Source: Prorocentrum cordatum
Taxonomy: Eukaryota; Sar; Dinophyceae; Prorocentrales; Prorocentraceae
NCBI GenBank assembly: GCA_963575745.1
Contig: CAUYUJ010012058.1
Span: forward strand, 379,267 to 443,266
Direction of reading: 5' to 3'
Length of the DNA: 64,000 nt
The notes below the pieces were generated by a model that searched no databases, was not told the DNA's origin, and saw nothing but the letters and a program-made list of their open reading frames with translations. A program made the translations under genes and the position numbers. Below are positions 1 through 64,000 of this stretch, piece after piece; within the stretch, counting starts at the first letter, position 1, and each line of letters starts with the position of its first letter.

Positions 1-82
1 GGCCGTGGGCAGCGGCCAGGCCGCCAGTCCTGGAGACGGCGGGCTCGGACGCGCGGTGGGCCGCCAGGGGCCCAGGGCTCAT

Positions 83-160
83 GTCGATTCCTATTCGATT
101 CGATTCGACTCGACTTGGCTGGCGTCCGATTTCGATTCGATTCGACTTGGGTCTACACGA
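83..160. repeat. Degenerate GATTC/GATTT pentamer repeat
   Basis: The stretch is built of CGATTCGATTCGACT-type units. Similar units reappear at 455-520 and 21,375-21,540, so this is a dispersed pentamer-rich family. I see no gene in it. Confidence 0.6.
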
Positions 161-161
161 A

Positions 162-354
162 CGAAATGGGCACGGAAAGAATGGGTGCAATGCCCTACAG
201 CGGATCTGGTTCATTTTGAACAGGACTCGCTGTCCACGCCGCCGCGGTCTGTGTCCATGCGAGACAGAAGGCCGCCTGCCCAACAGCGGCCGCTGTTGGT
301 TTGGGACAACATTTGTTGTTGGGCATTGTACCCATTCTTTCCGTACCCATTTCG
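162..354. mobile_element. MITE-like element with 34-bp terminal inverted repeats
   Basis: The left end (162-195, CGAAATGGGCACGGAAAGAA...) is the reverse complement of the right end (321-354) with about two mismatches. The roughly 193-bp element is non-coding. Its interior (215-300, around GAACAGG.CTCGCTG and CCAACAG..GCCGCTGT) resembles 45,949-46,060, which lacks the long arms. I could not fix a target-site duplication. Confidence 0.7.
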
Positions 355-533
355 GGCGTCCAAATTGGGATTCCGATTTGCGTTCCGATTTGTTCCTGGA
401 GGCATACTAGCCTGCCGATCTCCGCCGGTTCGACGTTCCGTGGCTCGGCTGCCGATGTCCGCCGATGCGATGCAATTCGATCGCCGATCCGACTTGTCGA
501 TTCGATTCTGGGCTCTCCTGGGATCCCGGCAAT

Positions 534-693
534 ACACGCCGGTCGTTGAAAGTAGGTATTTCTGGTTTCCCAGATCGCTTCAAGGATCGCCTGTTTTCCT
601 TCTTCCCTCCTCTTCAGGGGGCGGGCGGAAGCCCAATCTACCTCCAATGCCTTCCTACTCCATGTTTCTACCCACTGCTTCCGACCGGCGTGT
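534..693. mobile_element. Short inverted-repeat element, family CC, copy 1
   Basis: It begins ACACGCCGGTCG and ends CGACCGGCGTGT, a 12-bp perfect terminal inverted repeat. Its interior matches 4,038-4,220 over about 150 bp (shared GAAGCCCAATCTAC and CCTTCCTACT). Non-coding. Confidence 0.6.
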
Positions 694-810
694 GCAGTCA
701 TCCTTGCCGAAGGCGACACGGCACAACTCTGGCGCTCCGGCCCTGCGTGCGCCCCCCCCGGCGGTTGCCCCCCCCTTCCCACCAGGCGGCCCCGCCCCCA
801 GGAGGGGAGG

Positions 811-930
811 CGATTCAGGAAAATATGGGAAGCGGGGGGAAGACAAAAACCAAGAAAATATGGGAAAATATTTGGAATATGTTTGTTTGTGTATATTTAT
901 TTTTGTGTCTTGGGGCCCCTTCAGCGATTC
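811..930 (+). repeat. Family C dispersed repeat, copy 1
   Basis: It shares GATTCAGGA, repeated GAAAATATGGGAA motifs, TTTGTGTGTATTT and a closing TTGGGGCCCCTT with 7,100-7,275, 7,276-7,443 and 34,550-34,720. All four copies have the same orientation. Two of them precede sequence with weak coding character (955-1,050 and 34,722-34,836), so an intronic origin is possible but not shown. Confidence 0.6.
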
Positions 931-1110
931 GCATAGGTGGGCGAGGAGGAGGAGGATGCTGTCGACGTCATCGTGGCCATCATCCGCGGTCTCGACGGCT
1001 GGCGCCGTGCCCGCGCGGGGACCCGGCAGCTCCTCGACGGCCGCGTTGCAGCGTCAGCTCACTCGCGCTCCAGCGCGGCCCGACCCTGAGCCTTCGAGTA
1101 GGGGATCGAC

Positions 1111-1356
1111 CTTAGTGGGCCCTGGAAACGAAAGGGCCGCTTTTTTACAGGTTCCGTTTTGCCGTTTTTTTCCGGTTCGGACGCCGTTTGTTTGCCGGTT
1201 CCGTCGCCGTTCTTTTACGGGTTCCCGCTCCGGTTCCAACCCTGGAGCCGTTTTTGTTGCTGTTTCCTGTCGCCTTTTTTTGCCGTTTCTATTTTCAAGG
1301 GACACTTTCTCGGAAACGGTGAAAAAACAGCCCTGCCGTTTCCGGGGCCCACTAAG
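1111..1356. mobile_element. Non-autonomous DNA transposon with 8-bp target duplication
   Basis: The termini CTTAGTGGGCCC(T/C)GGAAACG (1,111-1,130 and the complement of 1,337-1,356) match at 19 of 20 positions. They are flanked by perfect direct repeats GGATCGAC at 1,103-1,110 and 1,357-1,364. The 246-bp interior is T-rich with repeated GCCGTTT/GGTTCC words and has no gene. An 8-bp duplication is typical of hAT-type transposition, but the termini are not a recognised hAT consensus, so the superfamily is inference. Confidence 0.85.
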
Positions 1357-1364
1357 GGATCGAC

Positions 1365-2143
1365 TGCACAATTGATTTTTACCCCTCGAGTAGTTTCTCG
1401 TCGGATCTACGAGACATGCGTAGCATGCTCGCAGATTTGCGGAGCAATCTTCGTACTATGACTCGGCTGAACAGCAGTTTTGGGACAAGTCAATTCTGCT
1501 GCAGTCGATCCCCTACTCGAACAAGGCCGTGCTGCAGCGTCAGCTCGCTCGGCTCAGCAGGCTCCCAGCCGTGCCAGAGTGTGATGGACAACTATTCCAC
1601 CACCACTACCATCTGTAGGACGTTGGAGAAGGGACCTATGGCAGTGGTGTTGGAAAATGGGCCCATCGGAGTGCGCCTCAGCGCGGCCCGAACCCTCGCC
1701 TGGGCCCAAGACGTCCATTGGTTTCGCTTTCCCAGACCTTCCACGGGTGCTGGCTGCTCCGCCAATGTTGTCTCACTGGGCTGGACCGAAACGCTGTTTT
1801 TTGCTGGATTTCGGGCGTGCTTTGTTTTTCGTTTTTGCCAGGGAGTTAACAGGACAACAGGTCGAGCAACACGACAAACAGGAGGACACCAGAACGAAGA
1901 CAACACAAAACGAAGACAAAACGAAGACAAACCAAAACGAAGAAAACACGACAAAACGAACGCAAACTAAACACAAAACGAAAACAACACGAAAAACAAC
2001 GTGGAGGCCCAGCCCTGATGCCGAACCCCGACCCCGGCAACTTCGGGCCCACCTGGCGACCTTCGCTCGCCCCGGCGCGCGCCAGCCAAGCACAGAAGCA
2101 TGCGCCTAGCATCCACAGGGCTGGTCCCTGGCGCTGCGGTGAA
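1365..2143. other. No gene seen; rearranged GC-rich and A-rich sequence
   Basis: 1,504-1,522 is the inverse of 1,092-1,110, and 1,530-1,560 repeats 1,040-1,065 directly, so the surroundings of the preceding element were locally rearranged. 1,860-2,000 is a degenerate ACAAAACGAAG repeat. No reading frame has protein-like composition. Confidence 0.5.
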
Positions 2144-2286
2144 GTCGGGCATGTCTCTCCACAGGAGGAATATAGTCAAACAGTTGGATGACGATGTTTT
2201 TTTTGTTGCTGTTTTTTTATTGTTTTTGTTACAATTTTTTCAAATGACAAATCGTCCAAATACCCCTGCAGGGGGACATGCCCGAC
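2144..2286. mobile_element. MITE-like element, family W, copy 1
   Basis: The left end GTCGGGCATGTCTCTCCACA is mirrored by the right end (...CAGGGGGACATGCCCGAC). Other copies lie at 26,650-26,802 and 49,850-50,001. The interior is T-rich and non-coding. Confidence 0.75.
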
Positions 2287-2526
2287 CTAACGCTGCGGGC
2301 CCCGCGCTGTTTTTTGAAGGGCCAGGCTCCGAGCACCCGTCTGGGAGGCATCGAGGCGGGAGCGATGCCATCCCGGGGGGGGGGGGGCCGCTTCGTAGCG
2401 CCGAGGCGAGGGCGCCCCCCTGAGAGCGGCTCGGAGCCGAAGAAGGAAAGACGGCATAGACAGAGATTGTTGGCGCTCCGCGCGGACTTCTATCCCGAAT
2501 TCCTCCTCCCCGTCCTCCTTCGCTCC

Positions 2527-2732
2527 CCCGCTCCTCCTCCTCCTCCTCCTCCTCCTCCTCCTCCTCCTTCTCCTTCCTCCTCCTTCCTCCTCCTCGCCCT
2601 CCTCCCCTCCTCCTCTTCGCCCTCCCTCCTCCTCTTCCTCCTCCTCCTCCACCTCCTCCTCCTCCTCCTCCTCCTCCCTCTTCCCCTCCTCCTCCTCCTC
2701 CTCCTCCTCCTCCTCCTCCTCCTCCTCCTCCG
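2527..2732 (+). repeat. (TCC)n polypyrimidine tract
   Basis: About 205 bp of TCC/CTT triplets with few interruptions. The open frames across it are simple-sequence artefacts (poly-Leu, poly-Pro, poly-Ser, poly-Glu). Confidence 0.95.
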
Positions 2733-2909
2733 CCCCTGCTCTCTCTTTCGGTCGGCTCGCGCGGGGCCCAGGCCCCCCGCCCCCGAGGTCGCGGTGGACA
2801 TCTACCTCACGCAGCTCGGAACGCGGGGGGGGGGGGGCGGGGCCCTGGGAGCGGGCCCACAGCGACGCGATGAGACGAGCTTCGAGCCGCGAGGAGCTTG
2901 TGTGCACCG

Positions 2910-3089
2910 TAGAGTGGAGGCCCATGCCAAGAAACACCCTGCGTGCCTCCAGGATGCCCTGGGCTTCTTTTGGTTCGATGGTCTTGCTGTGGAAAGCGTA
3001 GCGTTCCCACGCCAACAATCAATGGACGTCCTGGGGTCTCAGGGTTGGGTTTCTTGTGGGTGGTTTCTTGTGGTCCGGCCCCTACTGTA
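2910..3089. mobile_element. Family A inverted-repeat element, copy 1
   Basis: It runs from TAGAGTGGAGGCCCATGCC to GGCCCCTACTGTA; the ends are imperfect inverted repeats of about 14 bp (TACAGTRGRGGCC). The body contains CAAGAAACACCCTGC and GGGTTGGGTTTCTTGTGG and recurs at 51,268-51,439 and 54,986-55,165 in the same orientation. Confidence 0.7.
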
Positions 3090-4037
3090 GTGCGTTGGCG
3101 CCTCCTGAGGCGTCGTCGATCCTGGACCTGGTGGCCGAAGCAACTGTGCATCAACACAGGGTTTTTTGGGCACACAACTGTATGGTCTGGTGCCGTTTGT
3201 CGGCCGACGGGGGGGCCGAAGCAGCTGGTCACAATGCCGTGTTGGAGTGGGGGCCTGTGCGGGGACCACCTGAGGCTCCGGGTGACCTTTGGAGGCCCCT
3301 GCGGGGGCCGCCGCGGAACCCCGGGAGGCTTTTGGCCTGAGTTTGGATTCCTGCAGGGGCAGCTTGCACGGATCCGGGCCAGATGGAGCTCCCGTAGCCT
3401 ACAAGACGCCCAGAGGATAGACATTAGACTCGGGGTTGTCATGATGTCCCACGCAATTCTCGAGTTTTCTATAAAAATAGAAACTGTAAGGATTTCGTGC
3501 CTATTTCCGCAGAAACTGGACCAACTGGGGCTGTCATTGGGGCATCTTGAAAGCATCTTGGGCAGCCTTGGGACCAAGTTTGAGGCGTCGTGGAGCGCCG
3601 TTGGGCAGTCTCGTGCGGAACTGGGTCACTCGCCTTCTCTCCTTGAACTGGGTCACTCGCCTTCTCTCCTTGTCCACGCAGCGGCGGAGTGGCAGAAGCC
3701 ACTACCACAGGGGAAATCGTTTCTGGTTCCTCGCCGCCGAAAGAAATTGAGCCTCAAGCCGGCTTGATACAGAACATCAGCGGGTCGGGGGATGCATTAT
3801 GTGAAACCGATTTGGGAGCACAGAATGGGCCAAACAAGGGCTGAATTTTCCACATCTCTGGGCCCTCTTGGACCGTCTTGGGGCACCTCTTTGCACCCTC
3901 TTCGTCCGTCTCGGCGCCTGCTGTCTCATGGGAGAGGTCCTCCTGCGAGGAGGCCTTAGGGGCACGCGACCGTACGCGGCGACGCACCACAGAAACGTCG
4001 GCAGTTTGGGATCTGGGCCCGTTTCGATGCACACCTG
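3090..4037. other. No gene seen
   Basis: GC-rich sequence with open frames in several phases but no recognisable protein. The only structure noted is a tandem duplication of about 27 bp at 3,618-3,672 (GGGTCACTCGCCTTCTCTCC twice). Confidence 0.4.
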
Positions 4038-4220
4038 CCCGTCGGTCGTTGAACCTAGGTATGTCTGGATTCCCAGGTCCCTGCTTCCATTGGGCGCCTT
4101 CCTACTTCAACCATTGAGTGCTTTGTCCTTTTCCTTGCTCTTCGGGGGGAGGGTGGAAGCCCAATCTACTTTCAGCGCCTTCCTACTTCATGTTTCTACG
4201 CACTTCTTCCGACCGACGGG
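4038..4220. mobile_element. Short inverted-repeat element, family CC, copy 2
   Basis: It begins CCCGTCGGTCG and ends CGACCGACGGG, a perfect 11-bp inverted repeat. The interior matches 534-693. The two copies have different terminal sequences, yet each copy's two ends match each other. Confidence 0.6.
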
Positions 4221-4404
4221 TATGTATGCTTGAGGGCTGAATGTTCAAAGGGACTGAGGGCATTCCAACTCGTGCCTCGAGGCACGGTGGCGGGTGTGTG
4301 TACACACGCACACACACACACATCTAATTGTCGAATGGCCTTCGGCTCATCCCGCCACTGTGCCTAGGTGGTGGGTGTGAAGCCTACTTGATGCTCGTTG
4401 GGAT

Positions 4405-4660
4405 CTCGTGGGAGGCTTCTCGGGGGCCTCTTGGAGGCAGTTTGGAGGCCCCTTGGGGGCCCTCTGGGCGTCTCTTTGGGCCCCTTTTGGGCCTCTTGGG
4501 GGCCTCTTGGGGCATCCTGGGCGCCCCTTGGGGCCTCCTGGGGGCCTCTTGGTGCGGAAGGCTCGGACGTTCAATTCTTGTTCCCTCTCTTGGGCCCTTT
4601 TCGGGGCCGTCTTGGGAGCCTCTTGGGACGACACGCCGACTCCGTGCCCAGCGGCACAGT
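4405..4660 (+). repeat. CCTCTTGGGGGC satellite block (superfamily M)
   Basis: Degenerate 12-15-bp units of the CCTCTTGGGGGC type, with a unit-linked block GGAAGGCTCGGACGTTCAAT...CCCTCTCTTGGGCCC. The same words appear in inverse orientation at 63,640-63,720. A (CA)n run lies just upstream at 4,302-4,322. Confidence 0.75.
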
Positions 4661-4759
4661 GGTGTTTTTTTTTGTCGTGCGCATAGATGGTTATACGCCT
4701 GAGCAGCATAAAATGCATATGTATACACATTTCGGTCATGACGGGGTTCGGTTCCACCG

Positions 4760-5710
4760 CTGGTGATAATCTGGTAACGCCACTATTCGCACCCGCGGCG
4801 TTTGGGAACGGGGGTAGTTAGGAACGTAGAGTTTGCAGGGTGGTGGGGATTGCTAGGGAGAGCTTGAAACAGCTTAGGATAATTATTGGTGGGAGTAGCT
4901 ATGGCTATGGGACGTGTGAGTATTTGAAGATAGGGCGTTTTACCAAAGAGGTCAGAACATCGCCGCGGGTGCAACCCGTGCCGTTCTTGGGCTAGCCTGG
5001 TGCGCACAGGCATGCTGCGGTACCTACAGGCTACCGCGGTGCTCACGTGCATATTGTGGGTGCTCGCAGGCGCATCGGTGCTCACAGGCATGCTGACGAC
5101 GAGAAACTTGTCCTGATTGGATGTTCGTTGTGCTCCCTGCCGCCTGCACAGCATTTTCGGTCCATCGCCAAATTTTGCCCTCGACATCCTTGGCTCCCTC
5201 CGGTCATCGCCTGCATACTCGAAAACTTAGTCTCAGCACATGCTTCTGTCTTGTGAGATGAGCGGGAAGGCCTCAACACAACCACGCGGGAGCTGGGCGC
5301 GCGGCGACGATGATACGAGCAACAACGGCAACAAGGACAATACGCACGGAGGCATGCCGTTTCAGCCGCGCACCCAGGGACAGCGTAAGAGTGCTTGGCC
5401 TCGTCGCCTTAACGACGTTCGCAGCGAGCGTTGCAAACCTTACGTGGGCGGCCCGTGCTCATATGCGTACCATTTTGCGCAGCATCCTACGATGCAAGTG
5501 CAGCACAGCGCTATACTTTGATGCGTCAGATCAAGCAAGCACGTACGAACGTACGATCTCACAAGCGAAAGCAAGTCGAACTACAGTATAGCACGCAAGC
5601 AATCGTCAGCCAGCGCTTACGGCCAATGCTGCACGTGGTTGTGCAACCAGCAATGACAACTTTTTTGCTGATACTTCCCTGGTCTATCGAAACATCTGAA
5701 CTCGGCACCC
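4760..5710. other. No gene seen; short local repeats
   Basis: 4,995-5,100 holds repeated GCTCACAGGCATGCT-like words. A dispersed motif TTCAGCCGCGCACCCAGGGA at 5,361-5,385 recurs at 9,612-9,637 and, more diverged, at 20,134-20,157. No coding region can be supported. Confidence 0.4.
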
Positions 5711-5932
5711 GATGGCTTTGGTTGAGGAGGGGCAGTCACCTCACGCGCCGAGGACCCCCAAGGGCCTGGCGAATAGAAGGAAGGCGGGGGGCAGAGGTGG
5801 GAGCAAAATGAGGACGAGCAGGATAGGTGCGGGAGGAGCTCCGCAGGAGGAGCAAGAGGAGGGGCAACCGGGAGCAGGGGAAGACACTCGCATCAGCAGT
5901 CACGGCGCGCACGCGTTTGGTGCCTCGAGCCT

Positions 5933-6310
5933 TCCTCCTCCTCCTCCTCCTCCTCCTCCTTCTCCTCCTCCTCCTTCTCCTCCCTCTCCTCCTCCTCCTC
6001 CTCCTCCTTCTCCTCCGCCGCCTCCTCCTCCTCCTCCTCCGCCTCCTCCTCCTCCTCCTCCGCCTCCTCCTCTCCTCCTCCTCCTCCTCCTCCTCCTCCT
6101 CCTCCTCCTCCTCCCCCTCCCCCTCCTCCTCCTCCTCCTCCTCCTCCTCCTCCTCCTCCTCCTCCTCCTCCTCCCTCCTCCTCCTCCTCCCCCTCCTCCT
6201 CCTCCTCCTCCTCCTCCTCCTCCTCCTCCTCCTCCTCCTCCTCCTCCTCCTCCTCCTGCTCCCCCTTCACCTCCTCCTCCTCCTCCTCCTCCTCCTCCTC
6301 TTCCTCCTCG
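5933..6310 (+). repeat. (TCC)n polypyrimidine tract, 378 bp
   Basis: One of the longest TCC tracts in the window, interrupted by CCG and CTT triplets. The tract ends CCTCCTCGG followed by ATGGAGGCG. Downstream to 7,095 there are open frames (for example 6,386-6,530) but nothing I recognise. Confidence 0.95.
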
Positions 6311-7095
6311 GATGGAGGCGGGCCACGGCGCGGTGCGCGGCGGACGAGGGCGGACCCCAGAGCACGAGGGGCCCGGAGCACGAGGGTGATGGCGAGGGGA
6401 GGCGAGCGCCGCGGGACGGCGCGCAGGGGAGGCTCGGACCGCTTCGCGTTCGTGAACGGCGGCTTCGTCGTCCTGTCCATGGACCTGGCTGCGGAGGGGA
6501 CCCCCCTTGTCACCGGCCTATCGAGTTTCGACAACGTCTGCTGTTGGCCCTCGTACCGCTCTGCTCCGCAGACACCTCGGGCATCTCAACGGGAAGGGGG
6601 CTGTGAGCCCTGCGCCTGGGAGCGTCTGGGAGCGCTTGGGAGCACCTGGATCGTGACGTGACCAGGGTGGGGGGCGGAACGGGGGGAGGGCGGCGGGGTC
6701 GGTCAGTGGCGCTACCGCGAAACATAGAACAAGTCTGCTTCACACCCAGGCGAAGCACAGTCCGACTCCCGGTTCCCCCCCTCGTGTCTCTGCCGCGCCT
6801 GCGCGCCCGCTGCCTGGCTGCTGCCGCTCTTGGGCCAAAGGTGGGACCGCTTCTCCCGCCCACCCGCCCATGGTTCTTGATGTCTTATCCTTGCTGCCGC
6901 GGCGCCCGGCAGGTTGGCCAGACGCACCGTGGCCTCGCCGCCGGCCCGCCCGCTGCCCGCCACCCCTGGGCCGGGGGCTGCCCTTCAGCCCGGCTGCCCC
7001 CGCGCACTCGCCGCAGCTCCGCTGCGCGAGGGTGCCCCCGCGCCCGGTTCCCCCCTTCCTCCGCGGCCGCCTCTTCGCCTTCCTTTTTCCTCTTG
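6311..7095. other. No gene supported
   Basis: GC-rich sequence with open frames in several phases. The segment around 6,425-6,500 has mildly protein-like composition, but no domain, start or splice context supports a call. Confidence 0.35.
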
Positions 7096-7099
7096 CATG

Positions 7100-7443
7100 C
7101 AGGTTAATTCAGGAGAGGAGAAAAAACACAGACACAATTCATCGTCGATTCCTATGAAAAATATGCGAAACTATGGGAAGTGGTGGGGAAGACAAAAACC
7201 CAAAACATATGTGAAAATATGGGACATACTTTGATTTGTGTGTATTTGTTTCTGTGTTCTGGGGCCCCTTTTTACAATTCAGGAGGGAAACATACACAGG
7301 CACAAGTTATCGCCGATCCTCCGGAATATACGGGAAAAGATAGGCAGTGGGGGGATGACGAACACCCAGGGTTTATGGAAACGATAGAGGGCATCATGGG
7401 CTTTGTGTCTACTCATTTGTGTGCCCCTGGGTCCCTTCATGGA
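7100..7443 (+). repeat. Family C repeat, two copies in tandem
   Basis: Copy 2 (7,100-7,275) starts GGTTAATTCAGGAG and ends TTCTGGGGCCCC. Copy 3 (7,276-7,443) starts CAATTCAGGAGGG and ends CCCTGGGTCCCTTCATGG, and is more diverged. Both contain the GAAAATATGGG motif and the GTGTATTTGT...TGTG segment of this family. Confidence 0.65.
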
Positions 7444-7497
7444 CTCGCGACGCCGTGCCCCGGTCTCGCCCCGACGCGCGTGCGGGCCGCCTCTTTT

Positions 7498-7640
7498 CGC
7501 AGGCGGCACAGAGGGGGGTGATGACTAGGAGGGGTGGATGTCATGGCGAAGGTCACGGTATCTCCCCAGATTTCATGGCGCCTTTTGCTTGTTTCAATAC
7601 GTTCGCGGCCCCCCTCGGGCCGCGCACGTGCCGCTCCCCC
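7498..7640 (+). repeat. Family H dispersed repeat, single copy
   Basis: It shares GAGGGGGGTGATGACTAGG, ATCTCCCCAGATTTCATGGC and GGGCCGCGCACGTGCCG with the tandem pair at 51,820-52,290. Confidence 0.7.
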
Positions 7641-7951
7641 CTTGGCCGCCCCCGATCCTTGCCGCGCCGCGGCGTGACAAACAATTTCGCGGCGCCGGTG
7701 CGCGCCCAACGCCCGTGTGGAGGCCGAGGGCGGCCTCCGAGCCTCGGTTGCCAGTTGGAACGCACAAGGAGAGATCCGGGCAGGAGCTGACAAATTCTTG
7801 TCGGCCGTTTTCGTCCAGCATCGTCTTCGTCATCGTCCTCGTCCTCGTCCAGCATCGTCCACTGTCGTCCTGTTTCACACTCGTTTTTTCCGTACCCGTG
7901 TCGATCGTACTGATCGTTCCCGGTCCCCCCCAGCTCACCCCTTTTCTTTAG

Positions 7952-8434
7952 GCGGGCGCGAGCCGACGAGGGCGGCGACGAAGGCGACGCGGGGGAGGAA
8001 AAGGAGGAGGAGGAGGAGCGAGGAGCGAGGAGAGCGAGGAGAGCGAGGAGGAGGAGGAGGCAGAAGCCGAGGCGGCGAGGAGGAGGAGGAGGAGGAGGAG
8101 GAGGAGGAGGAGGAGGAGGAGGAACGGGGCAATGACGAGGGCGACGAGGTGGAGCGGGAGGAGGAGGAGGAAGGGGGCGAAGACGCGGGCGAGGACGCAA
8201 TGAGCGGCGGGGACGCACATGAGGACAGGGCAGAGGAGGACGACGGGGGAGCCCGCATCCATCCTTCCCCTTCCTCCCTCCTGCGAGCAGAGGAGGTGGC
8301 CGACTTCGTCCGCGGCATCCAGCCGACGAGCGACGGCTTCCTGCAGCATAGGCTGCTGGTTGGCAACGAAGACGTGAGCCTTGGTCGGCTGTTCAAGCGC
8401 CACTGGGAAGAAGGACCGGGGGGCGAAGCAGGAT
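7952..8434 (+). CDS. Candidate internal exon, acidic Glu-rich protein of unknown function
   Basis: The segment follows a good acceptor (CCCCTTTTCTTTAG ending at 7,951) and is open throughout in one frame. It begins with an Arg/Lys-rich part, passes through a poly-Glu run encoded by a (GAG)n tract (about 8,080-8,180), then reads non-repetitive protein-like sequence (8,255-8,430) including RAEEVADFVRGIQPTSDGF and LGRLFKRHWEEG. The last part is why I consider it real rather than a simple-sequence artefact. No domain is recognised. The exact 3' end is uncertain because no canonical donor preserves the phase of the next exon. The exon is partial at both ends and no ATG is assigned. It could be a chance open frame around a GAG tract. 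Confidence 0.38.
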
Positions 8435-8644
8435 GTATATGTGCCGCTGCTTCTCCACCCAAATCCCCCCTCACACTTACCCTCCTTAGTAGCCTGGTCG
8501 TTTGCCACCCTCCTCCCTCCTACGTGTCCTCTCTCCTACCTCTCAGTCCTCCCTCCCCTCTGCTCCCTTCTCGCTCCATACCGCCCTGTCTCATCGCTTC
8601 CTCCCTCGATCCTCCCTCTACTCCGCCATCCCTCTCCCTTACAG

Positions 8645-8757
8645 ACAACTCCTCACCGTCGCGCCACCAGACGTGCCGTTTGGGCGGAGTGGCAGGAGGA
8701 TTTGTTCAAGGCGGAGTGTCTGCACCATCCAGAGTTTGGCTCCAGATGTTGTGCAGG
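8645..8757 (+). CDS. Candidate second exon of the same gene
   Basis: It follows a pyrimidine-rich stretch ending CTCTCCCTTACAG (AG at 8,643-8,644) and precedes a possible GT donor at 8,758. In the frame starting at 8,645 it reads RRAVWAEWQEDLFKAECLHH and PEFGSRCCAG, protein-like and unlike the low-complexity surroundings. Joining it to the upstream exon needs a non-canonical donor near 8,430-8,434, and non-GT donors are known in dinoflagellates. A further strong donor-like GTGCAG|GTATGT lies at 9,104-9,110, but I could not define its exon. Confidence 0.33.
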
Positions 8758-8759
8758 GT

Positions 8760-9240
8760 CATGGTCTTGGCGAGTTCCGAAGCCCTGCATATACAAAGGC
8801 TGACTCCTCGCTCCTTTGTTGTTTCCGTCAGGCTCCCCTCCATTTGGTGCCCTGGCCTTTTTCGTTACCTGAGTGTTCAGTGGCGGCGAACAACATGCCT
8901 CCCTCTGCTTCTCCTCACCCTTCTCATTCCCGTCCCTCTTCTATACCCCCCTTCCTGATCTTCCGTCCTCCTCTCTCACCTTTCTCCTCCTCCTTGTCGG
9001 CCCTCCTCTCCCCCCTCCCCCGAGCATCCACAGTCAGCACATCCGCCCCCTCCTCCCCACTTCGTGTGTGTTAAAACTTGTTTTGGGACTACCAGCCACG
9101 GTGCAGGTATGTATGCTCCTAGATGCCATGGCCTCCGCCACCTGGTCGCAGCCAGGCCCGGAATCTTGCCCGCAGTGGTGGTTCGTTCGTTTCTCCTCCC
9201 TCCCTCCCTCCAGGAGGGAAGAGGGATGGGGGTGAGGGGG
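8760..9240 (+). other. Pyrimidine-rich, probably intronic or intergenic
   Basis: Mostly CCTCCCT-type sequence with no protein-like frame. It fits intron sequence downstream of the candidate exons. Confidence 0.35.
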
Positions 9241-9351
9241 GGGGGCGGGGAGGGGGGAGGGGAGGGAGGACGGGAGGGGGGAGGGGGAGGCGAGGGCTGT
9301 TTGGGACTGCGTTGCTCAGGGCGTGCACCCATCCAGGTGGGCCGCCGGCAG

Positions 9352-9530
9352 GTCGCGGGGTGGGTCGCGGGGTGGGTCGCGGGGTGGGTCGCGGGGTGGG
9401 TCGCGGGGTGGGTCGCGGGGTGGTTCGCGGGGTGGTTCGCGGGTGGGTCGCGGGTGGGTCGCGGGTGGGTCGCGGGGTGGGTCGCGGGTTGGGTCGCGGG
9501 TGGGTCGCGGGGCGGGTTGCGGGTGGGACG
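9352..9530 (+). repeat. 13-bp minisatellite GGTCGCGGGGTGG
   Basis: About 14 units of 12-13 bp (GGTCGCGGGGTGG, GGTCGCGGGTGG). Because 13 is not a multiple of 3, the frames across it cycle through Arg/Gly/Trp motifs and are not genes. Confidence 0.9.
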
Positions 9531-9532
9531 AC

Positions 9533-9840
9533 GGCAACAAACAACAACAAACAACAACAACAACCAACAACAACAACAACAACAACAATAATCCGTACCG
9601 CGGAATTCCACTTCAGCCACGCACCCAGGGACAGTGAATGACCGTTCGGTCCCCTCACTATGATATATATATATATATGTATATACACATACACATACAT
9701 ATACATATGTATGTATATATATATATATATATACAAGAGGAAAGAGAAAGAGACAGCAAAAACAAGAGAGGGAGAGAGGGAGAGAAACAGAGAGAGGGAG
9801 AGAGAGAGAGAGAGGGAGAGAGAAAGAGGAGAGAGAGCCA
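9533..9840 (+). repeat. Compound microsatellite: (CAA)n, (TA)n, (GA)n
   Basis: (CAA)n occupies 9,533-9,592, (TA/CA)n 9,661-9,733 and (GA)n 9,738-9,838. The short gap contains the dispersed TTCAGCCACGCACCCAGGGA motif at 9,612. Confidence 0.9.
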
Positions 9841-9844
9841 CGTG

Positions 9845-12560
9845 GCGGGTGGTCGACAGGCTCTAAGAACACGAATTGAAATGCGCCGAACATCCTGGAT
9901 CCCTGAAGCCCGCGCGGGAGTCGCGCCAGATGCGCCCGTGCCCCCCCCCCGCGCCAGGGAAAGGGGGGCCGTTGCGAGCCCAGAAAGAGCATGGGGGCGG
10001 CATCTTTCAGGGTGCGCCGCGGCCGTGGGTCTCGCTCTACTCCGCGCCGCGGCGGGGCGCGGGCCTCCTCCTCATTCAAAGCGCCGCGCAAATCTCCGAC
10101 TCCTGCCGCCGCGGGCCGCGGGGCCAAGGGGGGGCAGGGCCAGGCAATGCCGGGCGCGCGCAGGCCCGTGCCCGGAGGCGCGCGGGCCCTGCAATGAGAC
10201 GGACGGCCACGCCGGCACTGCCCAACAGCCTAGCTTACCAACTCTCTGCCCGGGGGGGGCATGTGCGAAGCTGCGAACGCCCTTGACCGCATTGCAGACC
10301 AGGTTGCCAGTTGTCCGCCTTTCCCAACCCCGGCTCATCAGCAAAACGTCCAAGGCTTTCGCGCGCCGGCCCCGCGGGTTTCACCCCCGGCATGTCAGTG
10401 TGATCCGCGAGGAAGGGTTGGGGGCGGCAGCGCTCCTTTTCCAGCTGATGGGCATTGCTCGCTCTAATTACGCAGCGCGCCGTGCAAATGACGATCGCGC
10501 AGTTAGCGTGGAAACGCAGCGTGGCCCAGGCCGACGAGGCGCTGTCTTCTTCTCAGGCTCGCTTCGCGCGAAAAGGGAAGGACAGCGGAGAGGGGTGCAA
10601 CGAAATGGGGGTGGGAGAGGGCAGAGCGCGGCGCGGCCCCGGGTTCCAATCCGCCAAGAGGATGGCAGAGGCGAGCCACGAGCCACGCGAGCTAGCGGCT
10701 GGCAGAGGCCGCCGCTTTTTGCCGTAGTCGGTCGGACCTGGCTCCTCCGCGACGGGGGTGTCTCTGAGGCCGAGCTTCCGCGGAGAAGGGTCGCGGCGAT
10801 GGGGCCTGGATCATGCGGTTCACGGCGAGGCGTCGCGCAAATGGCATCTCTCCTGAGCTGCGCCCGAATTGTGTGCGGCGGCAAACTCCCTTACACATCT
10901 TACATTGGCGGTCTCGCGCCTGGGGCAATTATTCAAGTCCAGCCGTGGTAAGCTCGGGCATGCGCGATGCCTGCGGTCGGCGCCAGGTGCGAGCATGGGG
11001 CGAGGTCCATGCGACGGACGCGATGCCTGAGTCTGATCTCCAGTCAAGAGGGTAAAAGCTCTCCCAGGTGCCGAGGCAAAAGAGCTTCAGAGTCGGTTCT
11101 TCGCTGCCGGATCCAGGCCCGCCCTGGCGCGCGGGGCTCGCGGCCGTGGATTCGCGCCGAAAGGGAATTATAGAGGGCGCGAGTTTTAGGGGGGGCAGCT
11201 TTCAGCGGCAAAGATAGGGCGGCCACGGTGGATCTCGAGTGGTGCGCGGCGGAGGGCATTGGCCCCGTCGTCTGGGCAGGGGCCGGTCTGGCAAGATGCG
11301 TCGCCGAATTGTGGAACAACAGCGGAACCAGAAGGCTCGCGCGGACCGCTGGTCTTGCAAGGGGCCACGGGGCGCGCTCGATCATGCAGCGCAAGACATT
11401 GCAAACAGCATCGGGGCAGGGTTGCTGAGAAGAGCGCATGGTCCCGTGGATTTTCTTTGCAAGTGGGTCACTCGCGCAGGTTGGGAACTCCCGTCTGCCA
11501 TCGAGACTCAGGACAGGGGGGGTCAGCTTGGGGCCCGCTTCAGACAGCCCCCGGAAAAGGGTCAGCAAGGAGATCCAGTGGCAGTTCCAGGGCGCATTTC
11601 TATGACTTCTCGAACAATAATGCGCCTGCAGACTCAGACATTGCTATGTCTGGCTTGTGGTGGGAGCTTTTTCCAGAGGCAGCGCCCGCTGGCAGGCCTC
11701 AGCTTTCGAGGGCAGTCTCTGGCTACTGGACAAACGCGCGCAGCGTGGGGGCACCCGGGCGCCCGCGACTGCCCGCGTCGCAACGCGCCTGGTACGCGCG
11801 CCCGCGGAATGCGGAAATGCCCGCGAAGCCAGAGCATCTGGCGGGGAGTTGTCGGCAATATTCGGGGCGGGGCCAAGGCGATCCGAGGCATCCCTCTATG
11901 CCCGCGGCGTTCGGCGGCCAGACCTGGCGCCCCCAGGGCGGCCCAGGACTGGGCATATTGAAATGCTGGACCAGAGCGGGCCGTGCCGCGATAGAGCGTT
12001 TGACAGGGATTTTCAGTTTTCGGAGATGGTTCCACGATTGGCCCATCCCACTCGCATAATAGCAGGCCCGGCTTGGCAGCAGTCCAATTCTATGCCGGCG
12101 GGGAGCTGATGTTGGCCGCTAGGACATCCTCGCCAGCGGATTCCCCTCGTACCCTTGCACGTAGCGTTTAAGCTCTTGTCTAGGCCAGCGTCATTCGCCT
12201 CTGATTGGGCAGCCCTTCGTAAAGTTACCCGATCCAATGGCAGGCAGTCGCTTCTCGGGAGAATGCTGGCGCTCTGTTGGTTTCCATCTCCCAGCGGATC
12301 CGCAGACCCCCGCGGGCAAGACCAATGCGCATCGAAGCAGGGCGACCGTCGCGGAAGCTGAGCTAGACGGCAATGCCGAGAAGGCTGCCAGGAAGCGTGC
12401 GCTCCCCAGGCAGGACATGGAGGCCCGCGTCGAGGCCGCCCGTGCCCATGCTGCCCTGCTCGACGTCGCGTGGCCGGATCCTCTGGGAGTGGCCTCGGGC
12501 CACAGATATGTGGCCCGATGCCCAGTCGCGGTCCTCCAGGGGGCGTGATTGTTTTTTGAT
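9845..12560. other. 2.7-kb GC-rich unique block, no gene supported
   Basis: This is the longest stretch without simple repeats in the first third. Several long frames are open on both strands, as expected from the GC content, but none shows a protein-like composition or a motif I recognise. GGGTTCCAATCC at 10,641 resembles a tRNA T-arm but does not fold into one. Confidence 0.4.
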
Positions 12561-13330
12561 TTGGTTTCCCATATTATTGAGGCTATGGATGCGGGGCCCC
12601 GTTTTCACCACGAGCCCACGGCAATCTGTGCCAACGAAGCGAAATTGCCTTTAATATTATGCGGTGGTGTGGGGGGTGTTACAATATTGTGTAATTGTTG
12701 AAACTGCGCGGAATTCACTCGTGTCAGAACTGAGGAAGTTACGGAGCGGCCGAATTCCAAGCACACCTGACAGGTTGTTACATCCTATGCCTATATGTGT
12801 CCGCTTGTGGCGGGGATTTGGAGAGGATCGCATCCGAAAGTGGGCGTTGCACTAGTCCGACCTATTTAGGCCTCATCCTTTGTTGTTGCACTGTTTGTGT
12901 GTCGCAGTTTCGAGTGTGCCAGAGTATCATCAGTGCAATTCCGCTGTCAGGAGTCTTTGCAGATATGTGGTATTCCAGGTGTACTCGCCCATCCGTGAGA
13001 GGAACTGTTACGAACCATTGAGTGATGTTTGCTTGGTCCAGGCGAATTCAGCTTGCAGCTCGCCCGGGCGAGGTTGCTCTTGAACTGCGTTTTATATTTC
13101 ATATCCTCCTCCTTGCATATCCCCGCCTCACCCTGCTCCTTTTTTCCCCATTTCGTAGCATGAGCTGCTGTGCTCTAGCACAGCAAGGTCATCGACTGTT
13201 TGGGGGGTCCAGGGGGAGAGGGGAATGGGGGGAAGATGTGATCTATGGAGCAGACGGGTGACGAGTTTTGCCGTCAGTGCCGCCGTCGACCAATGGTCGA
13301 CTGGCGATGATTGGGCTCTTGCTGTGTCGC
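12561..13330. other. No gene seen; lower-GC unique sequence
   Basis: The sequence is less GC-rich than its surroundings and free of tracts. No feature recognised. Confidence 0.4.
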
Positions 13331-13359
13331 CGAGTACGACCGAGGGAAAATTGGGGGAG

Positions 13360-13930
13360 GAGGAGGGACGACTTGTACGAGAAGGAGGATGGAGGAATGA
13401 GGAGGGAGGGGTGAGTGGGAAATCGAGGGAGGAGGGAGGAGGAGGGACGAGGGACGAGGAGGAATAAGTATCTGAGGAGGGAGGAGGACGAGGGAGGACG
13501 AGGAGGGAGGAGGAGGAGGGAGAAGGAAGAAAGAAGAGGGAGAGAACAGCGGGAATTTCGAGGTGGAGGGTTCCGGCAGGGACCCTGAACATGAACGCGG
13601 GCGCCTTCAACTGGAGCTCCACTTCCCCAGCGGGGCAGGGCACTGGCGCCAGCTCCGAGTTCGCCGCGGGGGACCCCAGGCGGGAGGGAGGGAAAGAGAC
13701 CGAGGAGGAGGAGGAGGAGGAGGAGGAGGGGGAGGAGGAGAGGAAGAGGAGATGAGGAGGAGCAGGTGGAGGATGAGGAGGAGGGAGAGGAGGAAAAAGA
13801 TGACGAGGAGGAGGAGCAGGACAGAGGAAGGGGGGAAGGGAACGATGAGCAGGAGGATAAGGAGGAGGAGGGGGGAGGGAGGGATGGGAGGAAGGATGGA
13901 GGAGGAGATTGAGGGAGTGAGGGAGCGAGG
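13360..13930 (-). repeat. (GGA)n purine tracts with short unique islands
   Basis: GGA/GGAG triplets dominate 13,425-13,555 and 13,690-13,930, with a unique island at 13,560-13,690. Read on the minus strand these are polypyrimidine tracts. Confidence 0.85.
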
Positions 13931-14207
13931 GAGGGAAGACAGAATGGAAGTTGGGAGGGAGGGGTTGGCCGGCGCTGTCGCGCATCGGCCCGTCACGTCG
14001 CGTTGGCCGCGACGGACCGGCTCTTGCTGCGTTCGAGGGCGCGCGGCAGTGACGCGCGGTCCGTTTCAGAGAAGCGAAACGGAGGAGGGAGGGTGGGAAG
14101 GATGGCAAGCGGAAGTGTCTTTAGCAGATAATTTGTTTGTTTCCGAAGACATAAAGCATAAAAATGATCTCTCATCGAGAGCAAAAGAACCGCCCACCCT
14201 AATAACA

Positions 14208-14365
14208 CGATGAAGACGTGGCCGCACTGAGGTCCCAATCTTCGCATTAGGGATCGTAATTCTGGGCGGTTTGGTTCGCTACATCTGCAGAACAAAAAAA
14301 GAATCTTATTTTCCTGGCCCTCCTAACTTGGGTCCCCTCCCAAGGGGTCAGGGATCATTTTTTTG
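14208..14365 (+). repeat. Family O dispersed repeat, copy 1
   Basis: It shares GATGAAGACGTGGCC, TTCGCAT.AGGGATC.TAATT, CTGGCCCTCCTAA and a closing GGTCAGGG.TC with 17,712-17,880. No terminal inverted repeat was found. Confidence 0.65.
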
Positions 14366-14696
14366 ACAATCGATGTCGGGTAGCACCGCGCAGATTTCTT
14401 GGGCCGGCGCTTGCGCCGCCCCCAGCGCGCCCCGTGCACTGTGGAGGGGGAACCGGCGCAGAGAAATGATGGTTCTCCCGTTGTTTGATTGCTTTGAGGA
14501 GGGAGGGCGGGCGTGGGTAGGGGGGAGTGCTACAAGTCGCTGGTCGTACAACTCGCTTGTGGGCTCCCGTGCCGGCTCTTCCGACTGGGCGCGGTGTTAG
14601 ACCAGGAGTGTTGGGTTGTCGTGGGGGTCTGAAGAGGCCCATGGGGGTTCCATGGAGTTTGGGGGGTCCTGAGAGGTTATGGTGCCGAAAAGCGGT

Positions 14697-14950
14697 TAGA
14701 TGATGATGCTGATGATGTTGTTGGTGAGTGTGATGATGATGATGCTGCTGATGATGATGATGATGATGATGATGATGGTGATGTCGGTGGTTGTGGTGAT
14801 GGTGATAGTGGTGGTGATGGTGATGGTGATAGCGATGGTGATGCTGATGCTGATGCTGATGTTGGTCGTGATGGTAGTGGTGATGACGATGGTGATTGTG
14901 ATGCTGATCGTGGTGCTGATGATGATGTTGTTGATGATGACGGCGGTGCT

Positions 14951-14984
<34 letters not shown>

Positions 14985-15073
14985 ATGATGACGATGATGA
15001 TGCTGATGGTAATGATGATGATGATGCTGATGATGCTGATGATGATGATGCTGATGCTGATGATGATGCTGAT

Positions 15074-15129
<56 letters not shown>

Positions 15130-15144
15130 CAGCGATGGTGATGG

Positions 15145-15195
<51 letters not shown>

Positions 15196-15200
15196 GGAGG
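14697..15200 (+). repeat. (GAT)n tract, about 500 bp
   Basis: GATGAT triplets with interspersed GCT, GGT and GTG variants. The Met-, Asp- and Ser-rich frames across it are artefacts. Confidence 0.95.
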
Positions 15201-15224
15201 AACTGGAGATTATGTCAATCACAC

Positions 15225-15428
15225 TCACAAGCAACATGCCACTGAAACGGTGGCAGCAGCTGTTTGGGCACCATGGACATCGCGCCAAAGTTGGATCCAT
15301 TTGAGCACGCGCTGCTGTGCACACGACTCCCCAGAGGAGGAAGCGGGGGAACATGAGGAAACGTAGGAGATGATGAGAAGGACAGCGAATAATAGGAAGA
15401 TGATTCCGATAATTTGAGAAGCAGACAT
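15225..15428 (-). CDS. Possible small single-span membrane peptide (67 aa)
   Basis: On the minus strand an ATG at 15,428-15,426 opens a 67-codon frame. It starts MSASQIIGIIFLLFAVLLII (one hydrophobic span, residues about 5-25), followed by a polar tail with Cys residues and LKWIQLWRDVHGAQ. The upstream minus-strand sequence is polypyrimidine-rich, which suits a trans-splice acceptor. The two other minus frames are also open here, so the choice rests only on composition. No family recognised. Confidence 0.27.
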   Translation of the reverse strand: MSASQIIGIIFLLFAVLLIISYVSSCSPASSSGESCAQQRVLKWIQLWRDVHGAQTAAATVSVACCL

Positions 15429-15529
15429 CGAGTAACATAATTGTAGTGTCGACCAGGAGGACATTGAAGCGCTGCAGGAGCAGAGGGACTCCACACTCGT
15501 GACAAGAAATAGGATGAAGAGGATATGCA

Positions 15530-16020
15530 GGACGAGGAGGAGGAGGAGGAGGAGGTGCACGAGGAGGGGCACGTGCAAGAGAACGAGATGGGGCGGTAGC
15601 GGCAGAAGGGACACCCTTGCAGGGAACACCGCGCCGCCCACGCCGGCCGTGGTCCCTCCAGCCCTCCTTCAGGCCCTTCCTCCCCCAGTCCAGCCCTCCG
15701 TCCTTTCAGCCTCCCTCTTCCCCCCCTCACGGACATCCGGCACTTCCTCCTTCCTTCCTCTCCCCTTCCCTCTCCAGCCATCCATTCCTCCTTCCTCTTC
15801 GCTCTTCCACGCCCGCCTCTGTCTTCCTTTTTTTCGACCCTCGTCACTACTCGCTCCTCCTTTGGTCCTCCTCCACCCTTTCTCCCCCTGTCCGGCTGCC
15901 CCTCCTGAGGAGAATGTGGAGGAAAAGAAGAACCAGGAGGAGGCGGAGGAGGAACGGAAAAAGTAGGAGGAGTAGGATGAAGAGGAGGAGGAGGAGGAAG
16001 AGGAGCAGGGGGATGAGCAG
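15530..16020. repeat. GGA tracts flanking a pyrimidine-rich island
   Basis: GGA triplets at 15,530-15,560 and 15,905-16,018, with TCCCTCC-type pyrimidine-rich sequence at 15,640-15,900 between them. No gene seen. Confidence 0.8.
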
Positions 16021-16022
16021 GA

Positions 16023-16044
16023 ACCGTAGCCGTTTTGGTCCACG
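16023..16044 (+). other. Diverged spliced-leader-like sequence
   Basis: It reads ACCGTAGCCGTTTTGG followed by TCCACG. The dinoflagellate SL is (T/A/G)CCGTAGCCATTTTGG followed by CTCAAG, so 17 of 21 fixed positions agree, including 14 of the first 15. Unlike the other two SL copies it is preceded by purines, not pyrimidines, so it would not be a usable acceptor today. Confidence 0.35.
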
Positions 16045-16079
16045 TTGCAGCGGGCCAGCGCTTCCGAGTCAAGCCTTAA

Positions 16080-16980
16080 CAGGGACCAGAATTCACGAGT
16101 CCGACCCCCTCGGACGTGATGGGCAGCTACAGCAGCTTGCTGCGACCCTGCCCTGCCGTCCCGCATAGCTCTGAGTCGGCCACCGACCGACTCCCTTGCC
16201 CCAGTGATCAGGGGAGGAGAAACCAGCCGGACCCGACATGAGGCGTTCACCAAACGGCGCTGGGCATTTGCTAAACAGCCCTGCCCGGTTCGATTCCTTC
16301 TGTGGGTGCGTTTGCGGCTTCGCGTGTCGGGGTGCTCATCATGCGGGGGGGATGTTCTGCCATCAACAGTGAGGCGCGCAGGTCTGCTGCGGGGGCCAGC
16401 TCCCCCGAGGTACTGTGCTTACGTAACTGTGTCGATAGTGGGATCTTGGACCAACGCTACCAACGACGCGCAGCAACGATTGCAATGGCGACACCTCACC
16501 CCGTTTACCTTGCCCAGCCCACCCGTATTCGACAGCAGGATACCCTCACGGGCATTGTGTGGTATTTCCCGTATGGCTAGGTGCTCCAACAGGGGAAGTG
16601 TATTTCACTGTCGCGCCTGTCAACTTTTGCCAGACACGTGCGCCCAATACTCTCAGCCACAGCAGCCACAGGGAAGCGGATCTGGGTGTGGACATGGTTG
16701 GCCAGGCAAGCGGACACGGGGTTCACGTTGGCGCCGCCGGGGCGGCCCACGGTGACCGCGCCAGGCCGCAGTGAGCAGCAGCCACTCTTGTGATCGTTTT
16801 TTTGTTCAGTGTTTTGCCGATCGGCGCGGGCACTCGCACCCCCTCCCCCTCCCCATGGAGTAGATCTTGGCTGTCTTTGGTGCATGTTTCGAGCAGGTGG
16901 ACCCCCATCCCCCATAGGACGCACTTTCGCAAACAGTCGCACTAGGCAGAGGTCTGGAGCCAGACCCCCCCCCCTCCCCA
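16080..16980. other. No gene seen
   Basis: Mixed-composition sequence without tracts. Frames are open but show no recognisable domain. GGTTCGATTCC at 16,291 resembles a tRNA B box, but flanking bases do not pair as a T-arm. Confidence 0.4.
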
Positions 16981-17179
16981 CCCTTTCCGTCCCATGCCGA
17001 AACGCCGAAAAAGAACACGCTCACTTTCCCCCGCCCTTCCCTCCCCCTCCCTGGCTCCGCCAACTGCTCTCAGCCGTCCCGTGCGCGCGCCAGCTTCCTG
17101 TGTGCACTCGTTCCAATGTGTCTCCGCCACCGCCCCTGATCTTCTCGGCCGCCGCCACGCCCACACAGGGGGTCGGGGA

Positions 17180-17435
17180 GATGCCTCCCTCCCTCCTCCC
17201 TCCTCCTCCTCCCTCCTTCTCTTCCTCCTCCTCCTCCTCCCTCCTCCCTCCTCTCCTCCTCCTCCTCCTCCGCCTCCTCCTCCTCCTCCCTCCCTCCTCC
17301 TCCTCCTCTCTCCTCCTCATCCCTCCTCCTCCTCCTCCTCCTCCTCCCTCCTCCTCCTCCTCCTCCTCCTCCTCCTCCTCCCTCCTCCTCCTCTCCTCCT
17401 CCTCCTCCTCCTCCTCCTCCTCCTCCTCCTCCCCC
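17180..17435 (+). repeat. (TCC)n polypyrimidine tract
   Basis: TCC/CTC triplets with TCCC interruptions, extending as looser pyrimidine-rich sequence to about 17,560. Confidence 0.95.
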
Positions 17436-17711
17436 TCCTCCTTCCCACTCCTCCCTTGCGGTCGTCGTTTTCCCGCGTCCCTCTCTCGCCTCTCGCGGCT
17501 CATCTCTCCCCCCCCACCTCTTTCCCTCCTCGTCCTCTCCTCCCCTCGTGGTTCCTTCGCCCTCCCCGTCCTGCATCATGCCCCCGCCGCGGGCGGCGAG
17601 GTTTCTCCTGCGAGCCTGCCCGTGGCGGCACTCGAAGGAGCTCAAGTATCCCAGCGGTGGGCGGCGGGGGCCATCGGTCATTGAGGGCAGGGAGGCCCTG
17701 ACCCTGACGAC

Positions 17712-17880
17712 ACCATGAAGACGTGGCCTCACCGGGGTCCCCGTCTTCGCATCAGGGATCATAATTCTGGGCAGGTTGGTTCGATACGCCTGCAGGCAAA
17801 GGCAGCCCATCCCTGATGTTCCTGGCCCTCCTAATTTAGATCCCCTCCCAACGGTCAGGGGTCCTTTCTGGTAAATCTGT
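17712..17880 (+). repeat. Family O dispersed repeat, copy 2
   Basis: Same orientation as copy 1 at 14,208 and similarly placed between long trinucleotide tracts. Confidence 0.65.
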
Positions 17881-17924
17881 AAGGTTGCGGGAGACAGAGG
17901 GAAAGCTCCAAGCTTGGATCGATG

Positions 17925-18022
17925 AGGAGGAGGGGAGGAAGACAAGGCAAGGAGGAGGAGGGGAGGAGGAGGAGGAGGAGGAGGAGGAGGAGAAGGAGGA
18001 GGAGGAGGAGGATCGATGATGA

Positions 18023-18094
<72 letters not shown>

Positions 18095-18180
18095 CTGATG
18101 ATGATGATGAGGATGATGAGGAGGAGGAGGAGGAGGAGGAGGAGGAGGAGAAGGAGGAGGAGGAGGAGAAGGAGGAGGAC
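17925..18180. repeat. Compound (GGA)n-(GAT)n-(GGA)n tract
   Basis: GGA triplets at 17,925-18,012, GAT at 18,016-18,115, GGA again to 18,180. On the minus strand this is a TCC-TCA-TCC pyrimidine-rich block. Confidence 0.95.
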
Positions 18181-18380
18181 CTTTATCTTTACCAGCTGTT
18201 CGTGGTGACCTGCTGCATGGCGGGGCAGGATCTCAAGCTCAGATGCGGGAGCACTCACGACTCAGGGAGGAAAGACACCCTGCACCTCCATGGACGGGTA
18301 GAAGACAATGGCGTAGAAAGCAATAACCAAACACACCGACACGATGCAACCCGCAGTGTCGAAATTACAATGCTCCTCCA

Positions 18381-18790
18381 GCAATATCCCTCAGGAAAGT
18401 GGCGAGCTGCATGCTTATTTCAAAAACACCAGCCAGAGAAGAACATACCAATCACACACAACACACAAAACAATGCCGAACTGCTGCACCAAAGCCCGGC
18501 CGCCATGACCGCCACACCGAACGCCATGAGGCCGCGTACTCCAAGACGCGCAACGCATGCCACACCCACACCAGTTGGCCCACGAGCACAAGCCGTGGCA
18601 AGACATTATGAACAACTTCGCTCCGTGAGAAGACAAACCATAACTGAAGACAATGATGAAGACGCCCGGCAATAGTAGTGACCCCAAGTGAAGTAATAAA
18701 TTGTGCCACCTCCAGCAATACTCACAAAGTATGTGTCGAGCTGCACGCTACTTTCAACCACCAGCCAGAGAAACACAATATGAAACCCAC
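18381..18790 (-). repeat. Duplicated ~75-bp segment within the minus-strand SL locus
   Basis: 18,381-18,456 and 18,713-18,790 share CAGCAATA, GAGCTGCA.GCT and CACCAGCCAGAGAA in register, 332 bp apart. Read on the minus strand they include hydrophobic codons (FLLWLV-type). The frames are broken by stops, so this may be decayed tandem exons or untranslated sequence of the SL-headed transcript that begins near 19,264. Confidence 0.45.
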
Positions 18791-18875
18791 CACGTGGAAT
18801 ACACTGCCGAACACTGCACCAACACGTCCTGAGGGCACACCAGGCCCGAGGGCGAGGGGAATGCTAGCCAACGGC

Positions 18876-19067
18876 TCATCCCTCGAGCCCTAAATCAAAA
18901 ATACCTGAGCCCCATCCCACCAGAAATCGACTGCACAATGACAACCAGTGGAAAGCGCTCAGGCCCGTGATACAAGTACGAGCTGCCTCAAATATCGTAG
19001 CGGACCCCATGCCCACAACGATAACCAGCATGCCCAGCAGCCCGTCCACTAAGAAGTCTTGCCTCAT
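18876..19067 (-). CDS. Possible small membrane protein downstream of an SL relic (63 aa)
   Basis: This is the first ATG frame of appreciable length downstream, on the minus strand, of the SL relic at 19,243-19,264; three earlier ATGs open only very short frames. It begins MRQDFLVDGLLGMLVIVVGM, a hydrophobic span at residues about 6-22, then SATIFEAARTCITGLSAFHW and a second hydrophobic stretch. No family recognised. If the SL relic marks a retroposed mRNA, this frame or a spliced version of it is the natural coding candidate. It may equally be a decayed remnant, because the locus downstream carries many stops. Confidence 0.3.
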   Translation of the reverse strand: MRQDFLVDGLLGMLVIVVGMGSATIFEAARTCITGLSAFHWLSLCSRFLVGWGSGIFDLGLEG

Positions 19068-19227
19068 CACACGAGGAGACCACTGAGCTGCAGCGGCATG
19101 TACCTGAAGAGAGGCAACAAATTCAACCCGGCGTTGCCAGGAGCATTTGGACCTCAAGCGGCAGGGGGCGGCGCACCTCCCCACATTAAGCCCTGGGACG
19201 ACGGCCGAGCGGCGCTGCGGGGGGGCA

Positions 19228-19264
19228 CTCGGGCCACCGTGGCTTGAGACAAAATGGCTACGGA
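19228..19264 (-). other. Spliced-leader relic on the minus strand, with a probable second partial relic
   Basis: The minus strand from 19,264 to 19,243 reads TCCGTAGCCATTTTGT then CTCAAG, which is 21 of 22 bases of the dinoflagellate SL. The next 15 bases (19,242-19,228, CCACGGTGGCCCGAG) align in register with the truncated SL form CCATTTTGGCTCAAG at 10 of 15 positions. A (TCC)n tract directly precedes it on the minus strand (19,265-19,315), and the AG of CCGTAG can act as trans-splice acceptor. Genomic SL at a gene's 5' end is the known signature of a reverse-transcribed trans-spliced mRNA. Confidence 0.8.
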
Positions 19265-19315
19265 GGAGAAAGAGGAGGAGGAGGAGGAGGAGGAGGAGGA
19301 GGAGGAGGAGGAGCA
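19265..19315 (-). promoter_or_regulatory. Polypyrimidine tract (minus strand) before the SL relic acceptor
   Basis: (GGA)n on the plus strand is (TCC)n on the minus strand and ends directly at the CCGTAG acceptor of the SL relic. This is the expected layout of a trans-splice acceptor. Confidence 0.6.
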
Positions 19316-19454
19316 GGGATTTCATCCCTTTGATGTAACCGTCGTCGTCCCCTTCCGCTGGCGTCTCGCAGATGTGGCTGAGGCATGGGGTTGCTCCCCA
19401 AAAAGGGGAGGAGGATTGGAGGAGGAGGAGGAGGAAGAGGAGGAGGATGAGGAG

Positions 19455-19622
19455 GAGGACCCGTGTAAACCCAAGACGCACGAGACATTGTTGCAATGAA
19501 CCCTCCTTCCAAGTTCCCTCTTCACAGGTCCCTGCAAGACTTTGTTTTCATTGCGGGGTGTTATACATTGGACGACAAACATTTGAGAATAATCAACCGT
19601 GCCAAAACACCATTCCTTAGAT
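19455..19622 (+). repeat. Family BB dispersed repeat, copy 1
   Basis: It follows a GGA tract and shares GTGTAAACCCAA, CCTTCC.AAG.TTCC.CTTCA.AGG.CC and GCCAAAACA..TTCT with 46,533-46,703, which also follows a GGA tract. Confidence 0.6.
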
Positions 19623-19704
19623 TGCGAAGTCCTTGCGGCCGGTGTCGCCCACCTTGAAGGCGGACGACGACAGCGACGACGAAGCACATTCGAAAACTTG
19701 TAGG

Positions 19705-19925
19705 GGGAATTTCCCTTGGGCCTCCTGGGAGCCTCTCGGGGGCTTCTCGGGCGCCTGTCGGGGCCTCCCGGGGGCCTCTTGGGGCGGAAGGCTCGAAGTG
19801 TCGGTTGGTGTTCCCCTCTCCGGAGCCTCCTGGGGCCTTCTTGGGGCTCTGTTCGGGTGTCTTGGGGCGGTCTTAGGGCCGTCTTGGGCAGTGTTGGGGC
19901 GCTTTTCGGCAGCCTCTTGACGCCA
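19705..19925 (+). repeat. Superfamily M satellite block
   Basis: CCTCTTGGGGC-type units with the linked GGAAGGCTCGAAGTG..GGT block, in the same orientation as 4,405-4,660. Confidence 0.75.
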
Positions 19926-20164
19926 GCTTGGGGCGCTTGTGGTGGCTTCCTGCGGGGCGACTGTGCGCGGATCGAATCGCGGGTGGACTGCCTGTGGGCA
20001 CGCGGGGCTGGGGGCAGCTGGGGAGCGAGGAGGCGGGCCGCGGGTGCGTAGCGAGGGGGCGTCGGGGGCGCGCCGTCTTGGCGCGTCGCGGAGGGGTCGC
20101 TTGGCGGGGCGAAGCTGCACTGTGGAGTTGCACTTCAGGCACGCGCCGAGGGACCGTGTGAGAC

Positions 20165-20458
20165 CGCTGCCCCCAGGTGGGCCACGCGGGGCCCTCCTTG
20201 GGGGCAGGGGCGGGGAGGGGCGCGGCTCCTGCCTCGGAGGGGCGGGGCGGCGGCTCGGCAGACGAGGTAAAAAAGCGTGGACAGACCAAGCGGGTGGACG
20301 GCACCGGCGTGGGCGTACAGCCGAGATTGCTGGCAGGGATGGGTAACCTTCCCTGATGTATTCTGCTCGCCGGGGAGTCCGTGCTGATGCAAGATCGGGT
20401 GTGGTGTGTCGGAGTTGCCCGTGGTCTTCTGCAGCCTGCGGGTGAAGCGCAGAGCTGA
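20165..20458 (+). repeat. Uninterrupted copy of the repeat that hosts the LINE
   Basis: 20,176-20,275 (GCCACGCGGGGCCCTCCTTG ... GGCTCGGCAGACGAGG) matches 27,298-27,377, left of the LINE. 20,283-20,458 (AGACCAAGCGGGTGGACGGC ... GAAGCGCAGAGC) matches 34,157-34,333, right of it. Here the two halves are separated by about 8 bp rather than 6.8 kb, so this is a natural empty-site paralogue. Confidence 0.8.
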
Positions 20459-20519
20459 TCCTCCTGCTGTCTGTGGAGCGCGAAGCTGCAGAGGGATACA
20501 GTCGAGACCGATGATAGGG

Positions 20520-21180
20520 ATGAGTCACCTTTCCCAGGTGTGCCCTTGCGTCCCTGCCTCTTCGGTCCATCCGCAACCACTTTCGATGGCCAGCCCCGCT
20601 CGAAGAGCCTCGACATGGGCGCCCAAGGGTCCTGCGTCCTCACCGCGCATCCTCACTGCAGTCAGCCCGCCTGGTTAGGACGCGCGCCTTTACCTAGGAT
20701 GCCCTTGTGTCCTTGCCTCTGAGGCCCGTCCTTGCCATTATCACTGGTCGCCCGCCGCCCAAAAAATCCCAACTTCGGCCTCCAAGGGTCTAGCGTCCTT
20801 ATCACCCGTCCTTAATACACGTTTTGACTGTACTAAGTCAACGCGCCTAGTTAGGACGCGCGCCTTTACCTAGGGTGCCCTTGTGTCCTCGCCTCTGCGT
20901 CCCGTCCTTTGACGTTGTCACTGGCCTCTCGCCGGTTAGGGTACCCTGCGTCATTGGGGCTTGGGTCGCCTGCCGCCCCAAAGTCCCAACTTCGGCCTCC
21001 AAGGGTCTTGCGTCCTTACCACCCGTCCTTCATACAGTCGGCCTTGATTAGTAGGTCGACCCTGCCAAGTCAAGGGTACCCTTGTGTCCTGTCTTCAGAA
21101 AGCCGTGCCTTTACATTCCCACTACGGCAATGTATCCATCTGAAGGGTCATTGTGTCCTCTCGCGTGTCCTCGCCAATCA
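20520..21180 (+). repeat. Tandem repeat, unit about 160-200 bp, four degenerate copies
   Basis: The marker GTGCCCTTGTGTCC..GCCTCTG recurs at 20,536, 20,696, 20,872 and 21,073. CCCAACTTCGGCCTCCAAGG and GTCCTTA.CACCCGTCCTT.A recur in the same order. No gene. Confidence 0.8.
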
Positions 21181-21374
21181 AGCCGGACTGTACACCTTTT
21201 GACTGTACCAGTTCTGATTGTAAAATGTGCGTTCCCCACATCGGTTCCGCCCAGTCACTCGAGCCACACATTTGGGGGGTGCGTCGTCATGACGTCAGCT
21301 TCGGGCCGTCGCCTGGAAACCGAGGGAGAAGAGCGCTGCGCGAAGAGACGGCGAGAGGGCTTGCAGGGCTGCGC

Positions 21375-21540
21375 TCCAATTCGATTCGATTGGATCTCGA
21401 TGGATTCCGATTCCGATTCGATTCGACTTCGGATACAAGTTTGGATTCCGATTTTGCAACGAGGTCTTACTTCTCCGCCGATTTCCGCCGATTCGATTAC
21501 TTCCGACCTGGCTGCCGACATATCGATTCGATTCTGTGAT
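21375..21540 (+). repeat. GATTC-type pentamer repeat
   Basis: CGATTCGATT and GATTCCGATTCC words, with a following segment (CCGCCGATTTCCGCCG ... CGATTCGATTCTG) resembling 420-510. Confidence 0.6.
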
Positions 21541-22350
21541 TTTTGGGAGCTTACAGGGGGCGCCGAGTTGCAGCCCAGTTGTGCGGTGCGACGCTGTCGT
21601 CGCCCCCCCCTCTTCTCCTATTCTCGCAAGTTGTTTCCCCACTAGTATCAGCATTGGTACCCGCGGTCCTGCCCCCCCTCCTCCAGGCGAAAGTCTCTGT
21701 CGATTCTGGCGTGTTTTGGGGGTTTAGCGGATATTGTCCAATGCGTTTTCGATTGGTGTATATTGTTCTGGTGTGTTTTCCATGCAACATGTGGCCAACA
21801 TATATGCACCAATCCGCCAGGGCAGGTTTCGCGCCTTATTGGTGGATATTTTGAGGGCGGTTTTCCGGCCCGCGCTGTCAGGGCCCGCCCGTCTTTTCAG
21901 AGCCGCTTCACGCGGGGTGCCGTGCCCCGCTGCTTTTCCCGACGGTGGGATCCCGTGCGCAGTGCAGCGCGTATTACCTTCGTCCTACCTCGCCCTGCCG
22001 TAGACAGCCTGCCCGCGCTGGCACCTTGAAAAATGCAGATCCGCATGAATGTGGCGCGTGCATTCATGCATTGTTCCAGCGAAACGCCTTACCGAATATA
22101 CTTCACCCTTCCATCCTGTTCAGGGGGGGGTCCCAGGATCTAGGGCGATGAAGAGGGGGAGGGAAGCAGGCGGAGGAGGAGCAGGAGGACGGCGACGGTC
22201 AGGCGCGCTTATACTCGGTTCGCTTCGTCGCCCCCCCCCCCCCGCGTTCCGTGCGGCACAGCAGCGGACAGCAGTCTGGCTGTTTCGCCGTGCGCTCTGG
22301 AAGCAAAAACAAACAAGGAAGGGCACGGCCGCACGCGCAACGGCTTTCCC
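21541..22350. other. No gene seen
   Basis: Unique, moderately GC-rich sequence with short open frames only and no recognised motif. Confidence 0.4.
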
Positions 22351-22513
22351 TATATTAGGGGGCCACAAGCGAACCCTACCCCTGCCCCCCACGAGTTTTG
22401 AGGGGGAGGGTGGGGTTCACTTCGCTCGTGACCTCCCGAATCAAGTGAACCCCACCCTCCCCCTCAGAAATCGTGGGGGGTAGGGGTAGGGCTCGCATGT
22501 GGCCCCCTATATA
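22351..22513. mobile_element. Hairpin element with ~70-bp inverted arms
   Basis: Left arm 22,351-22,421 (TATATTAGGGGGCCACAAGC ...) and right arm 22,444-22,513 are reverse complements with only about six mismatches, separated by 22 bp. The whole element would fold into one long stem. Non-coding, MITE-like; no other copy seen. Confidence 0.8.
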
Positions 22514-22550
22514 TGCGCGAGTTGCCTCGCCGTCCGTTCTGCAGTGGGCA

Positions 22551-22680
22551 CTCCGCGCGGATTTCTTGGATCGGCGCGGGTCCCCCCCCCCCAGGCGGCG
22601 CCTTCGACGCCGTCCCTGGCGCGCTCCGCGCACCCGGAGGGGGGGGGCCCCGAAGATCGAAGAAATCCGCGCAGACCTCA
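22551..22680. mobile_element. Family S hairpin element, copy 1
   Basis: The ends carry CTCCGCGCGGATTTCTTGGA and its near-complement (..GAAGAAATCCGCGCAGACCTC). The core holds a CCTGGCGCGC block and a long C-run/G-run pair. Related copies are at 38,117-38,258 and 50,685-50,865. Confidence 0.7.
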
Positions 22681-22779
22681 ACTTGACACTTTGCCGGCAC
22701 AGCATAGTGAATTGAGTGATCTTGCGTACAGAAAAGAGTTTTCAACACAGTGCGATTCCTGGTAGCCCATTCTTTCGGT

Positions 22780-22822
22780 TCGGGGTCCCCGAAGATCCAA
22801 GAAATCCGCGCAGACCTCAAAG
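22780..22822. repeat. Isolated right end of family S
   Basis: GGTCCCCGAAGATCCAAGAA followed by ATCCGCGCAGACCTCAA repeats the right end of the neighbouring copy 1 without a left arm. Further isolated ends are at 45,105-45,140 and 51,604-51,640. Confidence 0.6.
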
Positions 22823-23465
22823 AAATGTGTCAGTGCTGTCTTTTCCTCTGGGGAAGCACGGCCACCACGGCCATGCTGAGGCAGCGGCGACGACTGGCAA
22901 TCATCCGCGGACGTCTTGAGTGCAACGTACCGCGTTGGCGTCTCCCGGGGCGTCTTCGATTCTCGGCCCAGGAATGGTACGTTACATAGTTTCTCTACCG
23001 CTTAGAGCAGAGTTCTTCACGCTTCGCGAATCCCCACCACCCTTGCTTGCTGGTCGCCACGGGGATCTCCACGCCACCGGGTAGGGAGTTTCGTTTCTGG
23101 CTCTTCTTCTGAGTGGCTGCTCGCGCGCTCGCTTCGCTTGCCTCTCTTTTCTTGCTGCCTAGTCGCGGCCCGACTAGTGTTCGGACGGCTTTCGACCTGC
23201 TTCGCGAGCCTGCAGACCAAAAGAGTATCCCCACCAGTTCGCAAGTAGGTCCGCTCGTAGCCCGAGCCAACTCTGCTTGTGCTGCCGGCGCCTTCACCTG
23301 CGGCCGCGACGGAAAAAGCATCCCCACCAGCCACCAGCCCGTTCAGAAGCCCTGGCCATGAGAGCTGACGGGGAAAGCGACGAAGAGACACGTGTGCTGA
23401 AGCAAAGCGGGCAGCCAGGATGAACAGAGGGATCTCTGCGAGCCCCCTGGGGCCCACGATGCGGC
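22823..23465. other. No gene seen
   Basis: Unique sequence with open frames of moderate length but no protein-like composition or domain. Confidence 0.35.
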
Positions 23466-23560
23466 GAGGGGAGGAGGCCGAGGAGGAGGAGGAGGAGAAG
23501 AAAGAGAAAGAGAAAGAGAAAGAGAAAGAGAAAGAGAAAAGAGGAGGAGGAGAAGATGAA
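23466..23560 (+). repeat. GGA tract followed by (GAAAGA)n hexamer repeat
   Basis: About nine GAAAGA units at 23,497-23,552 after a short GGA run. Confidence 0.9.
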
Positions 23561-23599
23561 GGAGGAAAAGGAGGAGGCACACCGCTTCTTGGGGCCCGC

Positions 23600-23875
23600 G
23601 TAGGTCGCTTTTGAGACCGTCTTGGGACTCTCTTGGGGCTCTCTTGGGAAACTCTTGGGGCCCTCTTGCGGCTCCTGTAAGGCCTGCCGGTCCATCTTGC
23701 AGGGCGTAGGGCGTCGATCCACGGAGGGGGGTCCTACATTTGCCTTCCCCCCTCTGGGGCCCTCAACATCGCCTCTTGAGGCCCTCTTGGGACGCTCTTG
23801 GGCCCTCTTGTGGCCGACTGGGGGGCCGCTCGGGGCTCTCTCGTGCCATATTGGGGCAATCGTGAGGCCTCACGA
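23600..23875 (+). repeat. Superfamily M satellite block
   Basis: GACCGTCTTGGGACTCTCTT and GGGGCCCTCTTG-type units in the same orientation as 4,405-4,660. Confidence 0.7.
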
Positions 23876-24129
23876 GTGCATCGGAAGCGAAAAGCCGAGA
23901 CGGCAACCATCAATGGCCTTCCTTAGGTTTTGAAGGATGTTGGCTTCGTGGGGGGTCCTGAGGGGACTCCCAGAGCACTGGGAACCGTGTAGTGACCCTC
24001 GTCGGGCCTGTTGGAGCTATGTCGAAAGCTATATTGAACCATCTTGAACTTTTTTGAACCGCTTTGGCGGCCGTAGGCCCTCTTTGGAGCCATCTTGGAC
24101 GAAAAAGGATCCCTGCCACCTCGCGAACG

Positions 24130-24405
24130 CCCGAGGAGGAGGAGGACGAAGATGAGAAGGTGGACGAAGAGGACGAGGAGGATGGCGAGGCTCATGAGAA
24201 CGGGAAGAGGAGGAGGCGGCAGGAGGAGGAGGAGGAGGAGGAGGAGGAGGAGAAGGAAGAGCGAACGAGCGACCAGGCGTGCACGCCCCGAAGACCTCGC
24301 GATCAAATTTGGCCACTCGAGCCGTCCCCGAGCCAGGCTAGAAATGGCCAAAGTAGGGGGAGGAGGCGGAGGAGGAGGAGGAGGAGGAGAGGGAGGGGGA
24401 TAGGG
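24130..24405 (+). repeat. Two GGA purine tracts
   Basis: GGA triplets at 24,132-24,255 and 24,355-24,405, separated by about 100 bp of unique sequence. Confidence 0.9.
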
Positions 24406-24407
24406 GG

Positions 24408-25262
24408 CAAGCTAGGTGCGTTCGCGTCATATCTGACGTCCTACCCCTCCCTCCCATCCCATACCATGGCGTAGATATCCTCTCGACTCGCACAGTCGGA
24501 TGTCGAGCATGGCAATGATCGCGAGAGGGTACGCGATGCATGGTAGAGCACGGCATGGCATGGCGTAGAAGAGCACGGCAGAGCGTAGCATGGCGTGGCA
24601 TTGCGTAGTGAAGGGTTGCATCGCAAAGTATAGCAACGCAACGCATGGCACCGCACAGCGGCGCAGAACACAACACCGCACAGCATAGCATGGCATGGCG
24701 CCATGTTCTTTGGAGGGTAAGTGGATCGTCTTCGAGAGGTCTGGGTTGGTCTGGAGTCGTGGCTGCATGTCCAGTTCCTTGGGCTCCCCGAAAAGCTCCA
24801 CACAAGGCGGGGCTGATTGAGAGCACCCACTGGCTTTGCTTTCAACATCGCCTTCTCAAAGCAGAAACGTGGCTCCCGCTAGATACTTCCTGAAAGCGAC
24901 GACGCCCCCCAAAGGGGGGCTTCTGCGGCCCTGTGTAATCACTTCCGATGGTTTTTTCGGGGGGACATTTTTTTAGATTTTGGGGTCTATTTGGAAGGAA
25001 GGCCATCGCTGCAGCGAGAGCGCGATTCGGAACGAGCGGGAGCGCGGAAATGGCCAGAGCACGATTCGGAACGAGCGGAAGCCCGAAAATGAGGCCAGCG
25101 CTTCAGCGGGAGCAGCATTTTGAAAAAGGCTATAGCGAAAAACCCGCTTCCCGGGAATCCAGTGTTTGAGAAAACGATACGCGGGTGGGTGGTGGGTGGG
25201 CGGAAATCTTCCGGACGTCATCAGGGGAGAGAGGAGGGTAGTGCTCATATTGTGTAATTTTA
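24408..25262 (+). repeat. Family F composite repeat, copy 1
   Basis: In order: a CATATCTGACGTCCTACCCC head (24,428), a degenerate GGCATGGCGTAGA pentamer-rich region (24,500-24,700), a CCCCAAAGGGGGGCTTC block (24,905), an ACTTCCGA.GGTTTTTTCGG block, tandem ~40-bp units with CACGATTCGGAACGAGCGG (25,015-25,110), and a tail GAGGAGGGTAGT...TTGTGTAATT. The same order recurs at 52,633-53,590. Autonomous coding capacity is absent. Confidence 0.7.
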
Positions 25263-25720
25263 CAGGGGATGGGGAGGAGGGGGAGGAGGGGAGATAAGGA
25301 GGAGGAGGAGGAGGAGGGGAGGAGGAGGAGAGGAGGAGAGGAGGAGAGGAGGAGGAGGAGGTAGGCGGAGGAGGAGGGGAGGAGGCCAGGAGGAGGAGGG
25401 GATCGGAGGAGGGTGTGTGAGAAGCGCACCTCTGAGCTGCAACCAAGGGGCGACAGGGGATATCCCGGGCAGGAGGGCCCGCGGAGCCAGGGGAAGGGGC
25501 AGGGCCAGAGCCTTCCCCCCCCCCCCCCCTTCTTATCTTTCCCTTCCCCCTCCGTTTTTGCCCTCCTCCTTCGCCTCCCCCTCCTCCTCCTCCTCCTCCT
25601 CCTCCTCCTTCCTCCTCCTTCCTCCTCCTTCCTCCTCCTTCCTTCTCCTTCCTGTTCCTTGCTCCTTCCTCCTCCTTCCTCCTCCTTCCTCCTCCTCCTT
25701 CCTCCTCCCTCCCCCCTCCG
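25263..25720. repeat. GGA tract followed by TCC tract
   Basis: GGA triplets fill 25,263-25,420; after a unique island come a C-run and TCC/TTCC triplets (25,505-25,720). The strand bias switches within 100 bp. Confidence 0.9.
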
Positions 25721-25732
25721 TATTTTCGGGTG

Positions 25733-25890
25733 TTGACAGACCTCTTACCATGACACGTCGATTAAGGGATGGGCCGTTGTCTGTTCGCGAGGGGGCGTCG
25801 AGGCCGTCACTTTTTCCGGGTCCAGGTCCGTCGGTGACGGGCCCAGGCCGTTTTCATTAAGGGAAGGTCTACTAAAGGGAGGTTTGTCCA
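25733..25890. mobile_element. MITE-like element, family D, copy 1
   Basis: It starts TTGACAGACCTCTTACC and ends GGGAGGTTTGTCCA, inverted repeats of about 13 bp (TGGACARACCTCC). It matches 54,102-54,258 throughout (GACACGTCGATTAAGG, GGTCCAGGTCCGTCG, CAGGCCGTTTTCA). 158 bp, non-coding. Confidence 0.75.
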
Positions 25891-25920
25891 CCGCCGATCT
25901 TTGCCCTCCTCTCGGGCACT

Positions 25921-26099
25921 CGCAAACATGGATCAAGGGCGCGTGGAATAGCGACGGGTCCCGTCTCCACAAGGGGAAGTCGCGGAGTCCCGCCGCCGAG
26001 CGGGGCGGCGCCGGCCGCATTTTTGGGGAGGGCACCTCCCCCGATCCATGGATTTGGCGACCGCGCGCCAAATCCACGGGCCGCTAATCCATGTTTGCG
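25921..26099. mobile_element. MITE-like element, family E, copy 1
   Basis: Termini CGCAAACATGGAT and ATCCATGTTTGCG form a 13-bp perfect inverted repeat. Inside, 26,045-26,078 is a near-palindrome (CCATGGATTTGGCG...CGCCAAATCC). The second copy is 40,199-40,551. Confidence 0.75.
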
Positions 26100-26325
26100 C
26101 GCCCTCGATCCTCAGGCTCCCTAATTTTCCGCGTCTAACACAAAAAAATCAAGGCGCAGGTCGCTCGCCGTTGTCGAACTCTGGGGCCCCCGCCCGGCTC
26201 CAGCGCCGTCAGACAGCAGTTCAGGCTCGAGCATTGGCCCCCCCGGGGGAGAGGCGCGGTTTTTCGGAGACCCCGCATTGAATGGGTCCTTCTCCGCATC
26301 TTGTTCCCCTCCCCTTCTCCCTCAG

Positions 26326-26490
26326 AGGGGCGGAGGGACGGAGGCTTCCCCATCCACCGGCCTCACGGGACGGAAGGTTACCTGCGCCAGTGGGAGAACC
26401 GCCACGTCAAGGGGTGCCGGTGCAACTGCCCCGAGGAGTACTCGCCGGAGGAGGCAGTCGGGGAGGTGGGGGCGGAGCTGAGGGACGGAG
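26326..26490 (+). CDS. Candidate internal exon, Cys-containing protein of unknown function
   Basis: The segment lies between a good acceptor (CCCCTTCTCCCTCAG ending at 26,325) and a good donor (GACGGAG|GTACGG at 26,491). One frame reads through with protein-like content: HGTEGYLRQWENRHVKGCRC followed by NCPEEYSPEEAVGEVGAELR. The three closely spaced Cys (CRCNC) could bind metal, but no domain is recognised. The frame stays open past the donor to a stop at 26,571, so it may be longer. Other exons of this gene were not found, and nearby small transposons may have separated them. Confidence 0.38.
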
Positions 26491-26649
26491 GTACGGTAGG
26501 TCCGTTCCGTGTCGACGCGGCGGCGGTTCTTGCGCAGGCGTGCAAGGTTGAACGTTGCCAGTGGCCTTAAATCCGGCCGATGTCGAACGGTCGGTGTTGT
26601 CGGAGAGCCGCGATGGCTCAAGGTGAAGCGCTCCTCCCTGTATCATTGG

Positions 26650-26802
26650 GTCGGGCATGTCCCCCTACAGGCGGATTTTGCACGAAAAAGAAGCATCGTC
26701 CAAACAACCTGCAAACACGGTGAAAGCATACTCGAAACATCGTACCCAGACTATTTTGTTGACTATGTTCGAACATTCCTCCTGTAGAGGTACATCGGCG
26801 TC
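26650..26802. mobile_element. MITE-like element, family W, copy 2
   Basis: The left end GTCGGGCATGTCCCCCTACA pairs with a more diverged right end (CCTGTAGAGGTACATCGGCG). The interior is AT-richer than its flanks and non-coding. Confidence 0.7.
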
Positions 26803-27289
26803 ATCCCAATCTACTCATACTATATGTGCGTCGCCCCCCCAGGGGCGACGCGCGCACCGAGATATCTTATAGTATATGCGTCTTGGCGGGCGCTTTCTGG
26901 CCGCACCGCTCGGGTAACGACACACTACAAGATGGGTATACTGTATGTTCGGGTCGGACGCGCGCCTCCAAGGAGGACATATATCGGGGAAGCGTAAGAC
27001 TCGAGTAAGCTGGAACTCGGGTTTGCCGAAGTTTTTTTGGCGAGCGCGTCCTGGATTTTGACGGTCCGATTTTCGTGGGATGTTTGCAGCGGGGGCTCGC
27101 GTCAAATTTGAGATTGGGTCTCGTCATTTTTATGATGTCCCCGTCAGGCCAAGCCGAATCCCCTGTACCCAAGTCTTACGTCTACCTGGATATAGTATTA
27201 GTATGTCCCTGTGCGTCCCAACCATCGCGAAGATCGTCACGACCCGAGCTCCCGCGGTCGGGGAGCCGCCTCGGGGCCTCTGGGAACCG
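26803..27289. other. No gene seen
   Basis: Unique sequence with the repeated word GGGCGACGCGCGC near 26,845 and no recognisable protein. Confidence 0.35.
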
Positions 27290-27377
27290 CCCGGGAGCCA
27301 CGCGGGGCCCTCTTGGGGGAGGGCTGGGGCGGGGCGCTCGGAGGGGCGGGGCGACGGCTCGGCAGACGAGGCAAAGA
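27290..27377 (+). repeat. Left half of the dispersed repeat interrupted by the LINE
   Basis: It matches 20,176-20,275 up to CTCGGCAGACGAGGCAAAGA, where similarity stops and the (TCC)n tract and LINE begin. Confidence 0.75.
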
Positions 27378-27450
27378 GCCCTCCTCCTCCTCCTCCTCCT
27401 CCTCCTCCTCCTCCTCCTCCTCCTCCTCCTCCTCTTCCCCCTCCTCCGAG
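27378..27450 (+). promoter_or_regulatory. (TCC)n tract and AG: probable trans-splice acceptor for LINE ORF1
   Basis: Seventy bases of TCC end in CCTCCGAG (AG at 27,449-27,450), only 24 bp before the ORF1 ATG. The layout matches that of the two SL relic loci (pyrimidine tract, then CCG..AG), so LINE mRNA could be trans-spliced here. No SL remnant is present. Confidence 0.45.
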
Positions 27451-27474
27451 ATTCACAACGAGGAAGGTGCAGCG

Positions 27475-28614
27475 ATGGCGCCCGAGCCGCCGCCCACTCC
27501 CACGGTGCTCCGTGGGCCGCGGCGGCCCTTTTGGGCGTGCGGGAGGTGCTCGGCGGCGGCGAACTGGGCATCTCGCATTCGCTGTCAGTGCGGGAATGAG
27601 GCGCCGCTTCGGATCAGGAACGAGGCCTGGAAGGCCCACAAGGCGGCGGTCGCTGCCTTGCCATCTGGTCAGTCGGGGGCGTCACCACCGAAGAACAAAG
27701 ACAAGGATGACACCAGTAAGAGGCTCGCGGAGATGGAAAAGCTCATCAGGTCGTTCTGCAGCAAGGGGGAGCCGCCGCCTGCTGCCAGCCCGACCGTGGC
27801 TCCGTGGGCCCAGGCTACTAAGACGTCGGACATGGGCCCGCTGCTCGAGTCTGATGACGAGAAGGTCAAGCGTGAGAAGCTCACTGCGCAGCTGGGGCAG
27901 TACGAGTCGGTGCTCAAGAGTCTTCCTGGGCCCGATGAGGACCCCATTCGAGCTGCGACGATCGAGAAGATTAAGAGCATCCGGGAGCAGCAGAAGGCGC
28001 TGCGCACACCTGCGATTGCTCATCGCAGGACGGCCCAGGACTTGCACAAGGCCCGCCTGGCCCGTGCAAAGATGGAGGCCGAGATTGTGGAGAAGACCTC
28101 GCAGATGCAGAAGCTGCAAGAGACGATCGACGAGCGCAGGCTGCAGCTGGAGGCGAAGAAGCTCGAGATTGACAAGCTCGACGCGGAGTACAAGCGGACG
28201 GCTGCCCTCATTGCTCAGTCTGATGGGGAGCCGAAGCCGTCGGTCACGATCAAGCTGGAGATCAAGCCTGAGGAGTCACAGGATCCTGAAGTGCAGGCCT
28301 TCCTCGGGTCGGATAAGTGGGAGATACTCAAGCCGATCATCCTCGCGAAGATCGGGCGGCCCTCGCATGGGGGGCACGACCATGCTCCTCCTGCTGCTGC
28401 TGAGCCTCCTGGGGGCGATGTGGCCGCAGGGGACGACGACATCGACATGGAGCAGCTCAATGGGGACGACTTCGAGGCTCGAGCGGAGGCGTTCCGAGCC
28501 GCGGCAGAAGCCCTGCGAGCTGCTGTTGGTGCTGAAGCCCAGGCAGACGCCGAGCGGCAGCTGCTGCACGCCCAGGAGGCCCTCGGGGTCAAGCGGCGCA
28601 GGCAGGGGCTTTAG
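27475..28614 (+). CDS. LINE ORF1: zinc-finger and coiled-coil RNA-binding protein (379 aa)
   Basis: ORF1 proteins coat LINE RNA in the retrotransposition particle. After a Pro-rich start, residues 20-40 read WACGRC...NWASRIRCQCG, a RanBP2-like zinc finger (Cys22, 25, 37, 39), with the second Cys pair one residue closer than usual. This kind of finger is common in dinoflagellate LINE ORF1. Residues about 125-250 are a highly charged helical region with heptad character (including KMEAEIVEKTSQMQKLQET and KKLEIDKLDAEYKR), a probable trimer or dimer coiled coil. An acidic stretch (AAGDDDIDMEQLNGDD) and an Ala/Arg-rich end follow. I chose the ATG at 27,475 because the frame upstream runs through the TCC tract. 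It ends in TAG at 28,612, inside the region where the endonuclease frame (+1) is already open. Confidence 0.85.
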   Translation: MAPEPPPTPTVLRGPRRPFWACGRCSAAANWASRIRCQCGNEAPLRIRNEAWKAHKAAVAALPSGQSGASPPKNKDKDDTSKRLAEMEKLIRSFCSKGEPPPAASPTVAPWAQATKTSDMGPLLESDDEKVKREKLTAQLGQYESVLKSLPGPDEDPIRAATIEKIKSIREQQKALRTPAIAHRRTAQDLHKARLARAKMEAEIVEKTSQMQKLQETIDERRLQLEAKKLEIDKLDAEYKRTAALIAQSDGEPKPSVTIKLEIKPEESQDPEVQAFLGSDKWEILKPIILAKIGRPSHGGHDHAPPAAAEPPGGDVAAGDDDIDMEQLNGDDFEARAEAFRAAAEALRAAVGAEAQADAERQLLHAQEALGVKRRRQGL

Positions 28615-30448
28615 CAAGGCGGCCAGGCCACAGCGTGTGCAGCAGGTGTGGAGGCTGTGGACTGTCAACACGAGCGCCTGGAGCACGTTCCAGGGCTGCT
28701 TGGACTGGCAGAGGAGTTGGGGGGACGACGCTCGGCCCCATGTGTGTTTTGGTCAGGAACATCGGTTGAAGGATCTCACCAAAGTTCGCAGTGCGGCAGG
28801 CTGGCTCCGAGCTCGCGGCTATCACGGGGCTTTCGGCAGGGCGAAGTCCACGGGACAGCTAGCCACGGAGTCGTCAGGGGGAGTTCTGACGGCAGTGGCG
28901 TCACACATCGCTCTCGCAGGCTTGAGCCTCAAGCATCTTGGCGTCCAGGCTGGATATTTCTCGAGACTGAAGCTGATTCGGGCCAACATGGCCTTCCCCC
29001 ACGGCCTGCTGCTGGGCTCGGTCTACGGGTTCGTGGACGCGTCCGACAAGGTGTTCACATGGGACATGCTGGAGGACTTGGGAGTTTTTCTGCGTCGGTC
29101 CAGGCCACCGTGGATTCTTGCAGGGGACTTCAACTTGCCGCCAGATGATCTCAAGTTGTGCAAGTGGGTAGAGCTCCTGAAAGGCACGATCATGGCCCCA
29201 AGAGGTCCGACATGCTTCGCGCCCAAGGCGGGGTCCACGATTGACTACTACATTGTGAGTCAGGGGCTGGCCAACTTTGTCAGTGATGTTCGCACGATAT
29301 ATGGTACCCCCTCGGCGCCTCACGTCGCTGTTGCCATGCAGCTCAAGGGCCCCGCGCTGAACATCCCGCTCCACGTTCGCAGGACATGGGAGCCCTTCCC
29401 CGCTACCCTGCGGACGGGGCCTGTGCGGAAGCCTGCCGAGCACTGCTGGTCCTGGCCTGCAGGGGTACTCGCAGGGGTTCAGCTGGAGGATGCGTGGTGC
29501 CAGTGGCTGAGCAACATGGAGCTGGAGCTGTGCAACCAGTTCGACATCGTCGGAGCTGGGCAGGGAAGCTTCGTCGGCAGAGCTGACGGGTTCGAGCGTC
29601 GGCAGGTGCCTCTCTCCGTATCTGTGGAAAACGCGGCGTTGTCTGGCAGTGGGGCCCAGATGCGAGCCTGGAGGTCGCTAGATGCCATACTATCCAGGCT
29701 CCAGGCGCTCCAGGACGACACCGTAGGTGCTAGCGATGAGGACGTTGTGCAGCCGACCTCTATGTGTTCAGGTGGAGCTTGCGATCGTCGTGAGACGCAC
29801 ACGGGGGCGCAACCAGCTGCTCCCAGTGCCGAAGGGCTTAGCACCGAGGGTCCGCCGCTTTCCTTGGGAGCCATGGGCTTTGTCTTGCCAGGCTACACGT
29901 CGCCGCACTCGGGGCCGACGCCGCTGGCTGCTGCTGCGGCATGTTCGTCGATGTCGGCGTTTTCTTTGTCTCAGATGCCATCCCAGGTGGGCTCGGCTGA
30001 GAAGGCTGAGTGGGACTTCGCGGACTGCCCGCATGGGTGGGGGAGGCCTGTGCCTGCCTGCGAGGTCCGTTCGGCTGGAGCGGAGGTCCACTCGTCGACA
30101 GACCTGGCTCCTGCAGACCCCCTGGGCCGTGAAGGTGGCCAAGGCTTTAAACCAGGGGAGCGTCTCAGGGGCCAGGTCGGAAGGCAGCAGGGCCGCAAGG
30201 GACGTGTCCGTGGCGATACCCGTCTTCGCCTGCTGGAGGAGCTTGACCACCTCGACCTGTCGACGCTGACGGGGGTCAAGTCCGTGGAGTTCGACCTGCA
30301 CTCACTGCGCAGCGTTGCTGAAGCGGGTGGGGAGGATCTGGCCACCCTGTCGACCTACGTTCACCAAGCGGCTCTGGAGTGGAGGCGTCCCAGTCGGCGG
30401 CAAAGGAGCAGCTGCAGGAGTGGAGAGAGTGGGCCCAGTCTGCGGTGA
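28460..30448 (+). CDS. LINE ORF2 first part: apurinic-type endonuclease domain
   Basis: This EEP-family endonuclease nicks target DNA to prime reverse transcription. The domain runs from about 28,640 (QVWRLWTVNTSAW) to about 29,350. Catalytic motifs visible are GQEHRL (Glu codon 28,757), ILAGDFNLP (Asp 29,126), STIDYYIVS (Asp 29,243) and APHVAV (His 29,321). A linker of about 330 residues leads toward the RT. The frame is +1 relative to ORF1. The nearest in-frame ATG (28,460) lies 155 bp inside ORF1, so initiation there, reinitiation or a +1 shift are all possible; I took that ATG. The frame ends at 30,448, whereas protein-like sequence moves to the next frame near 30,380, after HQAALEW. One base gained or lost, or -1 frameshifting, is therefore needed to join the RT. 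Confidence 0.82.
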   Translation: MGTTSRLERRRSEPRQKPCELLLVLKPRQTPSGSCCTPRRPSGSSGAGRGFSKAARPQRVQQVWRLWTVNTSAWSTFQGCLDWQRSWGDDARPHVCFGQEHRLKDLTKVRSAAGWLRARGYHGAFGRAKSTGQLATESSGGVLTAVASHIALAGLSLKHLGVQAGYFSRLKLIRANMAFPHGLLLGSVYGFVDASDKVFTWDMLEDLGVFLRRSRPPWILAGDFNLPPDDLKLCKWVELLKGTIMAPRGPTCFAPKAGSTIDYYIVSQGLANFVSDVRTIYGTPSAPHVAVAMQLKGPALNIPLHVRRTWEPFPATLRTGPVRKPAEHCWSWPAGVLAGVQLEDAWCQWLSNMELELCNQFDIVGAGQGSFVGRADGFERRQVPLSVSVENAALSGSGAQMRAWRSLDAILSRLQALQDDTVGASDEDVVQPTSMCSGGACDRRETHTGAQPAAPSAEGLSTEGPPLSLGAMGFVLPGYTSPHSGPTPLAAAAACSSMSAFSLSQMPSQVGSAEKAEWDFADCPHGWGRPVPACEVRSAGAEVHSSTDLAPADPLGREGGQGFKPGERLRGQVGRQQGRKGRVRGDTRLRLLEELDHLDLSTLTGVKSVEFDLHSLRSVAEAGGEDLATLSTYVHQAALEWRRPSRRQRSSCRSGESGPSLR

Positions 30449-33400
30449 AAGCAGGTGGCCGTCGTGCTCACAGGTACCTGAAGGACCAGCCGCAGGTGAA
30501 AGGGCCCGCGGCTCCTGAGGGCTGGGCGCTGCAAGGGGACGCGGCCGTGCAGGCAATGCACACGGAGTGGCTGCAGTACTGGGGAGACGCCAAGGAGAGC
30601 ATCTCACAGATCCAGGCAGCAGTCGCGCAGGATGATGAGTTGGCCAGGCCGTCTGCTGAGCGCGTTCGTGCGGTATGCCGTTCCTTTCCTCACCAGGTGG
30701 GCTGCGGGGTGGACTGCGTGAACCCGCGCTCCTTCGACCTGCTCGACGACGACTTCATGGAGAGGCTCGTGGACCTCATGGTGCTGCGGGAGGCCGACCC
30801 GCAGCTATCGGACAGATGGCCGACGCTGATGGTCTTCTTGGGCAAGCCTGACGGCTCGGGAGTCAGGCCGATCGCCCTCGTCTGCTCCATCCTGCGTGTA
30901 TGGGGCAAGGTGCGGCGAGAGGAGGCCAAGCTCTGGGGGGGGCAGCACGCAGCTGGAGTCTTCTGGGGCGTGCGTGATCGTGAATGCGACAGAGCGGGCT
31001 GGGCGCACCAGACAATGGCGCACTACGCGCGCAGCAGGGGCATGCAGTCAGCTACGTTGGCCACGGACTTATACAAGTTTTACGAGCGCATATGTCACGC
31101 GGTTTTGTTTGCAGAGGCGGAGGCTGTGAAGTTCTCGACCAGGCTCTGTAGAGCGGCATGCTCGCTCTACTCGGGGCCGCGCGCGGTGTCCTTCAATGGC
31201 TGCGTCTCCGTGGTCTTCCACGCCTCAGGCACGGTGCTGGCGGGCTGCTCGCTCGCGACGTGCCTGACGAGAGTCCTGCTGTTCCGCCTGCTCACCAAGG
31301 TCGAGAGCGAGCACCCGACGTCGATGGTGAGGAATGTGATAGACGACATCAGTGTGCAGTCCGTCGGCACGAGCCTCCACGTCGTCAGGGAGTTGGGCGG
31401 CGTCGGGAGCAAGCTGATCGATGGGCTGCGCAGGCTGCGTCTTGTGCTGTCGGAGAAAAAATCACAGGTTCTAGCATCGTCGAAAGGGGTTGCCGAGGGA
31501 CTGGCCAGTGCGTGGAAGGCGTCATTCAAGAAAAAGGCTGTGATTCGGAGTCTGGGGACTGATTGGCAAGTGAGCTCTTCTAGGTTGGCCCCCATTGCCT
31601 CCACCAGAGTTAGGACTTGTATGCGGAGGTCGGCGCGCCTCCGCTCTCTGAGGCGCGCTGGGGCCTTCGTGGGGCACATCCAGAGAGCGGGTCCTCAGGC
31701 CTCGGCGTTGTGGGGGGCCTCGGCGAGAGGGCTTCCTTGGTCGCAGTTGAAAAGGATCCGCACTCAGGCCCTCTTGTCTCTGGCTCCTGCGAAGAAGGGG
31801 ACGTCTGTGGGTTTAAAACTCCGCACGTTTAAGCAGGGTAAAACCATGGACCCCGTTCCGTTGTATTTCAAACAGGTTGTTTTTGAATGGGCTCGGGCTG
31901 TCTGGGACGGACTCCCCAGCATAACGATCCTGCAGGCAGTTTTTGAGGACGCCGTTCGATCGCTTGCCACCACCAGTCGCCCGTGGTCGAGGGCGACGTC
32001 CCCTGCTCACGTGTTTGTGATTGCTTGTGGGGATCTGGGATGGGAAGCGAGATCGGCGCGCCTCATTGTTCTCTCGACGGGCGAGCAGGTTGACTTGCTC
32101 AGGCTCTCGCCGTCGGTTGCTGCCACTCTCGCCCAGCAGGCCGCCAGAGAGATGTCGGATTTTCGTGCCCTCGAGGCTCGTGTGGGTTCGTCGTCGTGGT
32201 GTCGTCCTGTGTTTTGGCAGCCGCTGGACTTCTTGTTCGCCAGGAAAAGCGATTCCTGGGACAGGACTCGTAAGAATTCTCTCAGGGCCGCGGTCTCGGG
32301 GACTCACTGGGCCCAGGACCGTCTGCAGCGGCGCGGCTTGGTGTCGTGCAACCTTTGCAGGCTGTGCTTGGGGGCCCCAGGGACCACGTTCCACCGTAGA
32401 TTTGTTTGTGAGGCTTGGGCTGCTGATCGCTCTCATTACTTGTCTGATGAAGCGTTAGCTGCAGCCACGCTAATTCGGCAGCTGGGTGACCCTGGGGAAT
32501 TTTTGGCTTCGGGCATTTTCCCGTCTCCCAGGGAGCTGGTCCCCCCGCCTCTTGGGTCCGAAAGGTGCCAGGTCTTCTGGATTCGGAGGCCCGAGGATGG
32601 CCTGTTATCTGGCAAACTTTTTACCGATGGCTCTGCCATTTTCCCCTCGGACCCGCTCCTAAGAAGAGCAGGGTGGGCGGTGATCTCGGTCGATGACACT
32701 GGCGCCATGATCTCTGGAGCTTTCGGCCCCGTCCCGTGGGATGTTGCTCCTCTCCAGCTCGCCAAGGATGGCGAGGATTATGCGTATCGGATGCTCGGCC
32801 AGATTGCTTTGGACCCCGAGGGAGTTTGGACCGATTGTGCAGCTACGATTTCTTGTGCTCGGTCGAGAGTTCGCTCCACGAGTGCCCGTTGTGGCCAGGC
32901 TCACATGTGGACCACTGTGCATGCGGCCTTCGAGGATGGGCTGGTTGTCCATAAAACGAAGGCCCACTGCGCGGAGGCGGACGTGGAGCGAGGAGTCACC
33001 ATTCGTTGGGAGCGTAAGGCTAACGCCATTGCCGACGCCCTCTCGAAGCGATGGGCAGGTAAGCATCCATCGGTCGATCAGGCCGCCCGTGAAATCGCTG
33101 GTTTAAGACTCTTGGGGCGGGAGTTGGGCCGGTGGGTGGGGCGGCAGGGGCTTCTGATGCGGGAGCGGGGGTGGGAGGACTCGGAGGGCCTGCCTGATAA
33201 GCGCCTGGAGCCTGGTTTGGGCCCTCGCCAGGGCCGCCCCCTTGAGCCCCCCATCCCCCCCGTGTCTGTGCGGTTCAGGGCCGCGCTTTCCGCCATTGCC
33301 CATTCGGGGCCGTGTGACCCCGAGCTGTCAATTTTGATGAGGCTGTCTCAGCATAACTTGCGAGTGTGCCATGTTTTTGATCAGACGGGAGCATCCGTTG

Positions 33401-33825
33401 TCTCCGCCCCGCGTATTGTGTGTTGTATTTCGTGTGGGGCGTACGCGCGGGGCGGGGTCAGGGAGCTCGCCGTTCGAGAGTGTCACGGTCACAACGTGGG
33501 GAAGGGGCTCAAGCAGCAGCGATCACGGTTGCTCGCGGGCCTCTTTCCCAGGTGGCTGAGTAGGTACAAAGGCTGGAGTGTGAGTTGTCTCGAGCGCCCC
33601 GTCCCTGGAGATCTCCTGGACTTGGCTCGGGCGATTCTCGACCGTCCCCAGGCGCGTGCGACGGTGCCTGCCTCCAGAGCCGTTTTCCCCAGGGGACCGC
33701 CATGGCAGGTGCCCATGGGGCGAGGGCCTCTCCTCGCCCGCTTCGGCCTCACGGTGGACTCGCTCCCGTTCTGGGAGCAGGAGGCCGCCCGTCGGGGCGC
33801 GGGGGAGGAGGAGGAGTTGGTTTAA
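30379..33825 (+). CDS. LINE ORF2 second part: reverse transcriptase and RNase H (1148 aa)
   Basis: It synthesises element cDNA at the nicked target. The frame is open from 30,322; the first usable codon is GTG at 30,379, so it probably continues the endonuclease frame rather than starting anew. RT motifs: LGKPDGSGVRPIALV (30,838), motif A ATDLYKFYE (Asp 31,066), motif B AGCSLAT, motif C VIDDISV (Asp pair 31,342-31,347), then LRLVLSEKKSQVL. A zinc knuckle CNLCRLC...HRRFVC lies near 32,350-32,410. RNase H: FTDGSAI (Asp 32,626), GEDYAYR (Glu 32,773), WTDCAA (Asp 32,833), KTKAHC (His 32,965) and ANAIADALSKRW (Asp 33,034). A second Cys motif (CCISCGAY...C) lies at 33,420-33,485. It ends in TAA. 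All catalytic acids are intact. Confidence 0.92.
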   Translation: MEASQSAAKEQLQEWREWAQSAVKAGGRRAHRYLKDQPQVKGPAAPEGWALQGDAAVQAMHTEWLQYWGDAKESISQIQAAVAQDDELARPSAERVRAVCRSFPHQVGCGVDCVNPRSFDLLDDDFMERLVDLMVLREADPQLSDRWPTLMVFLGKPDGSGVRPIALVCSILRVWGKVRREEAKLWGGQHAAGVFWGVRDRECDRAGWAHQTMAHYARSRGMQSATLATDLYKFYERICHAVLFAEAEAVKFSTRLCRAACSLYSGPRAVSFNGCVSVVFHASGTVLAGCSLATCLTRVLLFRLLTKVESEHPTSMVRNVIDDISVQSVGTSLHVVRELGGVGSKLIDGLRRLRLVLSEKKSQVLASSKGVAEGLASAWKASFKKKAVIRSLGTDWQVSSSRLAPIASTRVRTCMRRSARLRSLRRAGAFVGHIQRAGPQASALWGASARGLPWSQLKRIRTQALLSLAPAKKGTSVGLKLRTFKQGKTMDPVPLYFKQVVFEWARAVWDGLPSITILQAVFEDAVRSLATTSRPWSRATSPAHVFVIACGDLGWEARSARLIVLSTGEQVDLLRLSPSVAATLAQQAAREMSDFRALEARVGSSSWCRPVFWQPLDFLFARKSDSWDRTRKNSLRAAVSGTHWAQDRLQRRGLVSCNLCRLCLGAPGTTFHRRFVCEAWAADRSHYLSDEALAAATLIRQLGDPGEFLASGIFPSPRELVPPPLGSERCQVFWIRRPEDGLLSGKLFTDGSAIFPSDPLLRRAGWAVISVDDTGAMISGAFGPVPWDVAPLQLAKDGEDYAYRMLGQIALDPEGVWTDCAATISCARSRVRSTSARCGQAHMWTTVHAAFEDGLVVHKTKAHCAEADVERGVTIRWERKANAIADALSKRWAGKHPSVDQAAREIAGLRLLGRELGRWVGRQGLLMRERGWEDSEGLPDKRLEPGLGPRQGRPLEPPIPPVSVRFRAALSAIAHSGPCDPELSILMRLSQHNLRVCHVFDQTGASVVSAPRIVCCISCGAYARGGVRELAVRECHGHNVGKGLKQQRSRLLAGLFPRWLSRYKGWSVSCLERPVPGDLLDLARAILDRPQARATVPASRAVFPRGPPWQVPMGRGPLLARFGLTVDSLPFWEQEAARRGAGEEEELV

Positions 33826-34156
33826 TTTGTTTCCGTTTTTATCCTCGCGGTCGGTATCTTGGACGCCGTCCGCCCTCGTCTTATCTTACCTCCTCCTCTT
33901 CCTCCTCCTCGCGCTCGTTCTCCGCCTTCTCCTCCTCCTCCTCATTCTCCTCCTCCTGCTCCTCCTCCTCGTCTTCCTCCTCCTCCCTCCTCCTCCTCCT
34001 CCTCCTCCTCCTCCTCCTCCTCCTACCCCTCCTCCTCCTCCTCCTCCTCCTCCTCCTCCTCCTCCTCCTCCTCCTCCTTTTCCTCCTCCTCCTCGCGCTC
34101 GTTCTCCTCCTCCTCCTCCTCCTCCTCCTCTTCCTCCTCCTCCTCCTCCTTCTCCG
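33826..34156 (+). repeat. LINE 3' UTR and terminal (TCC)n tract
   Basis: Only about 60 bp of unique sequence follow the stop before 266 bp of TCC/TTC triplets. CTCCTCGCGCTCGTTCTCC occurs twice (33,907 and 34,093), so the tract contains an internal duplication. The tract ends TTCTCCGAG at the junction with the host repeat. Confidence 0.85.
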
Positions 34157-34333
34157 AGACCAGGCGGGTGGGCGGCACCGGCGTGGGCCTACAGCCGAGA
34201 TTGTTGGTAGTGATGGGCAACTTTCCCTGGTGTGTTCTGTTCGCCTGGGAGTTCGTGCTGATGCAAGTTTTGGTGTGGTGTGTCGGAGTTGCCTGTGGCT
34301 TTTTGTAAGCCTCGGTGTAAGCGCAGAGCCGAG
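34157..34333 (+). repeat. Right half of the dispersed repeat interrupted by the LINE
   Basis: AGACCAGGCGGGTGGGCGGC ... GTAAGCGCAGAGC matches 20,283-20,458 almost without gaps. Confidence 0.8.
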
Positions 34334-34549
34334 CCGTACGCTGGGTGTTTGCGAGACCCGACTCTTCTCGGGCGTGGCTAGGACGAGGATGCGTCCGTTA
34401 CGGAGCGTTGCAAAACGCTCCCACAACGTTTCGCAACGCTCTGGAAAAGCTGCGGCGCCTGAGACATCCATCCCCCAGAGCCGCCGGACCTCAGAGATTC
34501 CCGACTAATCCTCACTCGATTTTCTCCTCGTTTTGGCTTCGTCTTTTCT
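34334..34549. other. No gene seen
   Basis: Short unique spacer between the LINE host repeat and a family C copy; repeated words around ACGGAGCGTTGCAAAACGCT only. Confidence 0.35.
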
Positions 34550-34720
34550 CCATTGTTCAGGAAGGAGAAACACAGAGACAGAGACACAATTCATCGTCGA
34601 TTCCCCCGAGAATATGGGAAAATATGGGAAGGGGAGGGAAGACGAAAACCTAGAAAATATTTGAAAATATGGGGAATCCTGGGATTTGTGTGTATTTATC
34701 TGTGTGTCCTTGGGCCCTCA
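34550..34720 (+). repeat. Family C dispersed repeat, copy 4
   Basis: TGTTCAGGAAGGAGAAACAC ... ATTCATCGTCGATTCC ... GTGTGTCCTTGGGCCC closely matches 7,100-7,275. A weakly coding-like stretch (34,722-34,836, RVEADAARRAFEARRGRF) follows directly. Confidence 0.65.
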
Positions 34721-34837
34721 TCCCTGCCGCTGCGCGTGGAGGCCGACGCTGCCAGGAGGGCCTTCGAGGCGAGGCGGGGGCGCTTCCGGACCGTGGAGGA
34801 GCTCGACGCCTGGAGGGAGGGCGAGAAGGCATCGCTG

Positions 34838-34872
34838 TCCTCCTCCGTCCTCCTCGTCCTCGTCCCTCCCTT

Positions 34873-34911
<39 letters not shown>

Positions 34912-34965
34912 TGCCCCTTCTCCCCATCCTCCTCGTCCTCCTCGTCCTCCTCCTCCTCTTCCTCC
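34838..34965 (+). promoter_or_regulatory. TCC/TCG polypyrimidine tract before the SL relic
   Basis: CCTCCTCGTCCTC and (GTC)n triplets end in CTCCTCTTCCTCC directly against CCGTAG. It fits the pyrimidine tract of a trans-splice acceptor whose AG is at 34,971-34,972. Confidence 0.6.
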
Positions 34966-35002
34966 TCCGTAGCCATTTTGGCTCAAGCCATTTTGGCTCA
35001 AG
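34966..35002 (+). other. Tandem spliced-leader relics (full SL plus 15-nt truncated SL)
   Basis: 34,966-34,987 is a perfect 22-base dinoflagellate SL (TCCGTAG, then CCATTTTGGCTCAAG). It is followed without a gap by CCATTTTGGCTCAAG again (34,988-35,002), the form produced when the AG inside the SL itself is used as acceptor. This is the established signature of repeated mRNA recycling in dinoflagellates: trans-spliced mRNA reverse-transcribed into the genome, transcribed, trans-spliced again and reinserted. It marks the 5' end of the retrogene that follows. Confidence 0.95.
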
Positions 35003-35054
35003 GGGCCTTCGCGCCGCGCACATCGTGGGGGCGCAGCGGCGCGGAGCCGATGGC

Positions 35055-35234
35055 ATGGGGCGACCTTCCAGAGGCCGGCGGGGCCCCGTGGAGGCAAAGG
35101 CCAGCGCGCCGGTCGCCCGGGAGGCAGCGATGGTCGCAGCAGCAGTGGCAGCCGCGGTGGCCCCAGCGGTGGCCGCAGCTGTGAGAGCGGTTGCCGACGC
35201 TGCGACGGCGCCAAGGCCGAACGCCAGGCAGACG
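35055..35234 (+). CDS. SL-headed retrogene, exon 1 (60 aa, Ala-rich)
   Basis: The ATG at 35,055 lies 52 bp after the SL relics. A nearer ATG at 35,050 opens a frame with Trp/Arg/Gln-rich reading that stops at 35,184, so I prefer 35,055. Residues 1-20 are basic (GRPSRGRRG), and residues about 20-48 are an Ala/Val-rich helix (AAMVAAAVAAAVAPAVAAA), which could be a targeting or membrane-associated segment. The exon ends ...NARQT with donor ACG|GT at 35,235, inside the target duplication of the inserted element. Splicing to 35,405 is in phase 0. No family is recognised. Confidence 0.55.
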
Positions 35235-35404
35235 GTCACCACCCACCAAGCCACCCCAACCCATCCCGAAGGCTTCAAATTGACCTCCATTTCCAGTGGG
35301 GGGGGGGTCGGGGAACATCGAGGAAATGCATATGGAAGCCGTACCCCCCCCAACCCGAAATTCGGGTCTTCGGGTTGGGTTGGGGTGGTCGGGTAGGTAG
35401 TCAG
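35235..35404 (+). mobile_element. Introner: inverted-repeat element acting as a GT-AG intron
   Basis: The direct repeat CAGACGG occurs at 35,229-35,235 and 35,402-35,408. Between the copies lies a non-coding element of about 166 bp whose ends are inverted repeats (CCACCCCAACCCATCCCGAAG on the left, its near-complement TTCGGGTTGGGTTGGGGTGG on the right). The target duplication supplies both splice sites: GT from CAGACG|GTCACC and AG from GTCAG|ACGGCC. Removing 35,235-35,404 joins ...CAG ACG to ACG GCC ATG in frame. This matches the introner mechanism described for dinoflagellates and other algae, in which a transposable element creates an intron on insertion. Confidence 0.78.
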
Positions 35405-35741
35405 ACGGCCATGCCATCGGTGCGGCCGTCGCAAGCGCCACCAGTCCTGGCCATCAAGGACGCAGAGGTCCCCGGAGCAGCTTTCGACCTCTCCGCGCGG
35501 GACGCCGAGGGGGGGGGCGCAGCTCGAGGCGCTCACCAGGCCGGCCGCTTGCCCCGCCCCCAGGCCACTGGATGGGGCCGCCGCTGGCGCGGGCGCTGCT
35601 GGGATGGCATGGCGCGCGGCCGCCAAGTCCCCCGCAGGCGAGGCTCAGGTCGCGCAGTGCCAGGGCGCGTTCCAGGAGGAGCCGGAAGGTGAGAAGGCGA
35701 TGAAGCAGCAGGAGTCCTCGGAGCCGCTGGTGGTGGACTAG
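35405..35741 (+). CDS. SL-headed retrogene, exon 2 first part (frameshift at a G run)
   Basis: The frame continues from exon 1 as TAMPSVRPSQAPPVLAIKDA and EVPGAAFDLSARDAE to a run of nine G at 35,509-35,517. Beyond it, protein-like sequence is in the next frame (AQLEALTRPAA, then SPAGEAQVAQCQGAFQEEPE and KAMKQQESSEPLVV) to a TAG at 35,739. One G fewer would restore a single frame, so this is either a sequencing or assembly error in the homopolymer or a real disabling indel. No domain recognised. Confidence 0.45.
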
Positions 35742-36337
35742 CCTACCTGGGGTGCCCTGTGCGCACCGAGTGGTACGACCTCGCTGACAGCGACGGCGAG
35801 GAGGAGGGCAACAAAGTGGATAGCTACGACTTCAAGGAGCAGTGCGAGCGGAAGGCCGAGGATGGCGACATCTTCAAGCCCGAGGTTCACCAGGTGGAGG
35901 AGAGCACGAGGCAGTGCTACGAGCGCCAGCGCCAGGACCACGACTTCAGCGGAGTCCTGCTGGCCAACGCGGAGGTGTTCCTCAAGACCAAGGCGGTTCG
36001 GGAGCAGCGCTGCGCGCAGTGGCGCCTGGGCAGTGACACCATCGTGGGAGTGGTCGGGCAGAAATGCGCGGAGTCGGAGGGCCTTCCCGAGATTCCGCTC
36101 TTCCCGTCTCTTGAGGAGGTGCTGGACGACGAGCCGGCCAAGAACGAGACCCAGAAGACCCAGGAAATGCACGATCTGCACAGCGTCGGCATCGTCAACT
36201 TCCTGGAGCAAGTCGGGGAGCAGGAGGTGAGCAAGATCATCCAGGAGCAGGGAGGGGGCTGCACGTGGGTGGAGCTCCTGAGCTGGGTGAATAAGAACTT
36301 CGAGAACGATCTGCCAGGATATATTCGGGATCTCTGA
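35691..36337 (+). CDS. SL-headed retrogene, exon 2 last part, acidic C-terminal region
   Basis: A third frame reads convincing protein from about 35,745 to the TGA at 36,335: RTEWYDLADSDGEEEGNKVD, FKEQCERKAEDGDIFKPEVH, LEEVLDDEPAKNETQKTQEM and a final GCTWVELLSWVNKNFENDLP. Composition is acidic with Lys/Glu-rich helices, and codon use is strongly GC-ending. The shift from the preceding part lies near 35,720-35,745, with a second indel or an unrecognised intron there. No known family. An SL, an introner and a long conserved-looking frame suggest a once functional expressed gene; the two frame breaks make a pseudogene equally possible. Confidence 0.6.
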
Positions 36338-36760
36338 GTCGGAACTTGACTGGGGCGCCCTGATATTCATCAGTTGCGAGTTGTTTTGGGATTTTTCGCA
36401 TCCGGTATCTGAATGTGTTTGTGAAGCACGTTGTGACGCAGGACAGTCTGCCTCAACTTGGTTGGCTCGTGCCAGAAGATCAGCATTCAGGAATTGAATG
36501 TGTACGCGAAGCAGTTCGCGATTACTTCAAGAGGACGCGAAAACGAGTTTTCGTGAGCCGCGGAAGGCATGAGTGGCCTCGCGGGGGTAGCAGCTTCGTG
36601 GGTTTCTTTGCGGGGCCCTTCCCCTCCGCGTTGGTTTTCCGGTCCCTTGGGCCCCCGTCCGCCCCGTAGAAAACATTGGGGGAGCTGCGGCCCCCCTGGG
36701 GTCGGGGCGGGCCCGACGGCGCGCGCCGAGCAGGTCCTCTGACGGACTTGGCACAGTCAG
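36338..36760 (+). other. Probable 3' untranslated region and spacer
   Basis: AT-richer sequence follows the stop to about 36,450, in keeping with a 3' UTR; no AATAAA is needed in dinoflagellates. No further gene seen. Confidence 0.35.
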
Positions 36761-36763
36761 TTC

Positions 36764-37013
36764 CCTCCGTTCCCTCCTCTTCCTCCTCCTTGTCCTCCTC
36801 CTCCTCCTCCTTGTCCTCCTCCTCCTCCTCCTCCTCCTCCTCCTCCTCCTCCCCGTCCTCCCTCCATCCCGTCATCCCTCCTTCTCCTCCTCCTGCTCCT
36901 CATCCTCCCTCCTCTTTCCTTCCCTCCCCCCATCCCTCCCTCTCCTTCTCGTCTTCCTCCCCCCTCCTCCTCATCCCCCTCGTCCTCCTCGTTCTCCTCC
37001 TCCTCCCCATCTC
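36764..37013 (+). repeat. (TCC)n polypyrimidine tract
   Basis: TCC/TTG-interrupted pyrimidine tract of about 250 bp. Confidence 0.93.
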
Positions 37014-37214
37014 CGAGGAGGAAAGGTAAAGGTATCGATGCCCTTCCCTGGTTTGGACCCTTTGGGGTCTCCTGGGAGACCCTCTTCGCCACGATTAGAT
37101 TCTCTTCGAAGTTCTGGTCGGAAAGCACCCGAGGAAAGGTTCAGGGAGTAGCGGTATCGGTACCAGTCTTTCTTGCTCCCCCAGGTGACGCGGGCGGTGA
37201 TGTCTCGTGCCTCG

Positions 37215-37405
37215 TCATCGTCCTCCTCCTCCTCCTGGTCCTCCTCCTCCTCCTCCTCCTCCTCCTCCTCCTCCTGCTCTCGCCATCGGCCTATTCTCCC
37301 CGCTCCCCTCCTGCATCCTCCCTCCCTCCTCCCTCAATCGTCGTCCTCCTCCTCCTCCTCCTCCTCCTCCTCCTCCTCCTCCTCCTCCTCCTCCTCCTCT
37401 CCTCC
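37215..37405 (+). repeat. (TCC)n polypyrimidine tract
   Basis: Two TCC runs (37,215-37,275 and 37,345-37,400) around a short pyrimidine-rich island. Confidence 0.93.
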
Positions 37406-37664
37406 TCCCGTGTGATCCTTGCGTCGCAGTTTTTTGCACAACGGGCGATCTCGCCTCCTCCCAGGGCCCAGGACCCTCACGGGCCGATCCGGCTCGAGCA
37501 CCGCCGCGGGAAGAGGGTGCCCCGCGGGCCCCCCCCCCTCGGTCGAGTTTTGCGCTCTGCGCCGCCGCCCTTTCTCTTCTTGACGTCGGCTCTCGGGGCC
37601 GCCTCTCGCCCTCTTCTCGCCCCCCGCTCGCTCCTTTCGCGCGTGCGTCTCTCGGGCCGGACGT

Positions 37665-37835
37665 AGGGGGGGGGATTGGGAAAGGGGGGGTTACGAAACC
37701 TGCTGCATGCAGCTGGTTTCGGCCCCACCGAGGGGCCATGCATTCCTCCATGCATAGCCGCCTCCGGCGCCGGGAGGCGCCGGGAAAATCAGCTACGCGA
37801 GCTGATTCTCACCCCCCCCCCGTTGCTACCCCCCC
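37665..37835. mobile_element. Imperfect hairpin element with G-rich and C-rich ends
   Basis: The left end is GTAGGGGGGGGATTGGG, the right end CCCCCCCGTTGCTACCCCCC. Inside are palindromes CTGCATGCAG (37,701) and AATCAGCTACGCGAGCTGAT (37,789). It looks like a small fold-back element; no second copy seen. Confidence 0.45.
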
Positions 37836-38116
37836 CTTTCGCCCGGCCCGAGTCTCCGGGACATCGGCGCGGGGGCCTCCCCTTCGCCCCCGGCGGGCGG
37901 GAGGCGCGCGCGGCGCGGGGCGGCGCCGGGCTCGCCCCCCGGGGGGGCCCCCGGCGCAGGTCTTTAAAATGTCGGCGTGCTGCCCCGGAAGCCGAGGCAT
38001 CTCCAGATCGGGTATTGCCAGAAGTGCCCCTGGCCCAGGGTGCCTCCACCAGGATCTCCACGGCAGCCCCCCACGGCCTCCAGAGCCAGGGGAACAGAAA
38101 GATGCAGAAACACGAA
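37836..38116. other. No gene seen
   Basis: Very GC-rich sequence without recognisable coding content. Confidence 0.35.
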
Positions 38117-38258
38117 AACTCGGAGGTCCGCGCGGATTTCTCGGATCGGCGCTGGGGCCCCCTCCCTGGCGCGCGGAGCGCGCCAGGGGCGGCGCCGGAG
38201 GCGCCGCCGGGGGGGCCCCAGCGCCGATCCGAGAAATCCGCGCGGATCTCCGAGTTTT
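38117..38258. mobile_element. Family S hairpin element, copy 2 (best preserved)
   Basis: AACTCGGAGGTCCGCGCGGA ... GATCGGCGCTGGGGCCCC on the left is mirrored at the right by GGGGCCCCAGCGCCGATCCG ... CGCGGATCTCCGAGTT, giving arms of about 50 bp. A nested CCTGGCGCGC/GCGCGCCAGG hairpin lies in the core. Confidence 0.82.
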
Positions 38259-38759
38259 TGATGATTATGTAACTTTTCGTTCCCCTAAGAGCACCCCTCA
38301 CGAGGCCCAGAGGGCCCCATGGGGCTCCAAAGTGGAGGGAAACGCTGGGGGCACCCTGGGCCAGGGGCACTTCTAGCAACACCCGACCAGAACAAGTAAT
38401 GCCGCGGCAGGGTCGCAGCATTTCAATGCGGCGGGTCGCAGGAGGAGTGGTGTCGTTGGGTTCGTGGTCGAGTGTGAGCTAGAGGGAGAAACGAAGGCGC
38501 GCATAGATTTACGACAGTCCGCGCGGACCGTCGAAGAATTATGCTTAGGCCGTTCTTCTCCGTCTTCTTGTTCTTGTTCTTCGAAGAGTGTACCCCGCTG
38601 CCGAGTCTCATGATGGATAACGCCCCGCGGGTGAAAGAAGCCCCTCTAGGCTCCCCAGGCGTGGCCGCGCTGGGACGGGTGTGGTGGAAGGGACAGGGCT
38701 GAGGGAGGCGTGCGCGCGGTGGGATGTGGAGGGGGTCGGGAGGAGTGCTGTCCTTACAG
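38259..38759. other. No gene seen
   Basis: 38,511-38,535 holds another CAGTCCGCGCGGACCGTC palindrome related to family S ends. No coding region supported. Confidence 0.35.
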
Positions 38760-38908
38760 TGTTTTATAATGCTCCGCGTGCGGATCATGCAGTAAAAAAC
38801 AGGGATTCAGTACTAACAACAACGATGAGTTCATGCGTTTACTCATAACTTAATCATGCATTAAAAACCTATATGTTAAACAATCCTATGTATTGAAAAC
38901 TGCCCTGT
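38760..38908 (+). repeat. Family R dispersed repeat, copy 1
   Basis: ATGCTCCGCGTGCGGATCAT, ACAACGATGAGTTCATGC and TCCTATGTATTGAAAACTGC recur in order at 43,120-43,277. AT-rich and non-coding. Confidence 0.75.
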
Positions 38909-39400
38909 AGCCCCCTTGATGGGGGGCGCGAGAGGCGAAGGCCTGTGGGGCGCGCGTGCGTCGGCGCGTTCCCCCGCCCCCGAAAGGCCAAGCAGCGCGC
39001 GCAGAACCAGCGGGAGAAGGAGCGGCCCGCCTCCTTGGCAGCAGCGCGGGAGGGAGGGAGGGAGCGAGAGCGCGGGGGGGTTGGAGGGGAGAAGACCTGG
39101 ACCCCCCCCCTTGGAGGGAGGAGGGGAGGATGGGAGGAGGCGAGGGGAGGGAGGGAGGGAGAGAAGCGAGGAGAGCGAGTCGTGCAGGAAAGCTGACGGG
39201 GGGTTTTAGGCCGCCAGGGGCCCTCAGCGGGCCCCCAGGCCCTCGAACAAGAGTGGCTCGGGACGGAGGCCAGTGCCGGGGAAGTGGTCTGAGAGCCTCC
39301 GGGGCTCCTCGTTGTGAGAGAGTGTCGCGAAGCCTTGGAGGTCTGGGGACGGAGGGAGGGAGTTGGAGGGGGGACAGTAGGAGGAGGGATGAGGATAGAT
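38909..39400. other. No gene seen
   Basis: GC-rich sequence followed by GGGAGG-rich sequence. Open frames lack protein-like composition. Confidence 0.35.
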
Positions 39401-39404
39401 TGAG

Positions 39405-39800
39405 CAGAGGAGGAGGAGGAGGAGGAGGAGGAGGAGGAGGAGGAGGAGGAGGAGGAGGAGGAGGAGGAGGAGGAGGAGGGGAGGTCTGGGGGTGGAGGAG
39501 GAGGAGGAAGGGGGAGGGAGGTGGATGGGGGGAGCAGCAGGAACAGGGAGGAGGGATGAGGTGGGAGGAGGAGGAGGAGCAGGAGGGTCAAGGGAGAAAA
39601 AACATCCCGACCTCCATCATCGGCGTTTGCGAAACGGCCTTAGGCGGGTACCAAACAGCACTGCCCTGTTCCATGTACCTCTTGGGTGCGCTTGCTACAA
39701 GCCTGTCTTGTCGTGGTGCTTTGTTTGAGGGTGGTTTCTCTATTCTTCTATAGTGGAGGAGGAGGAGGAGGAGGAGGAGGAGGAGGAGGAGGAGGAGGCG
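39405..39800 (-). repeat. (GGA)n purine tracts
   Basis: GGA triplets at 39,405-39,595 and 39,755-39,800, with about 150 bp of unique sequence between. Confidence 0.9.
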
Positions 39801-40138
39801 GCCCTCCCCGGAGCTGCGGGTGCGCCCTCGAGGGCGCGCAGTGCTTCGCGCCTCGCGGCTCGGCTCCGATGCCTCCTCGTCCCCTCCCCCCCGGGGTCGG
39901 CGCGCCCCGATGCCTCCCTTCTCGAGGATCAGAGGCCCTCTTCCCTCCTCCTCCTCCTCCACCTCCTCCACCTCGTCCTCGTCCTCGTCCTCTTCCTCCT
40001 CCTCCTCCTTCCTCCTCGTCCCCTTCCTCCCCCTGGGGTGGGGGGGCGGCGCGAGAGCGCGACGCGTACTTCGCGCCCCGCGCTCTGCGCGCAGCGCGGA
40101 GCGCGGAGCTGGGCGCTTCTCGGAGCTGCCTCCCGAGC

Positions 40139-40632
40139 AGCACTACGCCACCCGTCGCCGCATCTGACGGTGTGCACGGGTGGTGTACTTTAGGCGATCG
40201 CAAACATGGATCCAGGTGCGGGCAATGGCTACATCCACCTCCAGTGCGTCTTGGAGTTTCGGGCTCTCTTCCCCAGAAACCGGAGGCGCACTGGATATGG
40301 ATAAACATCTGGCCCACAAAGCCTAGATTTTTATCCATATCCCGAGCGCCTCGGCCTTGCGGCGCCTCTTCAAGAAAATTCCAAGACGTATTGGATATGG
40401 ATCTAAGTATCGGGTCCCGGTTCCATGGGACTTCGCGGACTTCCGCCGCCGAGCGAGGCGGCACTGGCCGCATTCTGGGGAGGGCACCTCCCCCGACCCA
40501 TGGATTTGGCGACCGCGCGCCAAATCCATGGATCGTTAATCCATGTTTTCGCGCCCCAGATCCTGAGCAGCTCCACACCACCCATCGCTGCATCAGACAG
40601 TGTGCACGGGTTGGTGCACTGTTCGCCGAACA
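40139..40632 (+). repeat. ~60-bp direct repeats bracketing a family E element
   Basis: 40,139-40,197 (AGCACTACGCCACCCGTCGC ... GTGCACGGGTGGTGTACT) and 40,569-40,632 (AGCTCCACACCACCCATCGC ... GTGCACGGGTTGGTGCACT) are diverged direct repeats on either side of 40,199-40,551. Confidence 0.6.
40199..40551. mobile_element. MITE-like element, family E, copy 2 (expanded)
   Basis: Termini CGCAAACATGGAT and ATCCATGTTTTCG match copy 1. The 40,493-40,535 palindrome (CCATGGATTTGGCG) is intact. The copy is about 175 bp longer; the extra part holds its own inverted pair GGATATGGATAAA / TTTATCCATATCC (40,292-40,343). Confidence 0.7.
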
Positions 40633-40908
40633 TTTTCCACTTCTCGCCAAGTGCCTACTCGCAAACGTCTGGAACAAAAACACGTGTCTGCTTCGATGTA
40701 ATTTATTGGAGGTCCCCCGCGGTGGATCCAGGCCATCTGAGAATCGTTACTTTGCAAGTAGTGGAACGCGCTCGTCGAACTCTGCCTCCGACAAGGCTCG
40801 ATCGCAATCGGCTCTTCCGTTTGCCGTCCGCGCCCGATGATGGGCTTGTTTTCCACCATCACCACCCCTACCACCACCACCACCATGAGTTGGAGGGGAG
40901 AAGGAGGT

Positions 40909-40917
40909 AGATGGTGA

Positions 40918-40951
<34 letters not shown>

Positions 40952-41080
40952 GGTGATGATGATGATGATGCTGCTGATGATGCTGCTGCTACTAATGAGG
41001 ATGATGCTGATGCTGCTGCTGCTGCTGATGATGATGATGCTAATGCTGATGCTGATGATGATGATGATGATGATGATGAC

Positions 41081-41162
<82 letters not shown>

Positions 41163-41230
41163 GATGATGATGAGAGAGGAGGGAGAGAGGGAGGAGGAGG
41201 AGGAGGAGGAGGAGGAGGAGAGGACCCCCT
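40909..41230 (+). repeat. (GAT)n tract followed by GGA triplets
   Basis: GATGAT triplets with GCT variants to 41,170, then GGA to 41,225. Met/Asp/His frames are artefacts. Confidence 0.95.
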
Positions 41231-41454
41231 CCCCCTCCTTCTGATGGTGGTGGCGGCGGAAAACAAGCCCACCACCTGAGGACCCCCTGCGCCCCCAACG
41301 GGGCACGTGGTGTTCTTCTTGTGGCAGTCCGACCCTCTATGCCAGTCTAGCTGTATGGCAATAGCTTTATCCGATGTTGTGGTCTTCCTTCCCTCGTCTC
41401 CACTCTCCGCGGCCGCGCGCGCTGCTCATCGACGGGGAGCATCTTGACCGACTC

Positions 41455-42065
41455 GCCTCCTCCTCCCTCTCCTCCTCCTCCTCTTCCTCCTCCTCCTCCT
41501 CCTCCTCCTCCTCCTCCTCAGCACCGCGCGCGCCCTTAGCAGGAGCGCCTGGCGGCCGCGGGGCGCGAGGGCTTTGGCTGGCGGGCCCGCGCCGCCGCCG
41601 GCCGGGCGAGGAGCCCCGCCCATCCCCCCGCCGCGCGAGCGCGAGCCGCGCGGGGGTGCCCCCCCCCACGCGGCGGCGCGGCGGTCCCCCGCGGTCGCCG
41701 CGGTCGCCGCGGCCGTCGCGGCGTGGTCGCCGTGGTCGCCGTGGGCCGCCGTGGCCGTGGCCGTGGCCGCGGTCGCGGCCGTGGTCGGCGGGCGTCGTGG
41801 GCGCCGCCGTCGTGGTCGTCGTCGTGCTCGTGGTCGTGGTCGTGGTCGTGGTCGGCGTCGGCCGGCGGACGGGTGGAAGGGGAGGAGGACAGGAGGGAGG
41901 GGGGAGGAGGAGGAGGAGGAGGGGGATGGGGAGAGGGAGGGGGAGGAGGAGCAGGGAGAAGGAGGGCTGGAGGAGAAGGGGGAAGGGGGAGCCGAGAGAA
42001 GGGGGAGTGGAGGAGGAGAAGGGAAGGAGGAGTGGAGGGTGGAGGAGAGGAGCAGGGAGAAGGGG
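41455..42065. repeat. TCC tract, GGTCGC-type hexamer repeats and GGA tract
   Basis: TCC triplets at 41,455-41,520, CCGCGGTCGCCGTGG / GTGGTCGTGGTC repeats at 41,665-41,865 and GGA triplets at 41,880-42,065. No gene. Confidence 0.85.
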
Positions 42066-42069
42066 GTGG

Positions 42070-43115
42070 CAGCATGAGGGAGAAGGGAGGAAGGAGGACG
42101 ATGAGGAGAGGAAGGAGAAGAGATGGGAGGGGAGGGGGAGGTTCCAGGAGAGTTCGGACTGGGGTTGGGTGGTTTCTGGAGGTTTCGGAGAGTTTTCGGA
42201 TGTTTCTTGGCGGTTTCGGATGCTCTCGGAGTGAACAGGGCCTATGGTAGGACTCGGAGGGGTAGGATGCGGAGGAGGAGGAGGAAGAATAGGGAGGAAA
42301 GAGGATGGATGAGGAGGATGGTGAGGAGGAGGGGGAGGAGGCGACGTAGGAGGCAAATGGGGCAGAGGGAGGGAGAGCGGGGAACGCAGAAAGTAGAACG
42401 ACGACCGCGCCCTGCAAGACAAAGAGTGGGAACGCAGGAACGCAGGACGACGGGGTACGATGCCGAAGGATGCGCCCTGCAAGTCAAACGTGTGGCCCCT
42501 GGCCTGTCGGCGATTTCAGCAGTGCCCGTCCCATCAGCAGCCACCGTGCCTGGGTTCTCGCCGCGCTCGGCGCCGCGTCGCCACAGGGAGACCGGTGCAG
42601 TTCTGCCTTCTCGCGGTGAGGAAGGCGCAGCGCCTGGGCAAAGCACCCCGCGACTGTACGAGGGTGCTCTGCCCGTGGGAGGCTCCACCGAAGACGGTAT
42701 TCACGACTGCCGAGCCCACTCACAGCTCCACACGGTTGGGCTTCCCGCCGGGATCATTGTGTTCTGCTCTGGCGGCAGGCGCCCGCGGCCGCCACGCGCA
42801 GAGCTCGACCAGCGCGGCCGCCGCCCCCCGGGCCGCCTACTTCAGCTGCGCCGCCAGGGGGGCGCGCCTGGAGCGCCCCGCGGGCGCGGGGGCGCGCCGC
42901 GCCCCTCCTCCGAACCACGTCGCTGGAGCGCGCCAGGCTGGCGCGCCGCGGCGGGGAGAGGGGGCGCTGCGGTTGACGGGGTGTTCTGCGAGTGGAGCTG
43001 GCGTCCAGGGTCGCCGACTTCGGGGTCTCGAGGCACGGTGCGCGAGCAGAGCCGCGAGCGGGATTCGTGCGCCCCGGGCGGAGCAGGGGCCCCTCCTGGG
43101 AGAGCGTACGAAGTG
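42070..43115. other. No gene supported
   Basis: GGA-rich to 42,330, then GC-rich unique sequence with several long open frames on both strands but no domain or consistent coding signal. Confidence 0.4.
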
Positions 43116-43119
43116 CCAT

Positions 43120-43277
43120 TTTTAATGCATGCTCCGCGCGCGGATCATGTATGAAACATGCTGGGGTTTAGTATTAAAGACAACGATGAGTTCATGCTTA
43201 AATCTTTTCATAGATGAATCATGTACTAAAAATCTTACATGTTTTGAACATCCTATGTATCAACAGCTGCCCTGTAC
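43120..43277 (+). repeat. Family R dispersed repeat, copy 2
   Basis: In-order match to 38,760-38,908, including the closing GCTGCCCTGTA. Confidence 0.75.
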
Positions 43278-44200
43278 GACGTGCAGCTGACGTGCACGCG
43301 GAGGGTGCGGATATATCCAGCGGTCATGACGTGCGGATCGACCAAGACGGCAGAGGCGTGGAGGCAGAATCTCAGAGAGCAGCGACGGCCACAGCGTGTT
43401 CGTCGCGTTCTGTCGAGTCGCAGGCCGTGCCGCAGCGTGACTCGAGCTATACCTTCTGGGGCCAGGGTGGGGGGTCGAGGGAGGCGTTCTTGGATGGGGA
43501 GTAGTTCTTGGAGGGTGAGGGGTCGAGGGAGGCGGTGAGTAGTTCTTGGATGGGCAACCGGGTGCCGGAGACTCTGGCTGCGCGGGGCCAGCAGACGGGC
43601 ACTGGCGCGACCTCCTAACCAGCACGTGGGGCCATCAGGGCGAAGTGCCAATGCGACCTTCGTGAAGTCGCGTTATCCTCAGACCTGAGCCGCCATCGCA
43701 GCAGGCGTCCTCTCAGGCACGGGTGCTCTCCACTGGTTCCTCGGTTCGCATCTCCAACTCACCTTCTTTCCACCAGATCTCCCTCCCTCTCCCCTTTCTG
43801 GATGCTCTGCGCACCTGTCTCTATACTGTGGTCTGCGGCTGGTTGACACAGTGCGTAGTCGGTGAACATGTTATTTCTGTCTGGCTACGCGCAGCCTGCG
43901 CTTTTGCGATTTGCGCTGGCTGTCACAGATCTCTTCGCAGCGGCATCATGAGATCTTTGTAACAAAAACAAGGGCTCGCTTGTAGGTGCGCTTACTCAGG
44001 ACGCCTGCGCCATTCCGCCGACCCCCAGAAGAGTATACATGTGTATTCGCAGTTCTTGGGCTCTTCCTCTCGGCCGCCTTTTCAGGGTCCTTGCATGTTT
44101 GGGGGGCTCTCTGATGGTTTCCTGAGGGGTTCGGAGAGTTGTCGGATGTTTCCTGACTGTGTCGGGTGCACTCGAAGGGAGGAGAGTAGGGGCAAATGTA
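43278..44200. other. No gene seen
   Basis: Unique sequence; a short imperfect duplication (GGGGTCGAGGGAGGCG at 43,471 and 43,520). No protein recognised. Confidence 0.35.
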
Positions 44201-44292
44201 TGGTCATTTGGAGGGGGAGGAAGGAGGAGGATGCCGAGGAAGAGGAAGGAACGGAGAGGGAGGAGGAGGAGGAGGAGGAGGAGGAGGAGGAG

Positions 44293-44392
44293 NNNNNNNN
44301 NNNNNNNNNNNNNNNNNNNNNNNNNNNNNNNNNNNNNNNNNNNNNNNNNNNNNNNNNNNNNNNNNNNNNNNNNNNNNNNNNNNNNNNNNNNN
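44293..44392. other. Assembly gap (100 N)
   Basis: Exactly 100 N placed inside a GGA tract, a conventional scaffold gap of unknown true length. Confidence 0.99.
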
Positions 44393-44439
44393 GCTGGGAA
44401 ATGGGGGGGGGATGGGGGAGGACGGAGTGGGCGGGTGCT

Positions 44440-44690
44440 TCTGTAATGGTCATGTTGGTGATCATGGTCGCGGTCGCGTTCGTCGCCTTGATCGCGCTGG
44501 TGGTGGTCGTGCTGCTGGCGGTGGGCGGGCTGGTGGTGGTCACGTCGGTGATCGCGCTGGTGTCGGTCGTTGTGGTGGTCGCGGGACGCGTGGTGGTCGT
44601 GGTGGTGGTTGCGGTAAGTGTTGGCGGTCGTAATCGTCGCGGTGGACGTGGTTGCGGTCGCGGCCGGTTGTGGTGATCGTGGCGGTGGTA
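44440..44690 (+). repeat. GGTCGT/GTGGTC hexamer-like repeat
   Basis: GTGGTGGTCGTG-type words similar to 41,820-41,865. The Val-rich open frame across it is a composition artefact. Confidence 0.7.
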
Positions 44691-44873
44691 GTCCTGGCGC
44701 TGGCGGCGGCTGTGGCGGCGGCTGCGGGGACCTGTTGGCCTAGCGCCGGAATGTGTTCAGCAACATCGCGGTATTTGTCATGTTCGAGGGATTTGTTGAT
44801 CTGCCGAGGTAGCCCAGCGGCCACCTTCTCGCCAAGGGGGCCGCTGCGCGGGCGACTTTGTTTCTCCCGAAGG

Positions 44874-45055
44874 CGACCGGCCTTTTCGGCGGCCGTGGAA
44901 CGGGCAACGCGCGTGCGATCCGCCCCGTGGGTGCCCGCCGCGCTGGCGACGCACTCGCCAAATTGCCCCTCAGCGAAGTGGCGTGCACGTTCGCGAGGAC
45001 GGCTGGCCTTTTCGGCGGCCGGCGCACGGGCGACGAATGCGCGACGCACCTTTGT
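44874..45055 (+). repeat. Two tandem units around CCTTTTCGGCGGCCG
   Basis: GGCCTTTTCGGCGGCCG followed by CACGGGC(A/G)ACG occurs at 44,879 and 45,006, about 128 bp apart. The translated frame shows the same repetition (AGLFGGRRTGDE), so weak coding potential cannot be excluded. Confidence 0.5.
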
Positions 45056-45059
45056 CGCG

Positions 45060-46490
45060 AAGGGGGGGTCAGCGCGTTTGTCGTATTATCGGTCCTTAAC
45101 AGTCCTGCGCGGATCCGAAAAATCCACGCGGACCTCCGAGTTTGTATTTGCGTGTCATTCTTCGCCAGACATCATTTTTTCAGACGGCGCGAGGGCTTTG
45201 AGAAGTCCCGCCGCCTTCTGAGAAGGGTTTTTCCTTTTCATTCCCCCCCCTCTTTTGCCGCCGAGCCAGGGTTCCCAGCTTCGCCGCGGGGGAAGCGGGT
45301 TCTGCGGGAAACATGTCCTGAGGTCTCTCAATGCGTTCGGCTTCCCGGGGCCTTCCGCGGGCCCCGGGACTGTCAGAAAACGGCTTCTGAGGAAGATCTC
45401 GTCCTCGGCTCCACGGTCCAGGACCCGTTTCCCTCAGGACACGTTTCCCCCGTGCCAACAGATGAGGTCCGACCGGGCGGGTTCGGAGGGCCGCGCCGCA
45501 TCGCCGATGCATCGCCGATGCGGTTCGATGTGGGGCCCGACGTTTTCCACGCCGACGTCACTGATGCATCGCCGATGTCGACGATGATGCGTCGGCGATG
45601 CGGCGCGATCTTCCCGGCCATTAGCTCGGACCCCATAGGGCCTGTCATCACGGGGGAAACATCGGCCCCTTCGCCCCTTTTTCGCCGATGGGTGCCTGGG
45701 TGGCCCGACTTGTTTCGCTGTCGAGGATATGCTGCCGACCAGCCGGCGATGTATCGCGTGCTCCCCCGCCTGGGCCTGCCGCCGTGTCGTTTCGCGCGCA
45801 CTGCTTCAGGGGAGCGTCTGGAACCAACGATGCGCCAAGGAAAGGTCAGCCAGCACGCTGTAGCCACGACGGTTCGGCATATCGTGTTAGATTGCCCTGT
45901 TTGATTCCGCGGGGTATGGGAAGAGCGGGGACGTAGGCTGGCAGCAGTTTGAACAGGGTTCGCTGTTGGTGTCGCCGCGGATTTTGTTCGTTCGGGGCGG
46001 AAGATAGCCTGTCCAACAGTCGCCGCTGTCGGATTGGGGCAATATTTGCAGTCGGACGTCGTTTCCAGTTTTTCCTTCCAAAGATGCGTCAAGTGGCAGG
46101 ATTCCTACGTCTTGACAAAATTACCGACCCCACCAAATCGACCCGTTCGGGGCTCGGCACAGAAGGGGTGGGTCAGGCCGCGCCCGATCAGATCAGCTCC
46201 GGGCGTTACATTTTGGTTGTTCGTTGTGCTCCAGCTGCGGCCCCGGGCCTTGCACGGATCGCTCTGGCTCGAGGCCTGTTTCAGAAGCGATGAGGTCGAG
46301 GCCTACGGCTGCGATTCCTCACGATGGTGCATTTTTCCGCGACTTCGGATCTCCGAGGAGGTGTTTTCGTGCCGGGAAAGGGCCAAGACAATTTGTCCGT
46401 GCCGCATTCGAGCTCCGGGGCCACTAAGAGAAGGGATTCTTGGGAGGTGGTCTAGAGCAGGTCAAAGCATCGGAGATCTGGAATCGTCAT
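45060..46490. other. No gene supported; MITE relic and short repeats
   Basis: 45,105-45,140 is an isolated family S end. 45,500-45,610 has several GCATCGCCGATG words. 45,949-46,060 resembles the interior of the element at 162-354. No recognisable protein. Confidence 0.4.
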
Positions 46491-46493
46491 CCC

Positions 46494-46703
46494 GAGGAGG
46501 AGGAGGAGGAGGAGGAGGAGGAGGAGGAGGAGGAGGACCAGTGTAAACCCAATAGTCTTCAACGATGTTCGAATACACCCTTCCCCCAAGCTTCCACTTC
46601 ATAGGCCCTTACAACGGTGCATTTCCATTGAGGGAACTGCCTCGTTGGAAGACACCGTTTGAAGACCCTTGAGCATGCCAAAACATGGTTCTAGGGATTC
46701 CAA
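46494..46703 (+). repeat. GGA tract followed by family BB repeat, copy 2
   Basis: (GGA)n to 46,535, then GTGTAAACCCAA and the rest of family BB, the same arrangement as 19,410-19,622. Confidence 0.6.
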
Positions 46704-46859
46704 CGCCAAGGACAAACTTGATGGTTGGGTCCTGACGATCCTGCATCTTGCCAGAACGCCAGTCCTGAGACTTCAACACCTCGAATCAACATAACTTGTG
46801 TACACTCATAATCCCAAACCCTTCCAAAACACCGTTCCTGGCACGTTGATCATGGGAAT

Positions 46860-46960
46860 CCGAGAAACTCTTGCAATGGTTTTAACGGATGTGTGCGGCG
46901 CTGACGAGAGCCACATTTTGAAAAGGAACCGCCCTCGATCCGACAAACTCTTGCAATTCC
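46860..46960 (+). repeat. Roughly 75-bp repeat unit, also at 48,216-48,375
   Basis: GTGTGCGGCGCTGACGAGAG and CCACATTTTGAAA followed by a GCCCTCGATC-like segment recur twice in tandem at 48,216-48,375, on the far side of the minisatellite. Confidence 0.6.
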
Positions 46961-47033
46961 CAACCATCCTGTGGTGTTGGGTCCTTGTTTTGAAGAGACA
47001 GCGCCCCGCATCACTCCTCCCGCTGCCCCCTCC

Positions 47034-47205
47034 CTCATCATCATCATCAGCATCATCAGCATCATCATCAGCATCAGCATCAGCATCAGCATCAGCATCA
47101 GCATCATCATCATCATCATCATCATCATCATTATCATCATCATCATCATCATCGTCATCATCATCACCATCATCATCAGCAGCAGCAGCATCATCATCAT
47201 CATTA
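47034..47205 (+). repeat. (ATC)n tract
   Basis: ATC triplets with CAG variants, about 170 bp; the reverse orientation of the (GAT)n tracts elsewhere. Confidence 0.95.
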
Positions 47206-48090
47206 TTCGTCACGCCATTCACACGCTTCGTGGTACCATAGGGAGCTCCACCTCAGGTTCCAGTGGCGCAGTCCGCATGGCGGCGCCGCCCCATTCAGGC
47301 ACATCCCTCACACGTTTCGTGGCCCCATAGGGAGCTCCACCCCCAGGTCCTAGTGGCGCAGTCCGCATGGCGGCGCCGCCCCATTCAGCCACACCCCTCA
47401 CCCTCTTCGTGGTCGCATAGGGAGCTCCACCTGACGTCCCAGTGGCGCAGTCCGCATGGCGGCGCCGCCCGATTCAGTCACACTGCTCACCCGTTTCGTG
47501 GCCCCATCTTGAGCACCTCAGGTCCCAGTGGCGCAATCCGCATGGCGGCGCCGCCCCATTCAGGCACACTCCTCACACGTTTCTTGGCACCATAGGGAGC
47601 TCCACCTAAGGTCCTAGCGTCGCAGTCCGCATGGCGGCGCCGCACCCATTTCGGCACACCCTTCACACGGTTCGTGGCCCCATAGCGGCGCCGCCCCATT
47701 CAGGCACACCCCTCACGCGTCTCGTGGTCCCATAGGGAGCTCCACATAAGGTCCTATTGGCGCAGTCCGCATGGCGGCGCGGCGTCCATTTCGGCACACA
47801 CCTTACACGTTGCGTGGCCCCATAGGGAGCTCCACTTCAGGTCCTAGTGGCGCAGTCCGCACGGCGCCACCGCACCCATTTTGGCACACCCCTCACACGT
47901 TTCATGGCACCATAGGGAGTTCCATCAATGCCCCAATGTCAGGGTTCGCAAGACGCCACCGCACCCATTTCGGTGCACGCCTCACACGCTTCGTGGCGCC
48001 ACAGGGAAGGCCACATTGGCAGGGTTCGCATGGCGCCACCGCACCCATTCCGGCACACCCTTCACGCGAGTTGTGGCTCCACAAGGAGCT
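47206..48090 (+). repeat. ~90-bp minisatellite, about ten units
   Basis: GCGCAGTCCGCATGGCGGCG recurs near 47,262, 47,352, 47,442, 47,527, 47,617, 47,757, 47,847 and, diverged, 47,938 and 48,021, with CGTGGCCCCATAGGGAGCTC between. One unit near 47,683 is truncated. Confidence 0.9.
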
Positions 48091-48157
48091 CCACCGAAGG
48101 CGGGGATCACAATTGTGGTATTCACAATTACATATGGATGGGTCCTTCGCCAGGAGT

Positions 48158-48181
48158 TATTCATATATATATATATATATA

Positions 48182-48214
<33 letters not shown>
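48158..48214 (+). repeat. (TA)n microsatellite
   Basis: TATATA with TGTG interruptions, about 57 bp. Confidence 0.95.
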
Positions 48215-48215
<1 letters not shown>

Positions 48216-48378
48216 AGCGAATGTGCGCGGCGCTACGGCGAAAGCCACATTTTGAAAGCGAGTCGCCATCAATCGGTGAAACTCGTGCAAATGTTTTAAG
48301 CGAGTGTGCGCGGCGCTGAGGACGAGAGCCGCATTTTGAGAACGGCACGCCCTCCATCTGTGGAATGGTTGCCAATTA

Positions 48379-48816
48379 TTGAGAATTATTGAGCTTCAGA
48401 ATGAGCGGCACCGACAGCGACACACATTCCACACGCTCGTCCTCCAGTTCGTCTTCGGACACTCGTACATACATCGAGCCATGGCACGAGTGGATAATAA
48501 CAAAAAACAGCACATGTTGTGGAACACGTCTGTTCGCTACGAGAACTGGGTTACAAAGCGCAGACGACAGAAATGGCGCTGGGTATTTTAACTGGTGCAC
48601 GGCAAACACAAATGGAATTGGGAAATCGCGATGTGGGACCCACCCTGCTGCGACGTGCGATCTCGGAGGCCGCCACAACGGCTTCGGATGCGCTGGCTCG
48701 ACGACATCTGTCAGACAGTACGAAGTAATCATATTCATGGGGTCTGGGAAACGCTTGCCTGCGATGACGAGCTGTGGGGAGGGGGTATGGAATCGGTGTA
48801 CGTGCGCACATCCAAC
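48379..48816 (+). pseudogene. C-terminal tail of a second LINE reverse transcriptase
   Basis: In one frame the sequence reads VRYENWVTKRRRQKWRWVF, a TAA stop at 48,589, then HGKHKWNWEIAMWDPP, RSRRPPQRLRMRWLDDICQT and WETLACDDELWGGG to a stop at 48,816. The series (K/R)RRR-W-W-V, W...M-W-P, RRPPQR-RWLDDI, W..LA.D...W is the characteristic end of many non-LTR retrotransposon polymerases (I(R)(K/R)R.LRW.GH...GRPP.RW.DDI...W..LA.DR..W). The catalytic fingers and palm are missing. It is a 5'-truncated copy, unlike the 27-34 kb LINE, which ends in RNase H. One internal stop makes it a pseudogene. The minisatellite begins directly downstream. Confidence 0.62.
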
Positions 48817-48824
48817 TGAGGCGC

Positions 48825-49490
48825 CTCATACCTCCAGCTCCAGCTCTCCACTTTGCATCTCCAGCTCCCATCTTTGCGAGCGCGGCCCCTATTTTTTTCT
48901 TCCGACTCCAGCGTTCATTTCGCCGATTTTGGTTCTCAACTTTCCGATTGCAGCGCGCGTCTCTCTCATAATTTCCCGAGTCCTTTTTCCCATCTCCCCG
49001 ATTCCAGCTCCCTCTTTTCCCTTTCCAGTTCCCATCTTTCCGACTTCGGCTCCCAATTTCCCGACTCCGGCTCCCATTTTTCCGACTTGGGCTCCCGATT
49101 CTCTGACTCCAGCTCCCAATGTTTCGATTCCGGCGCCCGTCTCCCCGACTCCGGCTCCCGACTTTCCGACTCCACTTCCCACGTTTCCGACTCCGGCTCG
49201 CAATTGTTTGGCTTCAGTTCCCTTCTCTCCGACTCCGGCTCCCGACCGAGTCGGGCTCCCAGCGTTCCGACTCCAGCTCCCACATCTCTGACTAACGCTT
49301 CCCACTTCCCGGTTCGGGCCCCCAGCTTTCCGACCCCAGCTCCTATCTCTCCGAGTCCTTTCCGGCTCCGACGCCCGTCTCTCCGACTCCGGCTCTTGGT
49401 TTCCCGACTCCATCTACCATTTTTCCGAATCCACACCGGCCGTCCGACTCCAGCTCCCAAGTTTCCGATTCCAGCTTTCCGACGTCGGCC
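48825..49490 (+). repeat. ~24-bp degenerate minisatellite (CCGACTCCAGCTCCCA)
   Basis: TTTCCGACTCCGGCTCCCA units repeat about 27 times. Since the unit is near a multiple of three, frames stay open on both strands (SPTPAPDFPTPLPTF on plus; EPESERREL-type on minus), with no sign that either is translated. Confidence 0.85.
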
Positions 49491-49499
49491 GGGTTCCGA

Positions 49500-49784
49500 G
49501 TTCAGAACGGAGGCGCCCCGGCGCACCCGCCGTTCTTTACAAGGGACGCCTTCTGGGCGACATCGGCGCCGCTCCGCTCCGCTCCGCCCCTCCTCCCCAA
49601 GCTCCTCCTCCTGCTCACCCGCCACCTCCAATAGTATACGCAGCTCCCTTTGCCGATTGCGCATAACACGATGGTGTCCTCGTTGGAGTTCCAGGTCCGC
49701 AGTGACGCGGCGTCAGCAGGGCAGAAAAAGCGCAAGATAGGAAGCCACGGCTGGGAGGGGCAGGCTGTCAGATTTGGTGCGAGC
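49500..49784. other. No gene seen
   Basis: Short unique spacer without recognisable coding content. Confidence 0.35.
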
Positions 49785-49849
49785 GCACCTGGCTTGTCCT
49801 TCCCCCCTCGTCCCGCCTCTCGGCGGCGAAGTCCGAACCCTATTGTTAC

Positions 49850-50001
49850 GTCGGGCCTGTCCCTCTACAGGAGGACTATTCGGATAAGTGAAAAAATCGT
49901 CAGGGGAACTCGTTTCGACAAGTTCGAGCACTTGTTCTGAGTATTTCCTGACAGTGTTTTGTTTTTCGTCCAACATCCGCCTGTAGGAGGACACGCCCGA
50001 C
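49850..50001. mobile_element. MITE-like element, family W, copy 3 (best termini)
   Basis: GTCGGGCCTGTCCCTCTACA on the left and TGTAGGAGGACACGCCCGAC on the right form a 26-bp inverted repeat with few mismatches. It is bracketed by 55-bp direct repeats at 49,790-49,846 and 50,008-50,063 (CCTGGCTTGTCC..CCCCCTCGTC ... CTCGGCGGCGA). Confidence 0.8.
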
Positions 50002-50176
50002 CTAGACCTGGCTTGTCCCTCCCCCTCGTCCCCTCTCTCGGCGGCGACATCCGAGACCCGACCCTCGCCGCTCCACCAGTTAGGCAACTGACTGGGCGGG
50101 CGGCCGGGGTGGGGCTCGGAAGGCGTCGAACACAACATGTGGCGGAGTTCAAACCCAACCCCCGTCTCTCAGCCAC

Positions 50177-50270
50177 GCGCAGAGGGGGGTGGGGGGAGGG
50201 GGGGGGCTTCTTAGAAGCCGCCTGCTTCTAAGAAGCCCCCCCCCCCCTCCCCCCACCCCCTTGTGCGCGC
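50177..50270. repeat. Long G/C-run hairpin
   Basis: GGGGTGGGGGGAGGG and CTTCTTAGAAGC on the left are mirrored by GCTTCTAAGAAGC and CCCTCCCCCCACCCC on the right, with only a 5-bp loop (CGCCT). Arms exceed 40 bp. Confidence 0.85.
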
Positions 50271-50684
50271 CGCCAAGTCTCCCATCGATTCAGGAGACAT
50301 CCATGGTTGGTGGGGCACGGTTCGGATGTCGCCACCTATCCCCGGCGCCCCCCGAGCCCCCCCCTTTCCCCCTGAGCCGTTTCTGCCCCGACGGGGGCGC
50401 GCGCCAGCGGGCCAGGGAGGCCCGGCGCCCCCGGCCGCCTTCGGCCGCGCGCCCGCGCGCGCGCAGAAGCCATGCTCCACCCCCAGCGCAGCGCGCCCCG
50501 GCCGCTGTCCTGGAGCGACGGCGGCTTCGCGGACCTCGGGGGGGCCTTGGTTTGGAATCCGATCGGGGTCTTGTTGGGGTCCCATTCGGCTGGTTGTTGG
50601 GATCCCGCGCGGAGGGGTCCAGGGGCGGGATGTCGCTTCCAAGGGGGGCAAAGCGACATGGTTTCGCCGAAAAGTACAGGGAGG
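50271..50684. other. No gene seen
   Basis: Very GC-rich unique sequence, open in several frames, no domain. Confidence 0.35.
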
Positions 50685-50865
50685 AAAATCGGCATAAACA
50701 TAAACTGTTGGAGGTCCGCGCGGATTTCCTGGATCTGCGCCGGACTCCCCTCCCTGGCGCGCAGAGCGCTCCAGGGTCGGTTCCAGAGGCCCCGCCAGGG
50801 GGCCCCAGCGCAGGTCCAAGAAACCCGCGTTGACCGCCAGAAGTCTATGTTCATGCCGTCTTCTT
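50685..50865. mobile_element. Family S hairpin element, copy 3 (long ends)
   Basis: GGCATAAACATAAACTGTTG, then GAGGTCCGCGCGGATTTCC, pairs with AAGAAACCCGCGTTGACC and AGTCTATGTTCATGCCGTC at the right. It has longer terminal sequence than the other copies. Confidence 0.7.
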
Positions 50866-51267
50866 CCTCTTCGAGAGCAGGGCTCAAGCCATCCAGTGTT
50901 TGTCGCCGCCGTTTTGTTTCCGCTCTTCCTCGCTCAGTCTTCGCTCCGCCCTGGCTGCAAGACGAAGGCAAACCGACAACGGTCCACGCAATCGCCAAAA
51001 ACACCCCTTCGCTCGAGCCCTGTTCGAGAAGAGGGGAGGGGGTCGATGGTTGGGGCTCAAGGTGAATTGTCGAGGTGTGGGGGGGGGGGTAGAGCAGGCA
51101 GGGGCCGTGGTCCTGGGGTGTCCGGGGGGCCCCTGAGACCTGGGCCTGGGCGTCGCAAGCGTTTTCCACGCCGGGCGTCTTCGCCCAACTGAGAGGAGGC
51201 CAGGACGAGGACAGCATCGGGTGAGGATGCGTCGGGATTCCCTGAGATCCGTCGGCTCTGGAGGAGG

Positions 51268-51439
51268 TGCAGTGGGGGTTCATGCCAAGAAACACCCTGC
51301 TTGCCTCCAGGGTGCCCTGGGTTTCTTGGGTTTCGATGGTTTTGCGGTGGAAAGCGCGACGCTTCCACACCCCAAATCAATTGTCGTCCTGGGGTTGGGT
51401 TTCTTGTGGAAGGTTTCTTGCGGACTGGCCCCTGTCGTA
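51268..51439. mobile_element. Family A inverted-repeat element, copy 2
   Basis: CATGCCAAGAAACACCCTGC ... GGTTGGGTTTCTTGTGGAAG matches copies at 2,910 and 54,986; the ends are more diverged. Confidence 0.65.
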
Positions 51440-51815
51440 TGCTACTCCCCGACGTCCCCGACCGCCCCCAAGAGAGGCAGCAGCGCCCGGCGTGGGACGG
51501 GGTGAAGAGTTCTGGTCGTACGTCTGCTCCAATTTTTTCTTGAGGTGTTTGGGCGGCAGCTGAACGTGAGTAGGGGAACGAAGAATGACATAAACATGAA
51601 GACTCGGAGGTCCGCGCGGGTTTCTCGGATCGGCCTCCACTGTAGCGAGCGCCGCGGCCTTCCCGGAGCGCTCTGGAGAACGCTCTGCGAGCGCTCCCCG
51701 GGCGACGGCGGTAGCGCGACCGCCGCAGGGGGGGGGCCCTGAGATCTGGGCGTCTCTCGCGGGCGTTTTATATACGCCGGGCGCTTTTTTTCCGCCCGGA
51801 CCCTCGGGCCCCGGT
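51440..51815. other. No gene seen; isolated family S end
   Basis: 51,604-51,640 carries GACTCGGAGGTCCGCGCGGG without a matching right arm. Confidence 0.4.
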
Positions 51816-51819
51816 GGCA

Positions 51820-52290
51820 CGCTCGAGGGCGGCAGAGAGGGGGGTGATGACTAGGGCGTGGGCCATGAGATCTCCCCAGGTTTCATGGCGCCTCTTCTTA
51901 TTTCAATGCGTCCCTGGCCCCCCCTTGGGCCGCGCACGTGCCGCCAGCCATGATTTGCACCCCCCCTCTTGGACGCTCCCCTCTTGGCCGCCCCCGTGGC
52001 ACGCGCACCTTGCACCCGCTCGAGAGATGCCGCAGAAAGCTGGGGTCCAGGGCTCGGGGGCGGCAAAAGGGGGGTGATGACTGGCGGGGGGTGGATATCA
52101 TGGCGAGGGCCATGACATCTCCCCAGATTTCATAGCGCCTCTTCTTATTTCAATACGTCCCTGGCCCCCCCCTTTTGCCGCGTACGTGCCGTCGGCCATG
52201 ATTTGCAACCCCCCTCTTGGACGCCCCCTTTTTGGCCGCCCCCGGCACGCACACCTCGCTCCGGCTCGAGAGATGCCGCAGAAAAAGCTG
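51820..52290 (+). repeat. Family H repeat, two tandem copies of about 240 bp
   Basis: GAGGGGGGTGATGACTAGG / GGGGGGTGATGACTGGC, ATCTCCCCAG.TTTCAT and CCATGATTTGCA.CCCCCC recur at 51,835 and 52,067 in the same order. Confidence 0.8.
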
Positions 52291-52632
52291 GGGTCCAGGG
52301 CTCTGGTCGTGCGTGACTTTTTAGCGATGCTGTGGTTTTTTCGAGGGTTCCTGTCGTGAATTCTTAGCGATGCTGTCTTTTTTCGCGGCGCCCGATCTCG
52401 GGGGACGAGAGGGAGGGGAGCGGGCAGAAGCGAAGGGATGGAGAGGGGAAGGGGAGAGGGGCGAGGGAGGGGGCCAGCCCAGTTCGCTCCGGCGCGAAGG
52501 GTGCCGCAGACAGATGGGGACCAGGGCTCGGGTCGTGACTCTTTAGCGATGCTGTTTCTTTTCGCGGCGCCAGATCTCGGGGGACGAGGGGGGGGAGTAG
52601 GCACAAGCGGAGGGATGGGGAGGGGGGGGGGA

Positions 52633-53590
52633 GGGGCAAGCTAGTTGCGCTCGCATCATATCTGACGTCCTACCCCTCCCTCCCATCATTTACCATGGCG
52701 TAGATCTTCTTCCTATTCGCACAATCGGATGTCGCAACATGACATAGCATTACGTGGCATAGCATGGTGTTGATGGTCAACACGTAGCATGACATAGCAT
52801 GGCGTGGCGACGCCCCAAAGGGGGGGGACTTTACGGCCAAAAAAAGTCAACGAATCGACACCGAAAGTGACATCACTTCCGAAGGTTTTTTCTGGAGGTT
52901 TTTTTTAGACTTTGGGGCCTATTTGGAAGGACCGAAAACCATGCTGTGGCATGGCACTGGAAATAATGACGCCAGCGCTGCAGCGGGGGCACGATTCGGG
53001 ACGAGCGGAAGCGCGGAAATGAGCGCTGCGGGAGCACGATTCGGAACGAGCGGTAGCCCGAAAATGAGGCCAGCGCTTCAGCGAGAGCAGCATTCGGAAA
53101 AGGAACAAAAAAACGCGTAAACGCGGAAATGAGGACGCGTAGCTTGACATAGCATGGCGTGGCGACGCCCCAATTTGAGGGGGGGTTCTGCAGCCCCAAA
53201 AAATTAACGAATCGACACCGAATGCGGAACCACTTCCGACGTTTTTTTCGGGGGGTAATTCTCCAGATTGTAAGGCCTATTTGGAAGGACCGAAAAACAT
53301 GCCGTGGCATGGCGCTGGAAACAATGGCGCCAGCGCTGCAGCGAGAGCACGATTCGGGACGAGCGGAAGCGCAGAAATGAGGCTAGCGTTGCAGCGGGAG
53401 CACGATTCGGAACGAGCGGTAGCCCGAAAATGAGGCCAGCGCTTCAGCGAGAGCAGCATTAAAACAAAAACGAACACCCGATTCCTGGGAATCTTGTGTG
53501 TGCACAAGAAACCATTACGCGGAGGGGGGCCAGACATTTCCCCGACGCCACCAGGGGACAGAGGAGGGTAGTATTCGAATTGCGTAATTG
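52633..53590 (+). repeat. Family F composite repeat, copy 2 with internal duplication
   Basis: The head CATATCTGACGTCCTACCCC (52,658) matches 24,428. The GACGCCCCAA ... CACGATTCGGAACGAGCGG block occurs twice (52,808-53,100 and 53,163-53,460), and the tail GAGGAGGGTAGTATTCGAAT (53,561) matches 25,223. Confidence 0.75.
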
Positions 53591-54101
53591 TCGAGGGAGG
53601 GGGCCAGCACAGATCGATTTGGTTCGAGGGGTGCCGCAGACAGATGGGGGCCAGGGCTCCGGTCGTGACTTCTTAGCGATGTTGCTTTTTTTGTGGCGCC
53701 AGATCTCGGGGGACGAGAGAAGGGGGGAGTAGGCAGAAGCGAAGGGATGGGGAGGGGGAGGGGAGAGGGGCGAGGGAGGGGGCTGGCAGAGATCGCTCCA
53801 TGGCTCGAGAGATGTCGCAGACAGATGGGGACCAGGGCTCGGGTCGTGACTCTTAAGCGATGCTGTTGTTTTGTTTCCCGCGGCGCCAGATCGCGGAGCA
53901 CGAGGGGGGGGAGCAGGCAGAAGCGGAGGCATGGGGAGGGTTGGAGGGGAGAGGGGCGAGGCAGGGAGCCAGCAGAGATCCATCCGGTCCGAGCGCTGCC
54001 ACGGACAGATGGGGGCCGGGGCTCCGGTCGTGACTTTTTAGCGGCGCTGCTTTTCTCTCCGCGCCTGATCTCGGGAGAGGGGGGGAGCAGGCAGTCGGGG
54101 T

Positions 54102-54258
54102 TGGACAGACCTCCTACCCTGACACGTCGATTAAGGAAGTGGCCGTTTTCGGTTCGCGAGAGGGCGTCGCGACCGTCATTTTTGCGGGTCCAGGTCCGTC
54201 GATTTCGGTCCCAGGCCGTTTTCACTAAGGGGAGGTCTACTAAAGGGAGGTTTGTCCA
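54102..54258. mobile_element. MITE-like element, family D, copy 2
   Basis: Termini TGGACAGACCTCC and GGAGGTTTGTCCA form a 13-bp inverted repeat with one mismatch; 157 bp, close match to 25,733-25,890. It sits inside the family G array. Confidence 0.8.
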
Positions 54259-54779
54259 CCGCCGAGGCAGAAGCGAGGGGATGGGAGGGGGGAGCGAGGG
54301 GCGAGGGAGGGGGCCGGCACAGATCGCTCCAGCTGGAGAGGTGTCGCAGGCAGATAGGGGGCCGGGGCTCCGGTCGTGAGTTTTGGCGATGCTGCTTGTC
54401 TTCGCAGCGCCAGCTTTGCCTCCTCCCGGCCTCGTTCTGAGGCTGCGCCCCCCTTCTCCTCCCCCATCTCTGGTTAATTCAAGCTTCGCGCGGCCCGCTT
54501 AGCTTCGACCGGAAGAGGTGCGCTCTCGACCCGCGAATCAAAAAATTGTTTCGCAGCGCCAGATCGCGGGGGACGAGAGGGGGGGGGAGTAGGCTGAAGC
54601 GGAGGGATGGGGAGGGGGAAGGGAGAGGGGCGAGGGAGAAGGCTGGCACAGCTCGCTTCGGCTCGAGAGATGCCGCGCTCCGGTCGTGACTCTTTAGCGA
54701 TGCCGTTTGTTTCGCAGCGCGGGGTCTCGGTGCACAAGGGGGGGAGCAGGCAGAAGCGAAGGGATGGGGTGTGCAAGAT

Positions 54780-54985
54780 CCTGCGCATTGACCCTGGTTT
54801 GGGTGCAGGATCTTGCAGGATCTTGCAGGATTCTGCAAGGCCTGACTGACCCGGGTCCGGATTGACCTGTGTCAGCAGATTCCCGAGCCGTCTGTAAAGC
54901 GTGGTTGTGTTTCTGGGCGCAGCTGGCCCGATTCGATTTCGACTCCGACCCGACTTCCCGGTTCGATGATGATTGAATCCTGCCC
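54780..54985. other. No gene seen; 10-bp GGATCTTGCA repeats
   Basis: 54,795-54,840 repeats GGATCTTGCA about four times; otherwise unique. Confidence 0.5.
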
Positions 54986-55165
54986 TACAGTGGAGGCCCA
55001 TGCCAAGAAATACCCTGCTTGCCTCCAGGGTGCCCTGGCTTTCTTGGGTCTCGATAGTTTTACGATGGACAGCGTGACGTTCCCACACCAAAAATCAATG
55101 GACCGCCTGGGGTCTCAGGGTTGGGTTTCTTGTGGAAGGTTCCTTATGGAAGGGCCCCTACCGTA
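54986..55165. mobile_element. Family A inverted-repeat element, copy 3
   Basis: Starts TACAGTGGAGGCCCATGCC, ends GGGCCCCTACCGTA. It is the best-preserved pair of ends in this family, and directly precedes a candidate exon. Confidence 0.72.
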
Positions 55166-55171
55166 CGGCTG

Positions 55172-55276
55172 CGGACTGGGGATTTGGAGAAGATTCGTAG
55201 CGTTGATCCTCACGAGTTCGAGCGGCACGTTTCTGATTGTGACGATGTCCGTCGTTGGCCAGAGTGAGCGTTGACT
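55172..55276 (+). CDS. Candidate terminal exon of unknown function
   Basis: Directly after the family A element one frame reads LRTGDLEKIRSVDPHEFERH and VSDCDDVRRWPE before a TGA at 55,274. The composition is clearly protein-like, unlike the surrounding frames. No domain is recognised, there is no ATG at its start and no partner exon was found upstream. The abutting family A element suggests that it may have split the gene, or that the element is an intron, but no target duplication or donor was identified. Confidence 0.3.
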
Positions 55277-55955
55277 CGGGCGTCATGACGATATTTGAGT
55301 CGGCGACGTCGTTAGCACAAGGTGCGCTGGACGCTGTGTGCGACCTTATCGGGGCCGCTTTCAGCAAGCGGCGGATGACCACCGTGGACGCACCTCCGCG
55401 CGAGCAGTTCGAGATGCGACGTTCTGCTCAGCAAGAGGGTGTCGACGTTCACGTGAGCAGTTCGCCCAGCAGTTACGTGTCGTCCGCAAGGACAATGAAC
55501 GCCTTCGGCGAGCTCCTGAACTTTCCTTTCTTCCCCACTACCCCGAGCACAGCATGCAGATTCGCCAGCGGCCCCCAGGCCAAGTACCCAGAAGGGCGCA
55601 TTTCGGCCGCGTGTGGCGCATTGTGCTCGCATCGGGGACTTCTTCCATGATGTGGGGTGCACCCTGCGCGCGCCCCCCCCTCTCCCCCCTCTCCAGGAGA
55701 GGCGAGAGGGATGGCAGGCGAGGGAGGCGCGAGAGGGGGGAGGGGGGGGGGGCAGGAAGCTTGAGTGCACTTGGGGGGGGGGGGGGGGGGCGAGGCCAGC
55801 GCCTGCCCTGCACGCCACCCTCCCCCTCCTTTCTCCAGGACCCCGCGGCCTTCCACGGGCGCGGCGCGGAGCAGTGGGCCGACGGGCCGGCCCCGGGCTG
55901 GCCCGAGTGCCACCAGCCGAGCCCCTCGCAGAGCTACAGCCACAGCCCGCACGGC
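55277..55955. other. No gene clearly supported
   Basis: Frames overlap from 55,285 to 55,650 with some protein-like stretches (SREQFAQQLRVVRKDNERLR at about 55,455-55,510), but no consistent model emerges. G runs at 55,735-55,790 follow. Confidence 0.3.
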
Positions 55956-55959
55956 GCTG

Positions 55960-56425
55960 CCCGTCTCTCTCTCTCTCTCGATCTCCGTCGGCCTCGCTCG
56001 CTCGCGCTCTCTCTCTCTCTCTCTGTCTCTCTGTCCCTCGTTTCTCGCCGTGTCTCTGTTGTTTTCCCTCTCTCTGTCTCTCCCTCTCTTTCCCTCTCTC
56101 TCTATCTCGCTTTCCCTCTCTATTCAGATGTCCTGCTCTGTGGTTTTCTCTCTATCTCTCTCTCTCTCTCTCTCTCCCTCGGTCTCTCGGTCTCTCTCTC
56201 CCTCTCTTTCTCTGTCTGCCCGCCTGTCTTTCTGTGTATGTTGAATGGTTCTCTCTCTCTCTCTTTCTCTCTGTATGTATTGTTTTGTCTCTCTCTTTCT
56301 CTCTCTTCCTCGGTCTCTCTCTCTCTATCTCTCTGTCTCATCCTCTATCTCTCTCTCCCAGTTGTTGTTGACTCTCTCTCTCTCTCTCTTTTTTTGTTCT
56401 CTCTCTCTCTCTGTATATATATATA
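55960..56425 (+). repeat. (CT)n low-complexity region with short (TA)n
   Basis: About 460 bp of CTCTCT with GTCTCT and CCCT variants, ending in TATATATATA. Ser/Leu frames are artefacts. Confidence 0.95.
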
Positions 56426-56429
56426 TCCC

Positions 56430-58165
56430 GGGGGACGAGGTCCCCCGGCCGAGCCCAAGGACCTCGGGGGCGCATGGGGGTGCAGGGCCCCCAGGGCCGC
56501 TCGGAAGGGTTCCCGTTCGGTTCCAGAGACCGCCAGGGCGGGCTCCAGCCCAGCCAAAACAGCCCGCGAACGCTCCAACACGCGCCAGCATGGCTTCCAG
56601 ACGAGCCCAGCGGCCACCAACACGCCCCAAGCGGCCTCCAAGACGCCTCCCACGAGAGCCCCAAGAGGCAAAAAACGCTGTTTTGTTTTTAACTTGTTTT
56701 TCCATTGTTTTTTGTCTTCTCGCTTTTTCCTGCTTTCCGACGCTCCAAGACGGCCCAAGAGGCCCCCAAGAGAGCCCCAGGACGGCCCAAGAGGCCCCTA
56801 AGCCGGCCCCAAGACGGCACAAGAAGCCCCCAAAAGCGTCCCGAGACGGCCCAAAAGGCCCCCAGGACGGCCCAGGAGCCGCCCAAGACAGCTCCAGGAG
56901 GGCCCCGCCATGGCCTGAAGACTGCCTAAGCGAGCCCAGCGGACCTCCAACAAGCGCCAGCATGGCCTCCAAACGAGGCCAGAAGCCACCAACACGCCCC
57001 AAGCGGCCTCCAAGAGGCCTCCCAAGGAGCCCCAAGAGGCCACAACCGTTGATTTTTCATTGTTTTTTTTCTATTTGTTTTGCCTTATCGCTTTTTCTGT
57101 TTTCCGACGCTGCCAGACGGCCCAAGAGGCACCCAAGACAGCCCCAGGACGGCCCCAGAGGCCCCTGAGCCGGCCCCAAGACAGCCCAAGAGGCCCCCAA
57201 AGGCGTCCCAAGATGGCCCAAAGAGCCCCAAGACAACCCAGGAGCCGCTCAAGACAGCCCCAGGAGGGCCCCGACATGGCCTGACGACTGCCTAAAAGGC
57301 CAGCGAGCCTCCAACACGCGCCAGCATGGCCTCCAGACGAGCCCACAGGCCACCAACACGCCCCAAGCGGCCTCCAAGAGGCCTCCCAAGAGAACCCCAA
57401 GAGGCCACAAACGCTGATTTGTCATTGGTTCTTTCGATGTTTTTCGCGTTCTTGCTTTTTTTGCTTTCCGACGCTCCAAGACGGCCCAAGAGGCCCCCAA
57501 GAGAGCCCCAGGACGGCCCAAGAGACCCTTAAACCGGGCCCAAGACGGCCCAAGACGCCCCCAAAGGCGTCCCAAGACGGCCCAAGAGCGCCCCAGGACG
57601 GCGCAGGAGTCGCCCAAGACGGCCCCAGGAGGGCCCCGACATGTCAGGCCCCCAGAGACCAGGACACAGATAAACCAGGACACGGGAAACCAAGGAAACG
57701 GCTCCTTCTTCTGCAAATTCACATTTTTCAGCACCCGTGCATTTTTTGTATGCTGCACTGCAGGATTCGGGTTTGTGTCCGGGTTTAGCGAGGTTTCTAC
57801 AGGCTTTACGGGCTTGTGTCCGGATTTATTCTGGAAGCGCTGCAGTGCCTTGTTTTGTTCCTGCCGCCGTCTGGAAAAATTGGTTTCAAGGGATGTTGGG
57901 TGTCCGGGTTTAGCGTGTCCGGGTTTACGGGGCCCCGAACATGGCCTCAAGATTGCCTAAGCGAGCCCAGCGGACCCCAAGAGGGCCCCACGAGGCCGCA
58001 AGAAACCCCCCGAGGCCACCCAAGCGCCCCTCAAAAGGCTCCCCGGAGGCTCCCAAGAGGCCCAACAACTCCTCCCAATACGCCCCAGAGACTTCCAGTA
58101 TGCCTCCAAAAGCTGACCCCGAGAGGGTCATGCGAGGCCCCAAGACAGCCCAATGATGGCCACGC
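56430..58165 (-). repeat. Satellite with ~362-bp higher-order repeat (superfamily M)
   Basis: The basic unit is a degenerate CCCAAGAGGCCCC. A larger unit begins CGCTTTTTC.TG.TTTCCGACGC at 56,729, 57,091 and (diverged) 57,456, spacings of 362 and 365 bp, each with an AT-rich block, a CAACA.GCGCCAGCATGGCCT block and a CACCAACACGCCCCAAGCGG block. Orientation is opposite to 4,405, 19,705 and 23,600. Confidence 0.85.
57646..57937. mobile_element. ~290-bp insertion in the satellite
   Basis: Satellite sequence GGGCCCCGACATG stops at 57,645 and resumes as GGGGCCCCGAACATGGCCTC at 57,932. The inserted part starts with AGATAAACCAGGACACGGG and ends with GTGTCCGGGTTTAGCGTGTC, an inverted relation (TAAACCCGGACACG). 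Confidence 0.55.
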
Positions 58166-58169
58166 GAGA

Positions 58170-58440
58170 GCCACACCATACATTATGATGATGAGGAGGC
58201 GTAAGTAATGATGGCGAGGGATGCTGATGACAAGGATGGAAGGGGAGCGAAGGATGAGGAGGACTGGGGAGTGACTAGAGGTGAGGAAGGACGAGAACGA
58301 GGTGTAGGAAGAGAAGGAGCGGCAGATTGAAGAGAGCGGGGAGGACATGGAGGAGGCTGATGATGATGAGGAGGAGGAGGAGGAGGAGGACGAGGAGGAA
58401 AGGAGGACGGGGAGCAGTGACGTAACCAGCCCTTAACATT
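58170..58440 (+). repeat. GGA/GAT-rich purine sequence
   Basis: Irregular GATGAGGAGG triplets densest at 58,360-58,405. No gene. Confidence 0.7.
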
Positions 58441-58653
58441 TTTACGCTCCCAAGAGCGAAGGGTGCCATGAACCGTCTCGGGCAAGTTCCTTCAGCGCTC
58501 TTTCCGTTTCCGTGCACAACCATTGGCCCATCCATGGAGCCATGACGGGGCCCAGGTCAGCGCCGAGGCTGTTCCCGGAGCTTCCAACAAGGTCTCCGAG
58601 TTGCACTTCCGCGTCCTTCTCCACCGGCCCCGTACCCCATATCGGCTGAAGAC

Positions 58654-60870
58654 ATGATGCTGCTGCCTCCGCAGTCACCAGTCAGTATTCTCCTGCTTAC
58701 TTCTACGGCATTGGAGGCTGCCATCCATATCGCGGGTCGAGCCGCCGCTCCCTGCACCTCCGCATTCGTGGTCATGGCTTCAGCTGTTACTGAGAGGCCG
58801 CGACACACGTGTCATAACTATCCAATTTGCAGTGGACTCCAAGCTCCGATCCCAGTCGAAGGCACCAACAAACGAGAACGTCAAAGATTTTGCAAGCGGT
58901 GCCTTTTCGGCAGATGCACGGTGTGCCCACCCCCAGTGCGAGGCCCCTGTAGCTCCACCCTTCCGACGGCCAAAAACACATGTCACGCCTACTTTCTGCA
59001 CAACGCACTATTCCGACCCATGCCACAATACCACGCGTGAATGGAACTTGTGTAGGAACGCCCGCGTCGGCTGCCGCCTTCTGGCAACCGACAAATCATC
59101 TGGCCCGTGCTTTCCGTGCTCTGAAGGCTCCCTGCCCTGTCGCTTCGCGGTGCTGGGGTGTCCTTCCCACGTCCGGCGAAAGGTCAAAAATGCATCAGGC
59201 CGGCTTCCGCAATGCGTTAACCATTACAACAACCATTCTTGCCACTACAACCCTGGTCGGCAATTCGCCTGCGCATCGCCTGGCTGCCAGGAGGAACGGA
59301 GCGATGCAGCCCACAGCACTTGCGTCCCATGCCAAGCCGGACGTCGACCGTGCGCAGTGTGCTTTTCGCGCCGAGGAGCGCCCGGAACTCCAGATTTGTG
59401 CGCTCACTGTGGCGGAGCCAGCCCAGCCGCCAGCCCTTCCCTAGCCGCTCCAGCGCAGTCTTCGACGGCGCTTGCATCTACGCCCTCGCGATGTAGCACT
59501 CCGAAGTGCGGGGCGCCAGCGGTGTAAGAAAGCACATCTCGAACGGGCGCGCAATGCCCCATATGCATCGTCGGGGTCTTTCCTTGCGCCACGGCCACCT
59601 GCAACTTCCGCGTTCCTCGACAACACGGACAGCATTGCCTCGTCTGCCAACCGCCCGCCCTGCTCCACTTTTGCCGCACGCCCGCGTGTATGAACGTAGT
59701 CGAGTCGCCAGAGGACACTTTGTGCTGTCTTTGCATTTCGTCCTGTTTCCCACGCGCGACGCGTAGGTGCGACGGCCGTTCCACCCCTGGTTCAGCAGGC
59801 CTGTGTCGAACGTGTGGGCTGTCCACACCACAACCACTACCATCCCTCTCCAAACGATCCTACGAGCAAGCCGAACGCCCTTGTAGCTCGTCTGGGTGCA
59901 ACGGTGTAGCTCAACGGAAGTCGTCCGACGGCCTCTGCATCGCGCGCATTCGGAAACGGAAGCCATGTAGCAATCGTGCCATTGGGTGCGCTTTTCTCGT
60001 GGGCCCTCTCGGCACCGTGGTGGAATGTAGGCACTGTTGCCTCGCGGGGCCCCCTTGCCAGGGGCCCGGAAAGGCCGGCTGCCGCGCCCCCGCCCGCCAT
60101 GGCGCGCGACGCGCAGTGCCGCACAACAACGGCATGTGCGAACGTTGCTTTAAACCCACATGTTCCCTCCCATTGTGCGACAGAAAGTTGACGAAAGCAA
60201 TGTACGCCACCGGATACTGCCCCGACCACGTCCGACATGCCGCGGTAGCCACCGCCGCCGCCGGGCCCCATCATCCTCTGACGTCGGGGTCTTCTGGTGT
60301 CCCACACGCCCGTCCACGTAGTGATCCGTTGCAAGCACTCCGCAAGCAGGTGGCGGCAGCCGTCCGCATGTACCTCCGAGCGCGTGACTCGCCGAAATGT
60401 TCCGTGCCGTGGTGTCGCCTCAAGTCCACCCGCGTAGCACTTCCGAACTCGTCCAGCTGTCCGCCCGCCTGCGCAGCGCATCGGAACTGGTTCGCAGAAC
60501 CCGTGCCTGGGACTTCTCTTGGCGTACGCACCGGCCACCGCGCCGGCTGGTGGTCGACAGACGAATGGTGCAGCAACCGCGTTCCGAAAGCGTCTTTCTC
60601 TCCGACCGGCCACTTCCAAGGAGCCTGCGCAACGTGCGGGGCTCTGCACTTCTTCGCCGAACGCGCGCGTTGCCCGGCAGCACGCAGAAAGGACTTCGGC
60701 GCGTGCTGCAGGTACGGAGCCCTGGTTGGCATCCCCCTACTGCCTCCCGCTCCGGCCGAAATGGCTCAGCTCCTTCGTCCGGGTCCTTCCCACGACCACT
60801 TCATGCAGCACATTCGGTCGTACAACTGCGCCCTTGGATTCGCATCCTTCAACAGCGAGAGCACTGTCGC
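58654..60870 (+). pseudogene. Helitron replicase N-terminal region, Cys-rich, truncated
   Basis: Helitrons encode a Rep/helicase for rolling-circle transposition. Here a series of Cys modules (C-x4-5-C ... C-x2-C, such as RCAHPQCEAP, RACASPGCQEE, RPCSSSGCNG, GLCIAR) runs from about 58,790 to 60,500. The end reads CATCGALHFFAERARCP, DFGACCRYG, IPLLPPAPAEMAQLLRP and HIRSYNCALGFASF. That order, CxxC.A..F..E...CC..G....P...P..L..L....F..(N/H)IR.YN...F.S, is the start of the Helitron-like N domain. The HUH nuclease and helicase parts are missing: the frame runs into a GGGCACCC minisatellite near 60,880. The frame moves from phase 1 to phase 2 near 58,900, and a TAA at 59,525 interrupts otherwise continuous Cys-rich sequence, so this copy is inactive. 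Confidence 0.75.
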
Positions 60871-60884
60871 CGCACGGAAGACCC

Positions 60885-60990
60885 GCACGGAAGACCCCCT
60901 GTCGGGCACCCGGGCACCACCTGGGCACCCGGGCACTGCAGGCACCCCGGCACCGGGGCATCCGGGCATCCCCCGGGCACCCGGGAAGGA
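60885..60990 (+). repeat. GGGCACCCGGGCA minisatellite
   Basis: About eight 8-13-bp units of the GGGCACCC type, where the Helitron frame breaks off. Confidence 0.8.
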
Positions 60991-61254
60991 GGAGGGAGGA
61001 TGAGGAGGAGGAGAAGGAGGAGGAGTGAACGTCGGGCAGGCGTCCAGCGCAATCCGAGCCGAGGGTAGAGCCAGAAGGAGTAGGAGGTGGAGGGGACCAG
61101 GAGGACCGTTTCGGCCGTTCGAAAAAGCACCTCATCCATGTCCTCCTCCTCCTCCTCCTCCTCCTCCTCCTGCTCGTTCTCTTCCCCCTCCCTTCCATAA
61201 TCAGACTATTCCTCCGCCGGCTCGGCTCGGCCCGGCCCGGCCCGGCTCGGCCAG
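60991..61254. other. GGA and TCC runs with unique spacer, no gene
   Basis: GGA at 60,990-61,025, TCC at 61,141-61,172, and a short GGCTCGGCCCGGCCCGGC repeat at 61,220-61,250. Confidence 0.7.
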
Positions 61255-61580
61255 CGGAGGAGGAGGAGGGAGGAGGAGTGGGAGGATGAAGACAGGACAG
61301 GGGGGGAGTAGGACGACGAGGAGGAGGAGGAGGAGGAGGAGGAGGAGGAGGAGGAGGAGGAGGAGGAGGGGGAGAAAGAGCGAGGAGGCGGGGAGGGACA
61401 TGGGCAAGGGGAGGCGGATGAGGACTAATTTCGTGGAGGAGCAGGCGTTCGCAACCGGCGCAGCATCCAGGCAGAAGAGGAGGAGCAGGAGGACGAGGAG
61501 CAGGAGGAGGAAGAGCAGGAGGAGGAGGAGGAGGAGGAGGAGGAGGAGGAGGAAGAGGAGGAAGCGCAGGAGGAGGCCCG
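61255..61580 (-). repeat. (GGA)n purine tracts
   Basis: GGA triplets at 61,255-61,290, 61,318-61,385 and 61,468-61,578. Confidence 0.92.
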
Positions 61581-61584
61581 GTTC

Positions 61585-62025
61585 GCCTGAGACATCCTCA
61601 GAATTCTGGGTTCCGAGACGTTCTGACCTGAGTTGGTCAGACCACTTTCGCCTGAGACATCCTCGACACTCTGACCGCGGAGGTGCCCTGCCCCACGGTG
61701 GTCCGGGCACTTTCGCTTGAGACACGCTCGCATTTCTGGGTTCCGAGACGCCCTGAGGTGAGGTGTTCACTCCGATCTCGCCTGAGACATCCTGCGATCT
61801 CTGACCTCGGAGGTGCCCTGCCCCATGGTGGTCCGGGCACGTTCGCCTGAGACATCCTCGCAACTCTGGGTTCCGAGATGCACTGAGCTCTGACCTCGGA
61901 GATACATTGCCCCAAGGTGGTCTGGCCACTTCCGCCTGAGACCCTCGCCACTCTGAGTTGCGAGATGCCCTGAGCAGGTGGTCTGGCCACTACCGCCTGA
62001 GGCATCCTCACAACTCTGACCTCTT
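61585..62025 (+). repeat. ~64-bp minisatellite with alternating unit types
   Basis: CGCCTGAGACATCCTC recurs at 61,587, 61,651, 61,715, 61,779, 61,845, 61,933 and 61,993 (spacings 64, 64, 64, 66, 88, 60). Units ending TCTGGGTTCCGAGA alternate with units containing CTCGGAGGTGCCCTGCCCCA. Confidence 0.9.
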
Positions 62026-62319
62026 GGGGCCTCCGGGGGGGCCTCTTGGGCACTCTTGGCCAGGGCCCAAAAACAAAACCAGGCCAGGGCCCAGAGACAA
62101 AATCCGAAACGCCCCAGAAACAAAACTTGAAACACAACTTGAAACAAAACCCTTGAAACAATTGTCCGGCTGTGGAGCCGCCTGCCGGGACACGCCGCCC
62201 TATGCATGTGTGATGTTAACCCATGCGCGCCCCGTATGATTCACACATAGGTATCATATTCAGCTAGGGGGGGCATGGCTGTATATCTGTATATCTGAGA
62301 CCACAGCACACGTATATCT
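62026..62319. other. No gene seen
   Basis: An A-rich segment with GAAACAAAACTTGAAACA words (62,085-62,160) and unique sequence. Confidence 0.4.
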
Positions 62320-62530
62320 ATGAACATTTGTGACCTCATATCATACGTACATGTATCTACATGCATGGTACAGCATCTTACGTACGTGCATGTACATACA
62401 GTGTGTCAATGCTGACGTATGTGTAAGCATATGCATGTTATCACATCTACGTATGTGTATGCATATGCATGGTGTAACATCTCACGTACGTGTATGTATA
62501 CGCATGGTAAAACACCATACGTATTTATTC
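62320..62530 (+). repeat. ACGTATGTGTATGCATATGC-type repeat
   Basis: About four units of 45-60 bp rich in TACGTACGTG, GCATGGT and CATCT words. Confidence 0.75.
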
Positions 62531-62579
62531 ATATGACGGCGCACCAGGTCCGTGCGCCCGGGGCCGGCGCCGCTACCAC

Positions 62580-63999
62580 AAATGTGGGCTCCGGGGCCCT
62601 CGGGGAGCCCCGGGGCCTCACAGAAGACCGCCAGAAGGCACCAAGGAGGCCCGAAAGGCTCCAGAACAGACCCTGGACGCCCGAAGGTCGCTCCCAGACG
62701 CCCAACATGGCCTCCAAGGTGGCTTCAGAAGCCCCCAAGACACCCCAAGCGACCCCCAATAGGGCCCCAAAGAGAGCCCCAAGGGGCCAAAATAACCCCA
62801 TTCCCTTAGTAAAACGTATATGTTTAACATATTGCTTGTTTTCGCTGTCGGTCCGGCCGAGGACGCGCCCCAGAGGGCCCCAATACAGCCCCAGAGAGCT
62901 CCAGGACGGCCCACGAAGGGCCCAAGACGACCGCAAATGTGGGCCCCGGGGCCCTCGGGGAGCCCCGGGGCCTCACAGAAGGCCGCCAGAAGGCGCCAAG
63001 GAGGCCCCAAGAGGCTCCAGAACAGACCCGGGACGCCCGAAGGTCGCTCCCAGACGCCCAACATGGCCTCCAAGGTGGCTTCAGAAGCCCCCAAGACACC
63101 CCAAGCGACCCCCAATAGGGCCCCAAAGAGAGCCCCAAGGGGCCAAAATAACCCCATTCTCTTCGTAAAACGTATATTTTCAACATATTGCTTGTTTTCG
63201 CTGTCGGTCCGTGCTTGACGACCTCAGAAGCTCCCGAGACCGCCCCAATACGGCCCAGGACGCGCTCCAGAGGGCCCCAACACAGCCCCAGAAAGCTCCA
63301 GGACGGCCCACGAAGGGCCCAAGACGGCCCAAGAGAGTCCCCAAGACGGGCCCGAGAGGGCCCCAGAGGAGGAAAGCCACCATCGAATTCCAAGCTTTCG
63401 ACCCCAAGTGGCTCCAGGAGGCGCCGAGAAGCCCCCAAGAAGCGCTCGGAAGGCTTTTTTGAACATGTTTTTTGCATTCTCGCTGTTTCGTGTTTCCGGC
63501 GCACCGCCCAAGAGGCTCCCAAAACCGCTCCAAGACGGCCCAAGAGGCTGCCAAAAGAACCCCAAGATGGCCCGAGAGAGCCCCGAGATGGCCCTAGAGC
63601 CGCCCAAGACGGCCCAAGAAGGTCCCAAGAAGGTCCCAAAAGGGGCCCAAGAGAGGGAACGCGAACTGAAAAATCAAGCTCTCCGCCCCGAGATGCCCCC
63701 AAGAGGCCCCAAGATGCCCCCAGGAAGCCCCCAAGAGGCCCCAAGAGGCCCCCAAGAGGCCCGAGAGGCCCCCAAGAAACCCAAAAGAGGCTCCAAGAGG
63801 CCCCAAGACGGCACCCAAAAGACTTCAAAACTCTAAGAGGCCCCCGAAGACGTGCCAAGAAGGTCCCATGACGACTTCAAGAAGGAGTCCAGGATGCTCC
63901 GAGGAGGCCCCAAGAGACCCCCAAGAGAGCCCAAGAGGTCTCCAAGAGGCCCCCAAGCGACCTCAAGCAGCATCCAGGAGGCCGGAAAGAGGCACACAA
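62580..63999 (-). repeat. Superfamily M satellite with a ~355-360-bp higher-order repeat
   Basis: 62,581-62,857 and 62,936-63,212 are near-identical (CGGGGCCCTCGGGGAGCCCC ... GGCCAAAATAACCCCATTC ... AACATATTGCTTGTTTTCGC). From 63,210 to the window end the array continues as degenerate CCCAAGAGGCCCC units, with an AT-rich TTTTTGCATTCTCGCTG block at 63,466. It continues beyond the window. Confidence 0.88.
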
Positions 64000-64000
64000 G

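Follow-up and report, generated by a model that had tools for sequence, protein, structure and literature searches.

The window, by which we mean the whole stretch of Prorocentrum cordatum DNA that was analyzed (64,000 nucleotides), has a G+C content of 61.2%; the published mean for the genome of this species is 59.7% (PMC10666404). At the locus described here, it carries a decayed retrocopy of a coding sequence that is interrupted by a short element with inverted ends. The features are listed below, with the evidence for each in brackets.

34967..34987, plus strand: full-length DinoSL relic (exact 21-mer; 0 matches in 100 shuffles)
34988..35002, plus strand: truncated second DinoSL relic of 15 nt, in tandem with the first (seen as a 21-mer match at 34982-35002 with 3 mismatches)
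35050..36349, plus strand: decayed retrocopy of a coding sequence related to protein P0001, interrupted by the element (paralog alignments, protein similarity)
35182..35184, plus strand: stop codon that closes the frame of the homologous ATG before the element (translation)
35231..35235, no strand: left target-site duplication GACGG, whose last G is the G of a possible 5' GT (sibling loci and paralogs)
35235..35404, plus strand: span of 170 nt removable by GT-AG splicing, predicted only (sequence)
35236..35403, plus strand: MITE-type element of 168 bp with T...A termini (borders from 30 and 28 loci; absent from 3 of 3 close paralogs)
35236..35271, plus strand: left terminal inverted repeat (arm 35238-35271, extended outward by comparing the two ends of the family consensus)
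35368..35403, minus strand: right terminal inverted repeat (arm 35368-35401, extended outward in the same way)
35404..35408, no strand: right target-site duplication GACGG, whose first G is the G of a possible 3' AG (sibling loci and paralogs)

The host sequence and its empty-site relatives

The retroposed origin of the host, proposed in a sequence-only reading of this DNA, is confirmed by the two DinoSL relics (34967-34987 and 34988-35002), which lie upstream of position 35050, the homologue of the P0001 start. A full SL followed by a shorter relic is the signature described for repeated retroposition (PMC12014239, PMC6050394). The closest protein relative of the host is P0001, an unnamed P. 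cordatum protein (90% identity for a 214-residue query). When P0001 itself served as a second protein query, only P0001 was recovered among the 8,000 candidates scored, and a Pfam search with the two host open reading frames of the window gave 0 matches. Elsewhere in the window, a DinoSL-like site with one mismatch was seen at 19243-19263 on the minus strand and might mark a further retrocopy. An open frame of 1,167 codons at 30322-33825 (plus strand) is LINE-like and ends about 1.1 kb upstream of the retrocopy; its match to a reverse transcriptase (PF00078) is weak, with an E of 2.4e-4, below the curated cut-off.

In a search with the DNA 3' of the element, four close copies were found in the genome, namely the window and three paralogs on contigs C13550 (95%), C3242 (94%), and C5496 (92%); five more matches were short and weaker. 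The four copies are roughly equidistant (4.9-5.9%), with 24-29 private substitutions each, in a star-like pattern. A single full-length DinoSL, in one case with a mismatch, is present in two of the paralogs, where its upstream junction lies at a different point; the remaining paralog has none. CCT/CTC arrays flank the copies over the compared stretch (window positions 34400-36900), and beyond these arrays the matches are confined to low-complexity sequence or another repeat. Since the DinoSL joins differ and the outer matches are of this kind, the four copies probably arose by separate events. The arrays on both sides of the four host copies (34838-34966 and 36763-36870 in the window; loci L090, L091, and L092) may have served as insertion sites or may belong to the unit that was copied. 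In the L092 paralog, the 3' part, the counterpart of window positions 36589-36692, is swapped for unrelated sequence, perhaps by another insertion.

Through the site of the element, the alignments of all three paralogs are continuous, with a single CAGACGG and no element. Insertion is demonstrated by these three empty sites; as read from the alignments, they would mean insertion into the window copy or, less simply, precise loss from the other three. On the same comparison, the insertion is younger than the split of the window copy from its three empty-site paralogs. The earlier reading had held that the element must post-date retroposition. This stands with respect to that split, whereas the insertion need not be younger than the last retroposition of the window copy itself, since in unspliced RNA the element would have travelled with the copy. 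Retained introns have been reported in dinoflagellate retrogenes (PMC6050394), and this precedent speaks for an inherited intron, that is, an element brought in by retroposition of unspliced RNA. Against such an origin, the three close paralogs lack the element and keep a single copy of the target, and no second element-bearing copy occurs among the four close copies found, so that we consider inheritance quite improbable.

The frame of the host is broken in several places. From the homologous ATG at 35050, the frame of the window copy runs for 44 codons and stops before the element, in the spliced, unspliced, and empty forms alike; a reading frame dependent on this intron was therefore rejected. 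Four other frame-changing length differences separate the window copy from the three paralogs (near 35104, 35470, 35509, and 35691), and it thus lacks the intact coding sequence that marks a DinoSL retrogene. The paralog frames from the same ATG reach 171, 97, and 171 codons, compared with 360 residues in the P0001 model. In the 3' part (35753 on), differences between the window copy and the three paralogs fall on the three codon positions as 11/8/12, 14/7/12, and 13/11/11, a near-even distribution as would be expected without selection. Judging from these comparisons, the host most likely belongs to a retropseudogene family, and less likely is a living gene affected by assembly errors. Single-base homopolymer length differences could in part be assembly errors, and the existence of the P0001 model for a paralog means that the gene family may not be entirely dead. 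In this model (paralog L090, contig C13550), a stretch of about 40 nt with GT and AG at its ends appears to be passed over where the DNA frame shifts, so that the model may include an artificial mini-intron.

The element family and its five-base-pair duplication

The inverted arms at 35238-35271 and 35368-35401 were found as 34 nt with 82% complementarity, between two copies of GACGG, and the terminal repeats measure about 36 bp once extended to the element ends. The 21-mer core of the inverted ends occurs, at up to 3 mismatches, only at these two sites in the window, with 0.01 expected. Inverted ends had been noticed before, and in this respect the earlier description was correct.

We searched the 4.13-Gb assembly (21,875 contigs) with the 180-bp stretch and scored 40 copies among 2,087 candidates. 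A first set of 30 oriented loci, including the window, comprises the closest matches to the window copy. For a second set, 30 loci were chosen by the exact left end preceded by GNNNG, of which 28 remained after two were dropped for want of a right end. Together, the sets comprise 58 loci, the window and 57 siblings. The exact 28-nt left end alone has 6,435 matches in the assembly, compared with 0 for a reversed-pattern control, and is preceded by GNNNG in 1,244 cases. A scan of viral contigs for the inverted end gave 0 matches. Because three of three close paralogs show the empty site and thousands of siblings exist, the element is real and beyond chance.

The borders are set by comparison with the siblings. 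A T stands at the point matching 35236 in all 30 first-set loci and an A at the point matching 35403 in 29 of them; the terminal A is present in 25 of the 28 second-set loci. The 5-bp repeat is exact in 21 of 30 first-set loci and within one mismatch in 27; the corresponding numbers for the second set are 17 and 21 of 28, which leaves 7 loci without the repeat at this tolerance. Position by position across the 30 loci including the window, flank positions -5 to -1 match in 25-27, position -6 in 9, and position -7 in 20. The duplication had been taken for a 7-bp CAGACGG. We correct it to the 5-bp GACGG: the exact 7-bp form is present in only 7 of 30 and 4 of 28 loci, and arises only where a CA in the target precedes the duplication and meets the element's own ..TCA end. 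A C two bases ahead of the duplication occurs in 20 of 30 first-set loci versus 12 of 28 in the second set. The duplication of 7-8 bp that the earlier reading had foreseen for siblings is in fact one of 5 bp.

Mean pairwise divergence among the 30 first-set copies is 3.4%, and 8 of the 168 sites in the window copy depart from their consensus; neither value is a fair sample of the family, because these copies are the best matches to the window copy. With its 168 bp, terminal inverted repeats of about 36 bp, fixed 5-bp duplication with empty sites, high copy number, and sequence homogeneity, the element has the marks of a MITE.

The window itself may hold further elements of this type. One scan gave eight candidates with inverted repeats and a duplication, of which five fit the 5-bp, T...A design. 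Besides the element at 35236-35403, apparently the same design is seen at 152-364 (TTGGG), 22356-22509 (TATAT), 25912-26108 (TCCTC), and 50169-50276 (GTCTC; G-rich and less certain), each with T...A termini. Elements at 1110-1357 (GATCGA) and 2139-2291 (GCTGCG) have 6-bp duplications and are of a different type.

Splice-ready borders and the question of an intron

At the borders of the element, GT is found at 35235-35236 and AG at 35403-35404, as at the borders of an introner. The pair arises because the element runs from T to A and the duplication begins and ends with G, so that each dinucleotide is split over a border: the G of the left duplication joins the first T of the element, and the last A of the element joins the G of the right duplication. 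The claim that the splice sites come from the target duplication thus holds for one base of each; the left copy does not supply the whole GT, nor the right copy the whole AG. The predicted 170-nt intron lies within a 173-nt insertion, so that splicing would leave 3 nt, with ACG standing twice and one codon more than at the empty site. From the sequence of the element, the same one-codon outcome follows for any GNNNG duplication.

What had been described, a transposable element with splice-competent borders inside a retrocopied sequence, is therefore what we find. That it acts as an intron is not borne out: the host is frame-broken elsewhere, and its differences look neutral. Excision would keep the reading frame locally (+3 nt), as had been stated, but translation from the homologous ATG would terminate after 44 codons, before the element is reached. 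An introner would be expected to interrupt a functional frame that splicing restores; here the upstream stop is read in either case, and further frame differences follow downstream.

We consider it probable that a high-copy MITE entered one of the four decaying copies of a retroposed gene that are scattered through the genome, and thereby made a GT...AG pair. In the series of events that we propose for this Prorocentrum-type genome, a putative transposase would have moved a family member by cut-and-paste into one of these copies, and the insertion would have duplicated the 5 bp GACGG. The T...A element and the G...G duplication would then have yielded GT...AG, with the dinucleotides straddling both borders, and the element, if transcribed, would be spliceable, with exactly one codon added. 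Because the host is a pseudogene, the insertion in the window is most likely without coding consequence.

Two further readings differ in what the splice-ready borders mean. The element might be a functional introner that is spliced from a living retrogene. The GT-AG at its borders and the gain of exactly 3 nt agree with this, as do the reported enrichment in P. cordatum of introns with inverted repeats at both ends (PMC10666404) and the known cases of splice sites recruited from duplications and of codon-adding introners (PMC9860276). The broken, neutral-looking host speaks against it, and so, weakly, does the context of the siblings, where frames across the site, inspected by eye in the longer sibling loci (31 of 57), were in no case clearly coding. 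A Pfam search with 20 of 70 filtered flank open reading frames likewise gave 0 matches. Both results have little power, since only a minor share of such a large genome is exonic and Pfam domains are absent from many dinoflagellate proteins. A codon-usage test on the sibling flanks did not flag even the window gene itself. One flank, at locus L018, gave a first impression of coding sequence that was not upheld on inspection. On balance, we regard a functional introner as unlikely.

Alternatively, GT and AG could be a chance by-product of a G...G duplication, and the family a plain intergenic MITE that has nothing to do with splicing. Of the duplications at the 27 good first-set loci, 20 have G as their first base, 11 have it as their last, and 9 have it at both ends, close to the approximately 8 expected under independence; the second set, selected for duplications starting with G, was left out of this count. 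This agreement and the non-coding appearance of the inspected flanks favor a fortuitous pair. A neutral intergenic MITE would not be expected to show the orientation coherence described below (31 of 36 neighboring pairs), yet this coherence is common to other repeats and is perhaps a general property of the genome. To us, the fortuitous reading has slightly less than an even chance. The window illustrates that a GT-AG pair alone does not prove an intron.

Shared orientation of repeats and relation to known introners

Strand pairs were taken from the first 100 of the 6,435 left-end places. Neighboring copies on one contig lie on the same strand in 31 of the 36 listed pairs (p of about 1e-5), in 19 of 22 when one pair per contig is counted, and in 23 of 28 when pairs under 20 kb are excluded; on three further contigs with GNNNG-preceded copies, all 4 pairs likewise share a strand. 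Repeats of other kinds next to the element behave alike, with 171 locus pairs in the same orientation only, 43 in the opposite only, and 34 in both. Counted by family (50 repeat families, 57 loci), 158 of 184 members are in the majority orientation, compared with 127.5 expected and a largest value of 142 in 5,000 simulations, whereas two-member families alone show little (13 of 20). The polarity is thus not special to this element, as adjacent other repeats are also coherent, and it reaches up to hundreds of kilobases along contigs. The orientation of CTC arrays relative to the element is balanced (21 versus 19 of 41 loci with arrays, one tie).

In the orientation of the element, the flanks have more T than A in 46 of 58 loci, and more G than C in only 35. 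Kinase matches (131 places), compared by eye with the listed copies, agree in strand on all three shared contigs (C7202, C1669, and C1003), which proves nothing alone. Together, orientation coherence, T over A skew, and kinase-strand agreement suggest that many copies perhaps sit in transcribed units in sense orientation, and for this reason splicing of copies in other genes is possible. The polarity may reflect transcription along unidirectional gene blocks, which have been described for dinoflagellates (PMC7789003, PMC11453091), insertion coupled to transcription or replication, or duplicated composite blocks. More speculatively, the whole class of MITEs with a 5-bp duplication and T...A ends could be a generator of one-codon introns at GNNNG targets, whose copies survive or insert in sense along such blocks and give the repeats their common polarity. 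We hold this to be rather unlikely; if true, every GNNNG duplication would automatically yield a frame-keeping GT-AG intron with one added codon. Should the shared orientation stem from transcription, the direction of genes in very large dinoflagellate genomes could be mapped from the orientation of repeats alone.

With its three empty sites in the same genome, the locus shows cleanly how a single transposition event makes a ready GT-AG pair, and thousands of copies offer a test of the simple 5-bp rule, by which a G...G duplication adds one codon. Among open-licence articles in PMC, we found none that brings together introners, retrogenes, and dinoflagellates. The case belongs to a known kind of element, and its useful parts are the empty-site series and the one-codon rule. 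MITEs, the non-autonomous TIR DNA transposons, are likewise short, with TIRs, a TSD, no coding capacity, and thousands of copies; the window element, with its 5-bp TSD and T...A ends, is placed among them by structure. The DinoSL-tagged retrogenes (PMC6050394, PMC12014239) resemble the window copy in its full SL and 15-nt relic, whereas the frame of the latter has decayed and is interrupted by a MITE.

Introners have been described as TIR/TSD transposons whose splice sites come wholly or partly from the duplication and which sometimes add codons, in many algae including Symbiodinium (PMC9860276, Gozashti et al. 2022). They abound in dinoflagellate genomes (PMC11453091, where Roy et al. 2023 Curr Biol is cited, as it is in PMC10666404), and P. 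cordatum introns are reported to be enriched in introner elements (Dougan et al. 2023, PMC10666404), in a search that required, near intron ends, direct repeats of 3-5 nt together with inverted repeats of 8-20 nt. The window element shares with the latter the species and the inverted repeats at both ends. With the algal and dinoflagellate introners (PMC9860276), it has in common the short length, high copy number, TIRs, TSDs, and splice sites recruited in part from the TSD, and its predicted gain of 3 nt has a counterpart in codon-adding cases such as that of Aureococcus (+12 bp). It differs from them in its 5-bp TSD, in both dinucleotides being split over the borders, in its pseudogene host, and in splicing that is only predicted.
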